Below are positions 1 through 64,000 of a stretch of DNA of 64,000 bases, one piece after another; position 1 is the stretch's first letter, and each line of letters opens with the position of its first letter. Below the pieces are notes generated by a model. The model worked only from the letters and a program-made list of their open reading frames with translations, had not been told where the DNA came from and did no database searches. The position numbers and the translations under genes were made by a program. Source of the DNA: Bacteroidales bacterium (GTDB lineage Bacteria > Bacteroidota > Bacteroidia > Bacteroidales > 4484-276); NCBI GenBank assembly GCA_035647615.1, contig DASRND010000032.1, forward strand, positions 62,001-126,000, given 5' to 3'.

Positions 1-74
1 ATGATCGGGTTGTATCAGGCAAGCTTTATAATAATGATACTGATCTGAAGGAAGTGATTATTATTGGCCGGTAA
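1..74 (+). CDS. C-terminal end of an unknown protein, cut by the window edge
   Basis: Frame 3 is open from the window edge to a TAA at 72-74 and gives 23 residues ending LKEVIIIGR. The stop lies 26 bases before the next gene and on the same strand, so this is probably the last part of the first gene of the secreted-protein cluster that follows. Too little is visible to assign a family. The reading frame is seen directly; that it is a real gene is inferred from its position and strand. Confidence 0.4.
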   Translation, partial: DRVVSGKLYNNDTDLKEVIIIGR

Positions 75-100
75 AAGACAACGGTCAAAACTTTCATCCT

Positions 101-1273
101 ATGAAAAACTACTTGCGCATTGTATTTTTAATTGCTGTTGGCCTAACTGCTTTCAACAGACTCGGGTCTCAAACCTTGTATCCATCCAAAAAGATAATGG
201 AGGTTTACCAGTTATTACCTGCCAATTGCAAGATTGCAATTGAAGAAAAGAAGAGCATGTGTAAATATAGTTATCAGGGGGATAGTTTGCAAATAAACTT
301 TGACTACAACGAGAATTATTTGACCAGTGCAGGCCTTCAAGTTTTCAACAGTCAGGATAAAAAACATTTCCCACCGGTTGTTTACAATTTTGTTGAAATG
401 TTTTTTCTTAAATATTTCCTTACTGATGACCAGAAAGCTTTCTTTGCTGCCAATGATGAAAACAGAATCAAACTCTACATGAATGGCTCAGAGTTGTTGT
501 ATAATAGCTTTATCAACAAGCCTTTGATTCTTGACGTATTAATTAATTCTGTCAACAAGTCCTCAAGTTTCAAAGAAGATATGTATCAGTTTCACTTTAA
601 CAAAAGCAATTTCGATTTATCGTTTTCTTTTCCGGCTAATAACTTGCTAATCCATTCGATGGACAAAAAAGAAGCTGATTTATTTTTGGCACAATCATTA
701 AAATATTTTGATCCTGGCCAAAAGTTCACCCCTTTGTTTGACACACTGAATTTGACTAAAGGCCCAAACGGAGTATTCTTTTCCAACGAGCGGATTTTGC
801 ACAAAGGAGTTAGCAATCAATACTTTTTGCGAAAAGCCGATGATGGATATTCCCCAATTTTTGAGAAAGCATTTTATTGTGAATCATTACAAAATGAATT
901 TTTAGTGGGTTTTGCCGATAATCAGAAAAAACTAAATATTAATCATCAACAGTACGGCCATGAAAATGATAATTACGCACTAACGCTGAAGGATTTTTTA
1001 CAGTACTTTAGGCAGGATAATGATACAGACCTTTACTTCGGAATTGAAAGTGATGATGAAAAAATGCTCGTTGCTTCATTATTTATAAAACACAAATACC
1101 TCAACAGCCTTACTATACTCACGGTGATGACAAATACCAGCGATATGTTTTATCCGGAGGCAACATACAATTGTAAGCTATACTCCAATATTCCCGGTGA
1201 TAACATCAAAGATTTGTTCGGGATTTATGATGACAATACTTCGGATAAATTCTTCAAAATCAATAGTAGATAA
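101..1273 (+). CDS. Secreted protein of unknown function, 390 aa
   Basis: I do not recognise a family. The protein starts with a charged MKNY, then a hydrophobic stretch (about residues 5-20) and a likely cleavage near residue 22-24, so it should be exported. The rest is soluble, rich in F, N, D and K, and has no membrane segment, cysteine cluster or known catalytic motif. Its stop lies 20 bases before the next start, and three further + strand genes for exported proteins follow, so it is probably part of one operon (101-5570). The cluster may be an envelope assembly or sensing unit, but nothing in this protein itself shows its role. Confidence 0.75.
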   Translation: MKNYLRIVFLIAVGLTAFNRLGSQTLYPSKKIMEVYQLLPANCKIAIEEKKSMCKYSYQGDSLQINFDYNENYLTSAGLQVFNSQDKKHFPPVVYNFVEMFFLKYFLTDDQKAFFAANDENRIKLYMNGSELLYNSFINKPLILDVLINSVNKSSSFKEDMYQFHFNKSNFDLSFSFPANNLLIHSMDKKEADLFLAQSLKYFDPGQKFTPLFDTLNLTKGPNGVFFSNERILHKGVSNQYFLRKADDGYSPIFEKAFYCESLQNEFLVGFADNQKKLNINHQQYGHENDNYALTLKDFLQYFRQDNDTDLYFGIESDDEKMLVASLFIKHKYLNSLTILTVMTNTSDMFYPEATYNCKLYSNIPGDNIKDLFGIYDDNTSDKFFKINSR

Positions 1274-1293
1274 TTTATTAAAAAACAGACACG

Positions 1294-2217
1294 ATGAAGA
1301 TGCCAAACAGAAAATATAATTATCGAACAAGCCTATCTTGTGTTTTTTTAATTATGGCTGTTATTGTTAATAACCAGGGTTTTTCACAAAATCAAGCCCC
1401 CACTGAACTGGACATTAAAACCAGCGGTCTGTATTACTATGGTCAAGCAATTGGCGACAATGAGGAAATTGCGAACCTTGAAGCCAAGCAGGAGTTAGTG
1501 GCCAACATTATTTTTTCGTCCGAAGATAAATTCGATAGCCAATTACAAACAGATATTCTACTTCAGGGTGTTGAATTCCAATATCTGGTATTCCCGCGAG
1601 GCAATCGAATTCGTGCCATTGCATACATATTAAAAGAACAAGTGATTTGGGATGCTAAAAAGGAGACACTGAAAATTGGAGAGGCCATTTTCGCTGAACA
1701 AAAAAGTCAACTAAGTCCACCAACTGATGATCAAGCGGGTACCCAGACTAGCCTCCCGAAAAATATTCCCGTTGAAAAAGTTGAACCTGAGGATATCATT
1801 ATGAATAAAGATGAGGAAGTTCGATCCATGCCTTATGTTGAGGAAGGTGAAGAAAATGACACAAATAATGATTCTGAGAAAGTATTGGACGCGCAGATTG
1901 CAAAATCATCTATACCCGAAATTATTCGCTCAGAATCCGACTTAATAAATTTTATGCAGCATAGTGAAAACATACAGAAAGTAGCCCCGGTGTTAACCGA
2001 AATGAAAGTTCATGGGATAATTCAATTTGGAAATGAGCAAAGTATGTCCACCCCCAATGCCTACTATTTGCTCTATTTCGATCCAAATACAGGAATGCTT
2101 AATGGTTTTTTGGATAAGCCAAAAAATGGCCTTCGCGATGATTTTATTAATAAAACACGAATTCAAGATTTATCAAACTATAAAAATTCGAAATTGATAT
2201 GGATACTATTCTTTTAA
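1294..2217 (+). CDS. LPP20-like secreted protein, 307 aa
   Basis: A signal peptide covers about residues 1-31 (hydrophobic core LSCVFLIMAVIV, cleavage near FSQ). Residues about 40-125 (SGLYYYGQAIGDNEEIANLEAKQ onwards, then RIRAIAYILKEQ) resemble the LPP20/FlgT-N type fold, in which a helix rich in E and A follows a G-x-G turn. A low-complexity acidic linker (about 145-195) leads to a C-terminal domain without recognised motifs. The next gene starts inside the last 19 bases of this one, which implies translational coupling. A second ATG lies two codons downstream (1300), so the exact start is uncertain. The family call is an inference from sequence pattern. Confidence 0.65.
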   Translation: MKMPNRKYNYRTSLSCVFLIMAVIVNNQGFSQNQAPTELDIKTSGLYYYGQAIGDNEEIANLEAKQELVANIIFSSEDKFDSQLQTDILLQGVEFQYLVFPRGNRIRAIAYILKEQVIWDAKKETLKIGEAIFAEQKSQLSPPTDDQAGTQTSLPKNIPVEKVEPEDIIMNKDEEVRSMPYVEEGEENDTNNDSEKVLDAQIAKSSIPEIIRSESDLINFMQHSENIQKVAPVLTEMKVHGIIQFGNEQSMSTPNAYYLLYFDPNTGMLNGFLDKPKNGLRDDFINKTRIQDLSNYKNSKLIWILFF

Positions 2218-3197
2218 AATCACTGAAACTAATTATTTTGCTGTTAATACCGTTTAACACTGTTTTTGCTCAATACAAAACAAATCTGGTTTTAACAGGG
2301 GAGAGTGATAAAGTATTGCTTGAAAAAATGCAAGTCAATGCGAGTGCGGTGCTTACCGAATTTAATTATGCCTTTGCCGAAAACCGTAAAGTACAAAACC
2401 AACCGAAAGCAATGTCGGGAAACGCCTATGAGGCTATTCTGATGATGTGGGAGATGAGTCCCTTTCGTTGCTACGAAACGCAGGTTATCGAAAAGATAAC
2501 ACAGTACAACGATAACTACGAAGTACGCAACATCCCTTTGTTTTTTGGTGAAGCTCCCGAGGGTGAAAATTATGAAGAGGTGGTATTGATTTTCGATAAA
2601 AGCGGAATCATAGATAATATGTATATATCGATTGGCACAAACAGGGTAGATGGTTTTTTGCGCGATGCCAACTCGGTAACTGATTATCGCCACCGCCAGT
2701 ACGTAGTTAATTTTGTTGAAAATTTCCGAACTTCTTATAACCGAAAAGACATCGACTTTATCGAAAAAGTGTTTAGCGATGATGCGCTAATCATTGTTGG
2801 CCGTGTTGTAAAACAGCAAAAGGGCAACGATGATTTTTTAAAGAAAAACCTCTCCGATGAGCAAATCATCTATTCCCGGAAAAGCAAAGCGCAATATATT
2901 AATGGTTTGAAAAACGTGTTTAGCCGCAATGAATATCTAAATATTAAATTTGAAGAAATCGAAGTTGTTCAACACGGTCTTTATCCAGAGTTGTATGGTG
3001 TTACTATAAAACAGTTTTGGAATACTACCACTTACAGTGACGTTGGCTATGTTTTTCTGATGATCGACTTTAAGGATGAAGACAAACCTATTATACATGT
3101 CAGAACCTGGCAGCCCGATAAATACAGCGATGGACGAGCAATCGAGCAAAGTGAAATATTCAGTCTGGGGGATTTTGGCGATCCTAATCGCAAATAA
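2199..3197 (+). CDS. Secreted NTF2-like protein, 332 aa
   Basis: The N-terminus is a signal peptide (KLIILLLIPFNTVFA, cleavage near residue 25). The middle and end, from about residue 165, read as an NTF2/SnoaL-like cone: VENFRTSYNRKDIDFIEKVF, then DDALIIVGRV, an aromatic strand KQFWNTTTY and a final strand IIHVRTWQP. Such domains bind small molecules or act as interaction modules; no catalytic residues are evident. The gene overlaps the LPP20-like gene by 19 bases and lies 15 bases ahead of the PEGA protein, so the three are very likely co-transcribed and may act together in the periplasm. The function is not known. Confidence 0.7.
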   Translation: MDTILLKSLKLIILLLIPFNTVFAQYKTNLVLTGESDKVLLEKMQVNASAVLTEFNYAFAENRKVQNQPKAMSGNAYEAILMMWEMSPFRCYETQVIEKITQYNDNYEVRNIPLFFGEAPEGENYEEVVLIFDKSGIIDNMYISIGTNRVDGFLRDANSVTDYRHRQYVVNFVENFRTSYNRKDIDFIEKVFSDDALIIVGRVVKQQKGNDDFLKKNLSDEQIIYSRKSKAQYINGLKNVFSRNEYLNIKFEEIEVVQHGLYPELYGVTIKQFWNTTTYSDVGYVFLMIDFKDEDKPIIHVRTWQPDKYSDGRAIEQSEIFSLGDFGDPNRK

Positions 3198-3212
3198 ACT
3201 AAATACGCCGAT

Positions 3213-5570
3213 ATGAAAAAAAATATCTTAACAATCATTGTAAGTGTTCTCCTTTCAACAGCTTTGTTTGCTCAAAAACTGGAATTTGTTGAAAAGCCCG
3301 GCAAGGCTGATGAAAATGCAAAACTAATTCAACCTGAAAAAGTCCTTTTAATTTTCGAAACTGATTTGAATCTTCACTTCAAATCAAGTATGGAAAATTT
3401 AAATGAACCAGTCAAGTTTGGGAAAACATATCAGTTATTTATTACTCAAACCAAGTGTATCATTACAATTGCGGATCAGGATGAAAACAAAGCAGATATT
3501 TCGTTTGGTAACCTGGGAGCCAATTTTCCCCCTTTGAACAAAGGTGATGTAAAATATTTTGAAATTCTCCTAAGGTATCCTCTTGAATGCATTGATCAAA
3601 CATTAGACAAAAAGAGGAAAGGTATAATTGATAACCAAATGCTCTATGAAAAAGAAGCACTGGTGTTTTTTACTTTGGATCCACCGGATATGGAGCTGCA
3701 ATTTTCCAGTACCGAAAAAATAACCGACAAAAAAAATGATCCTGGAGTTTACCGTCTGTTTCTAAAGCCAACTTCTCAAACCCTTACGATAAAGTATTCC
3801 AATCTGGACGATACCTATATCTTTATTGAAAATCTGGATGTGAAAGAAGTGCGGTATTATTATGTCCATCTACCCAATAAGTTCAGAAACATACAAACCA
3901 AGACTACAGACAAGAGTATTTCAGTAGGTAGCTACCGAATCGAAACCGATCCGCCGGGAGCTGTTATCGAAATGTATGGAAGTCCACCTTTTAATAGAGA
4001 AGAAAATAAAACTCCATTCACTTTTGAAGGCTACGAAACCGGATCAAAGATTCTTACACTCAATCTTATTGAATACGAGCCGGTTACCGACACCATTCAA
4101 ATTGGCTCACGTAAAGTAAATAAATCAAAATACAAATTAATTCCCGAATTTGCTTTTGTAAACCTCAATATTTCTCCCGAGCCACCTTATTCAAAAATCT
4201 TTATTAACAACAATGAAATAGCAAACTTTAGAAATGGCCAAGAATATAAAGTTGGTAAAGGGGACGTGAGTGTTGTTGTAAACGCTGATCACTATTATCC
4301 CGCCTCAAAAATTATAAATACCATCGCTGGAAAAGTTCACGATGTTAGTATTGAGCTTAAGCCGATAATGGGAACTATCACCATTACCACAAATAATGAA
4401 GGAATGGGATCTGATGTTTATATAGATGATTTGCTTGTTGGTCAATTACCCCTTTTAAATTATCCCATTCAAGAATCTGAATATACAATTAAAGCAGTAA
4501 ATAAATTGTATGTAACTGAAAAAGAGTTTTATTCTTCAAGAATAAAAGAAGACCAGGAAACATCTTTGCAGATAAATTTTGTAGAGAATAAAAGTATAAA
4601 AATTATTACTGAACCGGTAAAGGCTGAAGTTTACATTAATGGGGAAAAGATAGGAAATTCTAACCTTACAACAAAACTGGGCATTGGTTCATATAGGATT
4701 AGCATTGCAAAGGAAAATTATGATACGCTCTATCAAGTAATCAGTGTCGATCATTCAACGTCAAGTTTTGCATTTAAGCTTGAAAAAAGTAAAATTCCAC
4801 TGAAACTAAAAAACAAAGGTGATATTAAGGTGTATGTCAATTCTGAATACAAGGGCAAACTAGGTAGCCCTATACTATTGTCCGAAGGAAAATATTCGCT
4901 TAAACTTACAAAACAAGGAACTTTTGGAGAGCAAGTTTTCGTTGGTAAAGTTGACTTTCCACAAGTTAATAATAAATCATTACCTATTTATACTGTCAAT
5001 AAATCAGGACCAACAATGAACATTGTCAGCTATGAATACAATACCATTTCGCATAGTTCAGTAATTTCAGTTTTAAACATGGGAGTATCCGGTTGGATGA
5101 TGTCTTTATTTAAGCTTAGAATTATTGAAGACTATGAAGGTGGAAAAATGAAAGTACTTCCTTCTATCTTATTTCTCAATAGTGAATTTTCATTGGGAGG
5201 TGCTTTATTAAATGGTATCGACATTTCATTAAGTGCTGATTTCGATTATTCATGGAGTATGATAGCTGAAGATAAAGATGATGCTTCTAAAAACAAGGAT
5301 AAGTATACAAGCATTAATTATTTCTATGGCATTAAATTGCAGTCACGCAACTCAAATAATGGCAGTTTGATAAGCCCCTATCTTAAGTTGGGAATTTTCA
5401 ATAATTCAAATGCTATCAACCTTGTAAATAATGATTTCAGCTATGGAAGTGACATTAAGTATGGGTTAGGAATGTTTTCCGGCATCTCATTAGGAGTATC
5501 TATTATTAACACTGATAATACGATTCTAAGATTATGGAGAAAACCAATTCTATCTAATTTGAGGTACTAA
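3213..5570 (+). CDS. Multi-PEGA-domain exported protein with possible C-terminal barrel, 785 aa
   Basis: A signal peptide (NILTIIVSVLLSTALFAQ) is followed by about 220 residues of beta-rich sequence. Then come at least four PEGA-like repeats, at about residues 240-310 (IETDPPGAVIEMYG), 318-383 (LNISPEPPYSKIFINN), 387-455 and 460-525 (IITEPVKAEVYINGEKIG). PEGA domains are extracellular or periplasmic beta-sandwich modules, usually in surface-layer or envelope proteins. Residues from about 620 onward lack PEGA motifs and show alternating aromatic/glycine strands (GVSGWMMSLFK, YGIKLQSRNS), suggesting a short outer-membrane barrel. It is the last gene of the 101-5570 cluster. The domain call is good; the barrel is an inference. 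Confidence 0.8.
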   Translation: MKKNILTIIVSVLLSTALFAQKLEFVEKPGKADENAKLIQPEKVLLIFETDLNLHFKSSMENLNEPVKFGKTYQLFITQTKCIITIADQDENKADISFGNLGANFPPLNKGDVKYFEILLRYPLECIDQTLDKKRKGIIDNQMLYEKEALVFFTLDPPDMELQFSSTEKITDKKNDPGVYRLFLKPTSQTLTIKYSNLDDTYIFIENLDVKEVRYYYVHLPNKFRNIQTKTTDKSISVGSYRIETDPPGAVIEMYGSPPFNREENKTPFTFEGYETGSKILTLNLIEYEPVTDTIQIGSRKVNKSKYKLIPEFAFVNLNISPEPPYSKIFINNNEIANFRNGQEYKVGKGDVSVVVNADHYYPASKIINTIAGKVHDVSIELKPIMGTITITTNNEGMGSDVYIDDLLVGQLPLLNYPIQESEYTIKAVNKLYVTEKEFYSSRIKEDQETSLQINFVENKSIKIITEPVKAEVYINGEKIGNSNLTTKLGIGSYRISIAKENYDTLYQVISVDHSTSSFAFKLEKSKIPLKLKNKGDIKVYVNSEYKGKLGSPILLSEGKYSLKLTKQGTFGEQVFVGKVDFPQVNNKSLPIYTVNKSGPTMNIVSYEYNTISHSSVISVLNMGVSGWMMSLFKLRIIEDYEGGKMKVLPSILFLNSEFSLGGALLNGIDISLSADFDYSWSMIAEDKDDASKNKDKYTSINYFYGIKLQSRNSNNGSLISPYLKLGIFNNSNAINLVNNDFSYGSDIKYGLGMFSGISLGVSIINTDNTILRLWRKPILSNLRY

Positions 5571-5594
5571 ACTTAATAATAAATATTTTTAATA

Positions 5595-5653
5595 CCCTGC
5601 CCCACACAGGCCCAAAAAGCGGGGGCGAAACCCGAAAAGCCTTTAGAGTAGGG
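5595..5653 (+). ncRNA. 59-nt pseudoknot-like RNA element, copy A
   Basis: This is the first of four copies of one element, each exactly 59 nt between CCCT and AGGG. Pairing seen by eye: outer stem CCCT/AGGG; inner stem GCCCC/GGGGC; and the inner loop AGGC can pair with GCCT 3' of the stem, giving a pseudoknot. This copy has an A-C mismatch near the loop end of the inner stem. A start codon lies 4 nt downstream (5658) but opens only a 7-codon frame (MKFILFI). A second 11-codon frame starts at 5692. The downstream gene is therefore missing or decayed. Confidence 0.6.
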
Positions 5654-5785
5654 AGAAATGAAGTTCATTTTATTCATTTAAAATCAACAGTATGAAACGC
5701 ATATTCAATTTTTACGACAGTTCGTAGACAACAACCTTTAACAACAGGAAAAAGGTTTGCAGCATCCTTTCAAAAAAAAAGCTGT

Positions 5786-5844
5786 GCCTGCCCTGCACAG
5801 GTTAGAAAAGCAGGGGCGAATCCCGAAAAGCCTCATGAGTAGGG
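5786..5844 (+). ncRNA. 59-nt pseudoknot-like RNA element, copy B
   Basis: This is the most diverged copy. The inner stem is CCCTGC/GCAGGG, a C-G to T-A exchange on both sides compared with copy D, which is compensatory. The loop reads AGGT, which can still pair with GCCT through a G-T wobble. The outer stem keeps CCT/AGG. It ends 18 nt before the start codon of the 123-residue secreted protein at 5863, as expected of a cis-acting leader. Confidence 0.6.
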
Positions 5845-5862
5845 GAATTAAAATTAACTAAA

Positions 5863-6234
5863 ATGAAAAAGATGAGTTTGATTGTATTGATGGTTTTGTT
5901 AGGCAGTATTGCATTTTCACAAAACGAACCAAAATTCATTTATGCTGAAATTGTTGGAACTGCCAAGTTCATGAGCACCAAAGTAACTATTGAAGTGAGC
6001 TTTGGGCAGCAAATGAAAACATTTGCGGATAACAGATTAAAAGATCCGGCAACAGGCAAGGCAATCGTTTTCAAATCGATGATTGATGCTTTAAACTACA
6101 TGGGAAAACTCGGCTGGGAATTCGCACAGGCTTTTGTAATTACAGAATCGAATCAAAACGTTTACCATTTTTTACTAAAGAAACCGTTCAGTGATTTATC
6201 CCCAGAGGAACAAAAGGCTGCAATAGAAAATTAG
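5863..6234 (+). CDS. Small secreted protein of unknown function, 123 aa
   Basis: A signal peptide is clear (MSLIVLMVLLGSIAFSQ, cleavage near residue 20). The mature part of about 100 residues is soluble and contains VTIEVSFGQQ, a block MIDALNYMGKLGWEFAQAFV and a terminal LLKKP. This pattern, a strand followed by a helix with NYM-LGWE, resembles small DUF4177-like or conserved Bacteroidota proteins in which a protein of interest is predicted to swap strands; that match is only suggestive. It is preceded by RNA element copy B. No partner gene is obvious. Confidence 0.65.
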   Translation: MKKMSLIVLMVLLGSIAFSQNEPKFIYAEIVGTAKFMSTKVTIEVSFGQQMKTFADNRLKDPATGKAIVFKSMIDALNYMGKLGWEFAQAFVITESNQNVYHFLLKKPFSDLSPEEQKAAIEN

Positions 6235-6270
6235 CTGTGAGTCAATAACCTGCCAATTCAAGCAGGTTAA

Positions 6271-6384
6271 AGAAATATTACGTATCAATTTAGCATCGAT
6301 TTGTCCTCTTATCCCAAAGGAATTTACTACTTGAAAATAACCCATCAAGGAATGCTTAGCGTAAAGAAGCTGGTGCTTCAATAA
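6271..6384 (+). pseudogene. Orphan T9SS sorting-tail fragment
   Basis: After a stop at 6268-6270 the frame is open for 37 codons and ends at TAA 6382-6384. It contains IDLSSYPKGIYYLKI and ends VKKLVLQ, the typical last strands of a T9SS type A sorting domain (Por secretion system tail). No start codon or passenger domain precedes it, so it is the relic of a secreted protein whose body has been lost. Confidence 0.7.
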
Positions 6385-6400
6385 TCCCATCCTCATTCAG

Positions 6401-6419
6401 GCAGCGCGTAATGCGCTGC
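6401..6419. repeat. Short perfect hairpin
   Basis: GCAGCGC and GCGCTGC pair over a 5-base loop 17 bases after the T9SS fragment. There is no T-run, so it may be a relic terminator or an extragenic palindrome. The rest of 6385-6488 holds nothing I recognise. Confidence 0.4.
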
Positions 6420-6488
6420 TTGGAAATTGGGGAATTTGGTGAAATAAAAGCACTAAAGTTGCTGATGAGTTGTAATGCAAAATATCAA

Positions 6489-6547
6489 CCCTGCCCCGCA
6501 CAGGCCAACAAAGTGGGGGCGGATCCCGAAAAGCCTTTTGAGTAGGG
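6489..6547 (+). ncRNA. 59-nt pseudoknot-like RNA element, copy C
   Basis: It keeps the outer stem CCCT/AGGG, the inner stem CCCCGC with GTGGGG (one G-T wobble where copy D has G-C), and loop AGGC against GCCT. It ends 21 nt before the ATG of the 59-residue protein at 6569. Confidence 0.65.
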
Positions 6548-6568
6548 AAAATTAAAACTTTAAAATTT

Positions 6569-6748
6569 ATGGCAGCAGAAAAAATCGGTTCCGTAAAAGG
6601 CGGGAAAACGAGAAAAAGTTTTGATGTATTCTGGAATCCATCCGACCGTGCAGTTTATGTAGGATGGGGTGGGAAAGCCAACATCGGCAAGGCCGGTTCT
6701 GCCGGCGAAGCAATGCGCAAAGCCGAAGCATGGCTTTATGATAAATAA
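6569..6748 (+). CDS. Small basic protein of unknown function, 59 aa
   Basis: The frame starts at ATG 6569, right after RNA element C, and ends at TAA 6746-6748. The product is lysine- and glycine-rich, has no signal peptide, and contains the pattern FDVFWNPSDRAVYVGWGG and then KAGSAGEAMRKAEAWLYDK, which looks like two strands and a helix. The tryptophans and the regular strand-helix pattern argue for a real folded protein rather than chance. It is unlike its neighbours, which are exported. No family is recognised. Confidence 0.6.
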   Translation: MAAEKIGSVKGGKTRKSFDVFWNPSDRAVYVGWGGKANIGKAGSAGEAMRKAEAWLYDK

Positions 6749-6806
6749 AAGCAATCCAATTCACAATTTCAATCAACATTTTTATTAATTAAATCTCAAC
6801 ACGTTT

Positions 6807-7154
6807 ATGAAAAAAGTCTTTACGCTTACCACAGTTTTCGCCATCGTGGCGATGATGTTCAGTTCATGTGCCATGCACACCGGTATTGGCATGTCCAATG
6901 CTTCGCTGAGCCAAAACAACTTTAAAATTGTAAAATTTGCCAAAGGCGATGTATGTACCACCAAAATCTTCGGGCTGGGCGGTCTGGGTAAACAAGCCCT
7001 GGTGGCCGAAGCCAAGCAGGAGCTGCTGGCCAACTACCCGTTGCAGGACGGCCAGGCACTGGCCAATATGACGGTGGACTTTAAAAACAGCTTTATCTTT
7101 TTTGTGATCATAACCAAATGCACGGTTACCGCTGATGTTGTTCAGTTTGAATAA
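6807..7154 (+). CDS. DUF6567-like lipoprotein, 115 aa
   Basis: The N-terminus is a lipoprotein signal with lipobox FSSC (Cys21). The mature part has SQNNFKIVKFAKGDV, then IFGLGGLGKQALVAEAKQEL and ends in strands (FIFFVIITKCTV). This order, NF-[IV] strand, GLGG turn, KxALxxEA helix and a final hydrophobic strand, matches what I recall of the DUF6567 family, small Bacteroidota lipoproteins of unknown role. It lies in the envelope, 13 bases ahead of the barrel protein at 7168, so the two may be co-transcribed. The family name is from memory and not checked. Confidence 0.7.
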   Translation: MKKVFTLTTVFAIVAMMFSSCAMHTGIGMSNASLSQNNFKIVKFAKGDVCTTKIFGLGGLGKQALVAEAKQELLANYPLQDGQALANMTVDFKNSFIFFVIITKCTVTADVVQFE

Positions 7155-7167
7155 AAAGTCTGCGATT

Positions 7168-8025
7168 ATGAAAAACAAAATAACGCCTGCAATTTTCAAA
7201 TTTTCATTACTAATTCTGCTGCTGAGTTTCGCTTCGGCGGAGCTCAGCGCGCAGGTCACTACCGGCGACTACACCCAAATCCTGCTCAAAACCGGTTACA
7301 TAGTCAAGGGCAAGGTGACTGCCTTTTCGCCCGGCGAAAGCCTGACGCTGCAGACCATCGATGGCAGCACCATTACTTATCCAACTTCCGAAATAGAGGC
7401 TTACGGCAAAGGTGCCAAACCTAAGTCCGGCGGCAGTAGCAGTTCCAGGTCAACAGGATCGCAATTTAACACTGATAATATTCGGCTAATGGCAAATCTG
7501 GGCTTTGGTGTGACAGGAGCTACTAAAAGCGATTTGGATACCAAATCAGTTTTTAAATTTCCTTCTCTGCTGGGCGTGGGCATCAAGTACAATGTGGATA
7601 CAATGATTTCGCTTCACGCCGATCTGAACTACGAGCGCAAAGGCTATAAGATGGAGGATAGATCTTCTGATTTCAAGCGGTCGCTGAATTACCTCACGTT
7701 GCCTCTGTACATCGGTGTAAACTTCCCGTTCCAAGACCTGATCATTTTTGCGAACGCTGGACCCTATGTGGGTTTACTGCTCAAAGAAAAAATAAAAGAC
7801 GATAACTCTACGGGCTACAGTCATTATTACAGCAACCATCGCGCTTTCGACTATGGCTTTCTGCTGGGTGTCGGTATCGAAATCCCGTTCAACGACCAAA
7901 TTAGTTTTCGGGCAGGTTTGCGCTATACAAGAGGCTTTCGAAAGATAATGGACGGCTATTACTCAGATGTTAAAATGAAAAACAAAAGTTTTAATGCTGT
8001 GGGAAGTCTGGTGTACAAGCTTTAG
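7168..8025 (+). CDS. PorT-like outer-membrane beta-barrel protein, 285 aa
   Basis: A start at 7168 gives a normal signal peptide (FSLLILLLSFASAELSAQ); an upstream in-frame ATG at 7135 lies inside the preceding gene and is less likely. Residues about 30-85 form a small domain: ILLKTGYIVKGKVTAFSPGE, ITYPTSEIEAYGKG, resembling a strand-rich plug. A Ser/Gly linker follows, then a barrel from about residue 115 with alternating strands (LHADLNYERKGYKM, LTLPLYIGVNFPF, FGLLGVGIEI-type pattern, ISFRAGLRYTRGF) ending in a hydrophobic C-terminal residue pattern (VGSLVYKL). This is typical of outer membrane proteins of the OmpW/PorT group. A terminator at 8063 closes the unit. Confidence 0.8.
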   Translation: MKNKITPAIFKFSLLILLLSFASAELSAQVTTGDYTQILLKTGYIVKGKVTAFSPGESLTLQTIDGSTITYPTSEIEAYGKGAKPKSGGSSSSRSTGSQFNTDNIRLMANLGFGVTGATKSDLDTKSVFKFPSLLGVGIKYNVDTMISLHADLNYERKGYKMEDRSSDFKRSLNYLTLPLYIGVNFPFQDLIIFANAGPYVGLLLKEKIKDDNSTGYSHYYSNHRAFDYGFLLGVGIEIPFNDQISFRAGLRYTRGFRKIMDGYYSDVKMKNKSFNAVGSLVYKL

Positions 8026-8062
8026 CTTAAAAAAAGATTTAACTATGATTTTTAGTAGTTAC

Positions 8063-8094
8063 AAAAAAGCCACCCTTACGCGGATGGCTTTTTT
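8063..8094. terminator. Bidirectional Rho-independent terminator
   Basis: A-run, GCCACCC, 5-base loop, GGATGGC, T-run. It is the first of four very similar terminators (8063, 12957, 16563, 16859), each followed at once by the 3' end of the threonine dehydrogenase gene. Confidence 0.85.
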
Positions 8095-8115
8095 GTTAGT
8101 AGCTGCTTTGAGATT

Positions 8116-8139
8116 TTAGATCAGACCCTTTTCAGATTT
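8116..8139 (-). pseudogene. Relic of the 3' end of the threonine dehydrogenase gene
   Basis: On the - strand this reads KSEKGLI and a stop, against KHEKGLI and a stop in the intact gene at 16957. The bases between terminator and stop (8096-8115) also align with 12990-13010. It is short, but the identical placement behind a matching terminator makes chance unlikely. Confidence 0.6.
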
Positions 8140-8149
8140 CGAAAGCCAT

Positions 8150-8530
8150 ACAGATAATTTTGAGCTACATCCCCTCCCCACTATTTTGAATCGAAATAAA
8201 TTATGGTTTTAAAAATCTGGCGCTTATTCGAGGAACCCTGACGCTTGCTCAAGAAGCCCCATCGTTTATTCAAGATTTAGGTAAATGGATGTTTCTGCAG
8301 ACAAAAATATTTTTGGAGATGTCCCAACACCTTTCTACATTTGGCGAAAATTTATTAAGCAAAACAAAAGCAATGAGATTAACAAAAATAACCGAGCGCG
8401 TTGCATCCCCAAATTTCGTGGTGCTCTCCCCAAATTTGGAGATAGAAAAATGGCCGGTTCTGGGGAATTGTGTGGTGCAAAGGGTTCGGGTAGTGGTGAA
8501 ATGAATAACTTAGTGAATACGGAAACAATA
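8150..8530. repeat. Diverged long repeat, copy 1 (second copy at 11770-12120)
   Basis: Blocks shared in the same order with 11770-12120 include TTTTGAATCGAAATAAA, the GCTTATTC/GTTTATTCAA blocks, CAAATTTGG-GATAGAAAAA and GGCACAAAGG-like stretches. In both copies a gene for an exported protein follows. The open frame through this copy looks non-coding (no family, starts in the repeat). The 8026-8542 gap otherwise holds only the terminator and the dehydrogenase relic. Confidence 0.65.
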
Positions 8531-8542
8531 ACAACTATTTTT

Positions 8543-11407
8543 ATGAAACTTTTAATTCTGACTTTCGCCTTCGTATTGGCATTTGTGGAAGTATCCGCTC
8601 AAAACTATAAGAAAGGTTTTAAAGAGCTGGAGGAGAATAATTTCGATGTTGCGGCAGCTCATTTCAATAAAATTATTGCAGAAAATGAAAACGACGCAGT
8701 AGCAAATTATGCATTAGGCGTAATTTATTCTGACAGCAGATATCGCGATTTCGATTTACTAACCGCCTTTGAGTTCCTCAATTTATCTGACAATGCCAAA
8801 GTTTTCATTCCGCAGAAAACAATGGCAAAGTATGATGGCTATTTCACGCTCGACAAACTTACTTCCGTTTACACTAAGGTCGACACAGAATTGTACAAAA
8901 AGGTCGTGCAAAATTTGCAGGATTCCGTGCTGATGAGTGGCTATTTGAGCAAATGTAAGGAATCCACATTCTATGATCAGGTGGTTGTAAGTTATGATGA
9001 TTACAATTTTGCAAAAGTTGAAAACGCTTTGTCAGTTGACGGCTTAAAAAGTTTCATTCTGAAATATCCGGAGTCCGGTCATCTCGCTGACGCCAATCAA
9101 CTTTTAAGTGAGCTTGAGCTGTTGGGAAAAATCCAGGAAAAGGGCAACTTGGACGACATACACAAATATTACGACGATTTCCCCAAAGGAAGATTTGCAC
9201 AAGTTGTCGATTCGATAAATGTTGAAGTTAGCTGGGTGGAGGCCACAAAAGCTCCTACTATCGATCTCCTGCAAAAATATTTAGATGAATTTGGCAGCAG
9301 CAAATACACAGATGAGGCAACTGCAAAAATCAAGGAGTTGGAAAAGCAAATGATTACAAATGATATCACCCAATATTTGAGGAACAATCAGGTGCTTAAT
9401 AAATTTAGCTTTAATCCCGAAGGGGAATTGATGCTGCTTTACCAAAATGTGGTTTATAAAAAATGTAACCTTGAGGGTGACTGCTGGAGCAAGGAATATG
9501 GAGATTTTAAAACCAATGCCCTTGCTTTTTCCCTGGCCAGAAATCATGCGATTTACAGAGTGGAAGATGAAAAATCTGTCGGAAAATCATTGGATGGAGG
9601 AAACAATTGGATATCTATAAACAATGGCCTGCCTGATAAAATAGCGATTAAATCAATATTCGTTAACCCTGAAAACGATGAGGTATTTATAACTACCGAC
9701 CGGGGACTTTACCGAACAAAAGACGGTGGATTCTATTGGGATATGTTTTATGAAGGACGCGTCAAACAGATGATAACGTTTCCGGAGTATAAGAACCTCA
9801 TATTCCTTCTTGTCGACAATACCATTCTATATTTAGCGAAGGATGGCGTTTCATGGATAAACATTCAGATAGTTGAAAATCTAAGAAAGAGCCATCCCGG
9901 GACGGGTTTATTGGATATTAAAAACATTTTTTATTTGCCATCTTCAAAGGAGACTAAATTGTTGGCTGCAACAAATCATGGCCTATTCAGCAGCCCTTTC
10001 GGTGATTTTGATTCATGGGAGAAAATCAGCGACAATTTTTTCAACGACAAAATAATTTCCTCTATGTATGCGAATGATGAGGAAATTATCGTTGCCACAT
10101 CTTCTTTGAAGGTGGGCGTAGCAATGAAAAATGAAATTTATAAATCACGCCTGAATCCTCTCTCCTTACAGAAAATAGATGTCGATCTGTCGGCATTTTC
10201 TAAAATAACAGGAATAACAAAGTCCTACGATTCCAAAGGATATTTTATCGCATCCGAATCGCGCATTGGATACCTATCCGACGAAGGACTTATCGGCTTA
10301 AACTATGGGGTTTTGCCTCATTCCGATATCGATGCTTTTACAGCTACTGTTGGGGATGGAAAGATTTATTTTGCCATGGTTAACAATAACCAGGATATTG
10401 ATACGGAAAGGTTTGGCGTATGGAAATCGGCCGATCTGGTGACCTGGGAGATGGTTTACACCGCCGATATCCCTTATGAAAACGAAACCGCTAACATTTA
10501 TCTGTCGCCACACGACACCGATGAGATTTGGATAGTATATGATGATAATCGTGGGCACGACAAATACACGCTAAGCTACAATGGAGGCAGCACATGGCAG
10601 GAGCTACGCGACTTTCCTGACAATGCCTATGAAATTAAAAACCCGCAATTTCATCCATTTCGAAAAGATGTGGTTTATTTTCAATCTAAAATAAGTAACA
10701 GTAAGCTCATCAGATATGACAAAAGCACCAGCTCAGCCACTGAATTGCGGAAAACTTATGGGTTTTTAATCTCTCAAAATGACGATCAAAAAATATTTAA
10801 TATCAATGTCGATAATGAGCGTGGTTTAATTTTGGAAGTAAGCTATGACGGTGGATGGACCTTTGAGCCATCGGATTCTGATATAAAAGACTTTTTGCCA
10901 GGCGTTTCTTTTGACGACATTCTTAACAAGAGTTCCGTAATAATTAGTCCCCAAATATTTAAAGATGATTGTATCGTTCTAATGGTCATTGACGGCCAGT
11001 ACGACAATGCCGGAATTAACTATCTTTTAAAATCCATGGATAATGGGAATACATGGGAAACCTTAAAAACATTAGGGAATGCTGCACTTAAGTTCGTTTA
11101 TGTTGAGCCGAAAAATATCAATGACATTTTAGTCGGAGCAGAATTTGACCATACTTTCGTCTTATCCGACGGCACCACCAACCCACCGGGCTATTACATT
11201 TCATATCCCACCATAAGCGGCACCTGGAGGGAACTTCTTCTGCCGGAAAAACTGAGTAATCCTTCCGGGGGTTTTAGAACACATAAGGGTCAGGAAGCCA
11301 CGCTTTATCTTTACGGAGAAAAAGGTCTGTTTTGCTCTCAGGATGAAATAAACTGGGAGAAAATTGGCGGGATAAAAAATCAGGATAAGAAGAAAATTTT
11401 GAATTAA
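8543..11407 (+). CDS. Secreted TPR and Asp-box beta-propeller protein, 954 aa
   Basis: I place the start at 8543 because it gives a signal peptide (LLILTFAFVLAFVEVSAQ); a longer frame from 8285 runs through repeat DNA. Residues about 20-75 look like a tetratricopeptide pair (KGFKELEENNFDVAAAHFNK, NYALGVIYSD). From about residue 310 there are Asp-box/BNR-type turns: SLDGGNNW, TKDGGFYW, SYNGGSTW, SYDGGWTF, SMDNGNTW, as in VPS10/YCF48-like propellers. Such propellers bind glycans or proteins; no glycosidase catalytic residues are evident. No T9SS tail is seen, so it is likely periplasmic. It stands alone between two repeats. Confidence 0.75.
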   Translation: MKLLILTFAFVLAFVEVSAQNYKKGFKELEENNFDVAAAHFNKIIAENENDAVANYALGVIYSDSRYRDFDLLTAFEFLNLSDNAKVFIPQKTMAKYDGYFTLDKLTSVYTKVDTELYKKVVQNLQDSVLMSGYLSKCKESTFYDQVVVSYDDYNFAKVENALSVDGLKSFILKYPESGHLADANQLLSELELLGKIQEKGNLDDIHKYYDDFPKGRFAQVVDSINVEVSWVEATKAPTIDLLQKYLDEFGSSKYTDEATAKIKELEKQMITNDITQYLRNNQVLNKFSFNPEGELMLLYQNVVYKKCNLEGDCWSKEYGDFKTNALAFSLARNHAIYRVEDEKSVGKSLDGGNNWISINNGLPDKIAIKSIFVNPENDEVFITTDRGLYRTKDGGFYWDMFYEGRVKQMITFPEYKNLIFLLVDNTILYLAKDGVSWINIQIVENLRKSHPGTGLLDIKNIFYLPSSKETKLLAATNHGLFSSPFGDFDSWEKISDNFFNDKIISSMYANDEEIIVATSSLKVGVAMKNEIYKSRLNPLSLQKIDVDLSAFSKITGITKSYDSKGYFIASESRIGYLSDEGLIGLNYGVLPHSDIDAFTATVGDGKIYFAMVNNNQDIDTERFGVWKSADLVTWEMVYTADIPYENETANIYLSPHDTDEIWIVYDDNRGHDKYTLSYNGGSTWQELRDFPDNAYEIKNPQFHPFRKDVVYFQSKISNSKLIRYDKSTSSATELRKTYGFLISQNDDQKIFNINVDNERGLILEVSYDGGWTFEPSDSDIKDFLPGVSFDDILNKSSVIISPQIFKDDCIVLMVIDGQYDNAGINYLLKSMDNGNTWETLKTLGNAALKFVYVEPKNINDILVGAEFDHTFVLSDGTTNPPGYYISYPTISGTWRELLLPEKLSNPSGGFRTHKGQEATLYLYGEKGLFCSQDEINWEKIGGIKNQDKKKILN

Positions 11408-11465
11408 TAAACGGAAGCTGAGGCAAGTCATAAACTCTCTGCGTAACAACAATCCGTAAAGAAAA

Positions 11466-11548
11466 AATCACCCGGTGAATCCTGCCAGGAAAATGCTACT
11501 AAGCCATGAAAGCAGAAGTAGCCGTTGGGAAATATTCACCGGGTGATT
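11466..11548. repeat. 15-bp perfect inverted repeat with 53-base spacer
   Basis: AATCACCCGGTGAAT (11466-11480) is the exact reverse complement of ATTCACCGGGTGATT (11534-11548). The GGTGAATCCTGC string in the left arm recurs inside another inverted repeat at 16607, so this is probably a dispersed palindromic family. Confidence 0.7.
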
Positions 11549-11769
11549 CGTCCCACAGAAAATAATGTATAACAGCATTGCTGTCGATCAGATACTTTTG
11601 TTCTATCCGCTGCGGCTGTTTTTGATGTGAGGTAATGATGATTTGGTATTCCGTTCCAGCACCTAAGCAATTACAAAAAACTCCTACAAAGTCATCCTAA
11701 TTTAAAAATCAGGCCTAATTTCCAAACCCTATTTGCGACTGAGCATTTAATAATTGCCGTCACACAGGT

Positions 11770-12120
11770 GGTTTTTGAGCACCATCTTTTCCCCACTTTT
11801 TTGAATCGAAATAAACTACGATTTTAACATTTTTATGTTTATTCAAAACGTCCTAACGCTCGATCAATTAGCCAAATAGCTTATTCAAAATCACAAAACA
11901 TGATATCTCTGCGTATGAAATAGACGTTTGTAAATCTCCTTGCGGTTTCTTAAATTTCTCAAAAACCCTGAACAAAACATAGCGCAATGGCATTAATCAA
12001 CATGATAAAACGATATGTATTACCAAATCTCGTGATACTGACCCTCAAATTTGGGGATAGAAAAAATTGCTGAATTTGTGGTTTTATGGCACAAAGGTTT
12101 GGTGTATGAAAATCGGATAA
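11770..12120. repeat. Diverged long repeat, copy 2 (first copy at 8150-8530)
   Basis: It aligns in order with the stretch ahead of the beta-propeller gene, with many substitutions and small gaps. Here it leads straight into RNA element D and the barrel gene. Copy 1 lacks the RNA element. Confidence 0.65.
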
Positions 12121-12134
12121 AATAATTTTGACAA

Positions 12135-12193
12135 CCCTGCCCCGCACAGGCCAAAAAAGCGGGGGCGGAACCTGAAAAGCCTTTAGAGTAGGG
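12135..12193 (+). ncRNA. 59-nt pseudoknot-like RNA element, copy D
   Basis: This copy shows the consensus most clearly: outer stem CCCT/AGGG, inner stem GCCCCGC/GCGGGG, loop AGGC pairing with GCCT. The first ATG of the next gene is 3 nt after the element (12197), and a better signal-peptide start is 18 nt later (12215). Confidence 0.65.
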
Positions 12194-12214
12194 AAAATGA
12201 AAATCTCAATTATT

Positions 12215-12883
12215 ATGAAAAAGGTAATCACACTATTAGTTATGCTTTTCGTGGTAAGTCTTGCCACAGAAGTAGTTGCGCAAACAATTCGTGCAAGAGC
12301 AGGTTTTAATTTGTCAAAAATGCTGATGAAAGATGATGATAAAACATTAAGCAGCGAGGATGAGTACAAAATGCTCCCTGGATTTCATCTTGGTGCAACA
12401 GCCGAAATTCCCTTTAGCGATATGTTTTCGTTTGAAACCGGCTTGCTTTTAAGTACCAAAGGGTACAAGTACAAAGATGAAGGAAGTCTTTATGAGACTG
12501 AGGGAAAAGTAACTTTGTATTATTTAGAAATACCTATAACCGGAAAAGCCACGTTCGATGTTGGTGGTGTGAAAGTTTATGGTGTTTTTGGCCCTTATCT
12601 GGGCTTTGGTTTGACTGGAAAGTACAAAAATGAATTTACCATTGCTGGTATTACAGAGAAGAGTGATGGCGATATTGAGTGGGGTACAGATGCTGAAAAG
12701 GATGACTATAAGCGCCTGGATTTTGGTTTAACTGTAGGTGCCGGAGTGGAAATCGACGCTTTCCAGATTGGCATAAACTACGGGCTGGGGCTTGCAAACT
12801 TGTCGCCTAACAGCGATAATGGTTATAGACAAAAGAATCGTGTTTTGGGAATTACAATTGGCTATAAAATATTTGCACTATAA
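12215..12883 (+). CDS. PorT-like outer-membrane beta-barrel protein, 222 aa
   Basis: The signal peptide (VITLLVMLFVVSLATEVVAQ) favours the start at 12215, though an in-frame ATG at 12197 directly after RNA element D would add six residues. The mature part opens with IRARAGFNLSKML and continues with barrel strands LGATAEIPFSDMFSFETGLL, LYYLEIPITGKATF, VYGVFGPYLGFGL, LGITIGYKIFAL, matching the PorT / outer membrane beta-barrel family of about 200-230 residues. Its role may be in the envelope or T9SS; a direct PorT function cannot be claimed. A strong terminator follows at 12957. Confidence 0.8.
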   Translation: MKKVITLLVMLFVVSLATEVVAQTIRARAGFNLSKMLMKDDDKTLSSEDEYKMLPGFHLGATAEIPFSDMFSFETGLLLSTKGYKYKDEGSLYETEGKVTLYYLEIPITGKATFDVGGVKVYGVFGPYLGFGLTGKYKNEFTIAGITEKSDGDIEWGTDAEKDDYKRLDFGLTVGAGVEIDAFQIGINYGLGLANLSPNSDNGYRQKNRVLGITIGYKIFAL

Positions 12884-12956
12884 TTTTTTCAGATGCCTTT
12901 AGCCTAAAAATCAAAGTTTAGAAAATCACCCATCGTTTATCAGTGATTTTTAAACC

Positions 12957-12989
12957 AAAAAAAGCCACCCGGGTGCGGGTGGCTTTTTT
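12957..12989. terminator. Strong bidirectional terminator
   Basis: A-run, GCCACCC, short loop, GGGTGGC, T-run. It serves the barrel gene on the + strand and the dehydrogenase fragment on the - strand. Confidence 0.9.
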
Positions 12990-13010
12990 GTTATTAGCTG
13001 ATTTGAAATA

Positions 13011-13197
13011 TTAAATCAGACCTTTCTCATGTTTTTCTTTTATCACTTTGAGCATGTCCTGCGTCATGCGGTCGAGATCCCATTTCGGGTTCCAGCCCCA
13101 CTCTTCGCGGGCAGCGGTGTCGTCCATTTTGTTGGGCCACGAGTCGGCGATGCCTTGTTTTACTTGTTCGACGTCGTAATCCATTTTAAAGTCGGGA
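13011..13197 (-). pseudogene. 3' fragment of the threonine dehydrogenase gene, about 185 bp
   Basis: The - strand encodes the last 62 residues of the enzyme at 16957-17919 (PDFKMDYDVEQVKQGIADSW through KHEKGLI and stop) with one residue change (T for S in DDTAARE). Only a few base differences exist over 185 bp. Homology starts at the stop codon and breaks at 13198, within PDF of the protein. There is no Rossmann domain, so it cannot be an enzyme. Confidence 0.9.
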
Positions 13198-13239
13198 TAG
13201 TAATGCGCAAAAGCCCTACAAATTGCCCAATACAATTGG

Positions 13240-13476
13240 TCATTTAATGAATTCTGAATTTCTTTTAGGCAGCGTTTTGATATTGTCGTAGAAGGTTTGG
13301 ATTAGCTTCGCAGCAAATTCGCCCAGGTTGATATTTTCTGTTCCGATCCATTCGCGGATTTCTGCATCCAGGGGGATTTCCGTTTTGACGAACCATTTAA
13401 CTTTTCCGTCTACAAAGTCCTGATCCGTAATTTCGGGATTATCAGAAAAGTCTATTTTATGATCGTTATAAACCAA
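13240..13476 (-). CDS. Small antitoxin-like protein, possibly BrnA-type, up to 78 aa
   Basis: The frame contains IDFSDNPEITDQDF, then VKTEIPLDAEIREWIG and a helix EFAAKLIQTFYDNIK. The order (D-x-PEIT-D motif, basic strand, two helices) recalls BrnA-like and other ribbon-helix-helix antitoxins, but the match is weak. The only start available is a TTG; a stop codon lies four codons upstream, so the N-terminus may be lost. No toxin gene is adjacent. It lies on the same strand as, and just upstream of, the dehydrogenase fragment. It could be a relic of mobile DNA. Confidence 0.3.
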   Translation of the reverse strand: MVYNDHKIDFSDNPEITDQDFVDGKVKWFVKTEIPLDAEIREWIGTENINLGEFAAKLIQTFYDNIKTLPKRNSEFIK

Positions 13477-13483
13477 TAATAAC

Positions 13484-13491
13484 TACATTTG
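13484..13491 (+). promoter_or_regulatory. Bacteroidota-type -7 box for the 974-aa gene
   Basis: TACATTTG fits TAnnTTTG and lies 55 bases before the start at 13547. No convincing -33 TTTG is seen at the usual spacing. Confidence 0.45.
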
Positions 13492-13546
13492 TGGTACAAT
13501 AAAGCAAACGATACTTTTAAAAAGATAAAAACCAAAACATTGTGTT

Positions 13547-16471
13547 ATGAAAAAATTTAGATTCATTTCAATCCTCCTTGTTATCATTGCCTTTCTTCTG
13601 AATTCTACAGCTTTATCTTCACAAACGATTACTGTTGATGGGAATGCTTACCTGGAAAACCAAACAAATCATGAAGGCATAAAAATAGTTTTTGAGCGAA
13701 TCGCTCCTGCCAGTTTAATCGATTCAACATATTCCTATGTTGATGGATATTTTAGTATTGAAGTCGGGGAAGGTATTTACAGTATTAAATATGAGAAAAC
13801 AGGATATTTTAAAAGCCTCAAAAATGACCAGCCCTTATTTACGAATACTACGCTGGAAGATGTAACTCTTTTACAATACACTACCTTGATTATTGTACCA
13901 ACAATGATTTCTACAATTCAGGGGGCAATCGATATTGCCTACCCAGGTGACACAGTTCTCATTCAACCAGGTACATATTTTGAAAATATCAATCTGATAG
14001 GCAAAAGTATTACCGTTGCTTCTCAATACTTATTAGATTTAAACCCTGATCATATCGCACAAACTGTAATTGATGGCGGTCAAAATGGACATGTTGTTGA
14101 AGTAAGTAATGGAGAAGATACCACTACCCGGATAATAGGATTGACAATTACCAATGGTTATGTATCGCAAGATTTACATTTCGGCCGTGGTGGTGGGATT
14201 TATTGCAACCTTTCATCACCAACATTATCCAACTTAAATGTAATAGGCAACACTGCTGAAGTTCATGGTGGAGGCATCTATATTTACACAATCGGTGGAG
14301 TAGAAATAACTATAAAAAGTTGCTTGATACAAGGAAATTCATGCACAAATAGTCCGAATACCTATGGGGGTGGTTTATATTTATGGGGCAATAGTGTTCA
14401 CCTTATTAATACAATTGTTATGGATAATGATGCGACAGCATATTACAATGCATACGGTGGCGGTATTTATTCAACCGGAGATGGTTTAATCCTAACAAAT
14501 ACTATAATTACCAACAATATTGTTTCGGGCCAAACTACAATGGGAGGAGCCATTTTTTCGGGTACCAGCAATAGTGAAATTAACAATTCAGTTATTGCCG
14601 GTAACACGGCCAATTCAGGTGGAGGAGTATACCTTAATTCGAACCAACCGTTTTTTGTCTGGAATTCAATATTTTATAATAATAGCGATTATGCGCTTTA
14701 TTCAGCTGCATCCGGGGAATTTGATGTTAATTATTGCGATTTTTATGATAATGAAGCAGGAGTCAATAATCTGAATCAATGGATGGGATTAAATGTTACA
14801 ACCAATGACAACGAAGATTCATGTGATGTTTATAATAACATTATCCTGTCCCCTCAATTTACTGATGCGATGAATAATAATTTTCAATTGCAATCTTCCA
14901 GTCCATGCATTGATGCCGGAGATAACGAATCTGTATCATTAGGACATGATATGGATTATAATTTTCGGGTGTGGGATGGGAATAATGATGGCAGTGAAAT
15001 AGTTGACATGGGATGCTATGAATTTGGATCCTTGCCTTTTTTTCAGATAACCTCATCATTTATCAGCCCTGACAGCATTTGTGTTAGCGACACTGTTTTT
15101 ATTGAATATACCGGAACCGCTTCAGAAATGGCTGATTATTTCTGGGATTTTGATAATGCAGAAATATTATCTGGGATGGGGCAGGGGCCTTATGAAGTTT
15201 TATGGGAGGAAAGCGGAACTAAAATAATTTCGTTATATGTTAGCGAACACGGTATTTTATCAACCACCACAACTAATCCTGTCATGGTTTCAGCGATACC
15301 TTCAGTTTATGCAGGACAAGATACAACCATACGGGCAGGAGAATCCTATACAATACCTGATGCTGAAGCAGAAAGCTACGAATCATTATTGTGGTCAACG
15401 TCAGGGGATGGTTTTTTTGATGATACCACAATACTACATGCTTTTTACACACCTGGGCCAGATGATATTATTAACCAAAATGTTACACTAAGTCTCAAGG
15501 CCACTTCAATGTGCGGAAATGATGTTGATGAAATGATCTTGAATATTAATAGTCATATTTCATTATCGGGTTCGATTTATCATGGAAACGAGAATCTTGA
15601 AGGTGGTGTGGCTGTAATATTTGAGATTGGCGATGACTATTATCTACCGATACAATATGCCTTTGTTGATAATGGATATTATAGTTTCGACTCTTTATTC
15701 ACTGGCAATTACGTGGTTTACGCAATCCCTGATCCTTACGGGGTACCAGGTTATTTTCCATCATATCTTGTTGACCAGTTGTATTGGCAGAATGCTAACA
15801 TTATTAATCTGGAAGCGGACACTTGCAATGTTGACATACACTTATTGGAAATGTCAGAAAGAGAATTGGAAAATGGGAGTATTAGTGGAGTTGTTAACTA
15901 TGAAAGTTTGGAAGTCTACGAAGAAGGAATTTACCAGAACGATTGGTTTGGTAATACAACTGGAATACCTTTTGGTGCATGGAATATGTGTGTGTTTCTT
16001 TGGAACGATCAGGGGGATGTTATAGACTGGACTTTGTCTGACGAGTCTGGTATTTTTCAATTTGTAGATTTACCTTATGGGCAATTTTCCCTTACCCTGG
16101 AAAAAGCAGGTTTTCAGCTATCAGATAATCCTATGATCGTTTTGGACAGTATTAACCCATCTGTTGAGGGTATTGAGATAGAAATTAAAGCTCAGGATAT
16201 TACGGTAAATCTTCCTGAAAATATTTCATATCTTAATAAATTTAATGTTTACCCCAATCCCGTTTCTAACTGGCTAAATATTGAATTTAAACAGATTTAC
16301 GGAGATATAAAAGTTGAATTGTTTACTTTAACTGGTAACAGGGTGTTTTCGAAGCATACCGACAAAACATCTGTTCATGAAAAAATTGATGTTTCCTTTT
16401 TGGAAAGTGGAATTTACATTGGAGAAATACAATCTGATGGCCATAGATATTTCTTTAAAATTATAAAATAA
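13547..16471 (+). CDS. Secreted beta-helix protein with T9SS tail, 974 aa
   Basis: A signal peptide (ISILLVIIAFLLNSTALSSQ) is followed by a carboxypeptidase-regulatory-like beta-sandwich (about 30-110). Residues about 120-450 form a right-handed parallel beta-helix (repeats GGGIYCNLSSP, GGGIYIYTIGG, GGGLYLWGN, GGGIYSTGD, GGGVYLNSNQ) of the type called choice-of-anchor or polymorphic outer membrane repeat. Next come PKD/Ig-like and SdrD-B-like domains (about 500-870). The end (FNVYPNPVSNWLNIEF to GIYIGEIQSDGHRYFFKIIK) is a T9SS type A sorting domain. It should be exported across the outer membrane and perhaps attached to it. No catalytic residues of pectate lyases are apparent. It lies between two dehydrogenase 3'-end copies. 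Confidence 0.85.
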   Translation: MKKFRFISILLVIIAFLLNSTALSSQTITVDGNAYLENQTNHEGIKIVFERIAPASLIDSTYSYVDGYFSIEVGEGIYSIKYEKTGYFKSLKNDQPLFTNTTLEDVTLLQYTTLIIVPTMISTIQGAIDIAYPGDTVLIQPGTYFENINLIGKSITVASQYLLDLNPDHIAQTVIDGGQNGHVVEVSNGEDTTTRIIGLTITNGYVSQDLHFGRGGGIYCNLSSPTLSNLNVIGNTAEVHGGGIYIYTIGGVEITIKSCLIQGNSCTNSPNTYGGGLYLWGNSVHLINTIVMDNDATAYYNAYGGGIYSTGDGLILTNTIITNNIVSGQTTMGGAIFSGTSNSEINNSVIAGNTANSGGGVYLNSNQPFFVWNSIFYNNSDYALYSAASGEFDVNYCDFYDNEAGVNNLNQWMGLNVTTNDNEDSCDVYNNIILSPQFTDAMNNNFQLQSSSPCIDAGDNESVSLGHDMDYNFRVWDGNNDGSEIVDMGCYEFGSLPFFQITSSFISPDSICVSDTVFIEYTGTASEMADYFWDFDNAEILSGMGQGPYEVLWEESGTKIISLYVSEHGILSTTTTNPVMVSAIPSVYAGQDTTIRAGESYTIPDAEAESYESLLWSTSGDGFFDDTTILHAFYTPGPDDIINQNVTLSLKATSMCGNDVDEMILNINSHISLSGSIYHGNENLEGGVAVIFEIGDDYYLPIQYAFVDNGYYSFDSLFTGNYVVYAIPDPYGVPGYFPSYLVDQLYWQNANIINLEADTCNVDIHLLEMSERELENGSISGVVNYESLEVYEEGIYQNDWFGNTTGIPFGAWNMCVFLWNDQGDVIDWTLSDESGIFQFVDLPYGQFSLTLEKAGFQLSDNPMIVLDSINPSVEGIEIEIKAQDITVNLPENISYLNKFNVYPNPVSNWLNIEFKQIYGDIKVELFTLTGNRVFSKHTDKTSVHEKIDVSFLESGIYIGEIQSDGHRYFFKIIK

Positions 16472-16562
16472 AGAATCAATAACTTATTAGTCAAGTTTTC
16501 TTTGGATAAATTTTGATTGGTACTAAGGTATTTTCATCCCAACTCTTTTTCCAAAGTAATAC

Positions 16563-16594
16563 AAAAAAGCCACCCCGCAAAGTGTGGCTTTTTT
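16563..16594. terminator. Bidirectional terminator, third copy of the family
   Basis: A-run, GCCACCCC, CGCAAAG, TGTGGC, T-run. It closes the 974-residue gene and precedes a dehydrogenase relic. Confidence 0.85.
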
Positions 16595-16606
16595 GATAAG
16601 TTACGG

Positions 16607-16636
16607 GGTGAATCCTGCGTAATCGAAGGATTCACC
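16607..16636. repeat. 9-bp inverted repeat
   Basis: GGTGAATCC and GGATTCACC flank 12 bases. The left arm plus TGC matches the left arm of the repeat at 11466. Confidence 0.55.
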
Positions 16637-16665
16637 GCGTGTCTGGTAATCTGAAAAAGGAAAAA

Positions 16666-16747
16666 CTAAATCAGACCTTTCTCATGTTTTTCTTTTATCA
16701 CATTGAGCATGTCCTGTGTCATGCGGTCGAGGTTCCATTTTGGGTTC
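16666..16747 (-). pseudogene. Second 3' fragment of the threonine dehydrogenase gene
   Basis: The - strand reads KWNLDRMTQDMLNVIKEKHEKGLI-like codons then TAG, corresponding to the last 26 residues of the enzyme, with a few base changes. It lies behind a matching terminator like the other copies. Homology ends at 16747, where a tandem repeat begins. Confidence 0.8.
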
Positions 16748-16752
16748 AAATT

Positions 16753-16850
16753 TTGAAATTACAGGACGTCAACTTTTAAATTACACGCCTTCAACTTTCA
16801 AATTGCAAGACATCAACTTTGAAATTGCATGCCTCCAACTTTGAAATCGG
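16753..16850. repeat. Degenerate 22-bp tandem repeat, about 4.4 units
   Basis: Units TTGAAATTACAGGACGTCAA, TTTAAATTACACGCCTTCAA, TTCAAATTGCAAGACATCAA and TTGAAATTGCATGCCTCCAA, each followed by CT, run head to tail and end with a partial unit. There are no spacer sequences, so it is not a CRISPR array. Confidence 0.8.
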
Positions 16851-16858
16851 TTGGAAAT

Positions 16859-16891
16859 AAAAAAAACCACCCCGCAAAGAGTGGCTTTTTT
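16859..16891. terminator. Terminator of the threonine dehydrogenase gene
   Basis: A-run, CCACCCC, CGCAAAG, AGTGG, T-run, 66 bases beyond the - strand stop codon of the gene. It is almost the same as the terminator at 16563. Confidence 0.8.
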
Positions 16892-16956
16892 GAATAGGTC
16901 GCGGAGTGAAGTTTAAAGATAACTAAATTCGCCGTGTAAATGAAACCGAAAAGGAA

Positions 16957-17919
16957 TTAGATCAAACCCTTCTCATGTTTTTCTTTTATCACTTTGAGCA
17001 TGTCCTGCGTCATGCGGTCGAGATCCCATTTCGGGTTCCAGCCCCACTCTTCGCGGGCAGCGCTGTCGTCCATTTTGTTGGGCCACGAGTCGGCGATACC
17101 TTGTTTTACTTGTTCGACGTCGTAATCCATTTTAAAGTCGGGTATATATTTTTTGATGGCGTTGTAGATGATCTCCGGGTCGAAGCTCATGGCTGTAACG
17201 TTGAAACAGTTGCGGTGCTTGAGTTTGGAGGGATCGGCTTCCATCAGGTCGATGGCAGCGTCGATGGCGTCGGGCATGTACATCATATCCAGGAAAGTGC
17301 CTTTGCCCAGCGGACAGGTAAATTTTTTGGTTTTGATGGCTTCGTAGTAAATTTCCACGGCATAGTCGGTGGTGCCGCCGCCGGGAAGGGTTACGTTGGA
17401 GATGATGCCGGGAAAGCGCACGCCACGGGTATCCACACCAAAACGTTTGTGATAATAATCACTCAGCAGCTCGCCCGTTACTTTAGTAACGCCGTACATG
17501 GTGCCGGGACGCTGGATGGTATCCTGCGGAGTATTGTCGAGCGGGGTGCTTGAACCAAACGCGCCGATAGAGCTTGGGAAGAATACAGCGCAGTTGTGTT
17601 CGCGCGCTACTTCCAACACATTGTAAACCCCATTAACACCTACATTCCAGGCGGCTTGCGGTCTCTTTTCGGCAACGCCCGAAAGCAATGCTGCCAGATT
17701 GTAAATGGTGTCGATTTTATATTTCTTCACAATCTCTACCATACGTTCCACATCGGTAGCATCCACTACCTCCAGCGGGCCGCTTTCGGCCAGCTCCTGC
17801 GAAGGCTGTGTTTTGCGATAACCAGCTACCACATGATCATTACCATACCTTTGGCGCAGTGCCATAGTGAGTTCCGAACCAATTTGTCCGACAGAGCCAA
17901 TAACCAGAATATTCTTCAT
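16957..17919 (-). CDS. tdh: SDR-type L-threonine 3-dehydrogenase, 320 aa
   Basis: The enzyme oxidises L-threonine to 2-amino-3-ketobutyrate with NAD, in the cytoplasm. It belongs to the GalE-like extended short-chain dehydrogenases, not the zinc alcohol dehydrogenase type. The NAD motif is GSVGQIG (about residues 8-14); Ser116/117 and Tyr142-x3-Lys146 (MYGVTKVTGE) form the catalytic set; VRFPGIIS and the C-terminal NPKWDLDRMTQDML are typical of the family. It is divergent from kbl at 18116, whose product splits 2-amino-3-ketobutyrate, so the pair completes threonine breakdown to glycine and acetyl-CoA. Three copies of its 3' end lie to the left. A -7 box at 17968 fits transcription. Confidence 0.92.
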   Translation of the reverse strand: MKNILVIGSVGQIGSELTMALRQRYGNDHVVAGYRKTQPSQELAESGPLEVVDATDVERMVEIVKKYKIDTIYNLAALLSGVAEKRPQAAWNVGVNGVYNVLEVAREHNCAVFFPSSIGAFGSSTPLDNTPQDTIQRPGTMYGVTKVTGELLSDYYHKRFGVDTRGVRFPGIISNVTLPGGGTTDYAVEIYYEAIKTKKFTCPLGKGTFLDMMYMPDAIDAAIDLMEADPSKLKHRNCFNVTAMSFDPEIIYNAIKKYIPDFKMDYDVEQVKQGIADSWPNKMDDSAAREEWGWNPKWDLDRMTQDMLKVIKEKHEKGLI

Positions 17920-17967
17920 ACAAATTTTAGTTTTATCAGTTTGTTAATTTGTTAACATCAAAGCGGG

Positions 17968-17975
17968 CAAAAATA
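17968..17975 (-). promoter_or_regulatory. -7 box for threonine dehydrogenase
   Basis: Reads TATTTTTG on the - strand, 49 bases before the start codon. No good -33 element is seen at the usual distance. Confidence 0.4.
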
Positions 17976-18050
17976 GTTTTTTTTATTAACGGTTCTTTCG
18001 GGCTGTAAAAATTTGACAGCACCAAATCGCTCATTAAAAAACAAATACAC

Positions 18051-18058
18051 TAACTTTG
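18051..18058 (+). promoter_or_regulatory. -7 box for kbl
   Basis: TAACTTTG fits TAnnTTTG and lies 57 bases before the start at 18116. It is back to back with the dehydrogenase promoter. Confidence 0.45.
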
Positions 18059-18115
18059 CGGCCTTGTTGATGAGTAAACAATTGTTTCTTTTTACTATTA
18101 AAAATAAAATTAAAA

Positions 18116-19309
18116 ATGTACGGAAAAATCAAAGATCATTTGAAAAAAGAGCTTGCCGACATCAGGGAAGCCGGGCTTTATAAAGAAGAGCGTATCATAA
18201 ATTCGCCGCAGGAAGCTGAGATCAAGCTCAATACGGGCGCTGAGGTTCTCAATTTCTGCGCCAACAACTATTTGGGCCTGAGCAATCATCCACGTCTGGT
18301 TAAAGCAGCCAAAGATGCGCTCGACGATCGTGGATTTGGAATGTCGTCGGTACGTTTTATTTGTGGAACGCAGGATATCCATAAAACCCTCGAAGCTAAG
18401 ATTGCCAAGTTTTTCGGTACTGAAGACACCATTTTGTATGCAGCTTGTTTCGATGCTAACGGTGGTGTGTTTGAACCGTTGTTTGGCGCCGAAGATGCCA
18501 TCATCTCCGATTCACTCAACCATGCTTCTATCATCGACGGCGTGCGTCTTTCTAAAGCACAGCGTTTTCGCTACCAAAATGCCGACATGGTCGACCTGGA
18601 AGAGAAACTCAAAGAAGCTTCGAAGACAGCACGTTTTAAGATTATCGTTACCGACGGCGTATTCTCGATGGATGGCAACGTAGCTCCGATGGACAAAATC
18701 ATAGCCCTGGCCGAAAAATATGATGCAATGGTAATGGTTGACGAATGTCACAGCGCTGGTGTGGTTGGCAACACCGGCCGCGGTGTTACCGAGCTTTTCG
18801 ACATACGTGGCAAAGTGGACATCATCACCGGCACGCTGGGCAAAGCCTTTGGCGGTGGCATTGGTGGTTTTACTACCGGTCGCAAAGAGGTGATTGAGAT
18901 GCTGCGTCAGCGCTCACGTCCGTATTTGTTCTCCAATTCGCTGATTCCTGCCGCTGTAGGCGCCGGCATCGAAATGTTCGACATGATGACCGAAACCAAC
19001 GAGCTGCAGGACAAACTGCACGAGAACAGCGAGTATTTTACGAAAAAAATGACCGCTGCCGGTTTCGATATTAAACCTACCAAATCGGCTATCAGCGCAG
19101 TGATGCTTTACGACGCCAAGCTTTCGCAGGATATGGCTGCCAAGCTGCTCGAAGAAGGTATCTACGTTATCGGATTCTATTATCCTGTGGTGCCCAAAGA
19201 TCAGGCACGTATCCGTGTGCAGCTCTCCGCAGCGCACGAACGCGCGCACCTCGACAAAGCCATCAACGCTTTTATAAAAGTTGGCAAAGAGCTCAAAGTG
19301 ATTAAATAA
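18116..19309 (+). CDS. kbl: Glycine C-acetyltransferase (2-amino-3-ketobutyrate CoA ligase), 397 aa
   Basis: This PLP enzyme cleaves 2-amino-3-ketobutyrate with CoA to glycine and acetyl-CoA. It is a full-length alpha-oxoamine synthase: NFCANNYLGLSNHP near residue 50, GMSSVRFICGTQ (about 75-86), the PLP-ring motif VDECHSAGVVG (Asp209, His212) and the Schiff-base lysine in ITGTLGKAFGG (Lys243). The C-terminus RVQLSAAHERAHLDKAI is also typical. It is divergent from the threonine dehydrogenase. The close relatives BioF and serine palmitoyltransferase are less likely given this neighbour. A terminator follows at 19353. Confidence 0.95.
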   Translation: MYGKIKDHLKKELADIREAGLYKEERIINSPQEAEIKLNTGAEVLNFCANNYLGLSNHPRLVKAAKDALDDRGFGMSSVRFICGTQDIHKTLEAKIAKFFGTEDTILYAACFDANGGVFEPLFGAEDAIISDSLNHASIIDGVRLSKAQRFRYQNADMVDLEEKLKEASKTARFKIIVTDGVFSMDGNVAPMDKIIALAEKYDAMVMVDECHSAGVVGNTGRGVTELFDIRGKVDIITGTLGKAFGGGIGGFTTGRKEVIEMLRQRSRPYLFSNSLIPAAVGAGIEMFDMMTETNELQDKLHENSEYFTKKMTAAGFDIKPTKSAISAVMLYDAKLSQDMAAKLLEEGIYVIGFYYPVVPKDQARIRVQLSAAHERAHLDKAINAFIKVGKELKVIK

Positions 19310-19352
19310 TTATTACCGATTCTTAATCGCTAAAGGCGAAAGAGATATTAAT

Positions 19353-19386
19353 AAAAAAGGGCAGGTCTTTACGGCTTGCCCTTTTT
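19353..19386 (+). terminator. Terminator after kbl
   Basis: AAAAAGGGCA and TGCCCTTTTT form a strong hairpin with a short loop and T-run, 43 bases after the stop. Confidence 0.85.
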
Positions 19387-19513
19387 GTTTTTTATTGAAA
19401 ATCGTAACCATCTCTTTCTTTTTCAAAACGGTTTAGGCAATGCGTTTTCGGCGCTGAGATTTGGGATGAAAGAAACTATTTGAAAATAAATTTCTCAAAA
19501 AACAAAAAAGTAC

Positions 19514-19521
19514 TATTTTTG
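19514..19521 (+). promoter_or_regulatory. -7 box for tRNA-Gln
   Basis: TATTTTTG lies 23 bases before the mature 5' end of the tRNA. A TTTG at 19479 is farther away than usual for a -33 box. Confidence 0.5.
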
Positions 19522-19544
19522 CACTTCCTTTTTAGGGAAAATAT

Positions 19545-19620
19545 TGCCCGATGGTGTAATTGGCAACACGTCTGATTTTGGTTCAGAAGAGTCTAGGTTC
19601 GAGCCCTGGTCGGGCAACCA
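19545..19620 (+). tRNA. tRNA-Gln (anticodon TTG)
   Basis: The acceptor stem TGCCCGA (19545-19551) pairs with TCGGGCA (19610-19616); the anticodon arm TCTGA/TCAGA holds the loop TTTTGGT with anticodon TTG; the T arm contains GGTTCGAGCC. The 3' CCA is encoded (19618-19620). It reads CAA, and by wobble CAG, glutamine codons. Confidence 0.95.
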
Positions 19621-19633
19621 AAAAAGTGAAATT

Positions 19634-19661
19634 AAAAGCCTTGCCTTGCGCAGGGCTTTTT
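19634..19661 (+). terminator. Terminator after tRNA-Gln
   Basis: AAAAGCC and GGCTTTT with CTTGCG-type loop, 13 bases after the tRNA. Confidence 0.75.
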
Positions 19662-19696
19662 CATTTGGAACAATCCGAGAATTGAAGCAAGAGGAG

Positions 19697-19732
19697 AATC
19701 CGCGAATTCACGCGAATAATACGAATTATCAC
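19697..19732. repeat. Short AT-rich palindromic repeat (copy near 31840)
   Basis: AATCCGCGAATTCACGCGAA followed by TAATACGAATTATC. A very similar string, AATCCGCAAATTCACGCGAA, occurs at 31838-31880. It lies just past the acylphosphatase stop. Confidence 0.6.
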
Positions 19733-19739
19733 AAAAACG

Positions 19740-20012
19740 CTATTTAACCTCAAAACTATTGTATTCACTAACTGGAATTTCCTGCATCTGCACATTATCA
19801 ACCCGCGCCCAGCTTGGTCCCTGGTGACACCACAAGATGAAACTTTCGAGCGCGTCAGCCGGCCCTTGTGCTTCCACATACACCGATCCGTCGAGGCAAT
19901 TGCGAACGAAGCCGGCAAGTGCCAGCTCTTGCGCCTGCTTTCGCGCATGGTAGCGGAAACCTATATTTTGTACCCTTCCTGTGATGGTGATGGCGACAGC
20001 TTTTTCGTTCAT
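19740..20012 (-). CDS. Acylphosphatase, 90 aa
   Basis: This small cytoplasmic enzyme hydrolyses acyl phosphates such as carbamoyl phosphate. The signature GRVQNIGFRYHAR (residues 12-24) carries the catalytic Arg20, and Asn38 in VRNCLDGSVYVEAQG completes the active site. The length and the ferredoxin-like strand pattern are usual for the family. The start lies 5 bases beyond the stop of the 206-residue gene upstream on the - strand, so the two are probably co-transcribed. Confidence 0.93.
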   Translation of the reverse strand: MNEKAVAITITGRVQNIGFRYHARKQAQELALAGFVRNCLDGSVYVEAQGPADALESFILWCHQGPSWARVDNVQMQEIPVSEYNSFEVK

Positions 20013-20017
20013 AATTT

Positions 20018-20638
20018 TTATATCGAAAGTCGTTTCATCACCAGCGAATCGATGTGGGCAAAGAGCTTTTGTGGCGTAAAGCTACGCCATTCCAGCGTGT
20101 TGAACTGGCCGCCCAGCGCCAGGTAATAATCGATATATGCCGCAGCGAACTCGTCCACTACATGATTGCGAAAGTTGAGCGCTACAATCCATCCATCTTC
20201 TACTTCGTCAAACCATTCCTGATAATAGTCATCTTCCGACGAATGAAAATTCATCACATTTTCACCTATTAAAATGAATTTGTTGATCCCTGCTTCGATG
20301 AGTGGTTCCACGATGTTGCGTTTCAAAAACATGACGTCGTTGTGCAGGCAGTCGTTCCACTCGCCCATCATTTCGATGATGACGTAGCCATCACGGTAAT
20401 TGGCATACAATATTTTGATGTAAAGTGTCGGTGAGCCAATCTCGTCCCATTGCGGATGGATATAATAATTGTAAACAGCATGCGAAAATTCTGTCTCGCT
20501 GTATTGCCGGTTGTAAAATGGCGACCGCTCGTCCTCTTCGGCAGCGTAAAAATGGCGCCATGAATAATAAGGTTCGATCTCGTGCATAATTTCAAAAAGT
20601 GCTTTTGTTTTAAGGTAAGGCCGAGATGAGAAACTCAA
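20018..20638 (-). CDS. Conserved hypothetical protein, 206 aa
   Basis: I do not recognise a named family. There is no signal peptide or membrane helix. The sequence is acidic and aromatic-rich (YYSWRHFYAAEEDERSPF, VIIEMMGEWNDCLHNDVMFL, FILIGENVMNFHSSEDDYY, EWFDEVEDGWIVALNFRNHV), with the alternating pattern of an alpha/beta protein. It lies 6 bases ahead of acylphosphatase on the same strand and is probably its operon partner. A start at the internal Met in IMHEIEPYY is possible. Nothing in the sequence shows its function. Confidence 0.75.
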   Translation of the reverse strand: MSFSSRPYLKTKALFEIMHEIEPYYSWRHFYAAEEDERSPFYNRQYSETEFSHAVYNYYIHPQWDEIGSPTLYIKILYANYRDGYVIIEMMGEWNDCLHNDVMFLKRNIVEPLIEAGINKFILIGENVMNFHSSEDDYYQEWFDEVEDGWIVALNFRNHVVDEFAAAYIDYYLALGGQFNTLEWRSFTPQKLFAHIDSLVMKRLSI

Positions 20639-20693
20639 CGTGATGCTGGCAAAAGGGCTAAAAAAGGTTCTGTTTTTTAAAAAGAAAACCAGC

Positions 20694-21032
20694 CTACTCG
20701 TTGCTTTTGTAAAATTTCACGTTGATTTTTTCGTGCGTTACCAGTCCTTGTTTAACGGTTTGTTGAATAAACGGCATGAGCTTGTCGATATTCTCCACGG
20801 TGTCGATAACTTCTATTACCACGGGCAGATCTTCGCTAAGGCGCAATACATGCGTGGTATGTATGTGGCTGTTGGCGCCAAAACCCATTACGCCGTGGAA
20901 AACTGTTGCTCCTGCGAGTTTTAGTTCACGCGCTTTGAGCACGATTGCTTCGTAGAGGTTTTTACCTTCCCACACATCGGATTCGCCGATGTAAATGCGG
21001 AGCTTGATTCCGTTGGTGTTTTCATCCATCAT
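20694..21032 (-). CDS. DUF190 family protein, 112 aa
   Basis: GIKLRIYIGESDVWEGKNLYEAI, ATVFHGVMGFGANSHIHTTH and the ending match the DUF190 family, PII-like trimeric ferredoxin folds. DUF190 genes are often next to crcB fluoride channels, as here, with the start only 2 bases after the crcB stop (crcB upstream, same strand). It may regulate the channel, but this is inferred from context. It is the last gene of the pair. Confidence 0.9.
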   Translation of the reverse strand: MMDENTNGIKLRIYIGESDVWEGKNLYEAIVLKARELKLAGATVFHGVMGFGANSHIHTTHVLRLSEDLPVVIEVIDTVENIDKLMPFIQQTVKQGLVTHEKINVKFYKSNE

Positions 21033-21033
21033 C

Positions 21034-21423
21034 TTATCCTATTTTATAATTAACAATAAGGCGCGACAAAACATAGCCAGCAAACACCAGCAAAATGCCA
21101 AAGAAGTTGCTGATGAAAACGTTGGCCAGCGCATATTTTACGTTGCCGTCGCGAAACATTTGCATGCTCTCGAATGCGAAAGTAGAAAAAGTGGTGAAGC
21201 TGCCAAAGATGCCAATGAACAGGAAGTAGCGGACGCCTTGTGTGATATTTTCGCGACCGAGCAGTCCCCAGAAAAATCCGATGAGCAGCGAACCTGCCAG
21301 ATTTACCACCAGCGTACCCCACGGAAAAATACCCCCATAGATTTTGTGTGGCAATCCCGAAACCCAGTAGCGCAGCAGTGTTCCGCTGGCGCCTCCTATT
21401 ATCAGATAAAGTATTTTGAGCAT
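21034..21423 (-). CDS. crcB: CrcB/Fluc fluoride channel, 129 aa
   Basis: Dimeric small membrane protein that exports fluoride. It has four predicted helices and the family's signatures: GGASGTLLRYWVSG near residue 11, the pore Asn41 in NLAGSLLIG, and GSFTTFSTFAFE (74-85), whose phenylalanines line the fluoride path and whose break holds a central sodium. Length is normal. It is directly upstream of DUF190. I saw no crcB riboswitch upstream. Confidence 0.95.
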   Translation of the reverse strand: MLKILYLIIGGASGTLLRYWVSGLPHKIYGGIFPWGTLVVNLAGSLLIGFFWGLLGRENITQGVRYFLFIGIFGSFTTFSTFAFESMQMFRDGNVKYALANVFISNFFGILLVFAGYVLSRLIVNYKIG

Positions 21424-21463
21424 AAGTAAGTTTTATCTTTTCCCGGTGATTTATTCTATTTTA

Positions 21464-21769
21464 TTAAACAGCAAATTTTATCCCCGGCAGCAGTTTTAGT
21501 CGCTGGTAGAGATATTGCAATTGTTCGTTGCTTTGAAGGGTAACATTTACCGTAAGGCTCACGTAATTGCCTTTGCTGCTTTGCCGCGAGCTAACGAATT
21601 TGTGCGGTACGCCGGCATCTTCTATCACCAGCTCCAGATTGCGCTGCTGGATGTCGAGCGCCTCGGCGGTTTCAAAGATTACTTTCAGATCATAGTTTAC
21701 CGGATATTCAACTTCTGTTTTTCCGGAGGAATCTGCTGAAAGATCAGAATTGAGAATGTTGTTTTTCAT
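21464..21769 (-). CDS. DUF493 (YbeD-like) protein, 101 aa
   Basis: The YPVNYDLKVIFETAE, NLELVIEDAGVPHKFVSSRQSSKGNYVSLTV and LYQRLKLLPGIKFAV pattern matches DUF493/YbeD, a ferredoxin-like fold of unknown function thought to bind regulatory ligands. The first 20 residues are a variable extension. It lies 40 bases upstream of crcB on the same strand, so joint transcription with crcB-DUF190 is possible but not shown. Confidence 0.85.
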   Translation of the reverse strand: MKNNILNSDLSADSSGKTEVEYPVNYDLKVIFETAEALDIQQRNLELVIEDAGVPHKFVSSRQSSKGNYVSLTVNVTLQSNEQLQYLYQRLKLLPGIKFAV

Positions 21770-21906
21770 CAGAACGATTTTATGCTGTTATTTGCGTAAG
21801 GCTAACGGTGACGACCGGAATTTGTTTTTTATCAGATCGACAACAGCCCAACCGATATTGTGCTGAAGACTGGAGCCTGCCGACTGCCGACCTCCTCCTG
21901 CATAAG

Positions 21907-24168
21907 CTAATCATCAATAGCTTTAGTTGCCATGCCGGCCAATACAAGCCTGATCTCACCAAAGTTATACGCACCTTTAAGCCCTGCATGTAGCTCAGCC
22001 AGCGTAGCCTTCTCATGTTTGCCGGCATAATCACGGATGGCTTCCACTTTTGATTTGTCGAGAATATCCTCCACGCTGATTGTGCCCGATTCGATAAATC
22101 TGGAGAAATGTCCCTGGATGGTTCCCAGGGTAAGCTTGCGCTCAGCGGCAATTTCTTTAAGCGATTTGCCTTCTTTATAAAGTTCAAAACTAACTTGCCG
22201 TGTGTTGATTTTGGAACCTTTTTTAGTTTTCTTTTCCTTTGAATACTTTTTCTCCTTTTTTTCACTCACACCCTCTGCCGGTTTGACTCTATCACGGTCG
22301 CTGTAAAGCCCGCTTTTTTTGAGCGCTTCCGGTGTGAGTTCTTTGTTTTCGAGCGCACTTTGCACGACGGCTGCAGCTTTATGGATATAATACCGTTGCC
22401 TGAAGAACATCATCTCCAGATCATTCAGCTCGCTCAGATACGCCTTTATCTTTTTGCGCGCTCCCAGTTTGGCGGTATGTTCGGTTATCTGTGTAGAAAA
22501 GTCTTTGAGGATAGGCTCAAAATATTCTTTGGCGGCTTCTATTCTTTTGAGCAGGTGCTGCAGGTCAGCCTGGTTGCTGTTGGTAATGTGCTGGATTTGC
22601 AGGATGAATTTATCAGCTACCTCCAGCGGTTCGTCAATCTTGTTCAACAGCTCTTGCGCCCAGGTTTTGTGATTTTGTTTTTCTGATTTTGCAGCATCTT
22701 TCGTGTAGCTGTTGTAATGTTGCCACAGCTCCTGTTTGATCCATTGCATATCAAAAGCCCTGATAGCCTGTGCGGCGATAAAACGCTGTCGTTCCTCCTG
22801 CAGGCGTTCTGCAAGCTTTTCGCCCGGAGATTTGTTTTGGGAATATTGGGCAACAGCCTGCTCCATCTCGAGGCTGCGTGTGCTGATAGGCGAGCTTAGC
22901 GCCAGGCCTTCCAGGCTGGTAAGGCGCGACAAAGCCACATAAACCTGTCCCGGTGCAAAGGCATCCGAGAGATCAAGCACCGCTTTTTCAAAAGTTAAGC
23001 CCTGGCTTTTGTGCACCGTCACCGCCCAGGCCAGCTTCAGCGGAAAATGGCTGAAACTTCCCAGGCTAGATTCTTCTATCTCGCCATTTTCTTCATTGAG
23101 CGTAAATCTTTTATTATCCCAGCAATACCGCTCCACATTTACTGTGTCGCTATCGTCATCAAAACCAACTTCTATTTCATCATCATCCAGACTTTTTATT
23201 TTCCCGATGCGACCATTGTAGTAGCGACCTTCGCCCGAAGGATCGTTTTTGATAAACATCACCCGCGCATCCTTTTTCAACGACAGCACCTGATCTACCG
23301 GGTAGCTGTGCGCCGAAAATTCGCCCGTAACTTCTGCCGAATAGTTATAGGTTTTGCCGGGCAGTTGCTGCAAAGCATTTTTGTTGATCTGATCCGCTTT
23401 GTAGTTATGCGTGGTAATCAAAATGTAACCTTCATCGATTTTCGTTTGATAATCGCGGCAGTATCTTTTGTTGAGCAACTCTATGTCGGGAGCTGCCTGC
23501 TGGTTGTTGCGAAAACGGTTGAGGAGCTCTATAAACTGCTGGTCGCTTTGGCGATAAATCTTGTCGAGTTCGATATAAACGGGTGGATTTTCGCGCAAAG
23601 CGTGTGCTTCAAAAAAATAAGCGGATTTATAATAGGGCGCCAAGTATTGCCATTCGGCGTCTTTGATTACCGGTGGCAGTTGCAGCAGGTCGCCGATAAA
23701 AAGCATCTGCACGCCACCAAACGGAATGTGGCGTTTGCGTCGCAGCGATCGCAGCATATGGTCGATGGCGTCGAGCAGGTCGGCGCGCAACATACTTACC
23801 TCGTCGATAATTAATAGCTCCATCTCGCGCAGCATATTGATCTTGTTGCGGCTGAAACGTCGCTGGCGCAGCAGGCTCTGCGGCGTGTTTATTTCGACAG
23901 TGAAGGAGGTTTGTCCTGCCGGTATTTCGGCTGGGATGAAGCATCCGAAAGGAAGTTGCAAAAGTGAGTGCAGCGTTACGCCGCCGGCATTGATGGCCGC
24001 GATGCCTGTGGGCGCTGCTATCAGACATTTCTTATGTGTAGATTGGCTGATGCTGTGCAAAAATGTTGTCTTGCCGGTTCCTGCTTTGCCTGTAAGAAAA
24101 ATATGCCGCTCGGTGCTGTTGACGAAAGCAGCGGCCAATTGCGCTAAATTTCCGGTAGTAGAACTCAT
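21907..24168 (-). CDS. Pif1/RecD-like DNA helicase with C-terminal HTH, 753 aa
   Basis: Superfamily 1B helicase acting on DNA. Walker A is GKAGTGKTT (27-35) and Walker B is LLIIDEVSML, with the Q-motif-like start; ELIDKIYRQSDQQF-type and GRIGKI motifs follow, and LAWAVTVHKSQGLTFEKAVLDL with VYVALSRL are the typical SF1 motifs V and VI. The end has a helix-turn-helix-like HTH_40 domain (SFELYKEGKSLKEIAAERKL, LGTIQGHFSRF, then a second copy region) as found in RecQ/Pif1 proteins. The middle (about 520-660) is coiled-coil rich. Role is probably replication or recombination maintenance. Confidence 0.88.
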   Translation of the reverse strand: MSSTTGNLAQLAAAFVNSTERHIFLTGKAGTGKTTFLHSISQSTHKKCLIAAPTGIAAINAGGVTLHSLLQLPFGCFIPAEIPAGQTSFTVEINTPQSLLRQRRFSRNKINMLREMELLIIDEVSMLRADLLDAIDHMLRSLRRKRHIPFGGVQMLFIGDLLQLPPVIKDAEWQYLAPYYKSAYFFEAHALRENPPVYIELDKIYRQSDQQFIELLNRFRNNQQAAPDIELLNKRYCRDYQTKIDEGYILITTHNYKADQINKNALQQLPGKTYNYSAEVTGEFSAHSYPVDQVLSLKKDARVMFIKNDPSGEGRYYNGRIGKIKSLDDDEIEVGFDDDSDTVNVERYCWDNKRFTLNEENGEIEESSLGSFSHFPLKLAWAVTVHKSQGLTFEKAVLDLSDAFAPGQVYVALSRLTSLEGLALSSPISTRSLEMEQAVAQYSQNKSPGEKLAERLQEERQRFIAAQAIRAFDMQWIKQELWQHYNSYTKDAAKSEKQNHKTWAQELLNKIDEPLEVADKFILQIQHITNSNQADLQHLLKRIEAAKEYFEPILKDFSTQITEHTAKLGARKKIKAYLSELNDLEMMFFRQRYYIHKAAAVVQSALENKELTPEALKKSGLYSDRDRVKPAEGVSEKKEKKYSKEKKTKKGSKINTRQVSFELYKEGKSLKEIAAERKLTLGTIQGHFSRFIESGTISVEDILDKSKVEAIRDYAGKHEKATLAELHAGLKGAYNFGEIRLVLAGMATKAIDD

Positions 24169-24288
24169 GCCATGACTGGTTTTGGATTTTTACGATCGGA
24201 TAAAAGTAGCCAATTTTGTTTTAAAACAAAGTGCAAGCTAGGATGTTTCTTTTCTACTATCGTCAGATTAACAATATCAGATTCTTCA

Positions 24289-26715
24289 TTAAAATATCTT
24301 CGGATACTTCAAAGGATTCACGTCGTGCATCAGGTTGTAAACGGCATCAAATACATCTTCGGCGTTGGGGTTGGAAAAATAATCGCCGTCGGTGCTGTAG
24401 GCCGGGCGATGCGATTTGGCGGTGACAGTGCGTGGCTCGGTGTCGAGATGGTAATATCCTTTTTGCTCCTCCAGCACTTTTTGCATCATAAAAGCGGTGG
24501 CGCCACCGGGGACGTCTTCATCAAAAAACAAAACTTTATTGGTCTTTTTGAGCGATTCCACGATGGTGTGATTGATGTCGAAAGGCAGCAACGACTGCAC
24601 GTCGATCAGCTCCACGTCGATGCCAAAATCCTGTAATTGTTCGGCGGCATCCTCTGCGATGCGCACGCATGAGCCGTAAGTCACCACAGTGATGTCGGTG
24701 CCTTGTTTGAGTATTTCAGGCACGCCAATGGGCACGCGAAATTCGCCAAGGTTTTCGGGTACGCGTTCGCGCAAGCGGTATCCGTTGAGTGGTTCGATAA
24801 GGAGCGCCGGGTCGTCGCCGGCCATCAGCGTGTTGTAAAATCCTGCCGCCTGCGTCAGGTTGCGAGGCACCAGCACATGCATGCCTCGGATGGAGTTGAT
24901 GACCATGCTGAGTGGTGAACCAGAGTGCCAGATGCCCTCGAGCCGATGGCCGCGGGTGCTCACAATTAGCGGAGCCTTTTGGGCGCCTTTGGTGCGGTAG
25001 GTGAGTGTGGCCAGGTCGTCGCTAAGGATTTGAAGCGCATAAAGCAGATAGTCGAAATACTGAATTTCGGCAATAGGCCGCAGGCCACGCATGGCCAGCC
25101 CGATGCCCTGTCCGATGATGGTGGCCTCGCGGATGCCTGTGTCAAAAATACGCTGCTCGCCATATTTTTCCTGCAAGCCTTCATAGGTCTGATTCACGCC
25201 GCCGATATGGCCTACATCTTCGCCAAAAGCGATCAACAGTGGGTATTTTTCAAAAAGCTTATCGAAGTTATCGCGAAGGATTTCACGTCCGGGAGCCGTT
25301 TTGTTGTCATCAGAATAGCGGGCAGCTACAGGAGTTACTTTGAGTGCCGAAAACTGGTCTTCGCTATAGAGGTGCGAGTTGAAGCGCTCGTGGTTTTTTT
25401 CCATTGCCTTGTCGAACCATTCGGTGATGTTGGCTTTGAGTGAGTTGGTGGGGTCGCTACACGAATCACAGATAAGTCGGAGGGCGCGTTTGGCATGCGA
25501 CATCGTGTCCTTGCGAATGGGCTCGGCGATGCGTGCAAGGTCTTCCTTTAAAGCAGCAATTTTTTTGGTCTTGGCGCAGTTGCACGTGCTGATGTCGGTG
25601 ATACGCAAAAACTCGTCACGCTTTTGCTGCAAAGGCTCCATAAAGTTCTTCCAGGCTTTGCGGCGGGCTTCTTTCACCCGCTGTATTGCTTGTTTTTCAA
25701 TTTCATCCAACTCTTTGGCAGTAGCGATTTTTTCGGCTACGATCCATTCGCGCATCTTTTTTAGCCCATCAAAATCTTCTTCCCACTTTAGCCTTTCGGT
25801 AGATTTGTAGCGTTCATGCGATCCGGAGGTGGAGTGTCCCTGCGGTTGAGTGATTTCTACCACATGAAACAGTACCGGAATATGTTCTTTGCGGCACAGC
25901 TCGATGCCTTCCGCGTATGCGCGACAGAGCTCAGCATAATCCCAGCCTTTTATTTTATAAATTTTAAAACCTTTACTCTTTTCAGTGGCAGCAAATCCTG
26001 CCAAAGCCTCAGAGATGCTGCTTTTGATGGTTTGCAGATCACGCGGCACGGAGATGCCATATCCATCGTCCCACACCGACATGGCCATTGGCACTTGCAG
26101 CACACCAGCGGCATTCATTGCTTCCCAAAAAATACCCTCTGAGGTGCTCGAATCGCCAATAGTGCCAAAAGCTACTTCGTTGCCACCAGAGGTGAAATTT
26201 TTAAAATTGGCAAGGTCAGGATTGTGCCGGTAAAACTTAGAAGCGTAGGCCAGCCCCAGCAGCCGCGGCATCTGTCCGGCTGTAGGCGAAACATCGGCAG
26301 AGGAGTTTTTCAATTTCATTTGATCCATCCAGGTGCCATCCTCATTGATGTAACGTGTAGCAAAGTGGTTGTTCATAAGCCTGCCTGCCGTTCCGGGATT
26401 GAAATCCTGGTCGGTGTCGCCGTAGAGCTGAGCAAAAAACTCTTCGAGAGTAAACATTCCGGCGGCCATCATAAAGGTTTGGTCGCGGTAGTATCCCGAG
26501 CGCCAGTCGCCTTTTTTGAATTGTTTCGCCATAGCCAGTTGTGCTATCTCTTTGCCGTCGCCAAAGATGCCAAATTTGGCCTTGCCGGTAAGAACTTCAC
26601 GACGTCCTAAAAGACTTGCCTGGCGGCTTTCGTGAGCCAGCCGGTAGTCGGCGAGAACTTCTGTTTTGTTGAAACTCAATGCGATAGTCTCTTTATGTTT
26701 GGTAGATTTTGACAT
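24289..26715 (-). CDS. Fused E1 component of a 2-oxoacid dehydrogenase complex, 808 aa
   Basis: One chain carries the alpha part (about 1-440) and beta part (about 480-808) of thiamine-diphosphate-dependent E1, which decarboxylates 2-oxoacids and passes the acyl group to the lipoyl E2. The TPP site shows as GDSSTSEG followed by WDDGYGIS; the alpha part also has SADVSPTAGQMPRLLG and QPQGHSTSGSHER. The beta part has FGEDVGHIGGVNQ, TGIREATIIGQGIG, STRGHRLEGIWHSGSPL and FFDEDVPGGATAFMM. Bacteroidota have this fused form, often used for branched-chain 2-oxoacids; the exact substrate cannot be told. No E2 or E3 gene is in the window. Confidence 0.92.
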   Translation of the reverse strand: MSKSTKHKETIALSFNKTEVLADYRLAHESRQASLLGRREVLTGKAKFGIFGDGKEIAQLAMAKQFKKGDWRSGYYRDQTFMMAAGMFTLEEFFAQLYGDTDQDFNPGTAGRLMNNHFATRYINEDGTWMDQMKLKNSSADVSPTAGQMPRLLGLAYASKFYRHNPDLANFKNFTSGGNEVAFGTIGDSSTSEGIFWEAMNAAGVLQVPMAMSVWDDGYGISVPRDLQTIKSSISEALAGFAATEKSKGFKIYKIKGWDYAELCRAYAEGIELCRKEHIPVLFHVVEITQPQGHSTSGSHERYKSTERLKWEEDFDGLKKMREWIVAEKIATAKELDEIEKQAIQRVKEARRKAWKNFMEPLQQKRDEFLRITDISTCNCAKTKKIAALKEDLARIAEPIRKDTMSHAKRALRLICDSCSDPTNSLKANITEWFDKAMEKNHERFNSHLYSEDQFSALKVTPVAARYSDDNKTAPGREILRDNFDKLFEKYPLLIAFGEDVGHIGGVNQTYEGLQEKYGEQRIFDTGIREATIIGQGIGLAMRGLRPIAEIQYFDYLLYALQILSDDLATLTYRTKGAQKAPLIVSTRGHRLEGIWHSGSPLSMVINSIRGMHVLVPRNLTQAAGFYNTLMAGDDPALLIEPLNGYRLRERVPENLGEFRVPIGVPEILKQGTDITVVTYGSCVRIAEDAAEQLQDFGIDVELIDVQSLLPFDINHTIVESLKKTNKVLFFDEDVPGGATAFMMQKVLEEQKGYYHLDTEPRTVTAKSHRPAYSTDGDYFSNPNAEDVFDAVYNLMHDVNPLKYPKIF

Positions 26716-26744
26716 AAGTGCTTATGATTGTGTGAATTAACGTA

Positions 26745-26752
26745 CAAAAATA
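26745..26752 (-). promoter_or_regulatory. -7 box for the E1 gene
   Basis: TATTTTTG on the - strand, 30 bases before the start codon. CAAA at 26768 is closer than the usual -33 spacing. Confidence 0.45.
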
Positions 26753-26835
26753 GACATTTTCTGTTATCAAATAGATTGCAGCAAGCTTAAAAATTCATAA
26801 CTCTGACCCTTTGCAATCTTTTGTATCAAGAACAT

Positions 26836-26843
26836 TACTTTTG
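26836..26843 (+). promoter_or_regulatory. -7 box for the M16 peptidase pair
   Basis: TACTTTTG with TTTG at 26810 (22 bases upstream), close to the -33/-7 arrangement. It lies 17 bases before the start at 26860 and supports that start over the upstream ATG at 26821. Confidence 0.55.
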
Positions 26844-26859
26844 CTGCAAAATTAAACGA

Positions 26860-28122
26860 ATGATCCCTTACGAGAAATTTACTTTGGAAAATGGGTTGCG
26901 TGTCATCGTGCACCGCGATACCAGCACGCCTATCGTGGCAATGAATATCCTGTACGATGTAGGTGCCCGCGACGAAGACCCAAAACTTACCGGTTTTGCG
27001 CATCTGTTCGAGCATCTCATGTTTGGTGGTTCCATTAACATCCCTAAATACGACGAACCTCTTGAGGCGGTGGGTGGTCAGAACAACGCCTTCACCTCCA
27101 ACGATGTCACCAACTATTATCTCACCCTTCCGCGGCAAAACCTCGAAATAGCTTTCTGGCTCGAGAGCGACCGGATGTTTGGGCTGGCATTTTCAGAAAA
27201 AAGCCTTGAGGTGCAGCGCAACGTGGTGAGCGAGGAGTTCAGGCAGACGCATCTCAATCAGCCTTATGGCGATGTGTGGTTGCTTTTGCGGCCGGTGGTG
27301 TATCAGGTGCACCCGTATCGCTGGCCTACCATTGGTAAAGAAATCAGCCATATTACCAATGCAAAGATGGAAGATGTGCGCGCTTTTTATGACAAATTTT
27401 ATAATCCGGATAATGCTGTGGTGGTGGTGGCAGGCAATGTTACTACCGACGAAGTACGGCAGCTTTCCGAGAAATGGTTTGCACCTATTCAAAATAAAGG
27501 AAAGCATGTGCGCAACCTGCCGCAGGAGCCGCCGCAGCTCGAGGCGCGCCGCATCGAAGTGGAGCGGCAGGTGCCGTCCGATGCCATCTACAAGGTTTGG
27601 CACATGGGTAGTCGCCTCGACCCGTCTTATCATACCACCGATCTTATTTCCGACGTGCTGAGCAAAGGCGACTCTTCACGCTTTTACCAGCATCTTATCA
27701 AAGATAAAAAGCTCTTTTCCGAGCTCAATGCCTTTATCATGGGCAGCTTCGACAAAGGTCTGTTTGTGGTGGCCGGTTATCCCGCAAAGGGCGTAAGTCT
27801 GCAAACGGCCGAAGCAGCTATCGACGAAGAGATGTATGCGCTTACGCAGCAGCCTCCGCCGGAAGCAGAACTTCAGAAAGTGAAGAATAGAATAGAGGCT
27901 ACGCTGGTATTTTCCAGGATGAATGTTTTGGACAAAGCCATGAATCTGGCTTTCGCCGAAGTGCTGGGCGATGCGAATCTGATAAATCTGGAAGCCGGAA
28001 AGTATCAGGCAGTTACTACTGGGATGTTCCGTGAAACGGCAAGCACTATTTTCCGCGACGAAAACTCCACCACTTTATTTTATAAATCAATAGATCCCGA
28101 AAACCATGACACAGAAATTTAG
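26860..28122 (+). CDS. M16 family zinc metallopeptidase (catalytic half), 420 aa
   Basis: The start at 26860 (MIPYEKFTLENGLRV) follows a -7 box. The inverted zinc motif HLFEH (His48, Glu51, His52) and a downstream Glu in VVSEEFRQ (about 125-126) are all present, so it should be active. The length corresponds to one two-domain M16 half. The next gene overlaps it by 17 bases and lacks the zinc motif, so the two probably form a heterodimer, like PqqF/insulinase-type pairs and mitochondrial processing peptidase. There is no signal peptide, so it is likely cytoplasmic. The substrate is unknown. Confidence 0.93.
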   Translation: MIPYEKFTLENGLRVIVHRDTSTPIVAMNILYDVGARDEDPKLTGFAHLFEHLMFGGSINIPKYDEPLEAVGGQNNAFTSNDVTNYYLTLPRQNLEIAFWLESDRMFGLAFSEKSLEVQRNVVSEEFRQTHLNQPYGDVWLLLRPVVYQVHPYRWPTIGKEISHITNAKMEDVRAFYDKFYNPDNAVVVVAGNVTTDEVRQLSEKWFAPIQNKGKHVRNLPQEPPQLEARRIEVERQVPSDAIYKVWHMGSRLDPSYHTTDLISDVLSKGDSSRFYQHLIKDKKLFSELNAFIMGSFDKGLFVVAGYPAKGVSLQTAEAAIDEEMYALTQQPPPEAELQKVKNRIEATLVFSRMNVLDKAMNLAFAEVLGDANLINLEAGKYQAVTTGMFRETASTIFRDENSTTLFYKSIDPENHDTEI

Positions 28123-29419
28123 AGCTACAAGTCCGCCACGCTTTGAAGTGAGCGCTGTGCCGATGCCGCACCCCGAATATTTCCAGCTCGACAACGGAGT
28201 GCCTGTTTATGCCATCAATGCCGGTAGCCAGAAAGTGGTGAAGATCGATTTGATATTTTCTGCCGGCCATGTGCAGCAACAACAGCCGCTGCAGGCATCA
28301 CTTACCAGCAAATGTCTGGTGGAAGGGACGGCGCGTTATTCTGCCAACGAAATTGCCAATTTACTTGATGGACGGGGCGCTTACCTGCGCAACTTTTCTG
28401 ACCTGGATGATGGCCGGCTTTCACTTTATTCGCTTAATAAACACCTGGAATACCTGATGCCCGTTTTTTCTGAAGTTGCGCTGCAAGCAGTTTTTCCTGA
28501 GTCGGAGGTGGCCACTATTGTTAAGACATCCAAACAGCAGTTTTTGGTAAATATGCAGAAAATGCGCTACGTGTCGCGACTTCATTTCAATAGGTTGCTA
28601 TTTGGAGAAAACCATCCTTACGATACTTTTCGCACAGCTGATGATTATGAGCGCGCTAATGCGGATGTTTTGCGCTCGTTTTACGCAGCCAATTATGCCA
28701 CAAGTCCTTTCCGAATCATTGTTTCGGGTAGGCTGCCGAATAATCTGCAGGCATTGCTCAATAAATATTTTGGCCAGCATACGCCGGATGCTGCTTCCAC
28801 AGTGCGTGATGCTTCTCCACAACCTACAGCAGCCCTGTTGCAGTACATCCATCGCCCGAAAGCTTTGCAGGCCGCCCTGCGGATTGGGAAAGTTATCGTC
28901 AATAAACGTCATCCCGATTTTATGGGTCTGATGTTGCTCAATACAATCCTGGGTGGTTATTTCGGCTCACGGCTCATGACCAACATACGCGAAGACAAAG
29001 GCTACACATACGGGATTAGTTCCAATCTGATGTCGGTGCAACAGGCCGGCATGCTGGTGATCGCCTCGGAGGTGGGCAACGATGTGCAGCAGAAAGCGAT
29101 GGATGAGATTTTTATAGAGATCGATAGGCTGCGCCGTGAACCAGTGCCGGCAGGTGAGCTGGAGCTGGTGAAAAACTACTTGCGCGGAACATTGCTTCGC
29201 GGAGCCGATGGCCCCTTCCAGCTTTCTGAACTGCTCAAAGCTGCCCTCGATTATGGCTTCGATTTGTCGTGGTACAACAACTACATCGAGACCATTAAAA
29301 ATATTACGGCAAACGAAATACAGCATTTGGCCGTTAAGTATCTTGAACCTGATAGTTTTACGCGCCTGGTGGTGGGTAACCAACAGGCCGAAATTAACGC
29401 AGATGAACATACTCATTAG
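28106..29419 (+). CDS. M16 family peptidase-like protein, inactive half, 437 aa
   Basis: It has the M16 fold (FQLDNGVPVYAINAG, then GLLLLNTILGGYFGSRL-like LMLLNTILGGYFGSRLM, VREDKGYTYGI-like IREDKGYTYGISSN), but the place of HxxEH reads LTSKCLVEG, so no zinc site exists. It should act as the non-catalytic partner of the gene at 26860. It overlaps that gene by 17 bases, and the next gene overlaps it by 17 as well. The C-terminal R-x-D-K-GYTYG loop binds substrate in relatives. Confidence 0.9.
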   Translation: MTQKFRATSPPRFEVSAVPMPHPEYFQLDNGVPVYAINAGSQKVVKIDLIFSAGHVQQQQPLQASLTSKCLVEGTARYSANEIANLLDGRGAYLRNFSDLDDGRLSLYSLNKHLEYLMPVFSEVALQAVFPESEVATIVKTSKQQFLVNMQKMRYVSRLHFNRLLFGENHPYDTFRTADDYERANADVLRSFYAANYATSPFRIIVSGRLPNNLQALLNKYFGQHTPDAASTVRDASPQPTAALLQYIHRPKALQAALRIGKVIVNKRHPDFMGLMLLNTILGGYFGSRLMTNIREDKGYTYGISSNLMSVQQAGMLVIASEVGNDVQQKAMDEIFIEIDRLRREPVPAGELELVKNYLRGTLLRGADGPFQLSELLKAALDYGFDLSWYNNYIETIKNITANEIQHLAVKYLEPDSFTRLVVGNQQAEINADEHTH

Positions 29420-30938
29420 AAAATCGGTACTCTTTTCTTTCACCATATTTATGTTACTTTTGACAAGCATGGCGGCTCAGGCTCAAAGTCTGCAAACTCC
29501 TGCCGTCGACTCCATCAGCATCGATAATACAAACCCTATTATTTCATGGTTTGCTAACAATGATTCTACTGAAGTATATGAAATTCACAAGTGCGTTTAC
29601 GAGGAAATTAACAATGAAATTCATACTGTTTGTAATTTTATTGATTCAACCTCTGGCACAACATACATTCATGAGGTTAACGCCTGCGATATCCCGCTAA
29701 GGTATTGTATAGTTGCACATGCATCTGGTGGGAGATTCTCAGCTTGGTCGGATACCTTGTACACTATTTTTCTGAAGCAACCTTCTTTTGATATTTGTGC
29801 CAATGAGGTTCAGCTCCGATGGACACCTTACCGAAATATGGTCAGTAGCTTGGGCGGATATCGGATTCTTGCTTCCAAGAATGACGAAATCTTTATGCCA
29901 ATTGATTCGACTGCTGCTGATGTTACTCAATTCACGCACTCCAATTTAGATGCCGGCACCCTTTATACCTATAAAATACAAGCTTTCAATCAGGATGGCT
30001 CCCGCACCTCTACTTCATGCGAGGATTCTATTCGGAGCCGCACTTACGCAAAACCGGAGTTTGTTTATTTGAAATATGCTACCGTTGAAGATAATGATCA
30101 TATCAAAATTGAGTGGCTGGCAGATGAAGCCCCCATTAGTAAATACAGCGTGTTGCGCAGTGAGGATGATGGGGTGACTTACGACACCATCAGCCGCATT
30201 AGCGACCTGGCCAAATATGACCCTCCTCAGTTTTACATCGATACCACTGCCGATTTCAATAGACAAAGTTATTACTACAAAATAATCGCATTGGACAGTT
30301 GTGGCGCCAATCAGATAGCGTCAGTAAATCTTGCACGAACGATATTACTAACCAACGATCCACTGCCGGCCGTGTCAGGACGTGTTAATGAGTTGAAATG
30401 GAATGCCTACGAAGACTGGCCATCGGAGGTTGATAGATATGAGATTTACCGCAAGCTTAGCGGAACTTCTGATCTTTTTGCAATTTTGGATGATGTGGAT
30501 GGCAACACCCTCACCTATTCTGATTCCTTATCCATTTTAAGTGGTTCCGGTGGACAATTCAGCTATTATATAAAGGCTATCGAAATCGGAGGCGACAATG
30601 GCTACGAAAGTGAAACAGACAACAGCATCTCCAACGTGATTACCATTTCTCGCGAAAGCCGCATCTTTATGCCTAACGCCATCATCGCTGGTGGCGAGTC
30701 TCCGGATGACGAGTTTAAACCTGTGGTGCAATTTTTCGAGCCAGACGGATATCAGTTGATTATTTTCAACAAATGGGGTCAGCAGCTTTTTGAAAGCCGC
30801 GAGGTAAGCAAGGGATGGATGGGGAAATACAACGGCGAATACGTGCCGGAGGATGCATATGTGTATGTGATTAGGTACAAAGATAACACTGGATTATTAC
30901 AGGAAAAGCGCGGCACTGTGACGGTGATATGGAAATAA
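29403..30938 (+). CDS. Secreted FN3-like protein with T9SS type B sorting tail, 511 aa
   Basis: The start at 29403 gives a signal peptide (VLFSFTIFMLLLTSMAAQAQ) and overlaps the M16 gene by 17 bases. The body has fibronectin-III-like modules with pairs such as YRILASKNDE, YTYKIQAFNQDGS, YYYKIIALDSCG and YYIKAIEIGGDNG. The end (IFMPNAIIAGGESPDDEFKP, YQLIIFNKWGQQLFESREV, YVYVIRYKDNTG) is the gliding-motility CHU-C/T9SS type B domain, so it is exported by T9SS and anchored to or released from the surface. The passenger has no enzyme motif. Confidence 0.88.
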   Translation: MNILIRKSVLFSFTIFMLLLTSMAAQAQSLQTPAVDSISIDNTNPIISWFANNDSTEVYEIHKCVYEEINNEIHTVCNFIDSTSGTTYIHEVNACDIPLRYCIVAHASGGRFSAWSDTLYTIFLKQPSFDICANEVQLRWTPYRNMVSSLGGYRILASKNDEIFMPIDSTAADVTQFTHSNLDAGTLYTYKIQAFNQDGSRTSTSCEDSIRSRTYAKPEFVYLKYATVEDNDHIKIEWLADEAPISKYSVLRSEDDGVTYDTISRISDLAKYDPPQFYIDTTADFNRQSYYYKIIALDSCGANQIASVNLARTILLTNDPLPAVSGRVNELKWNAYEDWPSEVDRYEIYRKLSGTSDLFAILDDVDGNTLTYSDSLSILSGSGGQFSYYIKAIEIGGDNGYESETDNSISNVITISRESRIFMPNAIIAGGESPDDEFKPVVQFFEPDGYQLIIFNKWGQQLFESREVSKGWMGKYNGEYVPEDAYVYVIRYKDNTGLLQEKRGTVTVIWK

Positions 30939-30967
30939 AATTGAGGAAATACAGGCAGTAAGCTCCA

Positions 30968-31143
30968 ATTCACAAATCCCAAAAGACAAATAAATCCCAA
31001 ATTCCAAGAGACACAAATCCCAAAAGACAAATAGATCCCAAAACTCTTGGCGATTTAGTCTTTTGAGTTTTTGATATTATGATTTATTTGAGATTGTTTA
31101 CTCCGACTACCGGCGGATGTTTTATTGATTTTTGGAATTTGAC
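30968..31143. repeat. Palindromic extragenic element, copy 1
   Basis: The left half is built from repeated CAAATCCCAAAAGACAAATA strings. The right half, from TTTACTCCGACTACCGGCGG to TTTTTGGAATTTG, ends as the reverse complement of the left end (CAAATTCCAA). The centre (31066-31120) is TTTTGAG and TGATTTATTTGAGATTG. The right end encodes the last residues of MnmD on the - strand. Copy 3 is at 59784-59922 and a right half at 39865-39914. Confidence 0.7.
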
Positions 31144-31805
31144 TTGACAGCCCGCGTGATGTGCCTTTTGCCTGCCGGTCCGGGCAGCCGCTCCACCGCA
31201 AAACCAGCTTCATGCAAATTTCTTTTTACCAATCCTTTGCTCGAATAGGTTACCAAAATTCCTCCGGGAGCAAGCGCATCATAGATTTTTTTAAAGATTA
31301 TTACTTCCCAAAGTTCGGGTTGGACGTTGGGAGCAAAGGCATCGAAATAAACCAGATCGAAAGTGCCGGCTTCAAGACTGATTTGTTGGACTTGTTCCCG
31401 TTTTTTTATCAAAGTAAAATGCTCCGTAATTTTAGTAGCGTTATCTTCCGCTGCTGTCATCAGCAATTTATAAAAATCTTCGGTTTCCGCTTTCGCTAAA
31501 AGTTGCGAATAATTGAGCTGCTCAATCAAGAGCGGGTCGGGCGGAAAGGGCTCGATGGCGGTGTAGTGGATGGGGATATTGGTAGCATGAAGCAGCGTAA
31601 GCAGCGCATTGAGGCCGGTACCAAAGCCCACCTCAAGAATGCGGAGTTGCGATTTGCACGAAAGTGCAGCTTCCAGGCCGGCATTAATAAAAACATGCAT
31701 CGACTCGGCCAGGGCGCCATTCGTAGAGTGATAATGTTCGTTAAGCTCCGGCACGAGTAAAGTGTGTGAGCCATCGGCAGTAAGTATAATTGTGGGCTGA
31801 TTCAT
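31122..31805 (-). CDS. mnmD: MnmD-like tRNA wobble-uridine methyltransferase, 227 aa
   Basis: This enzyme methylates the aminomethyl group of 5-aminomethyl-2-thiouridine at tRNA position 34, as in the MnmC2 half, here as a separate protein. It has SAM motif LRILEVGFGTGLNALLTLL (motif I, E/DxGxGxG) and DLVYFDAFAPNVQPELW, the family's catalytic DAFAP. The start at 31805 is supported by a -7 box only 5 bases upstream, which would make the mRNA nearly leaderless. The last residues KSNSKNQ and the stop come from a palindromic repeat element (31122-31143). Confidence 0.88.
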   Translation of the reverse strand: MNQPTIILTADGSHTLLVPELNEHYHSTNGALAESMHVFINAGLEAALSCKSQLRILEVGFGTGLNALLTLLHATNIPIHYTAIEPFPPDPLLIEQLNYSQLLAKAETEDFYKLLMTAAEDNATKITEHFTLIKKREQVQQISLEAGTFDLVYFDAFAPNVQPELWEVIIFKKIYDALAPGGILVTYSSKGLVKRNLHEAGFAVERLPGPAGKRHITRAVKSNSKNQ

Positions 31806-31809
31806 CGTA

Positions 31810-31817
31810 CAAAGATA
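31810..31817 (-). promoter_or_regulatory. -7 box for mnmD, nearly leaderless
   Basis: TATCTTTG on the - strand ends 5 bases before the ATG at 31805. A -33 TTTG is not obvious. Confidence 0.5.
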
Positions 31818-31837
31818 GAATTCATGACTGGAAAACA

Positions 31838-31880
31838 ATCCGCAAATTCACGCGAATTGGGCTAATTCACGCGAAAAATA
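31838..31880. repeat. Short palindromic repeat (copy near 19697)
   Basis: CCGCAAATTCACGCGAATT followed by GGGCTAATTCACGCGAAA. Further on, 31881-32041 has no gene. Confidence 0.5.
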
Positions 31881-32041
31881 AAATCGTATTTCTTTGGCGT
31901 TTCTGTGTTAGCCGGTTGGCTGACGATAGAAAGTCGCGGTAGGGTCGATTATCAAATACTCTTTGTGTCCGTCGCGCCTTCATTGCGGTTAAAAATAATT
32001 AGCGCTAATTGGCTTAATTGGCGGAAATAAGCGGACGATCC

Positions 32042-32467
32042 TTATTTCACCACGTTGCCTTTTACCTGCAGCACTGTTCTGCCGCCACTGGCACTGGTTT
32101 GTACGGTGATGGTTTTCATAAAGGGGCCGTTGCCAGTGCCATCGTAGGTAACTTTGAGTTTGGTGGCGCGACCGGGTAGAATGGGTGCTTCGCTGTATTG
32201 AAGGTTGGTACAGCCGCACGCGGCCTGGGCGTAGGTGATTAGCAATGGCTCGTTTCCACTGTTGGTGAGCGTAAACTCCACTATGGTTTCTGATCTGAAT
32301 TTTACGTCGCCCATATCGGCAATGGTGGTATCCCAGCTTGCATGCGCCCCTATGCTAAGCGCATCGTTGCCATCTTGTTTTTGAATTTTGGGCTGGTGGG
32401 CTTTTTGCCCAAAGGCTGCTCCGGCCGAAAGCAGCATCATCATAAAAATATAAATCGTTGTCCTCAT
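32042..32467 (-). CDS. DUF1573 exported protein, 141 aa
   Basis: A signal peptide (MRTTIYIFMMMLLSAGAAFG) is followed by the DUF1573 pattern: FDMGDVKF-like ADMGDVKFRSETIVEFTLTN, SGNEPLLITYAQAACGCT and a terminal VQLKVKGNVVK-like strand. The AACGCT motif is the family hallmark, an immunoglobulin-like fold. Families of this type are periplasmic or surface proteins of unknown role. It is monocistronic as far as I can see. Confidence 0.9.
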   Translation of the reverse strand: MRTTIYIFMMMLLSAGAAFGQKAHQPKIQKQDGNDALSIGAHASWDTTIADMGDVKFRSETIVEFTLTNSGNEPLLITYAQAACGCTNLQYSEAPILPGRATKLKVTYDGTGNGPFMKTITVQTSASGGRTVLQVKGNVVK

Positions 32468-32830
32468 TTGCGTCTTTCTATTTTCGTTGCAAAAATCAGC
32501 ATTATTAGCTGATGATGGTGTTAATAACGTTCAAATTCTTTGTTAATGATGTGTTAACCGTGTTTGTTGTTCGTTGTTCGTTGTTTGTTGTTTGTTGTTC
32601 TTTGTTTCCCTCAACTGGAAGGCTGAGCTTGTCGAAGCCCGATCAGGGCAAGTCTTGTTCCCTTCGATTGCGGTGGCTGTGGTGGCTGAGCTTGTCGAAG
32701 CCCGCTCAATGCAGATGTTTTTCATTATTACCCTGGATCCTCCGCCATGCGCCATGCTCTCCGCGCCATGCGCCCTGCACCGAAAAAAGTGTTTTCTTTG
32801 TCAGATAAAGCAGCAGGCATCAGTACTATT
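32468..32830. other. Intergenic stretch with dispersed repeats, no gene
   Basis: The gap holds a GTTGTTCGTTGTTC-type tandem (32560-32606) and a GGCTGAGCTTGTCGAAGCCC repeat at about 32631 and 32682. The reverse of this string, GGCTTCGACAAGCTCAGCC, is a repeat I know to occur very widely. CATGCGCC-type direct repeats occur at 32740-32775. No gene is supported. Confidence 0.65.
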
Positions 32831-34111
32831 ATGAGAAGAAATCACATCCGGTTTATCGTTATTCTGGGCACCTTTGCCATCATTGGCATCTTCGTCATAC
32901 AGATTTATTGGTTGCAAAAGGCCTGGAACATCAACGAAAAGGAGTTTACACAAACGGTTTTTATCGGTTTGCGCAATGTGGCCGTCAAGCTCAGCGACTA
33001 CAACCAAACCGAGCTGCCCAACGAAAATCCGGTGAGCCGCCTGTCGAGCAACTATTTTGTGGTAAACACCAACAGCGTCATCGATGCCAACATTCTGGAT
33101 TACTACCTCCGCACCGAGTTCGACAAGCTCAACATCAACACCGACTACGAGTATGGCATTTACGATTGCCACACCGATAAGATGGTATACGGCAACTATG
33201 TAACTGCCGGTGGCCACGACAAGCAGATAAAACTATCGACCACGCTGCCCAAATACAGCGAGTATGTCTATTATTTTGGTATAAACTTTCCTACCAAAGG
33301 TAACTACATCACAGGCGACATGAGCCTTTGGTTTGTCTTTTCGGGGATCCTGCTGGTGTCGGTGATTTTTTATGCCTGGGCTATTTTTATCATCCTCCGG
33401 CAAAAGCGTCTGTCAGAACTTCAGAAAGATTTCATCAACAACATGACGCACGAATTTAAAACGCCTATTTCGAGTATCAATATTTCGGCTGACGTCATTC
33501 TTTCACCCGACATTTTGCAGCAGCCCGAGCGGCTGCGCAATTACGGCGCTATCATTAAACAGGAAAATACGCGTCTCAACAATCAGGTGGAGAAGGTGCT
33601 ACAGATAGCCCGCATCGAGCGCAATGGTTTTGGGCTGAAGCTGGAGCCGATGCAACTCAACGAGATTATAGAGCTGGTGGTGAATAATTGCAAAACCGGT
33701 AACGGCGCCAGCATTTTCATCGAAAAACATCTTGATGCCGGAATTCCCGAAATCACTGCCGACAGGCTGCATCTTACCAATATCATTCACAATCTGCTCG
33801 ACAATGCCGTGAAGTATTCGCGCGGTTCGACGAATATCATTATCCGCACCCACAAAAGTGGCCAGCATATTATTTTTACCATTGCCGACAACGGCCCTGG
33901 CATCTCCAAAGAATACCAGAAAAAAGTGTTTCAGAAGTTTTATCGCATCCCTACCGGCGACGTGCACGACGTGAAAGGTTTTGGGCTGGGACTTTATTAT
34001 GTAAAAAACATCTGTGAAGCACACCACTGGGACATTTCTCTGGAAAGCTCGTCAGACAAGGGAGCCGTTTTTATCATCCAAATACCTGCATCATCATGGA
34101 TCAACAAATAA
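32831..34111 (+). CDS. Sensor histidine kinase, 426 aa
   Basis: Two membrane helices (about 8-27 and 167-190) frame a periplasmic sensing domain of some 140 residues. The dimerisation and phosphoacceptor helix FINNMTHEFKTPISSINI carries His207. The HATPase part has DNAVKYSRG (N box), ITIADNGPGIS-like FTIADNGPGIS (G1) and FGLGLYYVKNI (G2). There is no HAMP domain. The start at 32831 is chosen because the upstream in-frame ATG would add a repeat-encoded tail without a signal anchor. It overlaps the response regulator by 16 bases. The signal it senses is unknown. Confidence 0.93.
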   Translation: MRRNHIRFIVILGTFAIIGIFVIQIYWLQKAWNINEKEFTQTVFIGLRNVAVKLSDYNQTELPNENPVSRLSSNYFVVNTNSVIDANILDYYLRTEFDKLNINTDYEYGIYDCHTDKMVYGNYVTAGGHDKQIKLSTTLPKYSEYVYYFGINFPTKGNYITGDMSLWFVFSGILLVSVIFYAWAIFIILRQKRLSELQKDFINNMTHEFKTPISSINISADVILSPDILQQPERLRNYGAIIKQENTRLNNQVEKVLQIARIERNGFGLKLEPMQLNEIIELVVNNCKTGNGASIFIEKHLDAGIPEITADRLHLTNIIHNLLDNAVKYSRGSTNIIIRTHKSGQHIIFTIADNGPGISKEYQKKVFQKFYRIPTGDVHDVKGFGLGLYYVKNICEAHHWDISLESSSDKGAVFIIQIPASSWINK

Positions 34112-34803
34112 AAATACTTTATGTGGAGGACGACGTGACGCTTTCGTATGTTACGGGCGACAACCTGCAGCTGCACGGCTACAGCGTCGATTTTGCCGAA
34201 GATGGCATTGTTGGCTGGGAGCTATTTTGTGAAAACAAATACGACCTGTGTATTTTCGATGTGATGCTGCCACGTATGGATGGCTATGAGCTTGCCATGA
34301 AAGTGCGCCACATAAATCGAGAGATTCCCATCATCTTTCTAACGGCACGCTCCACGCGTGAAGACAAAATCCACGGCCTGCGCATCGGTGCCGACGACTA
34401 CATCACCAAGCCTTTTTCCATCGAGGAGTTGGTGCTTAAGATAGAAGTTTTCTTGCGCCGCACAGGATTGCGCAAAGAAACTGAAGAGCTTGTTGGGAGC
34501 TGCACCATTGGAAGCTTTACCTTCGACATGTCCAACCACATGCTGATCCGCAACGATGATAAAAAACAGCTAACCCATCGCGAAGCCCAACTGCTGGCGG
34601 CTTTTTGCCGTTATCCTGATACGCTCATCAAACGCGGCGAACTGCTGCTGAAAATCTGGGGCGACGATCATTACTTTGCCAGCCGCAGCCTCGACGTTTT
34701 TATTTCGCGCTTGCGCAAATATCTCAAAGAGGATCCGGCACTCAAAATCGAAAATGTCCACAACGTGGGCTATCGCCTCGTCACCAACGAAAGCCACTCC
34801 TGA
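34096..34803 (+). CDS. OmpR/PhoB-type response regulator, 235 aa
   Basis: The receiver domain has the acidic pair EDD (11-13), phosphoacceptor Asp55 in IFDVMLPRMDGYE and conserved Lys105 in DYITKPFS. A winged-helix DNA-binding domain follows from about residue 140 (LTHREAQLLAAFCRYPDTLIKR, ASRSLDVFISRLRKYLKEDP, IENVHNVGYRLV). It is translationally coupled to the kinase at 32831 and should be its partner. The regulated genes cannot be seen. Confidence 0.95.
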   Translation: MDQQIKILYVEDDVTLSYVTGDNLQLHGYSVDFAEDGIVGWELFCENKYDLCIFDVMLPRMDGYELAMKVRHINREIPIIFLTARSTREDKIHGLRIGADDYITKPFSIEELVLKIEVFLRRTGLRKETEELVGSCTIGSFTFDMSNHMLIRNDDKKQLTHREAQLLAAFCRYPDTLIKRGELLLKIWGDDHYFASRSLDVFISRLRKYLKEDPALKIENVHNVGYRLVTNESHS

Positions 34804-34819
34804 CATCCGTTTGTTGGTA

Positions 34820-34827
34820 TATATTTG
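34820..34827 (+). promoter_or_regulatory. -7 box for tsaB, very short leader
   Basis: TATATTTG ends 5 bases before the ATG at 34833, so the transcript would be nearly leaderless. A -33 element is not obvious. Confidence 0.45.
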
Positions 34828-34832
34828 CAGCC

Positions 34833-35543
34833 ATGAAAAACATCCTTCTCATCGACACAGCCACGCCTTTTTGTTCGGTAGCGTTAAGCCGCGACGGCAT
34901 CGTGGAGCATGTGCGGCAAACCAACGAAACCAATGCACATGCGCGCGTCATCACGGTTTTTATCGATGAGGTTCTTAAAGCTGGTAATCTTCAGCCTACC
35001 GATCTTTCGGCGGTGGCGGTAAGTATGGGCCCCGGCTCCTACACCGGCTTGCGTATCGGTGTGTCGGCGGCCAAAGGCTTGTGTTATGCGCTGGATTTGC
35101 CGCTTATCGCAATAAGCACTTTGCAGGCGATGGCCTGGGGAATGGCGCAGAAAGCACAGCAGGAAATCCGGTTGCCCGATGATACTATCTATTGCCCGAT
35201 GATAGATGCACGACGAATGGAAGTTTACACGGCACAGTTCGATGCACGGCTGGAACAGTTTGGAGAGGTGCAGGCCGTGGTGATTGACGACGAAGGCTTG
35301 CAGCAATGGCCGGCTGAAAGCAGTTTGGTGTTTGCAGGCGATGGCATGGCCAAGGCCAAAACCATTTTGCAGCAGCTTCCGCAGGCAATTTTTATCGATG
35401 ATTTTACACCATCGGCAAGCTACATGGTCGGGCTGGCGCAACGAAAATTTGAAAACAACGATTTTGAAGACCTGGCGTATTGCGAGCCATTTTATCTGAA
35501 AGAATTCAAAGCTGCACCGCCTCATGTAAAAGGATTGCGGTAA
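34833..35543 (+). CDS. tsaB: TsaB, tRNA t6A biosynthesis protein, 236 aa
   Basis: This ASKHA-fold protein forms a complex with TsaD and TsaE that installs threonylcarbamoyl on A37 of ANN-reading tRNAs. It has ILLIDTATPFCSVAL (residues 4-18), AVSMGPGSYTGLRIGVSAAKGLC and the RRMEVYTAQFD region typical of TsaB, with C-terminal YCEPFYLKEFKA. The full length is normal. It lies downstream of the response regulator, but the -7 box suggests its own promoter. Confidence 0.93.
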   Translation: MKNILLIDTATPFCSVALSRDGIVEHVRQTNETNAHARVITVFIDEVLKAGNLQPTDLSAVAVSMGPGSYTGLRIGVSAAKGLCYALDLPLIAISTLQAMAWGMAQKAQQEIRLPDDTIYCPMIDARRMEVYTAQFDARLEQFGEVQAVVIDDEGLQQWPAESSLVFAGDGMAKAKTILQQLPQAIFIDDFTPSASYMVGLAQRKFENNDFEDLAYCEPFYLKEFKAAPPHVKGLR

Positions 35544-35591
35544 GGGGAGGCAGATGGTAGCCCGCAGTTGGCAGTGCCAATTGGGACGTAG

Positions 35592-35611
35592 AGACGCATG
35601 GCCGTGCGTCT
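35592..35611. repeat. Short palindromic repeat
   Basis: AGACGCATGGCC and GTGCGTCT form a 7-bp perfect inverted repeat in the gap after tsaB, preceded by GTAG. TAACGATTAACAATT-type AT repeats follow to 35695. Nothing else is seen in 35544-35702. Confidence 0.55.
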
Positions 35612-35702
35612 GGAAATACAGACGAACAACGAACAACGATTAACAATTAAAAATTAACGAATAACGATTAACAATTCACGTTTACGAATTATTAAAACAA
35701 AA

Positions 35703-37529
35703 ATGACAATAAAGGCGAAGGTTTGGAAGTATGGGTGGCAATTGCTGCTGATGGCCGTGGTGGTGGTTTTTGCCGGGCGCTGCGCCAATCCCGTGACGCC
35801 TGGTGGCGGTCCGCGTGACATAGAGCCGCCGATAGTTCTGAGCAGCGTTCCGGAAAACCAGGCTATCTTCTTTAATAAAAAATCTATTGTACTTCATTTT
35901 GATGAATTTGTAAAAATTAAAAACCCGGATCAGCAGGTGCTTATTTCGCCACCGCTCGAAACAAAACCGGAATACAGACTCCGCGGCAAGTCGCTGATTA
36001 TTGATCTAAAGTCGGAGCTGGAGCCAAACACCACCTACTCTATTTTCTTTGGTAATGCCATCGTCGATCTGGCCGAAGAAAACCCGCTGGTCGATTACAG
36101 CTATGTTTTTTCCACCGGCGCCTACATCGACTCGATGGCCATCGCCGGCGAGGTGCTCATGGCCTTCAACCGGCAGCCTGTCGAAGGCGCTTTTGTGATG
36201 CTTTATCCGCCGCACATCGACACGGTTCCCGACGACTCGCTGCCCATGCTCGTCCGGCCGCTTTATGTTGCCAAAACCAATAAGCAAGGACAATTTCTGT
36301 TGACAAATCTGCGCAACGAGCCGTATCGGATTTTTGCTTTGAAAGACCTCAACAGCAACTACCTTTTCGACCAGCCGGACGAAGAGATTGCTTTTATCGA
36401 TTCGTTGTTGAAACCCGAGGCGATGGAACACGCACACTTTGTTGAAAAGGCTTACGCCGATACGCTTGACGCGGATTCCGTTTTTGCCGAAAGGCATATT
36501 GCCGATACACTTATCGTGGAACCCATTGCCGGCGATACTTTGCTCACCGACAGCATCAGCACAAAGCACGACCATGCTTTTTATATCCTGGAAATGTTTA
36601 AACAGGTGGATTCGACGCTGCGCATAGCCTCGGTGGAGAGTTTTTATCCACCGCGGTTTCAGATCAATTTTACGGCGCCGGCTACAAGTCTGCATTTGCG
36701 TGTGCTTGATGGTACGGCTGAATCCGATTGGAACATTATGGAAACCAGCAGATACCACGACACCATTACGTGGTGGGTTACTGATACAGCCATCGACAGC
36801 TTGCGGCTGGAAGTTTCCAATCCGGATGAAGTACTCGATACGCTGCAGCTCGCTTTTGCACCACCCGAAAAAAAGCCTGCGCGGAGACCGAGGGGTGATG
36901 AGGAGCTGGAGCGACCCGAGCGGATTGCCATCTCTGCCAATATCAAAGGCCGGAAGCTCAACCTTGGGAAGCCACTGGTTTTGACAATTGACGCACCACT
37001 GGCTCGCTACAACTTTGACCGGTCATTGATGGTGGAAGGAGAGGATACTTTGGGGGCGGCGCCTTTTGTGGCTATCGATAGCATCCAGCGTAAATTTCAG
37101 TTCGAGCATCAGCTAAAAGAAGATACGCGCTATGAAATCATTTTCTCCGACTCAATCTTTTACAGCATCTATGGCCTTACCAATGACTCGCTGGGATTTG
37201 CTTTTAGCACCGGCAGCCTCCGCGAATATGGTAGCATCCTTCTGAATGTAAGTCTCGACAGCACCGCCAGGCCCTATATAATTCAGTTGTTGGACGCGAA
37301 AGAGCGCGTTCTTCGTGAGTTTTATCTTACCGAATCGCAACAGGTACAAATGGATTTTTTAAAACCGGATACCTATCTCATAAAAGCTATCGCCGACCGC
37401 CGGCCAAATCGTCGTTGGGACACCGGAGTTTACACCGATGGCCGGCAGCCCGAACGGGTGTATTATTTCCCTGATGAGCTAATAGTAAGAGCTAACTGGG
37501 ATATCGAAAAGACATGGAAATTGCCGTGA
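35703..37529 (+). CDS. Big_5 Ig-like lipoprotein, 608 aa
   Basis: The lipobox AGRC (near residue 26) marks a lipoprotein. After it NPVTPGGGPRDIEPPIVLSS and VLHFDEFVKIKNPDQQVLIS match the Big_5 family of bacterial Ig-like domains, found at the start of many Bacteroidota surface proteins. Residues about 140-220 form a carboxypeptidase-regulatory-like domain (GAFVMLYP, KTNKQGQFLLTNLRNEPYRI). The rest is beta-rich with EPNTTYSIFFG and DTRYEIIFSD strands, ending in RANWDIEKTWKLP. Likely an outer-membrane or periplasmic surface protein; no enzyme motif is seen. Confidence 0.85.
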   Translation: MTIKAKVWKYGWQLLLMAVVVVFAGRCANPVTPGGGPRDIEPPIVLSSVPENQAIFFNKKSIVLHFDEFVKIKNPDQQVLISPPLETKPEYRLRGKSLIIDLKSELEPNTTYSIFFGNAIVDLAEENPLVDYSYVFSTGAYIDSMAIAGEVLMAFNRQPVEGAFVMLYPPHIDTVPDDSLPMLVRPLYVAKTNKQGQFLLTNLRNEPYRIFALKDLNSNYLFDQPDEEIAFIDSLLKPEAMEHAHFVEKAYADTLDADSVFAERHIADTLIVEPIAGDTLLTDSISTKHDHAFYILEMFKQVDSTLRIASVESFYPPRFQINFTAPATSLHLRVLDGTAESDWNIMETSRYHDTITWWVTDTAIDSLRLEVSNPDEVLDTLQLAFAPPEKKPARRPRGDEELERPERIAISANIKGRKLNLGKPLVLTIDAPLARYNFDRSLMVEGEDTLGAAPFVAIDSIQRKFQFEHQLKEDTRYEIIFSDSIFYSIYGLTNDSLGFAFSTGSLREYGSILLNVSLDSTARPYIIQLLDAKERVLREFYLTESQQVQMDFLKPDTYLIKAIADRRPNRRWDTGVYTDGRQPERVYYFPDELIVRANWDIEKTWKLP

Positions 37530-37632
37530 TGATTTCTTTGGGTGAAAGTGGGGGGTGTATTGTGGGAATTTTCCGTTTAGAAAGGAAGGTTTTTACAAAC
37601 ACAAATCTATCAGTCAGCCATTTTGTGCCAGA

Positions 37633-37929
37633 CTATTCGTTGCAACGATTGATGCAATCGATCAACTCTGTGAGTGCGTGATTGCGCAGCGAATAGAATA
37701 TTTTTTTGCCGCGTCGTCGTGAAACGAGCATATTCTTATTTTTTAAAACGTTGAGGTGGTGCGAGGCGGCTGCCTGTTCGATGTTAAGTTCGGTGTAAAT
37801 TTCGGTAACGTTCAAAGGTTTTTGCTCCAGCAACTCGATGATGGCGATGCGCATGGGGTGGCCAATGGCTCTGAGGCGACTGGCGGCAGCTTCGAGTTTT
37901 TCGAGATCAATCTTCGTTTTTCTATCCAT
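37633..37929 (-). CDS. ArsR-type winged-helix transcriptional regulator, 98 aa
   Basis: The start at 37929 is better than an upstream in-frame ATG at 38022 that would overlap the ade gene. The fold is clear: RAIGHPMRIAIIELLEQKPL, then ITEIYTELNIEQAAASHHLNVLKN and KIFYSLRNHALTELI. There is no ELCVCDL-type metal motif, so a metal response is not indicated. It sits downstream of ade on the same strand, 61 bases away. Its target is not known. Confidence 0.88.
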   Translation of the reverse strand: MDRKTKIDLEKLEAAASRLRAIGHPMRIAIIELLEQKPLNVTEIYTELNIEQAAASHHLNVLKNKNMLVSRRRGKKIFYSLRNHALTELIDCINRCNE

Positions 37930-37990
37930 AGCGCTAATTTTAATCGCAGCAAATTTATAAAAATAAAGACTCCTGCTGCAGGGACTTGTT

Positions 37991-39634
37991 TTATTGATCA
38001 ACAAACAAACTTGTAAATCCAAATTTGGTTCCGTCGAAAAGTCCGGCGTCGCTTAGCTTAAGCTTAGGAATTACCAGCAGCGCCATAAACGACAGTGCCA
38101 TAAAGGGAGCTTCCAGTTGGGTGCCCAGTTGCCGGGTGAGGTGATTGATCTTTTCGTAGGCAGCTGCCGTTTTGTATCCATCATCTGCCGACATCAGTCC
38201 TGCTACCGGCAAAGGCAGCAGATGTTCCTGCTCACCATTCACCAAAACAATTCCGCCTTTGCTTTCGATGAGAAGATTGATGGCGCGTACTATTTCTGTG
38301 TCGGAGGTGCCTGCAGCGATGATGTTGTGGCTGTCGTGCGCTACGGTGCTGGCAATAGCGCCGCTTCGGAAACCCAGGTTGTGAATAAAAGCAATGGCCG
38401 GTTCTGCTTTTTGATAACGGTTGATCACCACCAGCTTCAGAATATCGCGGTCGAGATTGGCAACCACCTGACCCTTTTCGGTTTTCGGCACAACAATCAT
38501 TTCTTCGGTGATTAGTTCGCCGGGGATCACTTTTATCACCCGCATTTTATCCCCCGACGCTTTTACTGCAAGCTGCTCCGGTGATATTTTTTTAGCAACA
38601 AAATGATTGGGTGTGCTTGCCTTCACGCTTTTGATTAACGTCTTCCCGTTTTCGGCTACCAACGTGCCGCGGATGTAGGTTTTTAAAACGGCGAAATCTT
38701 TAAGGTCTTTTACCACAATCAGGTCGGCATCGTCGCCGGGTCGGAGCAGCCCCACTTCCAGGCCGTAATGTTCGACAGGATTAAGAATGGCGCTGCGCAA
38801 CACTTTCATAGCCGGGTGGCCGGTAGCAACGGCACGTTGCACCAACTGGTTGATGTGGCCTTTTACCAGATCGTCGGGATGCTTGTCGTCGGAGCAAAAG
38901 AGGACCTTGTCGGCATGGTCTTCGAGCAGCGGCACCAACGCCTCAAAGTTGCGCGCGGCACTGCCTTCTCGAATCTGTATCTTCATCCCATATTCTATCT
39001 TATCCAGCGCCTCTTCCATACCGAAACACTCGTGGTCGGTGGTGATGCCCGCCGCGATGTATTTGCGTGCATCGTCGCCTTTGAGGCCGGGAGCATGGCC
39101 ATCCACAGGCTTGTTGTATGTGCGGGCTGCTGCCAGCTTGGCCATCACTTCGGCGTCGTTGTAGAGCACGCCCGGAAAGTTCATCATCTCCGAAAGGTAA
39201 TAAATGTCGGGTCTGGCCAGCAGCGCATCTATTTGTTTTGCATCGATCACTGCTCCGGAGCTTTCAAAACCGGTAGCTGGCACACACGAAGGCGCCCCAA
39301 AGAAAAATTTGAAAGGCACCTGTTTGCCATTTTCTATCATGTAATCCAAACCGTCCATTCCCAGCACGTTGGCAATTTCGTGCGGATCACTAACCGTAGC
39401 CACCGTGCCATGCACAACAGCCAGCCGCGCAAACTCCGAAGGAATCAGCATACTGCTTTCGATGTGTACGTGCGCATCGATAAAACCCGGCAGGATGTAA
39501 TGTTCCCCGGCAACATCGCCAGGTTCGATGGCTGCAATTTTCCCGTCGCGGATTACTACCGTTCCTTTAAAAATCTTTTCCCGGAGTAAATCCACAATAT
39601 TTCCTGAAAGGCGTATTTCGTTATAATCGTGCAT
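37991..39634 (-). CDS. ade: Adenine deaminase, 547 aa
   Basis: The enzyme deaminates adenine to hypoxanthine in purine salvage. It is an amidohydrolase with metal motif HVHIESSM (near residue 55) and SDPHEIANVLG, HAPG and SDDKHPDDL downstream, plus GPAVA-like FVHNLG and the C-terminal AHDSHNIIAAG. These fit the Ade family rather than the adenosine deaminases. It is a single gene; the ArsR-like gene lies downstream. I saw no purine riboswitch upstream. Confidence 0.93.
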   Translation of the reverse strand: MHDYNEIRLSGNIVDLLREKIFKGTVVIRDGKIAAIEPGDVAGEHYILPGFIDAHVHIESSMLIPSEFARLAVVHGTVATVSDPHEIANVLGMDGLDYMIENGKQVPFKFFFGAPSCVPATGFESSGAVIDAKQIDALLARPDIYYLSEMMNFPGVLYNDAEVMAKLAAARTYNKPVDGHAPGLKGDDARKYIAAGITTDHECFGMEEALDKIEYGMKIQIREGSAARNFEALVPLLEDHADKVLFCSDDKHPDDLVKGHINQLVQRAVATGHPAMKVLRSAILNPVEHYGLEVGLLRPGDDADLIVVKDLKDFAVLKTYIRGTLVAENGKTLIKSVKASTPNHFVAKKISPEQLAVKASGDKMRVIKVIPGELITEEMIVVPKTEKGQVVANLDRDILKLVVINRYQKAEPAIAFIHNLGFRSGAIASTVAHDSHNIIAAGTSDTEIVRAINLLIESKGGIVLVNGEQEHLLPLPVAGLMSADDGYKTAAAYEKINHLTRQLGTQLEAPFMALSFMALLVIPKLKLSDAGLFDGTKFGFTSLFVDQ

Positions 39635-39689
39635 GATGGTTGGTTTTTTTTATAGAATTTTCAAGTACGAAATTTATTTTATAAATGCC

Positions 39690-39781
39690 CACACTACCCC
39701 TCAATCCCCTAAAGGGGAAGTCAGCCCACACACCCTCGATTGTGCGTTGGCAACTCCCCCTTTAGGGGGCCGGGGGGTGTG
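39690..39781. repeat. Long imperfect inverted repeat with CCCCTAAAGGGG arms
   Basis: The left arm has CACACTACCCCTCAATCCCC then TAAAGGGG; the right arm has CTCCCCCTTTAGGGGGCC then GGGGGGTGTG. The arms are roughly reverse complements over about 30 bases with a 32-base centre. Similar strings are common in Bacteroidota genomes. Confidence 0.65.
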
Positions 39782-39864
39782 CGATGGATATACCTTAATC
39801 TGTAGGATTTTCATTTGATGTATTTTTTTTAAATCAACTACCTGAATAATTACAATTCATTTGT

Positions 39865-39914
39865 GATGTTTACTCCGACTACTAGTGGATGTTTTATGTC
39901 TTTTTGAGATTTGC
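39865..39914. repeat. Palindromic extragenic element, right half only
   Basis: TTTACTCCGACTACTAGTGG to TTTTTGAGATTTG matches the right halves at 31099 and 59878. It ends 9 bases from the stop codon of rex. Confidence 0.6.
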
Positions 39915-39922
39915 ATTTGCGG

Positions 39923-40543
39923 TTAGTTGCTCCGCTTGGTATGATAGGCCACTTTTTCGATCGACGTGATCATGTCGTACTCTTCGAGATAAACGTGGTT
40001 GGGCAGGTTGAGCGGCTTGGATGAGAAGTTGAGAATTCCTTTGATGCCGGCCTGCACAAGAAGCTCGGCGGTTTCGACAGCTTTATCCACCGGCACAGTG
40101 ATAATGCCGATGCTGATAGTAAGCTCCGCCACTTTATGCTGCAACTCATCGATATGAAATACCGGGATGCCGGCATAAAGCTGGGTTGTCTTTTCGGGAT
40201 TTACATCAAAGGCTGCTACAATTTTCAGCTTGGGGCGCTTGCCACCGAAATATTTCATGATGGCTTTGCCGAGATTCCCCAGACCCATGATACACACATG
40301 CTGGCCGTTTTCGGTGTCGATGATTTTGCCGATCAGGTCGATGAGTTCTCCCACATCGTAACCCTTGCGCAGCGTTCCGTTGTAGCCGATGAGCATAATG
40401 TCGCGGCGCACCTGCACAGGTGTGATGTGCAGCAGTTGCGCTATCTCGTGCGAAAAAATAAACAATTTGCCGCTGTTGAGCGTCACCATCAGGCTGCGCC
40501 GGTATTGGCTCAGACGCTCCACGGTTTTATCCGGTAAATACAT
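39923..40543 (-). CDS. rex: Redox-sensing repressor Rex, 206 aa
   Basis: Rex binds NADH or NAD and represses fermentation and respiratory genes when the NADH/NAD ratio is low. It has an N-terminal winged helix (FIFSHEIAQLLHITPVQVRRDIM, DLIGKI) and a Rossmann domain with GLGNLGKAIMKYF; the helix ending the protein is typical. The palindromic element half lies just past its stop. Targets were not searched. Confidence 0.93.
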   Translation of the reverse strand: MYLPDKTVERLSQYRRSLMVTLNSGKLFIFSHEIAQLLHITPVQVRRDIMLIGYNGTLRKGYDVGELIDLIGKIIDTENGQHVCIMGLGNLGKAIMKYFGGKRPKLKIVAAFDVNPEKTTQLYAGIPVFHIDELQHKVAELTISIGIITVPVDKAVETAELLVQAGIKGILNFSSKPLNLPNHVYLEEYDMITSIEKVAYHTKRSN

Positions 40544-40689
40544 GCTTTTTATTATTGCTGGTGCAATATTACAACTTTTGCGGTGAAAATGTTTACCGGA
40601 GGAGCATCGGCGGTAAACGAGCAGAGGAGAGTTTTATTTAGAACGGGTAAAATTAACGGTGGGCTGGCATTTTCTAAGGATATTCTTAC

Positions 40690-40697
40690 TAAATTTG
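40690..40697 (+). promoter_or_regulatory. -7 box ahead of the TerB island
   Basis: TAAATTTG lies 26 bases before the ORF at 40724. It suggests that the island genes have their own promoter. Confidence 0.45.
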
Positions 40698-40723
40698 GCG
40701 CCTAAAAATCATGTCTTACGCAA

Positions 40724-40960
40724 ATGGAGGTCAATACAAAAATATTTGCTAACGATACTCACCACAGTAACACGTTGGTTAGCTTGCGTTTTGAGAAGGA
40801 TTACTGGTTCATCAGCGATGAGGAAAGGATGTTTGATAGCATTTTGAGTATGGGACGGGAGTTCCGGTGCCTTCTAAACTCTTCTCTTCCAAAAATTAAA
40901 ATCCCATTTTTAATATCAACCAAGTGCGAAAACATGGATAATCAGTGGCAACTTAATTGA
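40724..40960 (+). CDS. Small hypothetical protein, 78 aa
   Basis: The frame starts at ATG 40724 after a -7 box and encodes a product with IFANDTHHSNTLVSLRFEKD and ERMFDSILSMGREFRCLL. It has no signal peptide or membrane helix and no recognised family. It could be a small regulator or a truncated protein. It stands 67 bases ahead of the TerB-like gene. Codon use is AT-rich like the island. Confidence 0.35.
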   Translation: MEVNTKIFANDTHHSNTLVSLRFEKDYWFISDEERMFDSILSMGREFRCLLNSSLPKIKIPFLISTKCENMDNQWQLN

Positions 40961-41027
40961 TACGTTGTTCGTCCACATAGAGTTAAGCTAAGAATAAAAC
41001 TTAAATACGAAATTAAACAATCTAAAT

Positions 41028-41432
41028 ATGAGTGAAATACAAATAACTGCTGAACTTCAGGCGCAATTTCTAAGACTTTACCAAATGGCAATGACTGATG
41101 ATGATTTTAGTCCACTCGAATGGAAAATGCTTTATGAATTTGCAGAGGAAAGAAATATTTCCAGCGATGAACTTGACAAGGTTTTATTATCAACAACAGG
41201 GCACTTAGTAGTACCTGAATCCATTGATCAAAAACTTGAATATCTTTTTGACTTTGCCAGAATGATTTGGGCAGATGGTTCTGTTTCTGATGATGAAAGA
41301 GTCACCTTGAAAAAGTTTTGCCGAAAGTTCGGATTTTTGGAAGAAAATATTGTCGAGCTTTCAGATTACTTTATAGCATCGGTAAAGGAAGGAAAAACAA
41401 AGTATGATATCATTAAAGAACTTAACTCATAA
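41028..41432 (+). CDS. TerB-like protein, 134 aa
   Basis: All-helical protein, with LRLYQMAMTDDDFSPLEWKM, a loop and ADGSVSDDERVTLKKFCRKF. The pattern of acidic residues between helices, the DG-x-x-x-DDER motif and the length match the TerB family, whose acidic residues coordinate metal in relatives. TerB-like domains occur in tellurite-resistance and in membrane-associated stress or phage-defence systems (for example Shango, from memory). It lies 2 bases before the membrane protein gene. Function here is inferred, and the tellurite label should not be taken literally. Confidence 0.75.
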   Translation: MSEIQITAELQAQFLRLYQMAMTDDDFSPLEWKMLYEFAEERNISSDELDKVLLSTTGHLVVPESIDQKLEYLFDFARMIWADGSVSDDERVTLKKFCRKFGFLEENIVELSDYFIASVKEGKTKYDIIKELNS

Positions 41433-41434
41433 TT

Positions 41435-42694
41435 ATGAATGCACTAAAAAGACTTATAACTTTAAAGCCTAAGGTGGTGGAGTCCCCATTCGAACAACCA
41501 TCGATAACGAACATTGAATCAAAAACATATTTTGAAGATGGGACAAGAAAATGTATTGATGCATTAGGGTCACCAAGCATTCTAGAAAATTGTCTTGTAG
41601 AAGTATTTGAACGATTTAAAGAAGAAAGCAGGCTAGCTACACAAGAGCAAGATCGCCTCAAAAGCCCCTTCATTGAAGATCAGCAGCGTCAAAAAACAGA
41701 GCTTGCTAAAAGAAACTTGCTAAAAGAAATGAAAGAAAAGTCTATTGACGACCTTTCAAATCAAATAAAAAAAATAGATCAAGACATTACAGAAGTACCG
41801 GCCAATCCTAATAAATTTGGGGTTGATGCAGATAAAAAACCTAAAGCACAGTTTTATATTGGCTTACTGATTTTACTTCCAATAACACTCTACATTCTTG
41901 TTTTTTACATATCTGCTTCATATTCTGCGTTCTTTAAAGCCTTTGAAATAAACACAACAGTTTTTGCTGCTATTTTTGATGGACAGGCTATTTCAAAAGC
42001 ATACAATGACCCTAATGGTGGACTTCTCGAAGTAGTATTCATATGTACAATACCTTTTGCCTTTATGGGTCTGGGTTATTTGATTCATATGTTCCGGAAA
42101 TCAAAAGGGAAAACTTCAATGAAAATTACAAGTCTTTTTGTTGTTACTTTCATTTTTGATGCAATTCTTGCTTATCAAATCGAAAAAAAGATTTTCGATT
42201 TTGAAAAGTTACCGGGAGAGGTTTTTAATTTGGGTTTAGCATTTCAAAGTGTTGAGTTTTGGGGGATAATCTTTGCTGGTTTTGTGGTCTATGTAATATG
42301 GGGACTGGTTTTTGACTTTATTATGCATGAGTATGAAAACATCGACAAAATCAAAGTTTACATAAATTCCTTAAAGAGTCGAAAAGAAAACTTACTTACA
42401 GAAAAGGATGAAACCAAAAAACTCAAAGAATCGATAGAAACAGAAATCACTACTATTTTAGGAAAAATTGAAGAGCTGCAATTAAAAATAGATGGATTTG
42501 TTTTTGAAAAGAAAAGGTACTTGATTTATCATGCTCAATATCTAAACGGCTGGCTTTTAGCCATCAGCAGGGAAATCGCATTGCCAACAGAGCCAAAACA
42601 ATTACTAATTCAAAAATGTAATGATGTCTCGAGAGAACACCTAAGAAATTATAATGTCTCAAATGAAAATAGAGAAAATGTTGTTTTTACATAA
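41435..42694 (+). CDS. Membrane protein with four helices and coiled coils, 419 aa
   Basis: I do not recognise the family. Residues 1-115 are charged and partly coiled-coil (KEESRLATQEQDRL, LLKEMKEKSIDDLSNQIKKI). Four membrane helices follow (about 136-160, 190-214, 228-245 and 275-298). The C-terminal 120 residues start with a second coiled coil (SRKENLLTEKDETKKLKESI, ELQLKIDGFVFEKKRYL) and a compact tail. The arrangement, coiled coils on both sides of a four-helix bundle, resembles DUF4407-like and motor-like membrane proteins. It is in a tight operon with the TerB-like and vWA-like genes and so probably forms a complex with them. Confidence 0.8.
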   Translation: MNALKRLITLKPKVVESPFEQPSITNIESKTYFEDGTRKCIDALGSPSILENCLVEVFERFKEESRLATQEQDRLKSPFIEDQQRQKTELAKRNLLKEMKEKSIDDLSNQIKKIDQDITEVPANPNKFGVDADKKPKAQFYIGLLILLPITLYILVFYISASYSAFFKAFEINTTVFAAIFDGQAISKAYNDPNGGLLEVVFICTIPFAFMGLGYLIHMFRKSKGKTSMKITSLFVVTFIFDAILAYQIEKKIFDFEKLPGEVFNLGLAFQSVEFWGIIFAGFVVYVIWGLVFDFIMHEYENIDKIKVYINSLKSRKENLLTEKDETKKLKESIETEITTILGKIEELQLKIDGFVFEKKRYLIYHAQYLNGWLLAISREIALPTEPKQLLIQKCNDVSREHLRNYNVSNENRENVVFT

Positions 42695-42700
42695 AATCGT

Positions 42701-43666
42701 ATGGATATGAACTTAAGACACCTTTATTTTATTATAATAATCTTTGCAAGTCTTCTTTTTGAGGGGTGCAATGGTACTGATGGAAATGTCAAGTCAGAAA
42801 ATAATTGTGGGGAAGTGAAAAAACTAACCGGAGAGCGGAAAAACTTAAATGTTAGTATCTTCTTGGATCTTTCGGACAGAATAAGCCCAACATTAAAGCC
42901 TGACGCGGCAATGGAACATTGGAAGAAGGATTTGGGGTACATTAAGTCAATTGCAGAATCATTTGAAACTCACTTAAGGAATAAGAAAGCGGTGCTGATA
43001 AATGATAACCTGAAATTATTTATGCATCCTTTACCTGAAAATATTGACAGCCTTGATAGCGTTTTAAAATTACTTAATAAGGAGTTTACTAAGGATAATG
43101 CAACTTTAGATAATATCTGCTCGATTAGTAACGATTACTATGATTACACTTCTTCATTTTATCAAAAAACATTAGAGCAAAAAGAACCTTCCGCTCAAAA
43201 CGGAATAGACGATTACCCGGGTTCAGATATTTATGATTTCTTTAAATCGAAAGCTAAAGACTATTGTATTAAAGAAAATCATAGAAACATATTGTTTATT
43301 TTGACAGATGGCTATATGTATATGTCAGGAACGAATTTTAAAAATTCCTTTAATAAAAGTAACTATTTACTGTCGAGTCACTTGACTAGATGGGGTTTTA
43401 ATTCAGATAATTACCAATCAAAAATTGAAAATGAAGGATATGGCTTCGATGTTCCAGTAACAGGATTAGATAACCTTGAAATTTTTGTTATAGGCTTTGT
43501 CCCCGAAAGAAGTTGGGAACTTGACGTTCTGAATTCTTATTGGTCAACGTGGCTAAAGAAAATGGGAGTTAAAAATTTCCAAGATGACAATTGGAATAGA
43601 TACTTAAAACAAGCTGACCTTCCATCAGAAATTGACAATTTAATACAAGACTTTATGTATAATTAA
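42701..43666 (+). CDS. vWA-like lipoprotein, 321 aa
   Basis: A lipoprotein signal ends in FEGC (Cys23). A von Willebrand A-like fold follows: the first strand IFLDLSDRIS carries a DxSxR motif in the place of the MIDAS DxSxS (residues 56-60), and NILFILTDGYMYMSG (about 197-210) supplies the T-D-G motif. Both are good matches to a metal-dependent adhesion site. Further on are FVIGFVPERSWELDVLNSYW and a short tail. The lipid anchor puts it in the periplasm or outer membrane, on the other side of the membrane from TerB. It lies 6 bases after the membrane gene. Confidence 0.75.
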   Translation: MDMNLRHLYFIIIIFASLLFEGCNGTDGNVKSENNCGEVKKLTGERKNLNVSIFLDLSDRISPTLKPDAAMEHWKKDLGYIKSIAESFETHLRNKKAVLINDNLKLFMHPLPENIDSLDSVLKLLNKEFTKDNATLDNICSISNDYYDYTSSFYQKTLEQKEPSAQNGIDDYPGSDIYDFFKSKAKDYCIKENHRNILFILTDGYMYMSGTNFKNSFNKSNYLLSSHLTRWGFNSDNYQSKIENEGYGFDVPVTGLDNLEIFVIGFVPERSWELDVLNSYWSTWLKKMGVKNFQDDNWNRYLKQADLPSEIDNLIQDFMYN

Positions 43667-43802
43667 TTGAAGGTGATGAATACCGGAGGTTCAACAGCAT
43701 GTATAGTGCATTTGTTTGTTAGTGGTAATTTAAAGGGCATTACATCTATTAAACTGTGATTTGGCTTGTCAGGTTTGTGTATGTTTTAAAATTAAAAACG
43801 AA

Positions 43803-44747
43803 TCATCCCTGCAAAAACTCCTTGATATTCTTCTCGATGCGGGCGATTACCTGTGTGCTGTCGGCTTTGTGAAAGGGTTCGCCGGTGATGGATTCGTAAA
43901 GTTCGATGTAACGGTCGGAGACCATCTCCACAATGTCATCAGTCATTTCGGGAACCGGATGCCCGATTTGTCCATAAAAGTTATTTTCCATCAGCCACTC
44001 GCGCACAAATTCTTTGGAGAGTTGTTTTTGCGGCTTACCTTTTTGCTGGCGCTCTTCGTAGCCTTCGCTATAAAAGTAGCGCGACGAGTCGGGCGTATGA
44101 ATTTCGTCGATGAGATAGATTGTGTCATCGCGTTTGCCAAACTCATATTTTGTATCCACCAGTATCAAACCTTTTTGCAGGGCCATCGCGGTGCCGCGCT
44201 CAAAAAGTGCTGCGGTATATTTTTCGAGCTGCTCGTAATCTTCTTTAGAAACCAATCCTTGTTTGATGATTTCTTCTTTCGAAATATCCTCATCGTGGCC
44301 TACGGTAGCTTTGGTAGTAGGTGTGATGATGGGCTGCGGGAAAGCCTGGTGCTCTTTCATGCCGTCGGGGATGGGGACGCCACAAATCTGGCGGGCGCGT
44401 TTGGAATAGCTGCGCCAGGAGCTGCCGGTGAGATAGCCGCGGATGATCATCTCGATAGGAAAAGGCTCGCAAAGTATGCCCACCGTAACCATCGGGTCGG
44501 GCACATCAATTTTCCAGTTGGGGGCGATGTCGGCAGTGGCATCCAGAAATTTGGCGGCAATCTGGTTGAGCACCTGCCCCTTGTAGGGAATGCCGCGCGG
44601 CAGCACCACATCAAACGCCGAGATGCGATCGGTGGCAACCATCACTAGATATTGGTCGCGGATATTATAAACGTCGCGGACTTTGCCTTTGTAGAGGCTT
44701 TTTTGTCCGTCAAAGCTGAAGTCGGTCTTTGTCACTGTGTTGTTCAT
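43803..44747 (-). CDS. purC: SAICAR synthetase, 314 aa
   Basis: It catalyses the eighth step of purine synthesis, joining aspartate to CAIR with ATP. It has [30 protein letters not shown] near the start, [16 protein letters not shown], and LVDTKYEFG and [12 protein letters not shown] later, typical of the family in its longer, about 300-residue form found in Bacteroidota. Its first 38 bases overlap the end of phoH. A start farther in cannot be excluded, but [20 protein letters not shown] fits. Confidence 0.95.
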
Positions 44748-45720
44748 CGCTGGGTGTTTTTGTGGTGTTATTATTTGCCGTTGGATTGCTGTAAGCTTTG
44801 ATGATGCGTGTTACCAACTTGTGGCGGAGGATATCCTTTTCGTTGAGGAATATAAAGTCGATGCCGGGGATGTCGCGCAGAATACGCGTTGCCTGCACCA
44901 GCCCGGAGGATTGGTTACGTGGTAGGTCGATTTGGGTGATGTCGCCGGTTACCATAAATTTGGCCGAGCTTCCCATGCGTGTGAGGAACATCTTGAGCTG
45001 GTTTTCGGTAGCGTTTTGTGCTTCGTCGAGGATGGCAAAAGCATTGTCGAGGGTGCGGCCACGCATAAAAGCCAGCGGCGCAATTTCGATGGTTCCGTCT
45101 TCGAGGTAGCCCAGGAGTTTCGGTGGTGAGAGCATGTCGCGCAAAGCGTCGTAAAGCGGCTGCAGATACGGGTCGAGTTTGTCTTTGAGGTCGCCGGGCA
45201 GGAAACCAAGATTTTCGCCGGCTTCTACTGCGGGTCGGGTAAGGATGATGCGGCGCACCTCTTTGTTTTTCAGTGCCTGCACGGCCAGCGCTACGGCGGT
45301 GTAAGTTTTTCCGGTGCCGGCGGGGCCGATGGCAAAAAGCAGATCGTTTTGCCTGGCGCTCTCCACCATGCGTTGCTGGTTGGGCGTACGTGCCTTTATC
45401 ACTTTGCCGTGCATGCCGTAAACCAGCACGTCGGTGTTGTCGAATGCAACCGTGGGAAGTTCTTCTCCATCGCTGCCAAGCAGGTCGCGGGTGTCGCGTT
45501 CGCTGATTTTGCCAAAGCGCTCGTAGTGCATCATCATCAGCTGAAACATCCGTTCAAAGTCATGGATTTCATTTTTGTTGCCCAGCACTTTTATTTCCAT
45601 GCCGCGCGCTACAATTTTCAACTTTGGGAAATGGGATTTCAGGAGATTGAGGTTGGCATCGTTAACGCCAAAGATTTCTAAAGGGTTGTAGGTTTCAATG
45701 GAAATGGTTTTTTCTGTCAT
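44710..45720 (-). CDS. PhoH family ATPase, 336 aa
   Basis: Cytoplasmic ATPase of the PhoH/YbeZ family, linked to RNA metabolism; some relatives work with YbeY. Walker A is GPAGTGKT (132-139) and Walker B is [32 protein letters not shown] leads in, and [20 protein letters not shown], a late GD signature, is also present. N-terminal residues 1-100 are the KH-like extension usual for PhoH. It overlaps purC. A -7 box is at 45775. Confidence 0.93.
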
Positions 45721-45774
45721 TCAGTAGTAAAAGTATGTTGTTTTAATAATCGATAAACTCCAGATTTTAATGCC

Positions 45775-45782
45775 CAAAAGTA
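45775..45782 (-). promoter_or_regulatory. -7 box for phoH/purC
   Basis: TACTTTTG on the - strand, 55 bases before the phoH start. It lies 31 bases from the opposite -7 box. Confidence 0.45.
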
Positions 45783-45813
45783 TCAAAATATCCTGCTCCT
45801 CGGCAAGAAATAC

Positions 45814-45821
45814 TAATTTTG
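45814..45821 (+). promoter_or_regulatory. -7 box for the SAM hydrolase
   Basis: TAATTTTG lies 36 bases before the start at 45858. Confidence 0.5.
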
Positions 45822-45857
45822 ACACCGAAACGAAAAACAGAAAAGTAGCAAAGCACG

Positions 45858-46637
45858 ATGCCAATAATTACTCTTTTGAGCGATTGGGGTTCCCGCGATC
45901 ATTATCAAGCCATGGTCAAGTCGAAGATCATTGGGCGCATGCCGGGTGCTGTCATCGTGGATATTTCTCACAGCATTCCGCCATTTAATCTCAACAGCGC
46001 CTCTTTTGTTCTCCGCAATACTTTTGCAGGATTTCCGCCCGGCACCTTTCATCTTATCGACATCATGGCCGACGCAACCATCGAGATGCCGCACGTGGTG
46101 GTGCTTTATGACGGGCATTATTTTATCGGCAGCGACAACGGTATTTTTTCGCTGGTGTTCGATCATGCACCCGAACGGATTGTAGAAATCGACATGATTC
46201 AGGATACCGACACTTACACTTTTGCTACTTACGACATCTTCATCAAAGTGGTGCAGCATATTTCCGAAGGTGGCACTTTGGAGGAGATTGGCCCCGATCG
46301 TCAGGCACTCACTGAGCGTATTCCTTTTCGGCCGGTTACCACGCCCGATCTTATCAAAGGCCACGTGATTTATATCGATCATTACGAAAATGTGATCACC
46401 AACATTACGCGCCCGCTCTATCTGGAGGTAGGCCGTAAACGGGATTTCGTGCTAACGTTTGGCGCTGAGCGTTACAGCGTTAAGACCATAAGTCAATCCT
46501 ACAAAGACGTTGGCGCGGGTGAGATTCTTGCTTTTTTTAATGCTACCGGCCATCTCGAAATAGCCGTGAGCATGGCCAATGCCGCCGGCCTGCTGGGCAT
46601 TCGTCACAACGACTCGGTAAGGATGGAGTTTAAGTAG
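45858..46637 (+). CDS. SAM hydrolase (DUF62, SAM hydroxide adenosyltransferase), 259 aa
   Basis: This enzyme hydrolyses S-adenosylmethionine to adenosine and methionine; relatives use fluoride or chloride. It starts with ITLLSDWGSRDHYQAMVKSKI, has VDISHSIPPFNL and then GSDNGIFSLVF and ENVITNI, which match the family. The Asp near the start, the His in DISH and the Asn in GSDNG are in the usual places. The C-terminal domain ends AAGLLGIRHNDSVRME. It is a single gene divergent from phoH. Confidence 0.93.
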   Translation: MPIITLLSDWGSRDHYQAMVKSKIIGRMPGAVIVDISHSIPPFNLNSASFVLRNTFAGFPPGTFHLIDIMADATIEMPHVVVLYDGHYFIGSDNGIFSLVFDHAPERIVEIDMIQDTDTYTFATYDIFIKVVQHISEGGTLEEIGPDRQALTERIPFRPVTTPDLIKGHVIYIDHYENVITNITRPLYLEVGRKRDFVLTFGAERYSVKTISQSYKDVGAGEILAFFNATGHLEIAVSMANAAGLLGIRHNDSVRMEFK

Positions 46638-46796
46638 AGGCTGTCCGCGGTTCCGTGCTTCTGCGGTGAAAAGATAAAACCGGAGAGATGTAAAGGCGCG
46701 GAGGAAAACAAAAACATCTCTGTGTCTCTCTGCCTTTGCGGTAAATTAAAAAAAGAAAACCGACGAGGCGCGGGGTAATCCGATAAAAAAAGATTT

Positions 46797-47237
46797 CTAA
46801 AGTGCGCTATCCGAAAGGATATTCCCATTTTCGTTGATAAGCATCACGAAGCGGTCGAGGCGGCTGTTGCGGTAGATGATCTCGTAGGTTACTTCGGTTT
46901 TTTCCACTCTTATCACATTCATCAGCTCGGCTCCGGGAGCCAACGCTACTTTTACCACATCAGGTGCTTCGGCTGCCGGTAGGTTGCGGCGGAGTTCGAG
47001 CAGCTGGCCATTTGCGTCAAGCATGGTAATCATTTCGCATTGGTTGAGATGAAACACTGCTTCAAAGCCTTGCGCATTTGGGTGCCATTCTACGTTTACT
47101 GCTTCCGGGAAAAGGGTGTCAAAGGCGGCGGCCACAAATTGCGGAGGGGTTATTTTACCGGCACAGGCCATATTGTTGCGTATGGAAAGCATGGTTATTA
47201 ATTTTCTCTTTTTGACGGGAATAGCTTCAAAAGTCAC
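46797..47237 (-). CDS. PepSY-like small protein, 146 aa
   Basis: The body repeats the pattern VNVEWHPNAQGFEAVFHLNQ, MLDANGQLLELRRNL, then VTYEIIYRNSRLDRFVMLIN and ENGNIL, matching the PepSY-like (DUF2874) fold of paired beta strands and helix. There is no clear signal peptide at the chosen start, but a later start could alter this (internal MLSIRNNMACAG). Its start overlaps the sigma-factor stop (ATGA at 47234-47237), so translation is coupled. It could act as a regulator of the sigma factor, but no anti-sigma motif is seen. Confidence 0.75.
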   Translation of the reverse strand: MTFEAIPVKKRKLITMLSIRNNMACAGKITPPQFVAAAFDTLFPEAVNVEWHPNAQGFEAVFHLNQCEMITMLDANGQLLELRRNLPAAEAPDVVKVALAPGAELMNVIRVEKTEVTYEIIYRNSRLDRFVMLINENGNILSDSAL

Positions 47238-47815
47238 TCTTGCGAAGTGTCTTTATTTTTTTCCTGATACAAAAAGAGCAAACGTGCGCGGGCACGTTTG
47301 AGGCGCATTTTGGCAGCGCTTTCGCTTATGCGCAGGGCGATGCTGATGTCGCGGATGGAGATGTTGTCGATGTATTTCATCATCAGCAGGGCTTTTTCTT
47401 CCGGGTGTATTTCGTCGAGTAGCCGTGTGAACAACTCATCATCAAAACGTTCGATATCTTCGTTTTCTTCGTCGATAATTTCTGATAAATCCTGCTGGCT
47501 GTTCCATTCGGGATAATGCAGTTGTTTTTGCTTACGCAAAAAGTCGATACAATAATTATAGGTGATGGAGTAGAGCCACGACGAAAAGGCAGCTTCGCCG
47601 CGGAATCCCGGCAGCCGCTCGTAGGCGCGGATAAAAATAACCTGCACAGCCTCCTGCGACAGCTCACTGTTTTTGAGCAGACTGTAGCTTTTGTCGGCTA
47701 CCTTTTTGTGATAACGAGCATACAGTATGCCGAAAAGAGCGGTTTGGTGTTCTTCGGTAATCTGACGCACCAATTCTTCATCTTTCACTGTGCTGTATTT
47801 GGCCACATTTGCCAT
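47234..47815 (-). CDS. ECF-type RNA polymerase sigma factor, 193 aa
   Basis: Region 2 is LYARYHKKVADKSYSLLKN, EAVQVIFIRAYERLPGFRGE, and FSSWLYSITYNYCIDFLRKQ, which is the usual DNA-melting helix. Region 4 is LLMMKYIDNISIRDISIALR and RISESAAKMRLKRARARL, the -35 binding helix. The linker is acidic (DEENEDIERFDDE). The next gene overlaps it by 4 bases. The genes it controls were not identified. No anti-sigma factor gene with an obvious membrane helix follows. Confidence 0.92.
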   Translation of the reverse strand: MANVAKYSTVKDEELVRQITEEHQTALFGILYARYHKKVADKSYSLLKNSELSQEAVQVIFIRAYERLPGFRGEAAFSSWLYSITYNYCIDFLRKQKQLHYPEWNSQQDLSEIIDEENEDIERFDDELFTRLLDEIHPEEKALLMMKYIDNISIRDISIALRISESAAKMRLKRARARLLFLYQEKNKDTSQE

Positions 47816-48310
47816 GTCTGAGACGCTTGTATTGAAATTTGGTGTAAAGTAAGTGATTTTGTGTTAAACCGGCACTTTCTTTTTTGTTGGATTGTCGGAA
47901 GAAGTTGTCGGGTTGTTAAGCTCAGAAGTGCAGCACACCTTAATATTTTTTTGGTGAATAATGAAAAACCTTGTTCTAAATCTTTTAGCCCTGGTAGAAA
48001 CGAAGTCCCAACGTTCGGCTTAGGCCTAACCTGCTTTTTCTGATCATTGGAACAGGCTGAGCCTATAAAAATAGACCGAACGAGGCACAGCCTCGTCCAA
48101 ACCCGGGCCTATCAATTTTAAAATTATTAAAACCCATGACCGGCAGCGGGTGCAGCTATTGCTAAAGAATTATTTTTCATTTTGTGTTACTTTTTTGATG
48201 ACCTCCGTCTAAATATCAAATTTAGATCGACCTGCAGTAAAAAATCAGGCCGGGACAAAAAATCAGAAATAATAAATTAACTTTTTTACAAACTTTATTG
48301 GAGATTAAAA
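47816..48310. other. Intergenic stretch with a candidate structured RNA
   Basis: The gap holds one candidate RNA (47988-48108). The rest, including a stretch at 48110-48300, shows no gene or obvious promoter. Confidence 0.5.
47988..48108 (+). ncRNA. Candidate branched structured RNA
   Basis: Nested pairs found by eye: GCCCTGG (47988) with CCCGGGC (48102), one mismatch; CGTTCGG (48012) with CCGAACG (48076); TAGGC (48021) with GCCTA (48061); CCTG (48030) with CAGG (48053). A second hairpin, CGAGGC/GCCTCG with loop ACA (48081-48095), sits inside the outer stem. It resembles a three-way junction. Function unknown; it may be the leader of the lipoprotein gene at 48311 or a separate RNA. The strand is assumed. 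Confidence 0.5.
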
Positions 48311-48910
48311 ATGAAAAACAAATTGTTTTCGTTGGCTATTGTAGCCATGTTAGTATTGGTAGCCGGATGTGCCAAAGTTCCGCAAGCCGAAATCGATAGC
48401 ACCCAGGCCTCGTTGCAAGAAGCACAAATGGCTGGAGCAGAGATTTATCAGCCTGCACAAATGGCTGCGCTGCAGGATTCATTCAACAAAGTGATGGAAG
48501 AGATTGAAGCTGAGAAGTCGAAATTCTTTTCGAGCTATGGAGATGTAAAAGACAAACTGGCTAACATTTCACAAAATGCTGTTCAGTTGCAGCAAAGTAG
48601 TATCGAGCGCAAAGAGATGATAATTCAGGAAATTCAGGCTTCGCTTGATGAAATCGCTATGCTGCTGGCCGAAAATAACGCTTTGATCGCGAAAGCGCCC
48701 AAAGGCAAAGAAGGCGTAGCTGCTCTTGAGATGATCAAAACCGACCAGAACTTTATCGAAACCAGTGTTGCCGAGACCAACTTGCTGCTCGAAGCCGGCG
48801 ATCTGATCGCCGCTCAGGGCAAAGCCAATGCTGCCAAAGAAAAAGCTTTGGCCATCAACACCGAGCTGAAAACCGTGATGGAAAAAGCTGCCAGAAAAGG
48901 CATGCGCTAA
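48311..48910 (+). CDS. Coiled-coil lipoprotein, 199 aa
   Basis: Lipobox VAGC (Cys20) gives a lipid anchor. The mature part is almost all helix, with heptad patterns and repeated QMAALQDSFNKVMEEIEAEK, KEMIIQEIQASLDEIAMLLA and TELKTVMEKAARKGMR. It resembles DUF4398-like or LPP-like envelope lipoproteins. It precedes an L,D-transpeptidase gene by 84 bases, with a terminator in between. A role in the cell wall is inferred from this. Confidence 0.75.
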   Translation: MKNKLFSLAIVAMLVLVAGCAKVPQAEIDSTQASLQEAQMAGAEIYQPAQMAALQDSFNKVMEEIEAEKSKFFSSYGDVKDKLANISQNAVQLQQSSIERKEMIIQEIQASLDEIAMLLAENNALIAKAPKGKEGVAALEMIKTDQNFIETSVAETNLLLEAGDLIAAQGKANAAKEKALAINTELKTVMEKAARKGMR

Positions 48911-48947
48911 TCTTCGGGTAGAATCGAATAAGATTTTATTAAGAAAC

Positions 48948-48985
48948 AGAGGCTGTCCGTAATTTGCTCGGGCAGCCTCTTATTT
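48948..48985 (+). terminator. Terminator after the lipoprotein gene
   Basis: AGAGGCTG and CAGCCTCT pair with a short loop, followed by TATTT. The next gene starts 9 bases later. Confidence 0.7.
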
Positions 48986-48994
48986 ACGTTACCC

Positions 48995-50116
48995 ATGTTA
49001 ACGAGAAAACCCTGCTTCAAAACCATTCTTATCCTGGCAATCGTATTGCTTGCTCTGGCTGGTGCTGCCTGGTGGATTATCGCCAACAGGCCTCAGCCGC
49101 CGATAGCCGAAATAGCAATGGCGCGCGGGCGGCTTTCGCTTGCACGCGCTGCCAATGCCAACATTTATATGCCTGTCGATTTTAAGGAGGCTTCGGCATT
49201 GTACGATTCGGCCAACGGTGCATGGAAAGCTGAAAACGAGCGGTTTTTTCTCAGTCGCAGTTACGATCGTACACGGAATTTTGCCCGGCTTTCAACACAA
49301 AAATCAGAGCAGATTGCGAAAAAGGCAGCCAGCTATTCCTATGATCTGAAGACAACGCTTAAAAAACGTATCACAGCCCTTAGAAACAAAACTGTTAATT
49401 TCGACAGCTATTTTTCCGAATTGCCAATCGACAAAGAGGTGCGGCATAGCTTTCAATCGGCGGTGATGAGCCTCACCGAAGCCGAAACAGCTTACAAAGC
49501 TGCCAATTATTTGTTGTGTCACGAAAAAACCAAACTTGCCGCCGACGACATCGACTTTATCTATACCCAGACCCGCAACACACTGGAAGACTATTTTGAA
49601 AATTTTAGTGTTTGGGTCGAACGAAACAACGAGGCCTTGCGGCAGTCGAAGTCCTCGGGCGATTATGTGCTTGTGGTGAGTAAGTTTCAAAAGAAATGTT
49701 TTGTGTATCATCGCGGCGAACAGGTGAACGAACTGGATATTGAGCTGGGGAAAAACTGGATTGGCGACAAACGACACCTCGGCGACAAGGCTACTCCAGA
49801 AGGAAAGTATAAAGTGACAAAAAAGAAATCGGGCAAGCAGACCAAGTATTACAAGGCTTTGTTGATCGACTTTCCTAACAACGAAGACCGCAAACGCTTT
49901 GATGCTGAAAAGAAAAATGGTACGTTGCCACGGAGTGCCGACATAGGCGGGTTGATTGAAATACATGGCGGCGGTGGACGCGGCACCGACTGGACCGATG
50001 GCTGCATAGCGCTAACGAACGAAAATATGGATTGGCTCTTTGCACGCACCAAAGAAGGTACTTCGATTTACATCATCGGCTCGCTGGTGCCACTCGAAAA
50101 GCTTGTTGCATGGTAA
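48995..50116 (+). CDS. L,D-transpeptidase (YkuD), 373 aa
   Basis: An N-terminal anchor (residues about 8-32) is followed by a helical domain of about 200 residues with repeated Ala/Glu helices (AAASYSYDLKT-like SYSYDLKTTLKKRI). The catalytic YkuD domain is from about residue 225; KFQKKCFVYHRGEQVNELDI opens it. The active site is IEIHGGGGRGTDWTDGCIAL, with His and nucleophile Cys in the conserved HGG...GC arrangement. It forms 3-3 peptidoglycan cross-links or attaches proteins to the wall. A second YkuD gene and a membrane protein follow. Confidence 0.9.
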   Translation: MLTRKPCFKTILILAIVLLALAGAAWWIIANRPQPPIAEIAMARGRLSLARAANANIYMPVDFKEASALYDSANGAWKAENERFFLSRSYDRTRNFARLSTQKSEQIAKKAASYSYDLKTTLKKRITALRNKTVNFDSYFSELPIDKEVRHSFQSAVMSLTEAETAYKAANYLLCHEKTKLAADDIDFIYTQTRNTLEDYFENFSVWVERNNEALRQSKSSGDYVLVVSKFQKKCFVYHRGEQVNELDIELGKNWIGDKRHLGDKATPEGKYKVTKKKSGKQTKYYKALLIDFPNNEDRKRFDAEKKNGTLPRSADIGGLIEIHGGGGRGTDWTDGCIALTNENMDWLFARTKEGTSIYIIGSLVPLEKLVAW

Positions 50117-50135
50117 TGGATAAGAACTCAAAACT

Positions 50136-50903
50136 ATGGATGACAAAACTGAATTGATTGGAAGCAGTCGGGAGCTATGGCTGATAACCGCATCGCGCAA
50201 CTTTTTCGCGAGGGTGCATCGGCTGTTCCATCCTCTCCCTTTGTTGGCCTGGCTATCGATGTGGCTGTTGACGTCTGTTTTGGTTTTGCTGCTGTTTTTT
50301 CTGTTTGCATTGCCATGGCTTCAAAATCTTCAGCCTTTTTTCTATGCGCCGCAGGCAAAGATAGAATCTGTGTCAGGCGATGCCGAACAATCGGGTGCCA
50401 TGATGGCGATGATCGAAAAAGATATTGCCAGACAGCAAAAGGTGCTGGCAACAAAAATGCCCCGCACCAACTTTCTGGTCATCAACACCCGCGAGAACAA
50501 ATTTACGCTTCGCTCCGGCGATGATGCTTTGCGTTCCGGTTTTTGCTCCACCGGGAGTTACACATTGCTGGTAAAATCGGATAAAGAAAAGTGGGCTTTC
50601 CAGACGCCGCGTGGCGTGCTGACGGTGCGTAGCAAGACCTCTTCGCCGGTTTGGAAAAAACCCGACTGGGCTTTTGTGGAAGAAGGCCTGCCTGTCCCCT
50701 CTGCCAATCATCCTTCGCGCTACGACTATTCCACCCTGGGCGACTATGCGCTCTATCTTGGCGACGGATACCTGATTCATGGTACGCTTTATCAACGATT
50801 GCTCGGGTTGCCCGTTACGCATGGCTGCATCCGTCTGGGCGACGATGATCTGGAAGCCATCTATAAAGCCATGCCGACTGGGGCCAAAGTTTTTATTTAT
50901 TAA
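50136..50903 (+). CDS. Membrane-anchored L,D-transpeptidase (YkuD), 255 aa
   Basis: One membrane helix at about residues 38-62 (LLAWLSMWLLTSVLVLLLFF) leads to a periplasmic YkuD domain. NFLVINTRENKFTLRSGDDA opens it, and the active site is LIHGT and LPVTHGCIRLGDDDL, with the catalytic Cys. This active site form, HGT...HGCIRL, is typical of the common YkuD type. It lies 19 bases after the first YkuD gene and 25 bases before a membrane protein gene. The two enzymes differ in architecture, so they may have distinct substrates. Confidence 0.9.
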   Translation: MDDKTELIGSSRELWLITASRNFFARVHRLFHPLPLLAWLSMWLLTSVLVLLLFFLFALPWLQNLQPFFYAPQAKIESVSGDAEQSGAMMAMIEKDIARQQKVLATKMPRTNFLVINTRENKFTLRSGDDALRSGFCSTGSYTLLVKSDKEKWAFQTPRGVLTVRSKTSSPVWKKPDWAFVEEGLPVPSANHPSRYDYSTLGDYALYLGDGYLIHGTLYQRLLGLPVTHGCIRLGDDDLEAIYKAMPTGAKVFIY

Positions 50904-50928
50904 TAATTAGATTTTTCTATAATTCCCG

Positions 50929-51729
50929 ATGTCAAAACAAGATGCACCACGCGATTACCGGCGACTGAAAAGGTCGATAGCTTACCTGCTTGCAGCAGCC
51001 GTTGCCGTAGTAATTTTGTATGCTTCCACAATGGCTTTTATGGCAGTGCGTGAAACCTCGCGGCGACTAACCGAAGAGTTTAACGCCGACGTGGTACAGC
51101 CTGAATATTTGCAAACGCACAACGATACGGCTTACTGGCAGCGGCTTGCCTACAATGCATTGCTCAGATCGCGCGCCTCGATGATGGCTGCCGATTCGGC
51201 CAGCCTCACCATCGATCTGGTGCAGAAAACCATAGCGCTTGAGCTGCATGGAGTGGTCGTTCACAAAGCTGATATTGGCAAAAGTGAAACCAGTCGCCTC
51301 TTTTCACAAACAGACCCCGTGTATTGGATCAGAATGTTTTCGGAACCCCACGTCTCCGACAGCAGCGTGTCGTCGGTAAGTAAACAGACCTTTCTAATAA
51401 AAAATGCTCCACGCGACACCACCGAAAATAATGCCCTTGCGCTGGCACTGCCTGACACATCGATGAATCAACCAATATTTTTTACACTTTATCTTACCAA
51501 CGGAATAGCTATCAACGTTTACCAACAGGAAAAAGCTTCCGGTTTTGCCCTGCAGAAATATGACTTTGCCCGTCGTAATGCTGTGTTAAGTAATTTTATC
51601 CGCAGCATCAGCCGGCTGGAAGTACCGGATTATACGCCTGCCATCGACATCTACATCCCGGCACGCGACGCACGCACCCTCTACAAAGCGCTTCCTTTGG
51701 AGCCTTTCATTACGCTGAGATTGGTGTAG
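50929..51729 (+). CDS. Membrane-anchored protein of unknown function, 266 aa
   Basis: An N-terminal helix (SIAYLLAAAVAVVILYASTM, about 16-35) anchors a periplasmic domain of about 220 residues. That domain has DSASLTIDLVQKTIALELHG, TLYLTNGIAINVYQQEKASG and ends FITLRLV. No family is recognised. It is the third gene of the L,D-transpeptidase cluster and has the same envelope location, so it may be a partner of the YkuD enzymes. Confidence 0.75.
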   Translation: MSKQDAPRDYRRLKRSIAYLLAAAVAVVILYASTMAFMAVRETSRRLTEEFNADVVQPEYLQTHNDTAYWQRLAYNALLRSRASMMAADSASLTIDLVQKTIALELHGVVVHKADIGKSETSRLFSQTDPVYWIRMFSEPHVSDSSVSSVSKQTFLIKNAPRDTTENNALALALPDTSMNQPIFFTLYLTNGIAINVYQQEKASGFALQKYDFARRNAVLSNFIRSISRLEVPDYTPAIDIYIPARDARTLYKALPLEPFITLRLV

Positions 51730-51770
51730 CAGGTTTCGACTTAATTTGGCTCCGCTCACCAGCCGACGCT

Positions 51771-51816
51771 CAACCAGCGGGGCAACCAGCGGGGCAACCA
51801 GCGGGGCAACCAGCGG
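51771..51816. repeat. 12-bp tandem repeat, about 3.7 units
   Basis: The unit CAACCAGCGGGG repeats head to tail, ending in a diverged unit with CGGCGAA. Confidence 0.8.
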
Positions 51817-51910
51817 CGAAACTGCCGGGTGGCGTTGTGAAAATTTTATTATTTGTTTCATGGAAAAGAAGGGACTCTTTAAATTTCTCAATTCTGCCCT
51901 CAACATTTTC

Positions 51911-51986
51911 TATAATGTCACTCCTTCGGAGTTTGTTTTTTGTTGTTGATCCTGTTGCTATAATCCTGTCACTCCTTCGGGGTTGG
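51911..51986. repeat. Two copies of an ACTCCTTCGG dispersed repeat
   Basis: TATAATGTCACTCCTTCGG (51911) and TATAATCCTGTCACTCCTTC (51959). The reverse complement family, CCCCGAAGGGTTGACATTAT, is at 62186. Each has a short CTCC-TTCGG-GGAG hairpin-like core. Confidence 0.65.
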
Positions 51987-52257
51987 CTTTGTGAGAGATT
52001 CCTGTAATACAAATAGGAAAACCGATGTCGTCCCGTTAGTGCTTTGTCGGAAAACACCCCGCCTTCTAAGGGCTGTGATATTTGAAATGTGTACTGAAAG
52101 ACTGAGGACTGAAGCCTGGATTGTGAACTGAAGCCTGAGAAATAAAAACTCTGGGCTGAAGACTGCCTCATGTTTCCCTGCCGCCTGAAGCCTGCCGACT
52201 TTCTCCCTTACCTGACAAAAAAATTGGAAAGGAGGCTGCTTTTTAAATTCATTTAAC

Positions 52258-52265
52258 TATTTTTG
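52258..52265 (+). promoter_or_regulatory. -7 box for the lamin-tail gene
   Basis: TATTTTTG lies 36 bases before the start at 52302. A TTGG at 52224 is too far upstream to be a good -33 box. Confidence 0.45.
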
Positions 52266-52301
52266 CAGCTATTAAAAATTCTAAAATTAAAATTCTTAAT
52301 C

Positions 52302-53378
52302 ATGAAAAAATCATTACTTTTTATTGCAATGTTCTTTGTAGCTGTGTTTGTTACAGCCCAAACTGACCTTTTCTTTTCAGAATATGTGGAGGGCAGCGGA
52401 AATAACAAAGCTGTCGAAATCTACAATCCAACCAACCAGGCCATCGACCTGACCAACTATTGGGTAGTTCGTTACAGTAATGGGGAAACCACATTTACAA
52501 GCGGAGGCATTACGCAACTTACCGGTACGCTGGAGCCTTACAAAACTTTTGTACTTGTAAACGGGCAAACCACCAGCACGCCTACATCACCTGCTTGTGA
52601 TCCCATATTGCAGGCTATGGCCGATCAGCTGGACCATGATTATCCTGCACCTACCTACATGAATGGCAACGATGCCATCGCTTTATTAAAAACTCCAAAT
52701 GGCGAACCCCCACTGGAAAATGGAACCAATGTTAAATCTGTGGATCTGATCGGACAGGTTGGTCTGGGAGCCGCAATCTCCGCCGAAACCGGATGGTCAT
52801 ACGTGAAGGATTCTACGATTACTTATAGTAATTCGGCTGGTGAGCCGGTTACCGGTAAGGTGATTAATTACATCGTACAAAAGAGGGCTACCAATGGTTC
52901 TGATTTTGGTCCCTTTTGGATGTCGTGGACTTCTGACCACTCACTGATTCGTAAACCTGAAGTTGTTGAGGGAGTTATTAAAAATCCAGAACCTTTCAAG
53001 GTTAGTCAGGAATGGGATACCGTGCCAGGACAAATAGATCCTATAACCGGCCACATTGTTTATAAAGATATCTGGGATAATCTGGGGTAGCATTATTGTG
53101 TTGCTGATCCTTCGGCAATTGATGAGCTTGGTTTAGATGGAACTTTAAATATTTACCCCAACCCCGTAATAGCTGATCATTTTACCCTTTCGTCGAACAA
53201 AATGATGAAATCCGTTCAGATTTTTGATCTGTTGGGAAAACAGGTTTCAGAGCAAACATTTGCCAATCCGCTCAGTGAAGCCGAAGTGGTGTTAGAGACA
53301 AGTTATCACGGGCTTTATCTGGTGAAAATTAACTTCCTGAATGGTGCAACCACCACACAAAAGATTCTCGTAAAATAG
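52302..53378 (+). CDS. Secreted lamin-tail protein split from its T9SS tail by an in-frame amber codon
   Basis: The signal peptide is SLLFIAMFFVAVFVTAQ. Residues about 22-110 form a lamin-tail domain (LFFSEYVEGSGNNKAVEIYN, DLTNYWVVRY), often found beside extracellular nucleases. TAG at 53088-53090 stops the frame after DIWDNLG. The same frame then stays open to 53378 with HYCVADPS, LNIYPNPVIADHFTLSS, SVQIFDLLGKQV and GLYLVKINFL-TTQKILVK, a normal T9SS type A sorting domain. The full frame is 358 codons with the stop read through. Either a point mutation disables secretion or readthrough makes a secreted form; an assembly error is possible. Confidence 0.8.
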
Positions 53379-53404
53379 TTCATACCATACCGCCAAATCA
53401 GAAG

Positions 53405-53445
53405 AACACCTGTGTACATCAAGACGACCGTACAGGTGTTTTTTT
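53405..53445 (+). terminator. Terminator before the TonB receptor gene
   Basis: AACACCTGT(G)TAC and GTACAGGTGTT form a hairpin followed by seven T, ahead of the receptor start at 53467. Confidence 0.8.
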
Positions 53446-53466
53446 GGCTTTTTAAAGACACGAATT

Positions 53467-56253
53467 ATGAATTACAAAATTTTATTTTTCTCCTTGTTTT
53501 TTGCCTGCAGTATTTCTGTTTTGGCACAAAAGCAAACGGTAAGCGGCGTGGTGAAAGACGTCTTTTTAGGAGAAACTCTTATTGGCGCCAATGTGCTTCT
53601 TAAAGGAACCGTAACGGGAGCCGTCACTGATATTGAGGGGAACTTCTCTTTTCAGTTGGAGCGGGGCACGTATACTTTGGTTGCCTCCTATGTAGGTTAC
53701 GAAAGCCAAACCAAGGAGATCACGGTTGCCGACAGGCCGGTGGGAGTGAATTTTAATCTTGAAACGATACAGCTGGATGAGGTTTCGATTATTGGTGATG
53801 TAGCCCGGTCGCGCGAAACGCCTGTAGCTTTTGTTACTATTTTGCCAGCGAAAATTGAAGAACGCCTTGCCGGCCAGGATATTCCGATGCTGCTCAATAG
53901 AACTCCCGGCGTATATGCAACCCAGCAAGGCGGTGGCGACGGCGATGCGCGCATTACCATTCGCGGTTTCAGCCAGCGCAATGTGGCGGTGATGCTCGAC
54001 GGTATTCCGGTAAACGATATGGAAAACGGTTGGGTGTATTGGAGCAACTGGTTTGGGCTCGATGCTGTTACCCGAAGCATTCAGGTTCAGCGCGGGCTGG
54101 GAGCTTCCAAACTGGCACTGCCTTCGGTGGGAGGTACCATGAATATTCTTACTAAAGGCATCGAAGCCAAGCGCTCGATAAGCATCGCACAAAGCGTGGA
54201 TGGTTATGGAAAATCAACCACAAACCTTGGCTATACTTCCGGCGCTCTGAAGGGCGGATGGAGTGTGACATTGGCAGGAGCCTACAAATCCGGCAAAGGA
54301 TGGGTAGATCAGACTGATGTGAAAGCCTGGTTTTTCTTTGCCAAAGTGGACAAGCGCTGGGGCAAACATATCACCAGCTTTACGGGATTTGGCGCACCCC
54401 AGACGCATATTCAACGTAGTTATAAACGTGCCATTGCTGCTTACGATACTGAATTTGCAAGGGAACATGGCGTGGATCCGGAAGATTTCCCTTCAATTAA
54501 CAACCAGGGCAAAGGCTACAGCCAGCACTGGGGATACCTGCAACGCAATGCCGAACAATGGAACGGCGATTCTACTGCACGCGTTATGAATCCCGATGCA
54601 AGCAGGGATGTACTGAACGAAAAAACCAACACTTATTTCAAGCCGCAGTTTAGCGTGCGCGACCTGTGGACCATAAACAGCAAATTTACCATCTCGAATA
54701 TCATTTACGCATCACTTGGCACAGGCGGCGGATACGGTACCAGAAGCAGCTTGAAAAACACCAACCTGATTACCAATAAAGATGTCGAAAATAATCCGGA
54801 GACTTTCTATGCTGATGAGATAGGTCAGATAAACTGGCAAGGCATTTATAATGCTAACTCAAAACCTACCAATTCACCATTCGGTATGGTTTATCCGATC
54901 AATCCGCTCTATAGCGACAAACTTTATTACTCTAACAATTACATGGTGCGGAGCAACAACAATCACAGATGGTACGGTTTGTTATCGACTTTCAATTATG
55001 ATATAAATGATAAGTTCAACTGGTCGGGCGGAATAGATTTACGTACCTACACCGCGGAGCACTACATGGAAATCACTGATTTGTTGGGTGGGGATTATGC
55101 TATTGATACTTATGATAAAAGAAACGATTATTCTGCCAATCCTCAGCTGGCGGTGAAGAAGGTGGGCGATAAAGTATATTATTACGACGATGGCCTGGTA
55201 AATTGGGGCGGTTTGTTTACACAGGTTGAATACAAAACAGGAAACCTCTCCTCTTTTATCAATCTCACCTCATCAGCAAGCGGGTATAAAAAGAAAGATT
55301 ATTTTGGTAACAAAGAATCCGACTGGAAATACAAGCCAGGCTTCACCGTGAAAGCCGGAGCCAATTATAATCTGTCGGAACGCAACAACGTATTTTTTAA
55401 TATTGGCTATCTTTCCAAAACCCGGGATTTCAAATATTACTTCCAGGGTCATACAGCTAACTTCCTCGCTGATTCATTATCAAAAAACGAAATTGTAAAA
55501 GCGATCGAACTTGGTTATTCCTACAACAGCACAAAGTTTTCGGCTAACATAAATGCTTATTACACCAGGTGGGAAAATAAACCCACCCAGCAGGTGCGCG
55601 GTAAATATGAAGATCCTTTCACTGGTACCGAAGGTTACACTTATGGCGATATCCCCGGAATGGATGCCCTTCATAAAGGTATCGAACTGGATTTCATCTA
55701 CAAAATACGGCGCAACCTCGATTTCCAGGGATTAGTTTCTGTGGGCGATTGGATATGGGATAAAAAAATAAATAATCTGCAAATGTACTTCACCGATAAT
55801 AACCAGCCCGCCAATAAGCTGAGTTTTGATGCAACAGGTATTCATGTGGGCGATGCTGCACAAACCCAACTGGGCGCCAGCTTGCGCTGGGAACCTTTGA
55901 AAGGATGGTACATCGAAGGAAGCACCACTTATTTCGATCGCTATTATTCCGATTTCAACCCCGAAGAGACTACGGATGAACTTGGTAACCCGGTTGAACC
56001 CTGGAGAATACCGGCCTATAACCTGGTGGATTTTCATACCGGCTATCGTTTCAAATTGCATAGCCTGGATAAGTTTGGATTTACCATCAAACTCAATGTG
56101 CTCAATGTGTTGAACGAACAATACATCTCCGACGCCAAGAACAACGATGGCTATATTCAACGCACTTTCAACACGTTTGATGCACGCTCGGCTGCTGTAT
56201 TTATGGGTGCAGGAACACAATTTATTGCTTCGCTCAAAATCGTAATTTATTAA
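53467..56253 (+). CDS. TonB-dependent outer-membrane receptor, 928 aa
   Basis: A signal peptide (ILFFSLFFACSISVLAQ) precedes a carboxypeptidase-regulatory-like domain (about 20-95, VSGVVKDVFLGETLIGANVL). The plug domain (about 120-235) has LNRTPGVYATQQGGGDGDARITIRGF and AVMLDGIPVNDMENGWVYWS. The C-terminal part is a 22-strand barrel ending in the aromatic residue pattern (AGTQFIASLKIVIY). It imports a ligand with TonB energy. It lies between the lamin-tail gene and the phospholipase-D-like gene, 20 bases before the latter, so the ligand may be a product of their action, for example nucleotides or phospholipid parts. Confidence 0.93.
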   Translation: MNYKILFFSLFFACSISVLAQKQTVSGVVKDVFLGETLIGANVLLKGTVTGAVTDIEGNFSFQLERGTYTLVASYVGYESQTKEITVADRPVGVNFNLETIQLDEVSIIGDVARSRETPVAFVTILPAKIEERLAGQDIPMLLNRTPGVYATQQGGGDGDARITIRGFSQRNVAVMLDGIPVNDMENGWVYWSNWFGLDAVTRSIQVQRGLGASKLALPSVGGTMNILTKGIEAKRSISIAQSVDGYGKSTTNLGYTSGALKGGWSVTLAGAYKSGKGWVDQTDVKAWFFFAKVDKRWGKHITSFTGFGAPQTHIQRSYKRAIAAYDTEFAREHGVDPEDFPSINNQGKGYSQHWGYLQRNAEQWNGDSTARVMNPDASRDVLNEKTNTYFKPQFSVRDLWTINSKFTISNIIYASLGTGGGYGTRSSLKNTNLITNKDVENNPETFYADEIGQINWQGIYNANSKPTNSPFGMVYPINPLYSDKLYYSNNYMVRSNNNHRWYGLLSTFNYDINDKFNWSGGIDLRTYTAEHYMEITDLLGGDYAIDTYDKRNDYSANPQLAVKKVGDKVYYYDDGLVNWGGLFTQVEYKTGNLSSFINLTSSASGYKKKDYFGNKESDWKYKPGFTVKAGANYNLSERNNVFFNIGYLSKTRDFKYYFQGHTANFLADSLSKNEIVKAIELGYSYNSTKFSANINAYYTRWENKPTQQVRGKYEDPFTGTEGYTYGDIPGMDALHKGIELDFIYKIRRNLDFQGLVSVGDWIWDKKINNLQMYFTDNNQPANKLSFDATGIHVGDAAQTQLGASLRWEPLKGWYIEGSTTYFDRYYSDFNPEETTDELGNPVEPWRIPAYNLVDFHTGYRFKLHSLDKFGFTIKLNVLNVLNEQYISDAKNNDGYIQRTFNTFDARSAAVFMGAGTQFIASLKIVIY

Positions 56254-56273
56254 TAACCTTTACTATCATTACC

Positions 56274-58802
56274 ATGAGAAATTCATTACTTACTCTTTTA
56301 TTTTTATTTGGCATTTTCACCTTAGGCTTTGCGCAAAATACTATTCTCGAAGCCCGCGGAATGTCCATAGGCTCCACAATTACCGTTAAAGGTATTGCTA
56401 CCAATGGATCGGAGATGGACCCTATTCGTTATCTTCAAGACCAAACCGCCGGCATTGCTGCTTATGGTTCAAAGGTTACCGGCGTAAATCGTGGCGATAC
56501 CATTACCGTTACCGGTACCCTGAAAAATTACAACCAGCTTCTGGAAATTGATCCGGTGACCACTGTGGTTATTAATTCTACCGGAAATCCAGTGCCACAG
56601 CCTATTGTGCTTACACCCAACCAAATTGCTGAAGCATACGAAGGGATGCTGGTGAAAATAAACCATGTTATTTTTATTGATGCCGGGCAGCTCTTTACTG
56701 GAAACACCAAATATCAATTCAGCGCCAACGGCCAATCAGGGTTTATTTATGTTAAAAATGGCCAAAATATGGTGGGTACCGTTATCCCTACAGGCGAAGT
56801 AGATATTACAGCCATCTGCTCGCAATTTCATTATTCCAATCCTTACGACGGTTATCAATTGCTGCCCCGTGACCTGGATGATATCTCCCTGACCAGCGCC
56901 ATTTATCTCACCGGCACTTTGAGCAATACTGATTTCACCAAGAGTTCGCTTAGCTTTCACTGGAGCACCAATGTGGCAGGAACCACCGAATTGTTTTACG
57001 GCTCAACTGCCGAATCGGTTGCCGACAACCACACTTCCATTTCTGGAAGTTCGATGGATCACCAACTTCAGGTTTCTGATTTGAATGCAGGCGAAATTAC
57101 CTGGGTGCAGGCCTTTTCGGTGAGTGGAAACGATACAGCATATTCAGCCGTAACCTCCTTTGCAACCATCTCTAATTCGAGTGGCGAAATGATCGCCTAC
57201 TTCAACTCACCTGTCGATGTTTCTTATTCTAATGGGGTAAACGCCATTTATCTTCCGTCTACCATGGACGATACGCTCATCAGCTATATCAATCGCGCAA
57301 AATACACCATCGACTTCACCATTTATAATTTTAACAACAGTGGCATTAGCAACATCAGTAATGCCTTGAAAGCTGCTGCCAACCGCGGCGTGCGAGTGCG
57401 GGTGATTGGTTGCGGAACCACCGCCAATATGGGTATTGATGAACTGCTCAACTCGGCCGTTCATGTGCTTATCGGTCCATCAGGTTATCAGCGCACCGGC
57501 ATCATGCACAACAAGTTTATTGTTTTCGACGCACACTCCCCCAATCCCAACGATCCGCTGGTATGGACGGGATCTACCAACTTTACCAATAGCCAGATTA
57601 ACCTGGATGCCAACAATGTGATTATTGTTCAGGACCAGAGTCTGGCGCGCACTTACCAGATCGAATTTGAAGAAATGTGGGGATCGTATGGTGACGAGCC
57701 AAATTCAGCCAAAGCACTTTTTGGTTCATTCAAAAGAAATAATACGCCGCACGAGTTTGTTATCGGAGGCAAATATGTAGAGTGTTTCTTTAGTCCTTCT
57801 GACGGGGTAAACGCTAAAATTGTGGAAGTAATCAATACCGCCGACAACGATCTGAGCATTGCTACCATGCTGATGACACGCACGGAAATGGCCCAGGCCA
57901 TCGCCGATCGCAAAACAGCCGGTGTGGAGGTAAATGTGATTACCGACAGCGAAGGCAATAATAGTACTACGGTCAATAGTATTCTTTCGGCTGCTTTGTC
58001 GACACATTTTACCTTTGATTATGTTTCAACTGGCATGCTGCACCACAAATACATGATTTTGGATCAATATGCTCCCGCTTCCGACCCGATGGTTTTCACC
58101 GGTTCACACAACTGGAGCGCCGCCGCCGACAATGACAATGATGAGAACACCCTCATTATTCATGATGCAACGCTTGCCAATATCTATTATCAGCAATTCG
58201 TACATCGCTTTACGGAAAATAACGGAATGCTCATCGAACTCACCGAGCCGCCCACAGCTATCAATGATTCGATGGTTATCAATATCGATCAACTGCTGGC
58301 GGTTGCAGTTATGGACAACGACATTATTCAGGCTCCCGTTACCCTTAGTATCGAGACCCCTGCTACACAAGGCGATTCCTACATTCCTTTTGCAAATCCC
58401 AATATCATCAACTATATGCCCGATCAGGGATTTCTTGGTTATGATTCTATCACCTACAAAATTGCCTATCAGGCTGAGCCGGATTTATTTGCTTATGGCA
58501 AAATTTACATCCATGTAATCGACGACAGCGGTATTGAAGATGCTTACCTGCAGAGCACGCTGGATATCTTCCCAAATCCTGCTACCGACGAGCTGACTGT
58601 TCAGATACCCGAGGAGATCAGAGGAGCAACGACTGTTTCGTTTTATAATCTCTTAGGCGAGGAGATCTTGCAGCGAAGCATGACAAACGGAGAACAAAAG
58701 ATGGTTTTAAATATAAAAAGTGCCAAGCTCAGTCCGGGAGTCTATCTTGTAAAAGTTGTTAACGGAGAGAGACTGGCGATGAAAAAACTCGTAATTCAAT
58801 AA
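56274..58802 (+). CDS. Secreted phospholipase-D-like nuclease with T9SS tail, 842 aa
   Basis: After a signal peptide (LLTLLFLFGIFTLGFAQ) come an OB-like domain (about 25-205, MSIGSTITVKGIA) and a FN3-like domain (about 210-295). The catalytic PLD part has two HKD motifs, IMHNKFIVFD and MLHHKYMILD, with ANRGVRVRVIGCG and GSTNFT / GSHNWSAAA after them. The C-terminal LDIFPNPATDELTVQIPEEI and VYLVKVVNGER is a T9SS type A sorting domain. PLD enzymes cleave phosphodiesters in lipids or DNA; the OB-like domain suggests nucleic acid, but this is an inference. It is the last gene of the cluster. Confidence 0.9.
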   Translation: MRNSLLTLLFLFGIFTLGFAQNTILEARGMSIGSTITVKGIATNGSEMDPIRYLQDQTAGIAAYGSKVTGVNRGDTITVTGTLKNYNQLLEIDPVTTVVINSTGNPVPQPIVLTPNQIAEAYEGMLVKINHVIFIDAGQLFTGNTKYQFSANGQSGFIYVKNGQNMVGTVIPTGEVDITAICSQFHYSNPYDGYQLLPRDLDDISLTSAIYLTGTLSNTDFTKSSLSFHWSTNVAGTTELFYGSTAESVADNHTSISGSSMDHQLQVSDLNAGEITWVQAFSVSGNDTAYSAVTSFATISNSSGEMIAYFNSPVDVSYSNGVNAIYLPSTMDDTLISYINRAKYTIDFTIYNFNNSGISNISNALKAAANRGVRVRVIGCGTTANMGIDELLNSAVHVLIGPSGYQRTGIMHNKFIVFDAHSPNPNDPLVWTGSTNFTNSQINLDANNVIIVQDQSLARTYQIEFEEMWGSYGDEPNSAKALFGSFKRNNTPHEFVIGGKYVECFFSPSDGVNAKIVEVINTADNDLSIATMLMTRTEMAQAIADRKTAGVEVNVITDSEGNNSTTVNSILSAALSTHFTFDYVSTGMLHHKYMILDQYAPASDPMVFTGSHNWSAAADNDNDENTLIIHDATLANIYYQQFVHRFTENNGMLIELTEPPTAINDSMVINIDQLLAVAVMDNDIIQAPVTLSIETPATQGDSYIPFANPNIINYMPDQGFLGYDSITYKIAYQAEPDLFAYGKIYIHVIDDSGIEDAYLQSTLDIFPNPATDELTVQIPEEIRGATTVSFYNLLGEEILQRSMTNGEQKMVLNIKSAKLSPGVYLVKVVNGERLAMKKLVIQ

Positions 58803-58824
58803 AGCTTGGATTAATGAAATTGCA

Positions 58825-58861
58825 AATAGCTGTCCTGAAGTTTTGGGACAGCTATTTTTGT
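58825..58861 (+). terminator. Terminator after the phospholipase-D-like gene
   Basis: AAATAGCTGTCC and GGACAGCTATTTTT pair around a short loop and T-run. Confidence 0.85.
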
Positions 58862-59021
58862 TAAGGGCTTTTCAAACGCGGTTTTCAGGCAGCACCTTGA
58901 AAGCCTGATTTTCGGATATTATTATTAGTTTTGTCGATAAGATTTTTAAATGCTGTTATCTGGTGAAAGAGCTGGAGATTTTTAACGATAATTTTAGCCG
59001 GATGGTAGTGATTGTAAAATG

Positions 59022-59029
59022 TAATTTTG
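59022..59029 (+). promoter_or_regulatory. -7 box for the glycosyltransferase
   Basis: TAATTTTG lies 12 bases before the ATG at 59042 and makes that start the likely one. Confidence 0.5.
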
Positions 59030-59041
59030 AAAATTAGAAAA

Positions 59042-59806
59042 ATGGCAGAAAAACTGGTCATCATTCCCACCTACAACGAAAAGGAAAACATCGAAAAGAT
59101 CATCCGGTATGTTTTCAACCTTAAGCACGATTTTCATATTCTGGTTGTCGAAGATGGTTCGCCCGACGGCACCGCAGCTATCGTAAAGCGACTGATGCAG
59201 GAGTTTCCGGAGCAGCTCCACATTCAGGAGCGAAAGGGAAAACTTGGACTTGGCACTGCCTATATCCATGGTTTCAGGTGGGCGCTGGAGCGCAAATATC
59301 AATACATCATTGAGATGGACGCCGACTTTTCTCACAGCCCCGACGATCTCTCGCGCCTGGTGGAAGCGTGCGAAAATGGCGCCGACGTGGCCATCGGTTC
59401 GCGCTATGTGGACAATGTGATCCGTGTGGTAAACTGGCCCATGGGACGTGTGTTGATGTCGTACTTTGCCTCCAAATACGTGAAAGTTATCACCGGTTTA
59501 AAGATTACCGACTCTACCGCCGGTTTTGTTTGCTACACCCGCCGCGTGCTCGAAACCATCGACCTGAGCAAGATCAAATTTATCGGATATGCTTTTCAGA
59601 TAGAGATGAAATTTACGGCCACCAAACTGGGCTTTAAGGTAGTAGAGGTGCCCATCATCTTCACCGACCGCAAAGAAGGAACCTCCAAGATGAACGCCGG
59701 CATTTTTAAAGAAGCGATCTTTGGCGTTATCAAATTAAGGTTTAAAAAGATAGAGCCTGCCGCCGGAAAGGCAAAAGACAAAACCCAAATTCCAAAAGAC
59801 AAATAA
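59042..59806 (+). CDS. Polyprenol-phosphate mannosyltransferase (DPM1-like), 254 aa
   Basis: Family 2 glycosyltransferase that moves mannose or another hexose from a nucleotide sugar to a polyprenyl phosphate at the membrane. It has VIIPTYNEKENIEKI, VVEDGSPDGTAAIV, and the metal motif EMDADFSHSP. RYVDNVIRVVNWPM and STAGFVCYTRRVLETI follow as in the DPM1 family. No C-terminal membrane anchor is visible, which is usual for the short DPM1 form. The last residues, DKTQIPKDK, and the stop come from a palindromic repeat element, so the true C-terminus may have been different. Start from the -7 box at 59022. Confidence 0.9.
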   Translation: MAEKLVIIPTYNEKENIEKIIRYVFNLKHDFHILVVEDGSPDGTAAIVKRLMQEFPEQLHIQERKGKLGLGTAYIHGFRWALERKYQYIIEMDADFSHSPDDLSRLVEACENGADVAIGSRYVDNVIRVVNWPMGRVLMSYFASKYVKVITGLKITDSTAGFVCYTRRVLETIDLSKIKFIGYAFQIEMKFTATKLGFKVVEVPIIFTDRKEGTSKMNAGIFKEAIFGVIKLRFKKIEPAAGKAKDKTQIPKDK

Positions 59807-59922
59807 GTTCCAAAAAATCAAAGGCATGTATCTGTTTGAAACTTTGAGTATTTGACATTGGGATTTATTTAGGATTGTTTACACCGACTGCCGGTAGTTG
59901 CTTTATTGATTTTTGAAATTTG
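59784..59922. repeat. Palindromic extragenic element, copy 3
   Basis: It starts in the coding end of the glycosyltransferase (CAAATTCCAAAAGACAAATA) and ends with TTGATTTTTGAAATTTG, the near reverse complement of its start. The right half from TTTACACCGACTGCCGGTAG matches the copy at 31099. The gap 59807-60218 has no gene besides this and another repeat. Confidence 0.7.
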
Positions 59923-60039
59923 TCAATATCGTCCGTTCTATTTTTGCAGGCTCTGCCTGTTGCTATTACCATCATCATTTTTCAGTCTAAAAGAATATTT
60001 GAAAGCAGGATCAGGGTTGCCATCCCGTTCAGGGCTGGC

Positions 60040-60145
60040 ATCCTCTGCGCTGATTCCTGCCGAATGTGGACTGAGACCTGCTGACTGAGACCTGCCGACT
60101 GTGGACTGAGACCTGTTGACTGTGGACTGATTCCTGCCGACTTTT
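60040..60145. repeat. Degenerate tandem repeat of GACTGAGACCTGCC type
   Basis: Four or five units of about 20-23 bases (TGTGGACTGAGACCTGCTGA, CTGAGACCTGCCGACTGTGG, ACTGTGGACTGATTCCTGCC) run together. Related strings occur at 52080-52200 and 21870. There are no spacers, so it is not a CRISPR array. Confidence 0.7.
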
Positions 60146-60190
60146 TTCAGTAAATAGAAACCTGACCAGCCCTTTTATGTTTCTAATTAT

Positions 60191-60198
60191 TACTTTTG
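60191..60198 (+). promoter_or_regulatory. -7 box for dihydroorotase
   Basis: TACTTTTG lies 20 bases before the start at 60219. Confidence 0.5.
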
Positions 60199-60218
60199 GC
60201 CTTAAAAATTGAAAAAAG

Positions 60219-61568
60219 ATGAGTTACATAATTACCAATGCAAAGATTGTAAATGAAGGTGAAATTTTCAAAGGTTCCGTTCTGGTGCGCGACGGGATGA
60301 TAGAAAAGGTGCTTCGGCACGACGAGGATTTCTACAAACATCAATATCATGCGCATGAGTTTGTCGATGCAAAAGGCAAATATTTGATCCCCGGCGTTAT
60401 CGACGATCAGGTGCATTTCCGTGAGCCCGGCCTTACCCACAAAGCCGACATTGCCACCGAGAGTAAAGCTGCCGTTGCAGGTGGCATCACTTCATTTATG
60501 GAAATGCCCAACACCATTCCCAACACGCTGACCCAGGAGTTGCTTGAAGAAAAGTATGCGCTCGCTGCCGAAAAGTCGCTTGCCAACTATTCGTTTTACA
60601 TGGGTGCTTCCAATGATAATCTGGAAGAGATCAAAAAGACCAACCCGCAAAATGTGTGTGGCATCAAAGTTTTTATGGGCGCTTCTACCGGCAACATGTT
60701 GGTGGATAATCCGCAGACGCTCGAAGCCATTTTCGCGGAAGCGCCTTGTCTGGTGGCCGTCCATTGCGAAGACGAAGCTACCATCCGCCACAATTTGCAA
60801 CAGGCCACCGAAAAACACGGCGACAAGGTGCCTGTGACGATGCATCCCGACATACGCAGTGCCGAAGCCTGCTACCGTTCCTCTTCTTTTGCGGTGGAGC
60901 TGGCGCGCAAACACAACACTCGCTTGCATGTGCTGCACCTCTCCACGGCACGCGAAACGGAGTTATTTGATAATAAAATTCCATTGGAACAAAAGCGGAT
61001 TACTGCCGAAGTGTGTGTGCATCATCTTATCTTTTCGGCGGAAGACTACATGCACAAAGGCAACTATATCAAATGGAATCCGGCCATCAAAACCATCGGC
61101 GACAAGCTGGGGCTTTTTAATGCCATGCTCGACAACCGGCTGGACGTAATTGCCACCGACCACGCCCCACATACCATCGCCGAAAAAGAGCAATCCTACC
61201 TCAAGGCGCCTTCGGGCGGGCCGCTGGTGCAACATGCGCTGCCGGCCATGATCGAGTTTAGCCTGCGTGGCAAGATCACCCTTCAGCGCATCGTGGAGAA
61301 GATGTGTCACGCGCCAGCATTATGTTTTAAGGTGCAAAAGCGGGGCTTTATCCGTGAAGGCTACCATGCCGATCTGGTGCTCATCGATATCGACAACCCC
61401 TGGCTGGTGAGCAAATCCAACATATTATACAAATGTGGATGGTCGCCTTTTGAAGGGCAGGTCTTCAGCAGCCGCGTGCTTTATACTTTTGTTAATGGCA
61501 ATCTCGTTTACAATCGCGGGACTTTTTACGAACAGTTTAAGGGCGAGCGCCTGCTGTTCGACAGATGA
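60219..61568 (+). CDS. pyrC: Dihydroorotase, 449 aa
   Basis: It converts carbamoyl-aspartate to dihydroorotate in pyrimidine synthesis. It is an amidohydrolase with metal motif DDQVHFREPGLTH (His66 in HFRE), GIKVFMGASTGNML, with the lysine that is usually carbamylated, then ATDHAPHTIAEKEQ late in the chain. These fit the type I dihydroorotase form common in Bacteroidota. It does not look like allantoinase, which shares the fold, but that cannot be ruled out by sequence alone. The MORN lipoprotein follows 31 bases after it. Confidence 0.9.
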   Translation: MSYIITNAKIVNEGEIFKGSVLVRDGMIEKVLRHDEDFYKHQYHAHEFVDAKGKYLIPGVIDDQVHFREPGLTHKADIATESKAAVAGGITSFMEMPNTIPNTLTQELLEEKYALAAEKSLANYSFYMGASNDNLEEIKKTNPQNVCGIKVFMGASTGNMLVDNPQTLEAIFAEAPCLVAVHCEDEATIRHNLQQATEKHGDKVPVTMHPDIRSAEACYRSSSFAVELARKHNTRLHVLHLSTARETELFDNKIPLEQKRITAEVCVHHLIFSAEDYMHKGNYIKWNPAIKTIGDKLGLFNAMLDNRLDVIATDHAPHTIAEKEQSYLKAPSGGPLVQHALPAMIEFSLRGKITLQRIVEKMCHAPALCFKVQKRGFIREGYHADLVLIDIDNPWLVSKSNILYKCGWSPFEGQVFSSRVLYTFVNGNLVYNRGTFYEQFKGERLLFDR

Positions 61569-61599
61569 TAATTATTACAAACCAAGCATAAAAAATCCG

Positions 61600-62034
61600 A
61601 TGAAAAAATTAAATTTCCTCTACCTGATCGTTCTTGTGTTCTTATCGACAGGATGCGCCGCCGGACTCGAAGAAGCCGTAAAGGAAAGCTACGAAGATGG
61701 TTCGCCCAAAGTGGTTCAATATTTCGACAACCACGGCGACGACCGCCAGATGGTGGAAGAAGCCTATTATTATGCCGACGGGCAGCTGCGCATGCGCGGC
61801 ACCTATCTCGACGGCGAAAAACACGGCACCTGGACATCCTGGTACAACAACGGCAACAAATGGAGCACAGGCCAATATACCAGCGGACGACACGACGGCA
61901 TCACCACCACCTGGCACGAAAACGGCAAAAAATACTACGAAGGATATTATGAGCAGGATGTGCGCACAGGCATCTGGCGCTTCTGGGACGAAAAGGGCGA
62001 GCTGATCAAGGAGATCGACTATAGCAAGAAGTAG
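61600..62034 (+). CDS. MORN-repeat lipoprotein, 144 aa
   Basis: A start at 61600 gives a signal with lipobox STGC (Cys19); the longer frame from 61435 lies inside pyrC. The mature part is a set of toxin-antitoxin-like MORN variants: YADGQLRMRGTYLDGEKHGT, WTSWYNNGNKWSTGQYTSG, TTTWHENGKKYYEGYYEQDV and GIWRFWDEKGELIKEI. These beta-hairpin repeats are common in Bacteroidota surface lipoproteins; their function is not known. It may be co-transcribed with pyrC. Confidence 0.88.
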   Translation: MKKLNFLYLIVLVFLSTGCAAGLEEAVKESYEDGSPKVVQYFDNHGDDRQMVEEAYYYADGQLRMRGTYLDGEKHGTWTSWYNNGNKWSTGQYTSGRHDGITTTWHENGKKYYEGYYEQDVRTGIWRFWDEKGELIKEIDYSKK

Positions 62035-62349
62035 GGAAGGGGCAAGGCGCGTAGAGCAGGGCGCATGGCGCAGAGAGCAGAGGCGCAGTTCGCAGTCAGT
62101 AGTCTTTAGATGAAAGTCGGTAGAAAAGAGTGATGAGTTAAGAACTGGGGAAAAGTTAAATAGCACCAAAAATTTCTCTCAGCCAGCCCCGAAGGGTTGA
62201 CATTATTATAACGATGGTAATAAATTCCCGGATAAAAGGAGCCTCTTTCCTATTAAAAAAATACTATACTTTTGAGGCTACCAGGCACTAATTCTTATTA
62301 AACCCTTCATCTATTGCCCTCCGTCACGTGCCACGCGCCTTGCGCATTC
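62035..62349. other. Intergenic stretch with one dispersed repeat
   Basis: GC-rich direct repeats (GCGCATGGCGCAGAG) occur at 62040-62095. A copy of the CCCCGAAGGGTTGACATTAT family is at 62186-62211. No gene is seen. Confidence 0.55.
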
Positions 62350-63384
62350 CTACCTTTTCTCAAACCGGATGTACACCGGCAGGTGGTCGCTGTAGCCGCC
62401 AAAGTATTCGTTGCGTCCGGCGGTGCGGTTGGGAACCATATTTCCGTCTTTTTGGCGGTAGAGCATCCAATCTTTTTTCAGGATTTGAATGGTGGCAGGC
62501 GATAGTTTGTAGGTGGTGTTGCCATCCAGCAGGTTGGACGACACGATAACCTGATCGAACAAATCCCAGACTCGCCAGTAGAGCGTTCCTTCGCCCGAAG
62601 TGAATTTCTCGGTGGCTAGATTATAAAGTTGGCTTTTTCTCACATTATTTTCGTGTACGAGTGCGCCCAGCGTTACGGTTACATTGTCGTCGGTGGGGTT
62701 GTCGTTGAGGTCGCCCATGATGATGATGTTGGCGTGGGCGTCGAAGCGGAATATGGAATCGACGACCTGGCGAACCTGCTGAGCTGCACGCTGGCGTTTG
62801 GGATCACTTTGTTCTTTTCCGCCATAGCGCGATGGCCAATGGTTTACGAGGAAATGCAATGTATCGCGGTCGGCAGCCAGCGCTTTAAAATAGAGCAAGT
62901 CGCGGGTGCGGTCGGTGCTGTCGAAATCGAAGGTGAGCAGGTAGGGGCGGCTGTGGAGCGGCTGCAGCATCCCGTTCCGGTAGAGCAGCGCTACGTCGAT
63001 GCCGCGTTCGTCGGGACTGTCGAAATGAACGATATCGTAACCGCCTTTATCGAGCGGTTTGGTAGCTACCAGGTCGCGGAGCACACCCAGGTTTTCTACC
63101 TCTGCCAGACCGATTGCCAAAGGCAATTCCGTGCTGTCGATGGCGCCCAGCACCCGCGCTATATTTTTGAGTTTTTGCTCGTAGCGCTCCGTATTCCAGG
63201 GAATGGCAGCTTCCGGTGTAAACTCGCCGTCGTGAACACCCGGATCGTTGATGGTGTCGAAGAGATTTTCGACGTTGTAAAAAGCAATCGTAAAATGATC
63301 GGGCGGTGCCTGCCCGCAGGAGGTAAAAAGATAAAGCAGACCAAAAGCTGCTGCAAGTAGGGGGAGTGAAAATTTCGCTTTCAT
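62350..63384 (-). CDS. Endonuclease/exonuclease/phosphatase family lipoprotein, 344 aa
   Basis: Lipobox FTSC (Cys23) anchors a catalytic EEP domain. The metal and active-site residues are in FTIAFYNVENLFDT, GLAEVENLGVLRDLV (Glu), NHWPSRYGGKEQSD (His), IIMGDLNDNPTDDN (Asp, Asn) and YSDHLPVYIRF (Asp, His). It hydrolyses phosphodiesters, probably extracellular nucleic acid or phospholipid. It is surface or periplasmic. It is close to the C-terminal glucosaminidase gene and separated from it by 34 bases on the same strand. Confidence 0.9.
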   Translation of the reverse strand: MKAKFSLPLLAAAFGLLYLFTSCGQAPPDHFTIAFYNVENLFDTINDPGVHDGEFTPEAAIPWNTERYEQKLKNIARVLGAIDSTELPLAIGLAEVENLGVLRDLVATKPLDKGGYDIVHFDSPDERGIDVALLYRNGMLQPLHSRPYLLTFDFDSTDRTRDLLYFKALAADRDTLHFLVNHWPSRYGGKEQSDPKRQRAAQQVRQVVDSIFRFDAHANIIIMGDLNDNPTDDNVTVTLGALVHENNVRKSQLYNLATEKFTSGEGTLYWRVWDLFDQVIVSSNLLDGNTTYKLSPATIQILKKDWMLYRQKDGNMVPNRTAGRNEYFGGYSDHLPVYIRFEKR

Positions 63385-63418
63385 AAAATTGGTATTGATT
63401 CTAAAAAACTTCTGTCGG

Positions 63419-64000
63419 TTATTTCCGTGGTTTCTTATCCTGCAGCCACAACTGCTGTCCGGCGCGCGGCTCGGTGCCGCGGTCCATAAGGTTTTTGCGG
63501 TAAAGCTGCTTTAGCTTGATGCCGTAAAGCTGGGAGATACTGTGCATGGTTTCGCCCTGTTTTACAAAATGATAAGGTGTGGTAGCTTTGTTTTTTTTGC
63601 GTTCCAGATACACCATGTCGCCCTCTTTGATTCTGTCTTTTTTCGTCAGGTCATTGTATTTCCAAATCTGATAATGGTAGATATTGAAATCGCCGGCGAT
63701 TTTATAGAAATCATCGCCTTTGCGGGCGAAGATAAATTTTCGTTTGTTGTTGGTGAGCACCTTGCGGTCGTTTTTGCCCACGCCAAAGGCTTCGTATTTT
63801 CGTTGGTCAGCTTTGGGGATTTCGTCGGGACGCTTCTGGCGGGCAAGGGCGTCTTTGTCAAGCAGGTCGTATTTGTAAAGCTCCAGCTCTTCTATGATCT
63901 TGATGAGCATATCGGGATACTTCGGATTGGTGGCATAACCGGCCTTTTTGAGTCCGTGCGCCCAACCTTTGTAGTCGGTAATCTTGAGTTCAAACAGGAA
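63419..64000 (-). CDS. C-terminal part of a glucosaminidase with LysM domains, cut by the window edge
   Basis: The frame is open to the right edge. Visible first are residues FLFELKITDYKGWAHGLKKA and YATNPKYPDMLIKIIEE, the end of a FlgJ-like N-acetylglucosaminidase domain. Two LysM-like modules follow (KFIFARKGDDFYKIAGDF, YHFVKQGETMHSISQLYGI), which bind peptidoglycan, and the protein ends KKPRK. It should hydrolyse the glycan of the cell wall in growth or separation. The N-terminus and any signal peptide lie outside the window. It precedes the EEP lipoprotein gene. Confidence 0.88.
   Translation of the reverse strand, partial: FLFELKITDYKGWAHGLKKAGYATNPKYPDMLIKIIEELELYKYDLLDKDALARQKRPDEIPKADQRKYEAFGVGKNDRKVLTNNKRKFIFARKGDDFYKIAGDFNIYHYQIWKYNDLTKKDRIKEGDMVYLERKKNKATTPYHFVKQGETMHSISQLYGIKLKQLYRKNLMDRGTEPRAGQQLWLQDKKPRK

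Follow-up and report, generated by a model that had tools for sequence, protein, structure and literature searches.

The window, by which we mean the whole 64-kb stretch of DNA analysed here, carries four plus-strand copies of a 59-nt element, designated A (5595-5653), B (5786-5844), C (6489-6547), and D (12135-12193), as the original prediction had stated; its description of the ends as CCCT and AGGG fails for copy B, whose first bases are GCCT. No fifth copy was detected within the 64-kb window at E ≤ 10. In pairwise comparisons the copies are 80 to 93% identical, whereas the 40 nt on either side reach only 25 to 55%; thus, the element alone is conserved, and not a larger duplication.

Each copy had been placed ahead of a start codon, which holds for copies B and C. 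Copy B lies 18 nt before the ATG of a plus-strand gene (5863..6234) for a 123-residue protein with a signal-peptide-like start and no Pfam family, and copy C lies 21 nt before the ATG of a plus-strand gene (6569..6748) for a small cytosolic protein of ~59 residues, likewise with no Pfam family, followed by a second plus-strand gene (6807..7154) for a lipoprotein-like DUF6567 protein. For copy D, the ATG 3 nt away gives way to a better one at 12215, whose distance of 21 nt is the usual one in the family; this ATG opens with the signal-peptide start MKKVITLL and is the most likely start of a plus-strand gene for an outer-membrane beta-barrel (PF13568; 12215..12883). Homologues of the DUF6567 gene (L064, L142, and L126) and of the beta-barrel gene (L090, L045, and L036) lie directly behind an element at other loci. 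The claim does not extend to copy A: the nearby ATG at 5658 opens only a 7-codon ORF, and no recognisable gene lies between it and copy B. The stretch between copies A and B (5654-5785) contains only 7- and 11-codon ORFs; perhaps a gene has been lost here or is very small, or copy A is an orphan leader. A second copy of the small copy C gene (58% identity over 41 residues) starts near position 98321 of contig C7 of the same genome; a AAAGGAGAAGT stretch, and no element, directly precedes its ATG.

Upstream of copy D, a likely promoter of the Bacteroidota type is predicted from sequence on the plus strand (12098..12130), with TTTG at −37 from the element, a spacing of 21 nt, and TAATTTTG at −12, following the general Bacteroidota consensus; transcription from it would begin close to the first base of the element. 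A fixed promoter position before the element was considered and rejected, as TANNTTTG sites are scattered, with a clean match for copy D only. A motif resembling GGCTGACCACC..GTGACAA precedes the element by 15 to 35 nt at seven unrelated loci and may mark a sub-regulon, as its promoter or activator site.

Fold of the element

The fold proposed originally combined an outer CCCT/AGGG helix, an inner GCCCC/GGGGC stem, and a pairing of AGGC with GCCT. Over 18 sequences, the observed values for this fold were reached by 112 to 289 of 500 shuffles, and the CCCT/AGGG and AGGC/GCCT helices receive no covariation support; the inner stem survives as a stem, but only in a shifted register. The two substitutions cited in its favor, C-G to T-A in copy B (pair 9-27) and a G-T wobble in copy C (pair 10-26), are both real; in copy A, however, positions 10 and 26 form an A-C mismatch. 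Within the four copies alone, covariation does not rise above shuffles, nor does single-sequence folding of the copies perform better than shuffles, as expected for pseudoknots.

Comparison with relatives indicates that each copy very probably folds as two tandem pseudoknots. The 5′ pseudoknot is of the H-type, with S1 CCTG/CAGG, S2 CCCNC/GNGGG, a 1-nt L1, and an A-rich L3. The 3′ core consists of a GGC/GCC hairpin (P3) and of PK2, in which CCY of the P3 loop pairs with RGG at the end of the near-invariant tail GAGTARG. This pairing of the terminal GGG with the loop CCC or CCU explains why AGGG had been taken for a stem arm. In copy A (5595..5653), S1 comprises 4 bp (5596-5599/5607-5610), S2 (5601-5605/5619-5623) contains the A-C mismatch, P3 is formed by 5624-5626/5639-5641, and PK2 joins 5631-5633 (CCC) to 5651-5653 (GGG), the near-invariant tail GAGTAGG occupying 5646-5652. 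Copy B (5786..5844) has a 5-bp S1 with a G-U closing pair (5786-5790/5798-5802), an S2 with the C-G to U-A change (5792-5796/5810-5814), P3 at 5815-5817/5830-5832, and PK2 at 5822-5824/5842-5844. The corresponding helices of copy C (6489..6547) are S1 6490-6493/6501-6504, S2 6495-6499/6513-6517 with its G-U pair, P3 6518-6520/6533-6535, and PK2 6525-6527/6545-6547, and those of copy D (12135..12193) are S1 12136-12139/12147-12150, S2 12141-12145/12159-12163, P3 12164-12166/12179-12181, and PK2 12171-12173 (CCU)/12191-12193 (GGG).

In the 18 sequences, part of which had been preselected by a pseudoknot finder, S1 (1-5/13-17), S2 (7-11/25-29), and P3 (30-32/45-47) show two-sided changes in 8 of 13 pairs, and none of 500 shuffles reached their covariation score. 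Because of this preselection, a second covariance model, R2, was built from S2 and P3 only and further genomes were searched, yielding 119 distinct hits, nearly all of them new (a few from two genomes, G023 and G038, recur). In these hits P3 covaries, and two-sided changes appear in all five pairs of S2 and in all five pairs of S1, which is not part of R2; the H-type pseudoknot is found in 51 of 116 hits at a level matched by at most 1 of 50 shuffles. When PK2 is included, compensatory changes affect 15 of 16 pairs, with 224 double-change cells vs. 75 in shuffles; pair counts take sequences as independent, and relatedness inflates significance against shuffles, whereas slid controls of the 16-pair fold preserve relatedness and score far lower.

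PK2 was found by asking for the pairing partner of the tail. In 294 hits, the base that precedes GAAAA combines with the R of GAGTARG as C-G in 211 cases, U-G in 54, U-A in 20, and C-A in 2 (Fisher p = 3e-11, or p = 2e-8 when one hit per locus is taken). At the following pair, 282 of the 294 have C-G and double changes are rare, and the third is paired in 153 hits vs. 133 expected. The unpaired core bases GAAAA and GAGTA are near-invariant.

Most relatives also bear a 5′ GTGG/CCAC hairpin (P0), and their usual layout is P0 (GTGGAG-N-CC-AG..CCAC), an A-rich linker, ACGGGGCG, a loop, CYGAAAAGCC, four bases, and GAGTAGG; a second class resembles the window copies in having a hairpin between linker and core. 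In P0-bearing relatives, the loop YY and the linker GR form C-G in 65 cases, U-G in 12, U-A in 10, and C-A in none (p = 1.6e-7). The S1/S2 pseudoknot, at the 1-in-20 level, is present in 39% of hits without an adjacent P0 vs. 3% of those with one, identifying the S1/S2 domain as an optional module. The family thus comprises two tandem pseudoknots, of which the 5′ one draws on P0 in some members and on S1/S2 in others, the window copies among them. At eight loci, AHSA1/SRPBCC genes lie behind a P0 subtype in which the loop is shorter (GTGGAGCAGCAACCAC) and the linker, ACGGGCG, has one G fewer.

Relationship to the DUF805 RNAs

The original prediction recognized no named family with this consensus; comparison with Rfam, which it had proposed, leads to one, since the 3′ half of each copy matches DUF805b (RF02914), which shares clan CL00115 with DUF805 (RF03081). 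At Rfam gathering thresholds the window yields only a tRNA. In E-value mode, DUF805b matches copy A at 35.4 bits (E = 4.6e-8), copy D at 34.2 bits (E = 9.7e-8), copy C at 30.0 bits (E = 3.3e-6), and copy B at 24.2 bits (E = 3e-4), so that all four fall just under the gathering cut-off of 35.6 bits, which is a curation line and not a biological feature. The alignments cover the 35-nt model end to end, in copies A, B, and C with the 3′ 33 nt, and the copies contain its P3 hairpin, conserved 12-nt loop, GAAAAGCC, and GAGTAGG tail; apart from copy A, the window copies also share its position just 5′ of protein-coding genes. The scores against DUF805 are lower (32.0, 30.0, 29.6, and 26.2 bits vs. 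a cut-off of 51.1), and the P0 hairpin GTGG/CCAC with which that model opens is absent 5′ of all four copies, although core and placement agree.

Two relatives bridge the gap between the window copies and the family: L047 and L120 exceed the DUF805b and DUF805 cut-offs and carry the S1/S2 pseudoknot. The genome itself holds at least two further relatives besides the window copies, one on contig C11 above the DUF805b cut-off (44.9 bits) and one on contig C33 with the DUF805 layout including P0 (41 bits), ahead of a lipoprotein-like gene. We therefore regard the window copies as a divergent form of the orphan clan DUF805/DUF805b, and hold this identity and the fold, taken by themselves, with high confidence. 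As printed by cmscan, the DUF805b model is a single hairpin with neither the S1/S2 pseudoknot nor the loop-tail pairing; new relative to the Rfam models in that form are the S1/S2 pseudoknot module, PK2, and the P0 loop-linker pairing. DUF805 RNAs were reportedly introduced by Weinberg and colleagues in 2017, and to our knowledge are an orphan family with no known function; our literature search did not find DUF805 as the name of an RNA.

Distribution and genomic placement

The search of other genomes that had been suggested, using a covariance model of the four copies (R1), recovered relatives in 12 of 59 genomes, one of them that of the window. Within the order, model R2 matched 152 of 393 genomes, and within the class 135 of 395, with up to 14 copies per genome, often clustered; the E-values of both models are rough, owing to short calibration. 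Across the phylum, RF03081 matched 69 of 395 genomes. A collection covering 84,980 species contains at least 119 stretches with the pattern GAAAAGCCNNANGAGTAGG, and among the matches listed nearly all are from Bacteroidota, together with Ignavibacteria and three Pseudomonas. About nine IMG/VR contigs carry the element, and searches of plasmid and phage records gave no match.

An ORF with an ATG start and at least 60 codons begins 12 to 30 nt downstream of 240 of 281 relatives, vs. 6.7% of random positions at the same loci. The median spacing to the ATG is 21 nt (quartiles 19 to 23), with a small bias from choosing, where several ATGs occur, the one nearest 20 nt; A makes up 55% of the spacer and G 6%. 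Translation starts in Bacteroidota largely without Shine-Dalgarno sequences, and in Flavobacterium johnsoniae the −20 to +20 region is unstructured and an upstream A-rich motif at −12/−13 accompanies efficient initiation (PMC6847099). With its spacing of ~21 nt, the element thus ends where the unstructured initiation region begins. Short gaps to the upstream gene were also considered as proof of operon-internal translational control, and this argument was dropped, since no more than 42 of 263 elements have a same-strand stop within 60 nt and promoters, too, can overlap an upstream gene.

The genes behind the element share no evident pathway. Among 117 downstream proteins we counted AHSA1 (9), TM2 (6), two kinds of barrel (5 and 4), PixA (4), SCO4226 (4), rhodopsin (3), DUF805 (3), DUF6567 (3), and many singletons; further types are SRPBCC, PixA/AidA inclusion-body, DUF1842, and cystatin-like proteins. 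By a simple hydrophobicity rule, 46% of the downstream genes have signal-peptide-like starts, compared with 23% of background ORFs. The element is kept with the same gene family across orders (SCO4226-like and TM2 genes) and accompanies a cystatin-like gene in both Flavobacterium and Pseudomonas, which belong to different phyla.

Several loci merit separate description. A DUF805 element with P0 precedes the small cystatin-like gene at three Pseudomonas loci (L042, L079, and L084) and on six IMG/VR contigs (L147, L151, L154, L156, L159, and L161), with 61.9 bits at L042 and 64.6 bits at L161, above the DUF805 cut-off; a GGAGA Shine-Dalgarno-like stretch between element and ATG occurs at Pseudomonas-type loci only. 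The same gene follows the element in Flavobacterium, Tenacibaculum, and other Bacteroidota, and leader and gene were apparently transferred between phyla as a unit. Microbial rhodopsin genes lie directly behind a DUF805 element at three loci, one of which (L105) has two such genes. At six loci, arrays of unrelated small genes (PixA/AidA-like, DUF1842-like, lectin-like, cystatin-like, and phospholipase-like) run in the same orientation, each gene with its own element.

Candidate modes of action

The element is most likely a cis-regulatory 5′ leader of the orphan-riboswitch type that acts at translation initiation. A conserved, structured, cis-acting RNA ahead of start codons finds strong support in ~300 relatives, and the original suggestion of a riboswitch or translational regulator is still the best, if provisional, reading. 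That the element regulates in cis we consider probable, with fairly high confidence, while for control at the level of translation by a sensed signal we see about an even chance. As in riboswitches, a conserved structured 5′ leader displays near-invariant unpaired bases, and these core bases (GAAAA and GAGTA) may form a signal-binding site, as such bases do in small pseudoknot riboswitches. The loop-tail pairing would then open or close. It ends ~21 nt short of the AUG, just where the unstructured initiation region begins, and its opening or closing could alter access of the 30S subunit, so that every gene with its own copy would be tuned at translation initiation. In nested folding, the start region was neither masked nor protected relative to shuffled elements, which disfavors simple sequestration of the start codon and favors a standby-site or tail-release mechanism. 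The closest analogy, and an analogy only, is the preQ1-I riboswitch, in which a tail near the start codon pairs back with the loop of a short upstream hairpin; the window element differs in its unrelated consensus, in the absence of queuosine genes and of a known ligand, and in the position of the tail, which lies ~21 nt from the AUG and not, as in preQ1-I, at the Shine-Dalgarno sequence.

The lack of a real gene after copy A speaks against a regulatory leader. The apparent absence of a shared downstream pathway is unusual for a metabolite riboswitch, and unrelated genes behind up to 14 copies per genome look more like a regulon than like feedback on a single pathway. Together with the twofold excess of signal-peptide-like starts, this pattern would suit an operator on which an RNA-binding protein docks, coordinating envelope and effector-like genes as a post-transcriptional regulon, with no small-molecule ligand. 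We consider such an operator unlikely, if credible: its partner is only putative, and the element also keeps its sequence at a handful of loci in Pseudomonas, which would then need to possess that protein or to have acquired it as well. We give still less credence to a constitutive booster that senses nothing, in which the compact fold would shield the mRNA 5′ end or serve as a 30S standby platform; the fixed spacing and open A-rich spacer suit a ribosome-loading platform, and inclusion-body proteins, porins, and the like are plausibly highly expressed, but near-invariant unpaired GAAAA and GAGTA exceed what a stabilizing fold needs. Attenuation is the mode of action of many regulatory leaders, and transcription of copy D probably begins right at the element, but control of termination within the leader is very improbable given the ~21-nt A-rich spacer to the ATG, which offers no space for a terminator hairpin and U-run. 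Equally hard to sustain is the earlier suggestion of a mobile cis element, a REP-like or attC-like repeat or recombination site spread with gene cassettes: clusters of unrelated genes with one co-oriented copy each, the patchy occurrence, and the nine IMG/VR contigs would fit, but the spacing to the ATG is fixed at 19 to 23 nt in a single orientation relative to the gene, compensatory changes maintain the RNA fold in one orientation, the same gene keeps the element across orders, and the flanks of the window copies lack similarity.

We thus return to the cis-regulatory leader. The complete statement, that the copies are 5′-leader regulatory RNAs of two tandem pseudoknots tuning each gene at translation initiation, strikes us as just about as probable as its negation. 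A broader proposal, more tentative and on balance doubtful, is that the DUF805 clan may constitute a riboswitch class yet to be recognized, whose double-pseudoknot aptamer senses one common signal and controls genes for exported proteins, inclusion-body proteins, and rhodopsins throughout Bacteroidota and, through transfer, in Pseudomonas, with the window copies as a subtype in which the S1/S2 pseudoknot replaces the P0 domain. The pseudoknotted fold, fixed distance to the start, wide distribution, and gene list can direct the design of constructs for probing and reporters, including in the tractable Flavobacterium. A widespread structured leader bordering the initiation region is relevant to translational control in the largely Shine-Dalgarno-free Bacteroidota.
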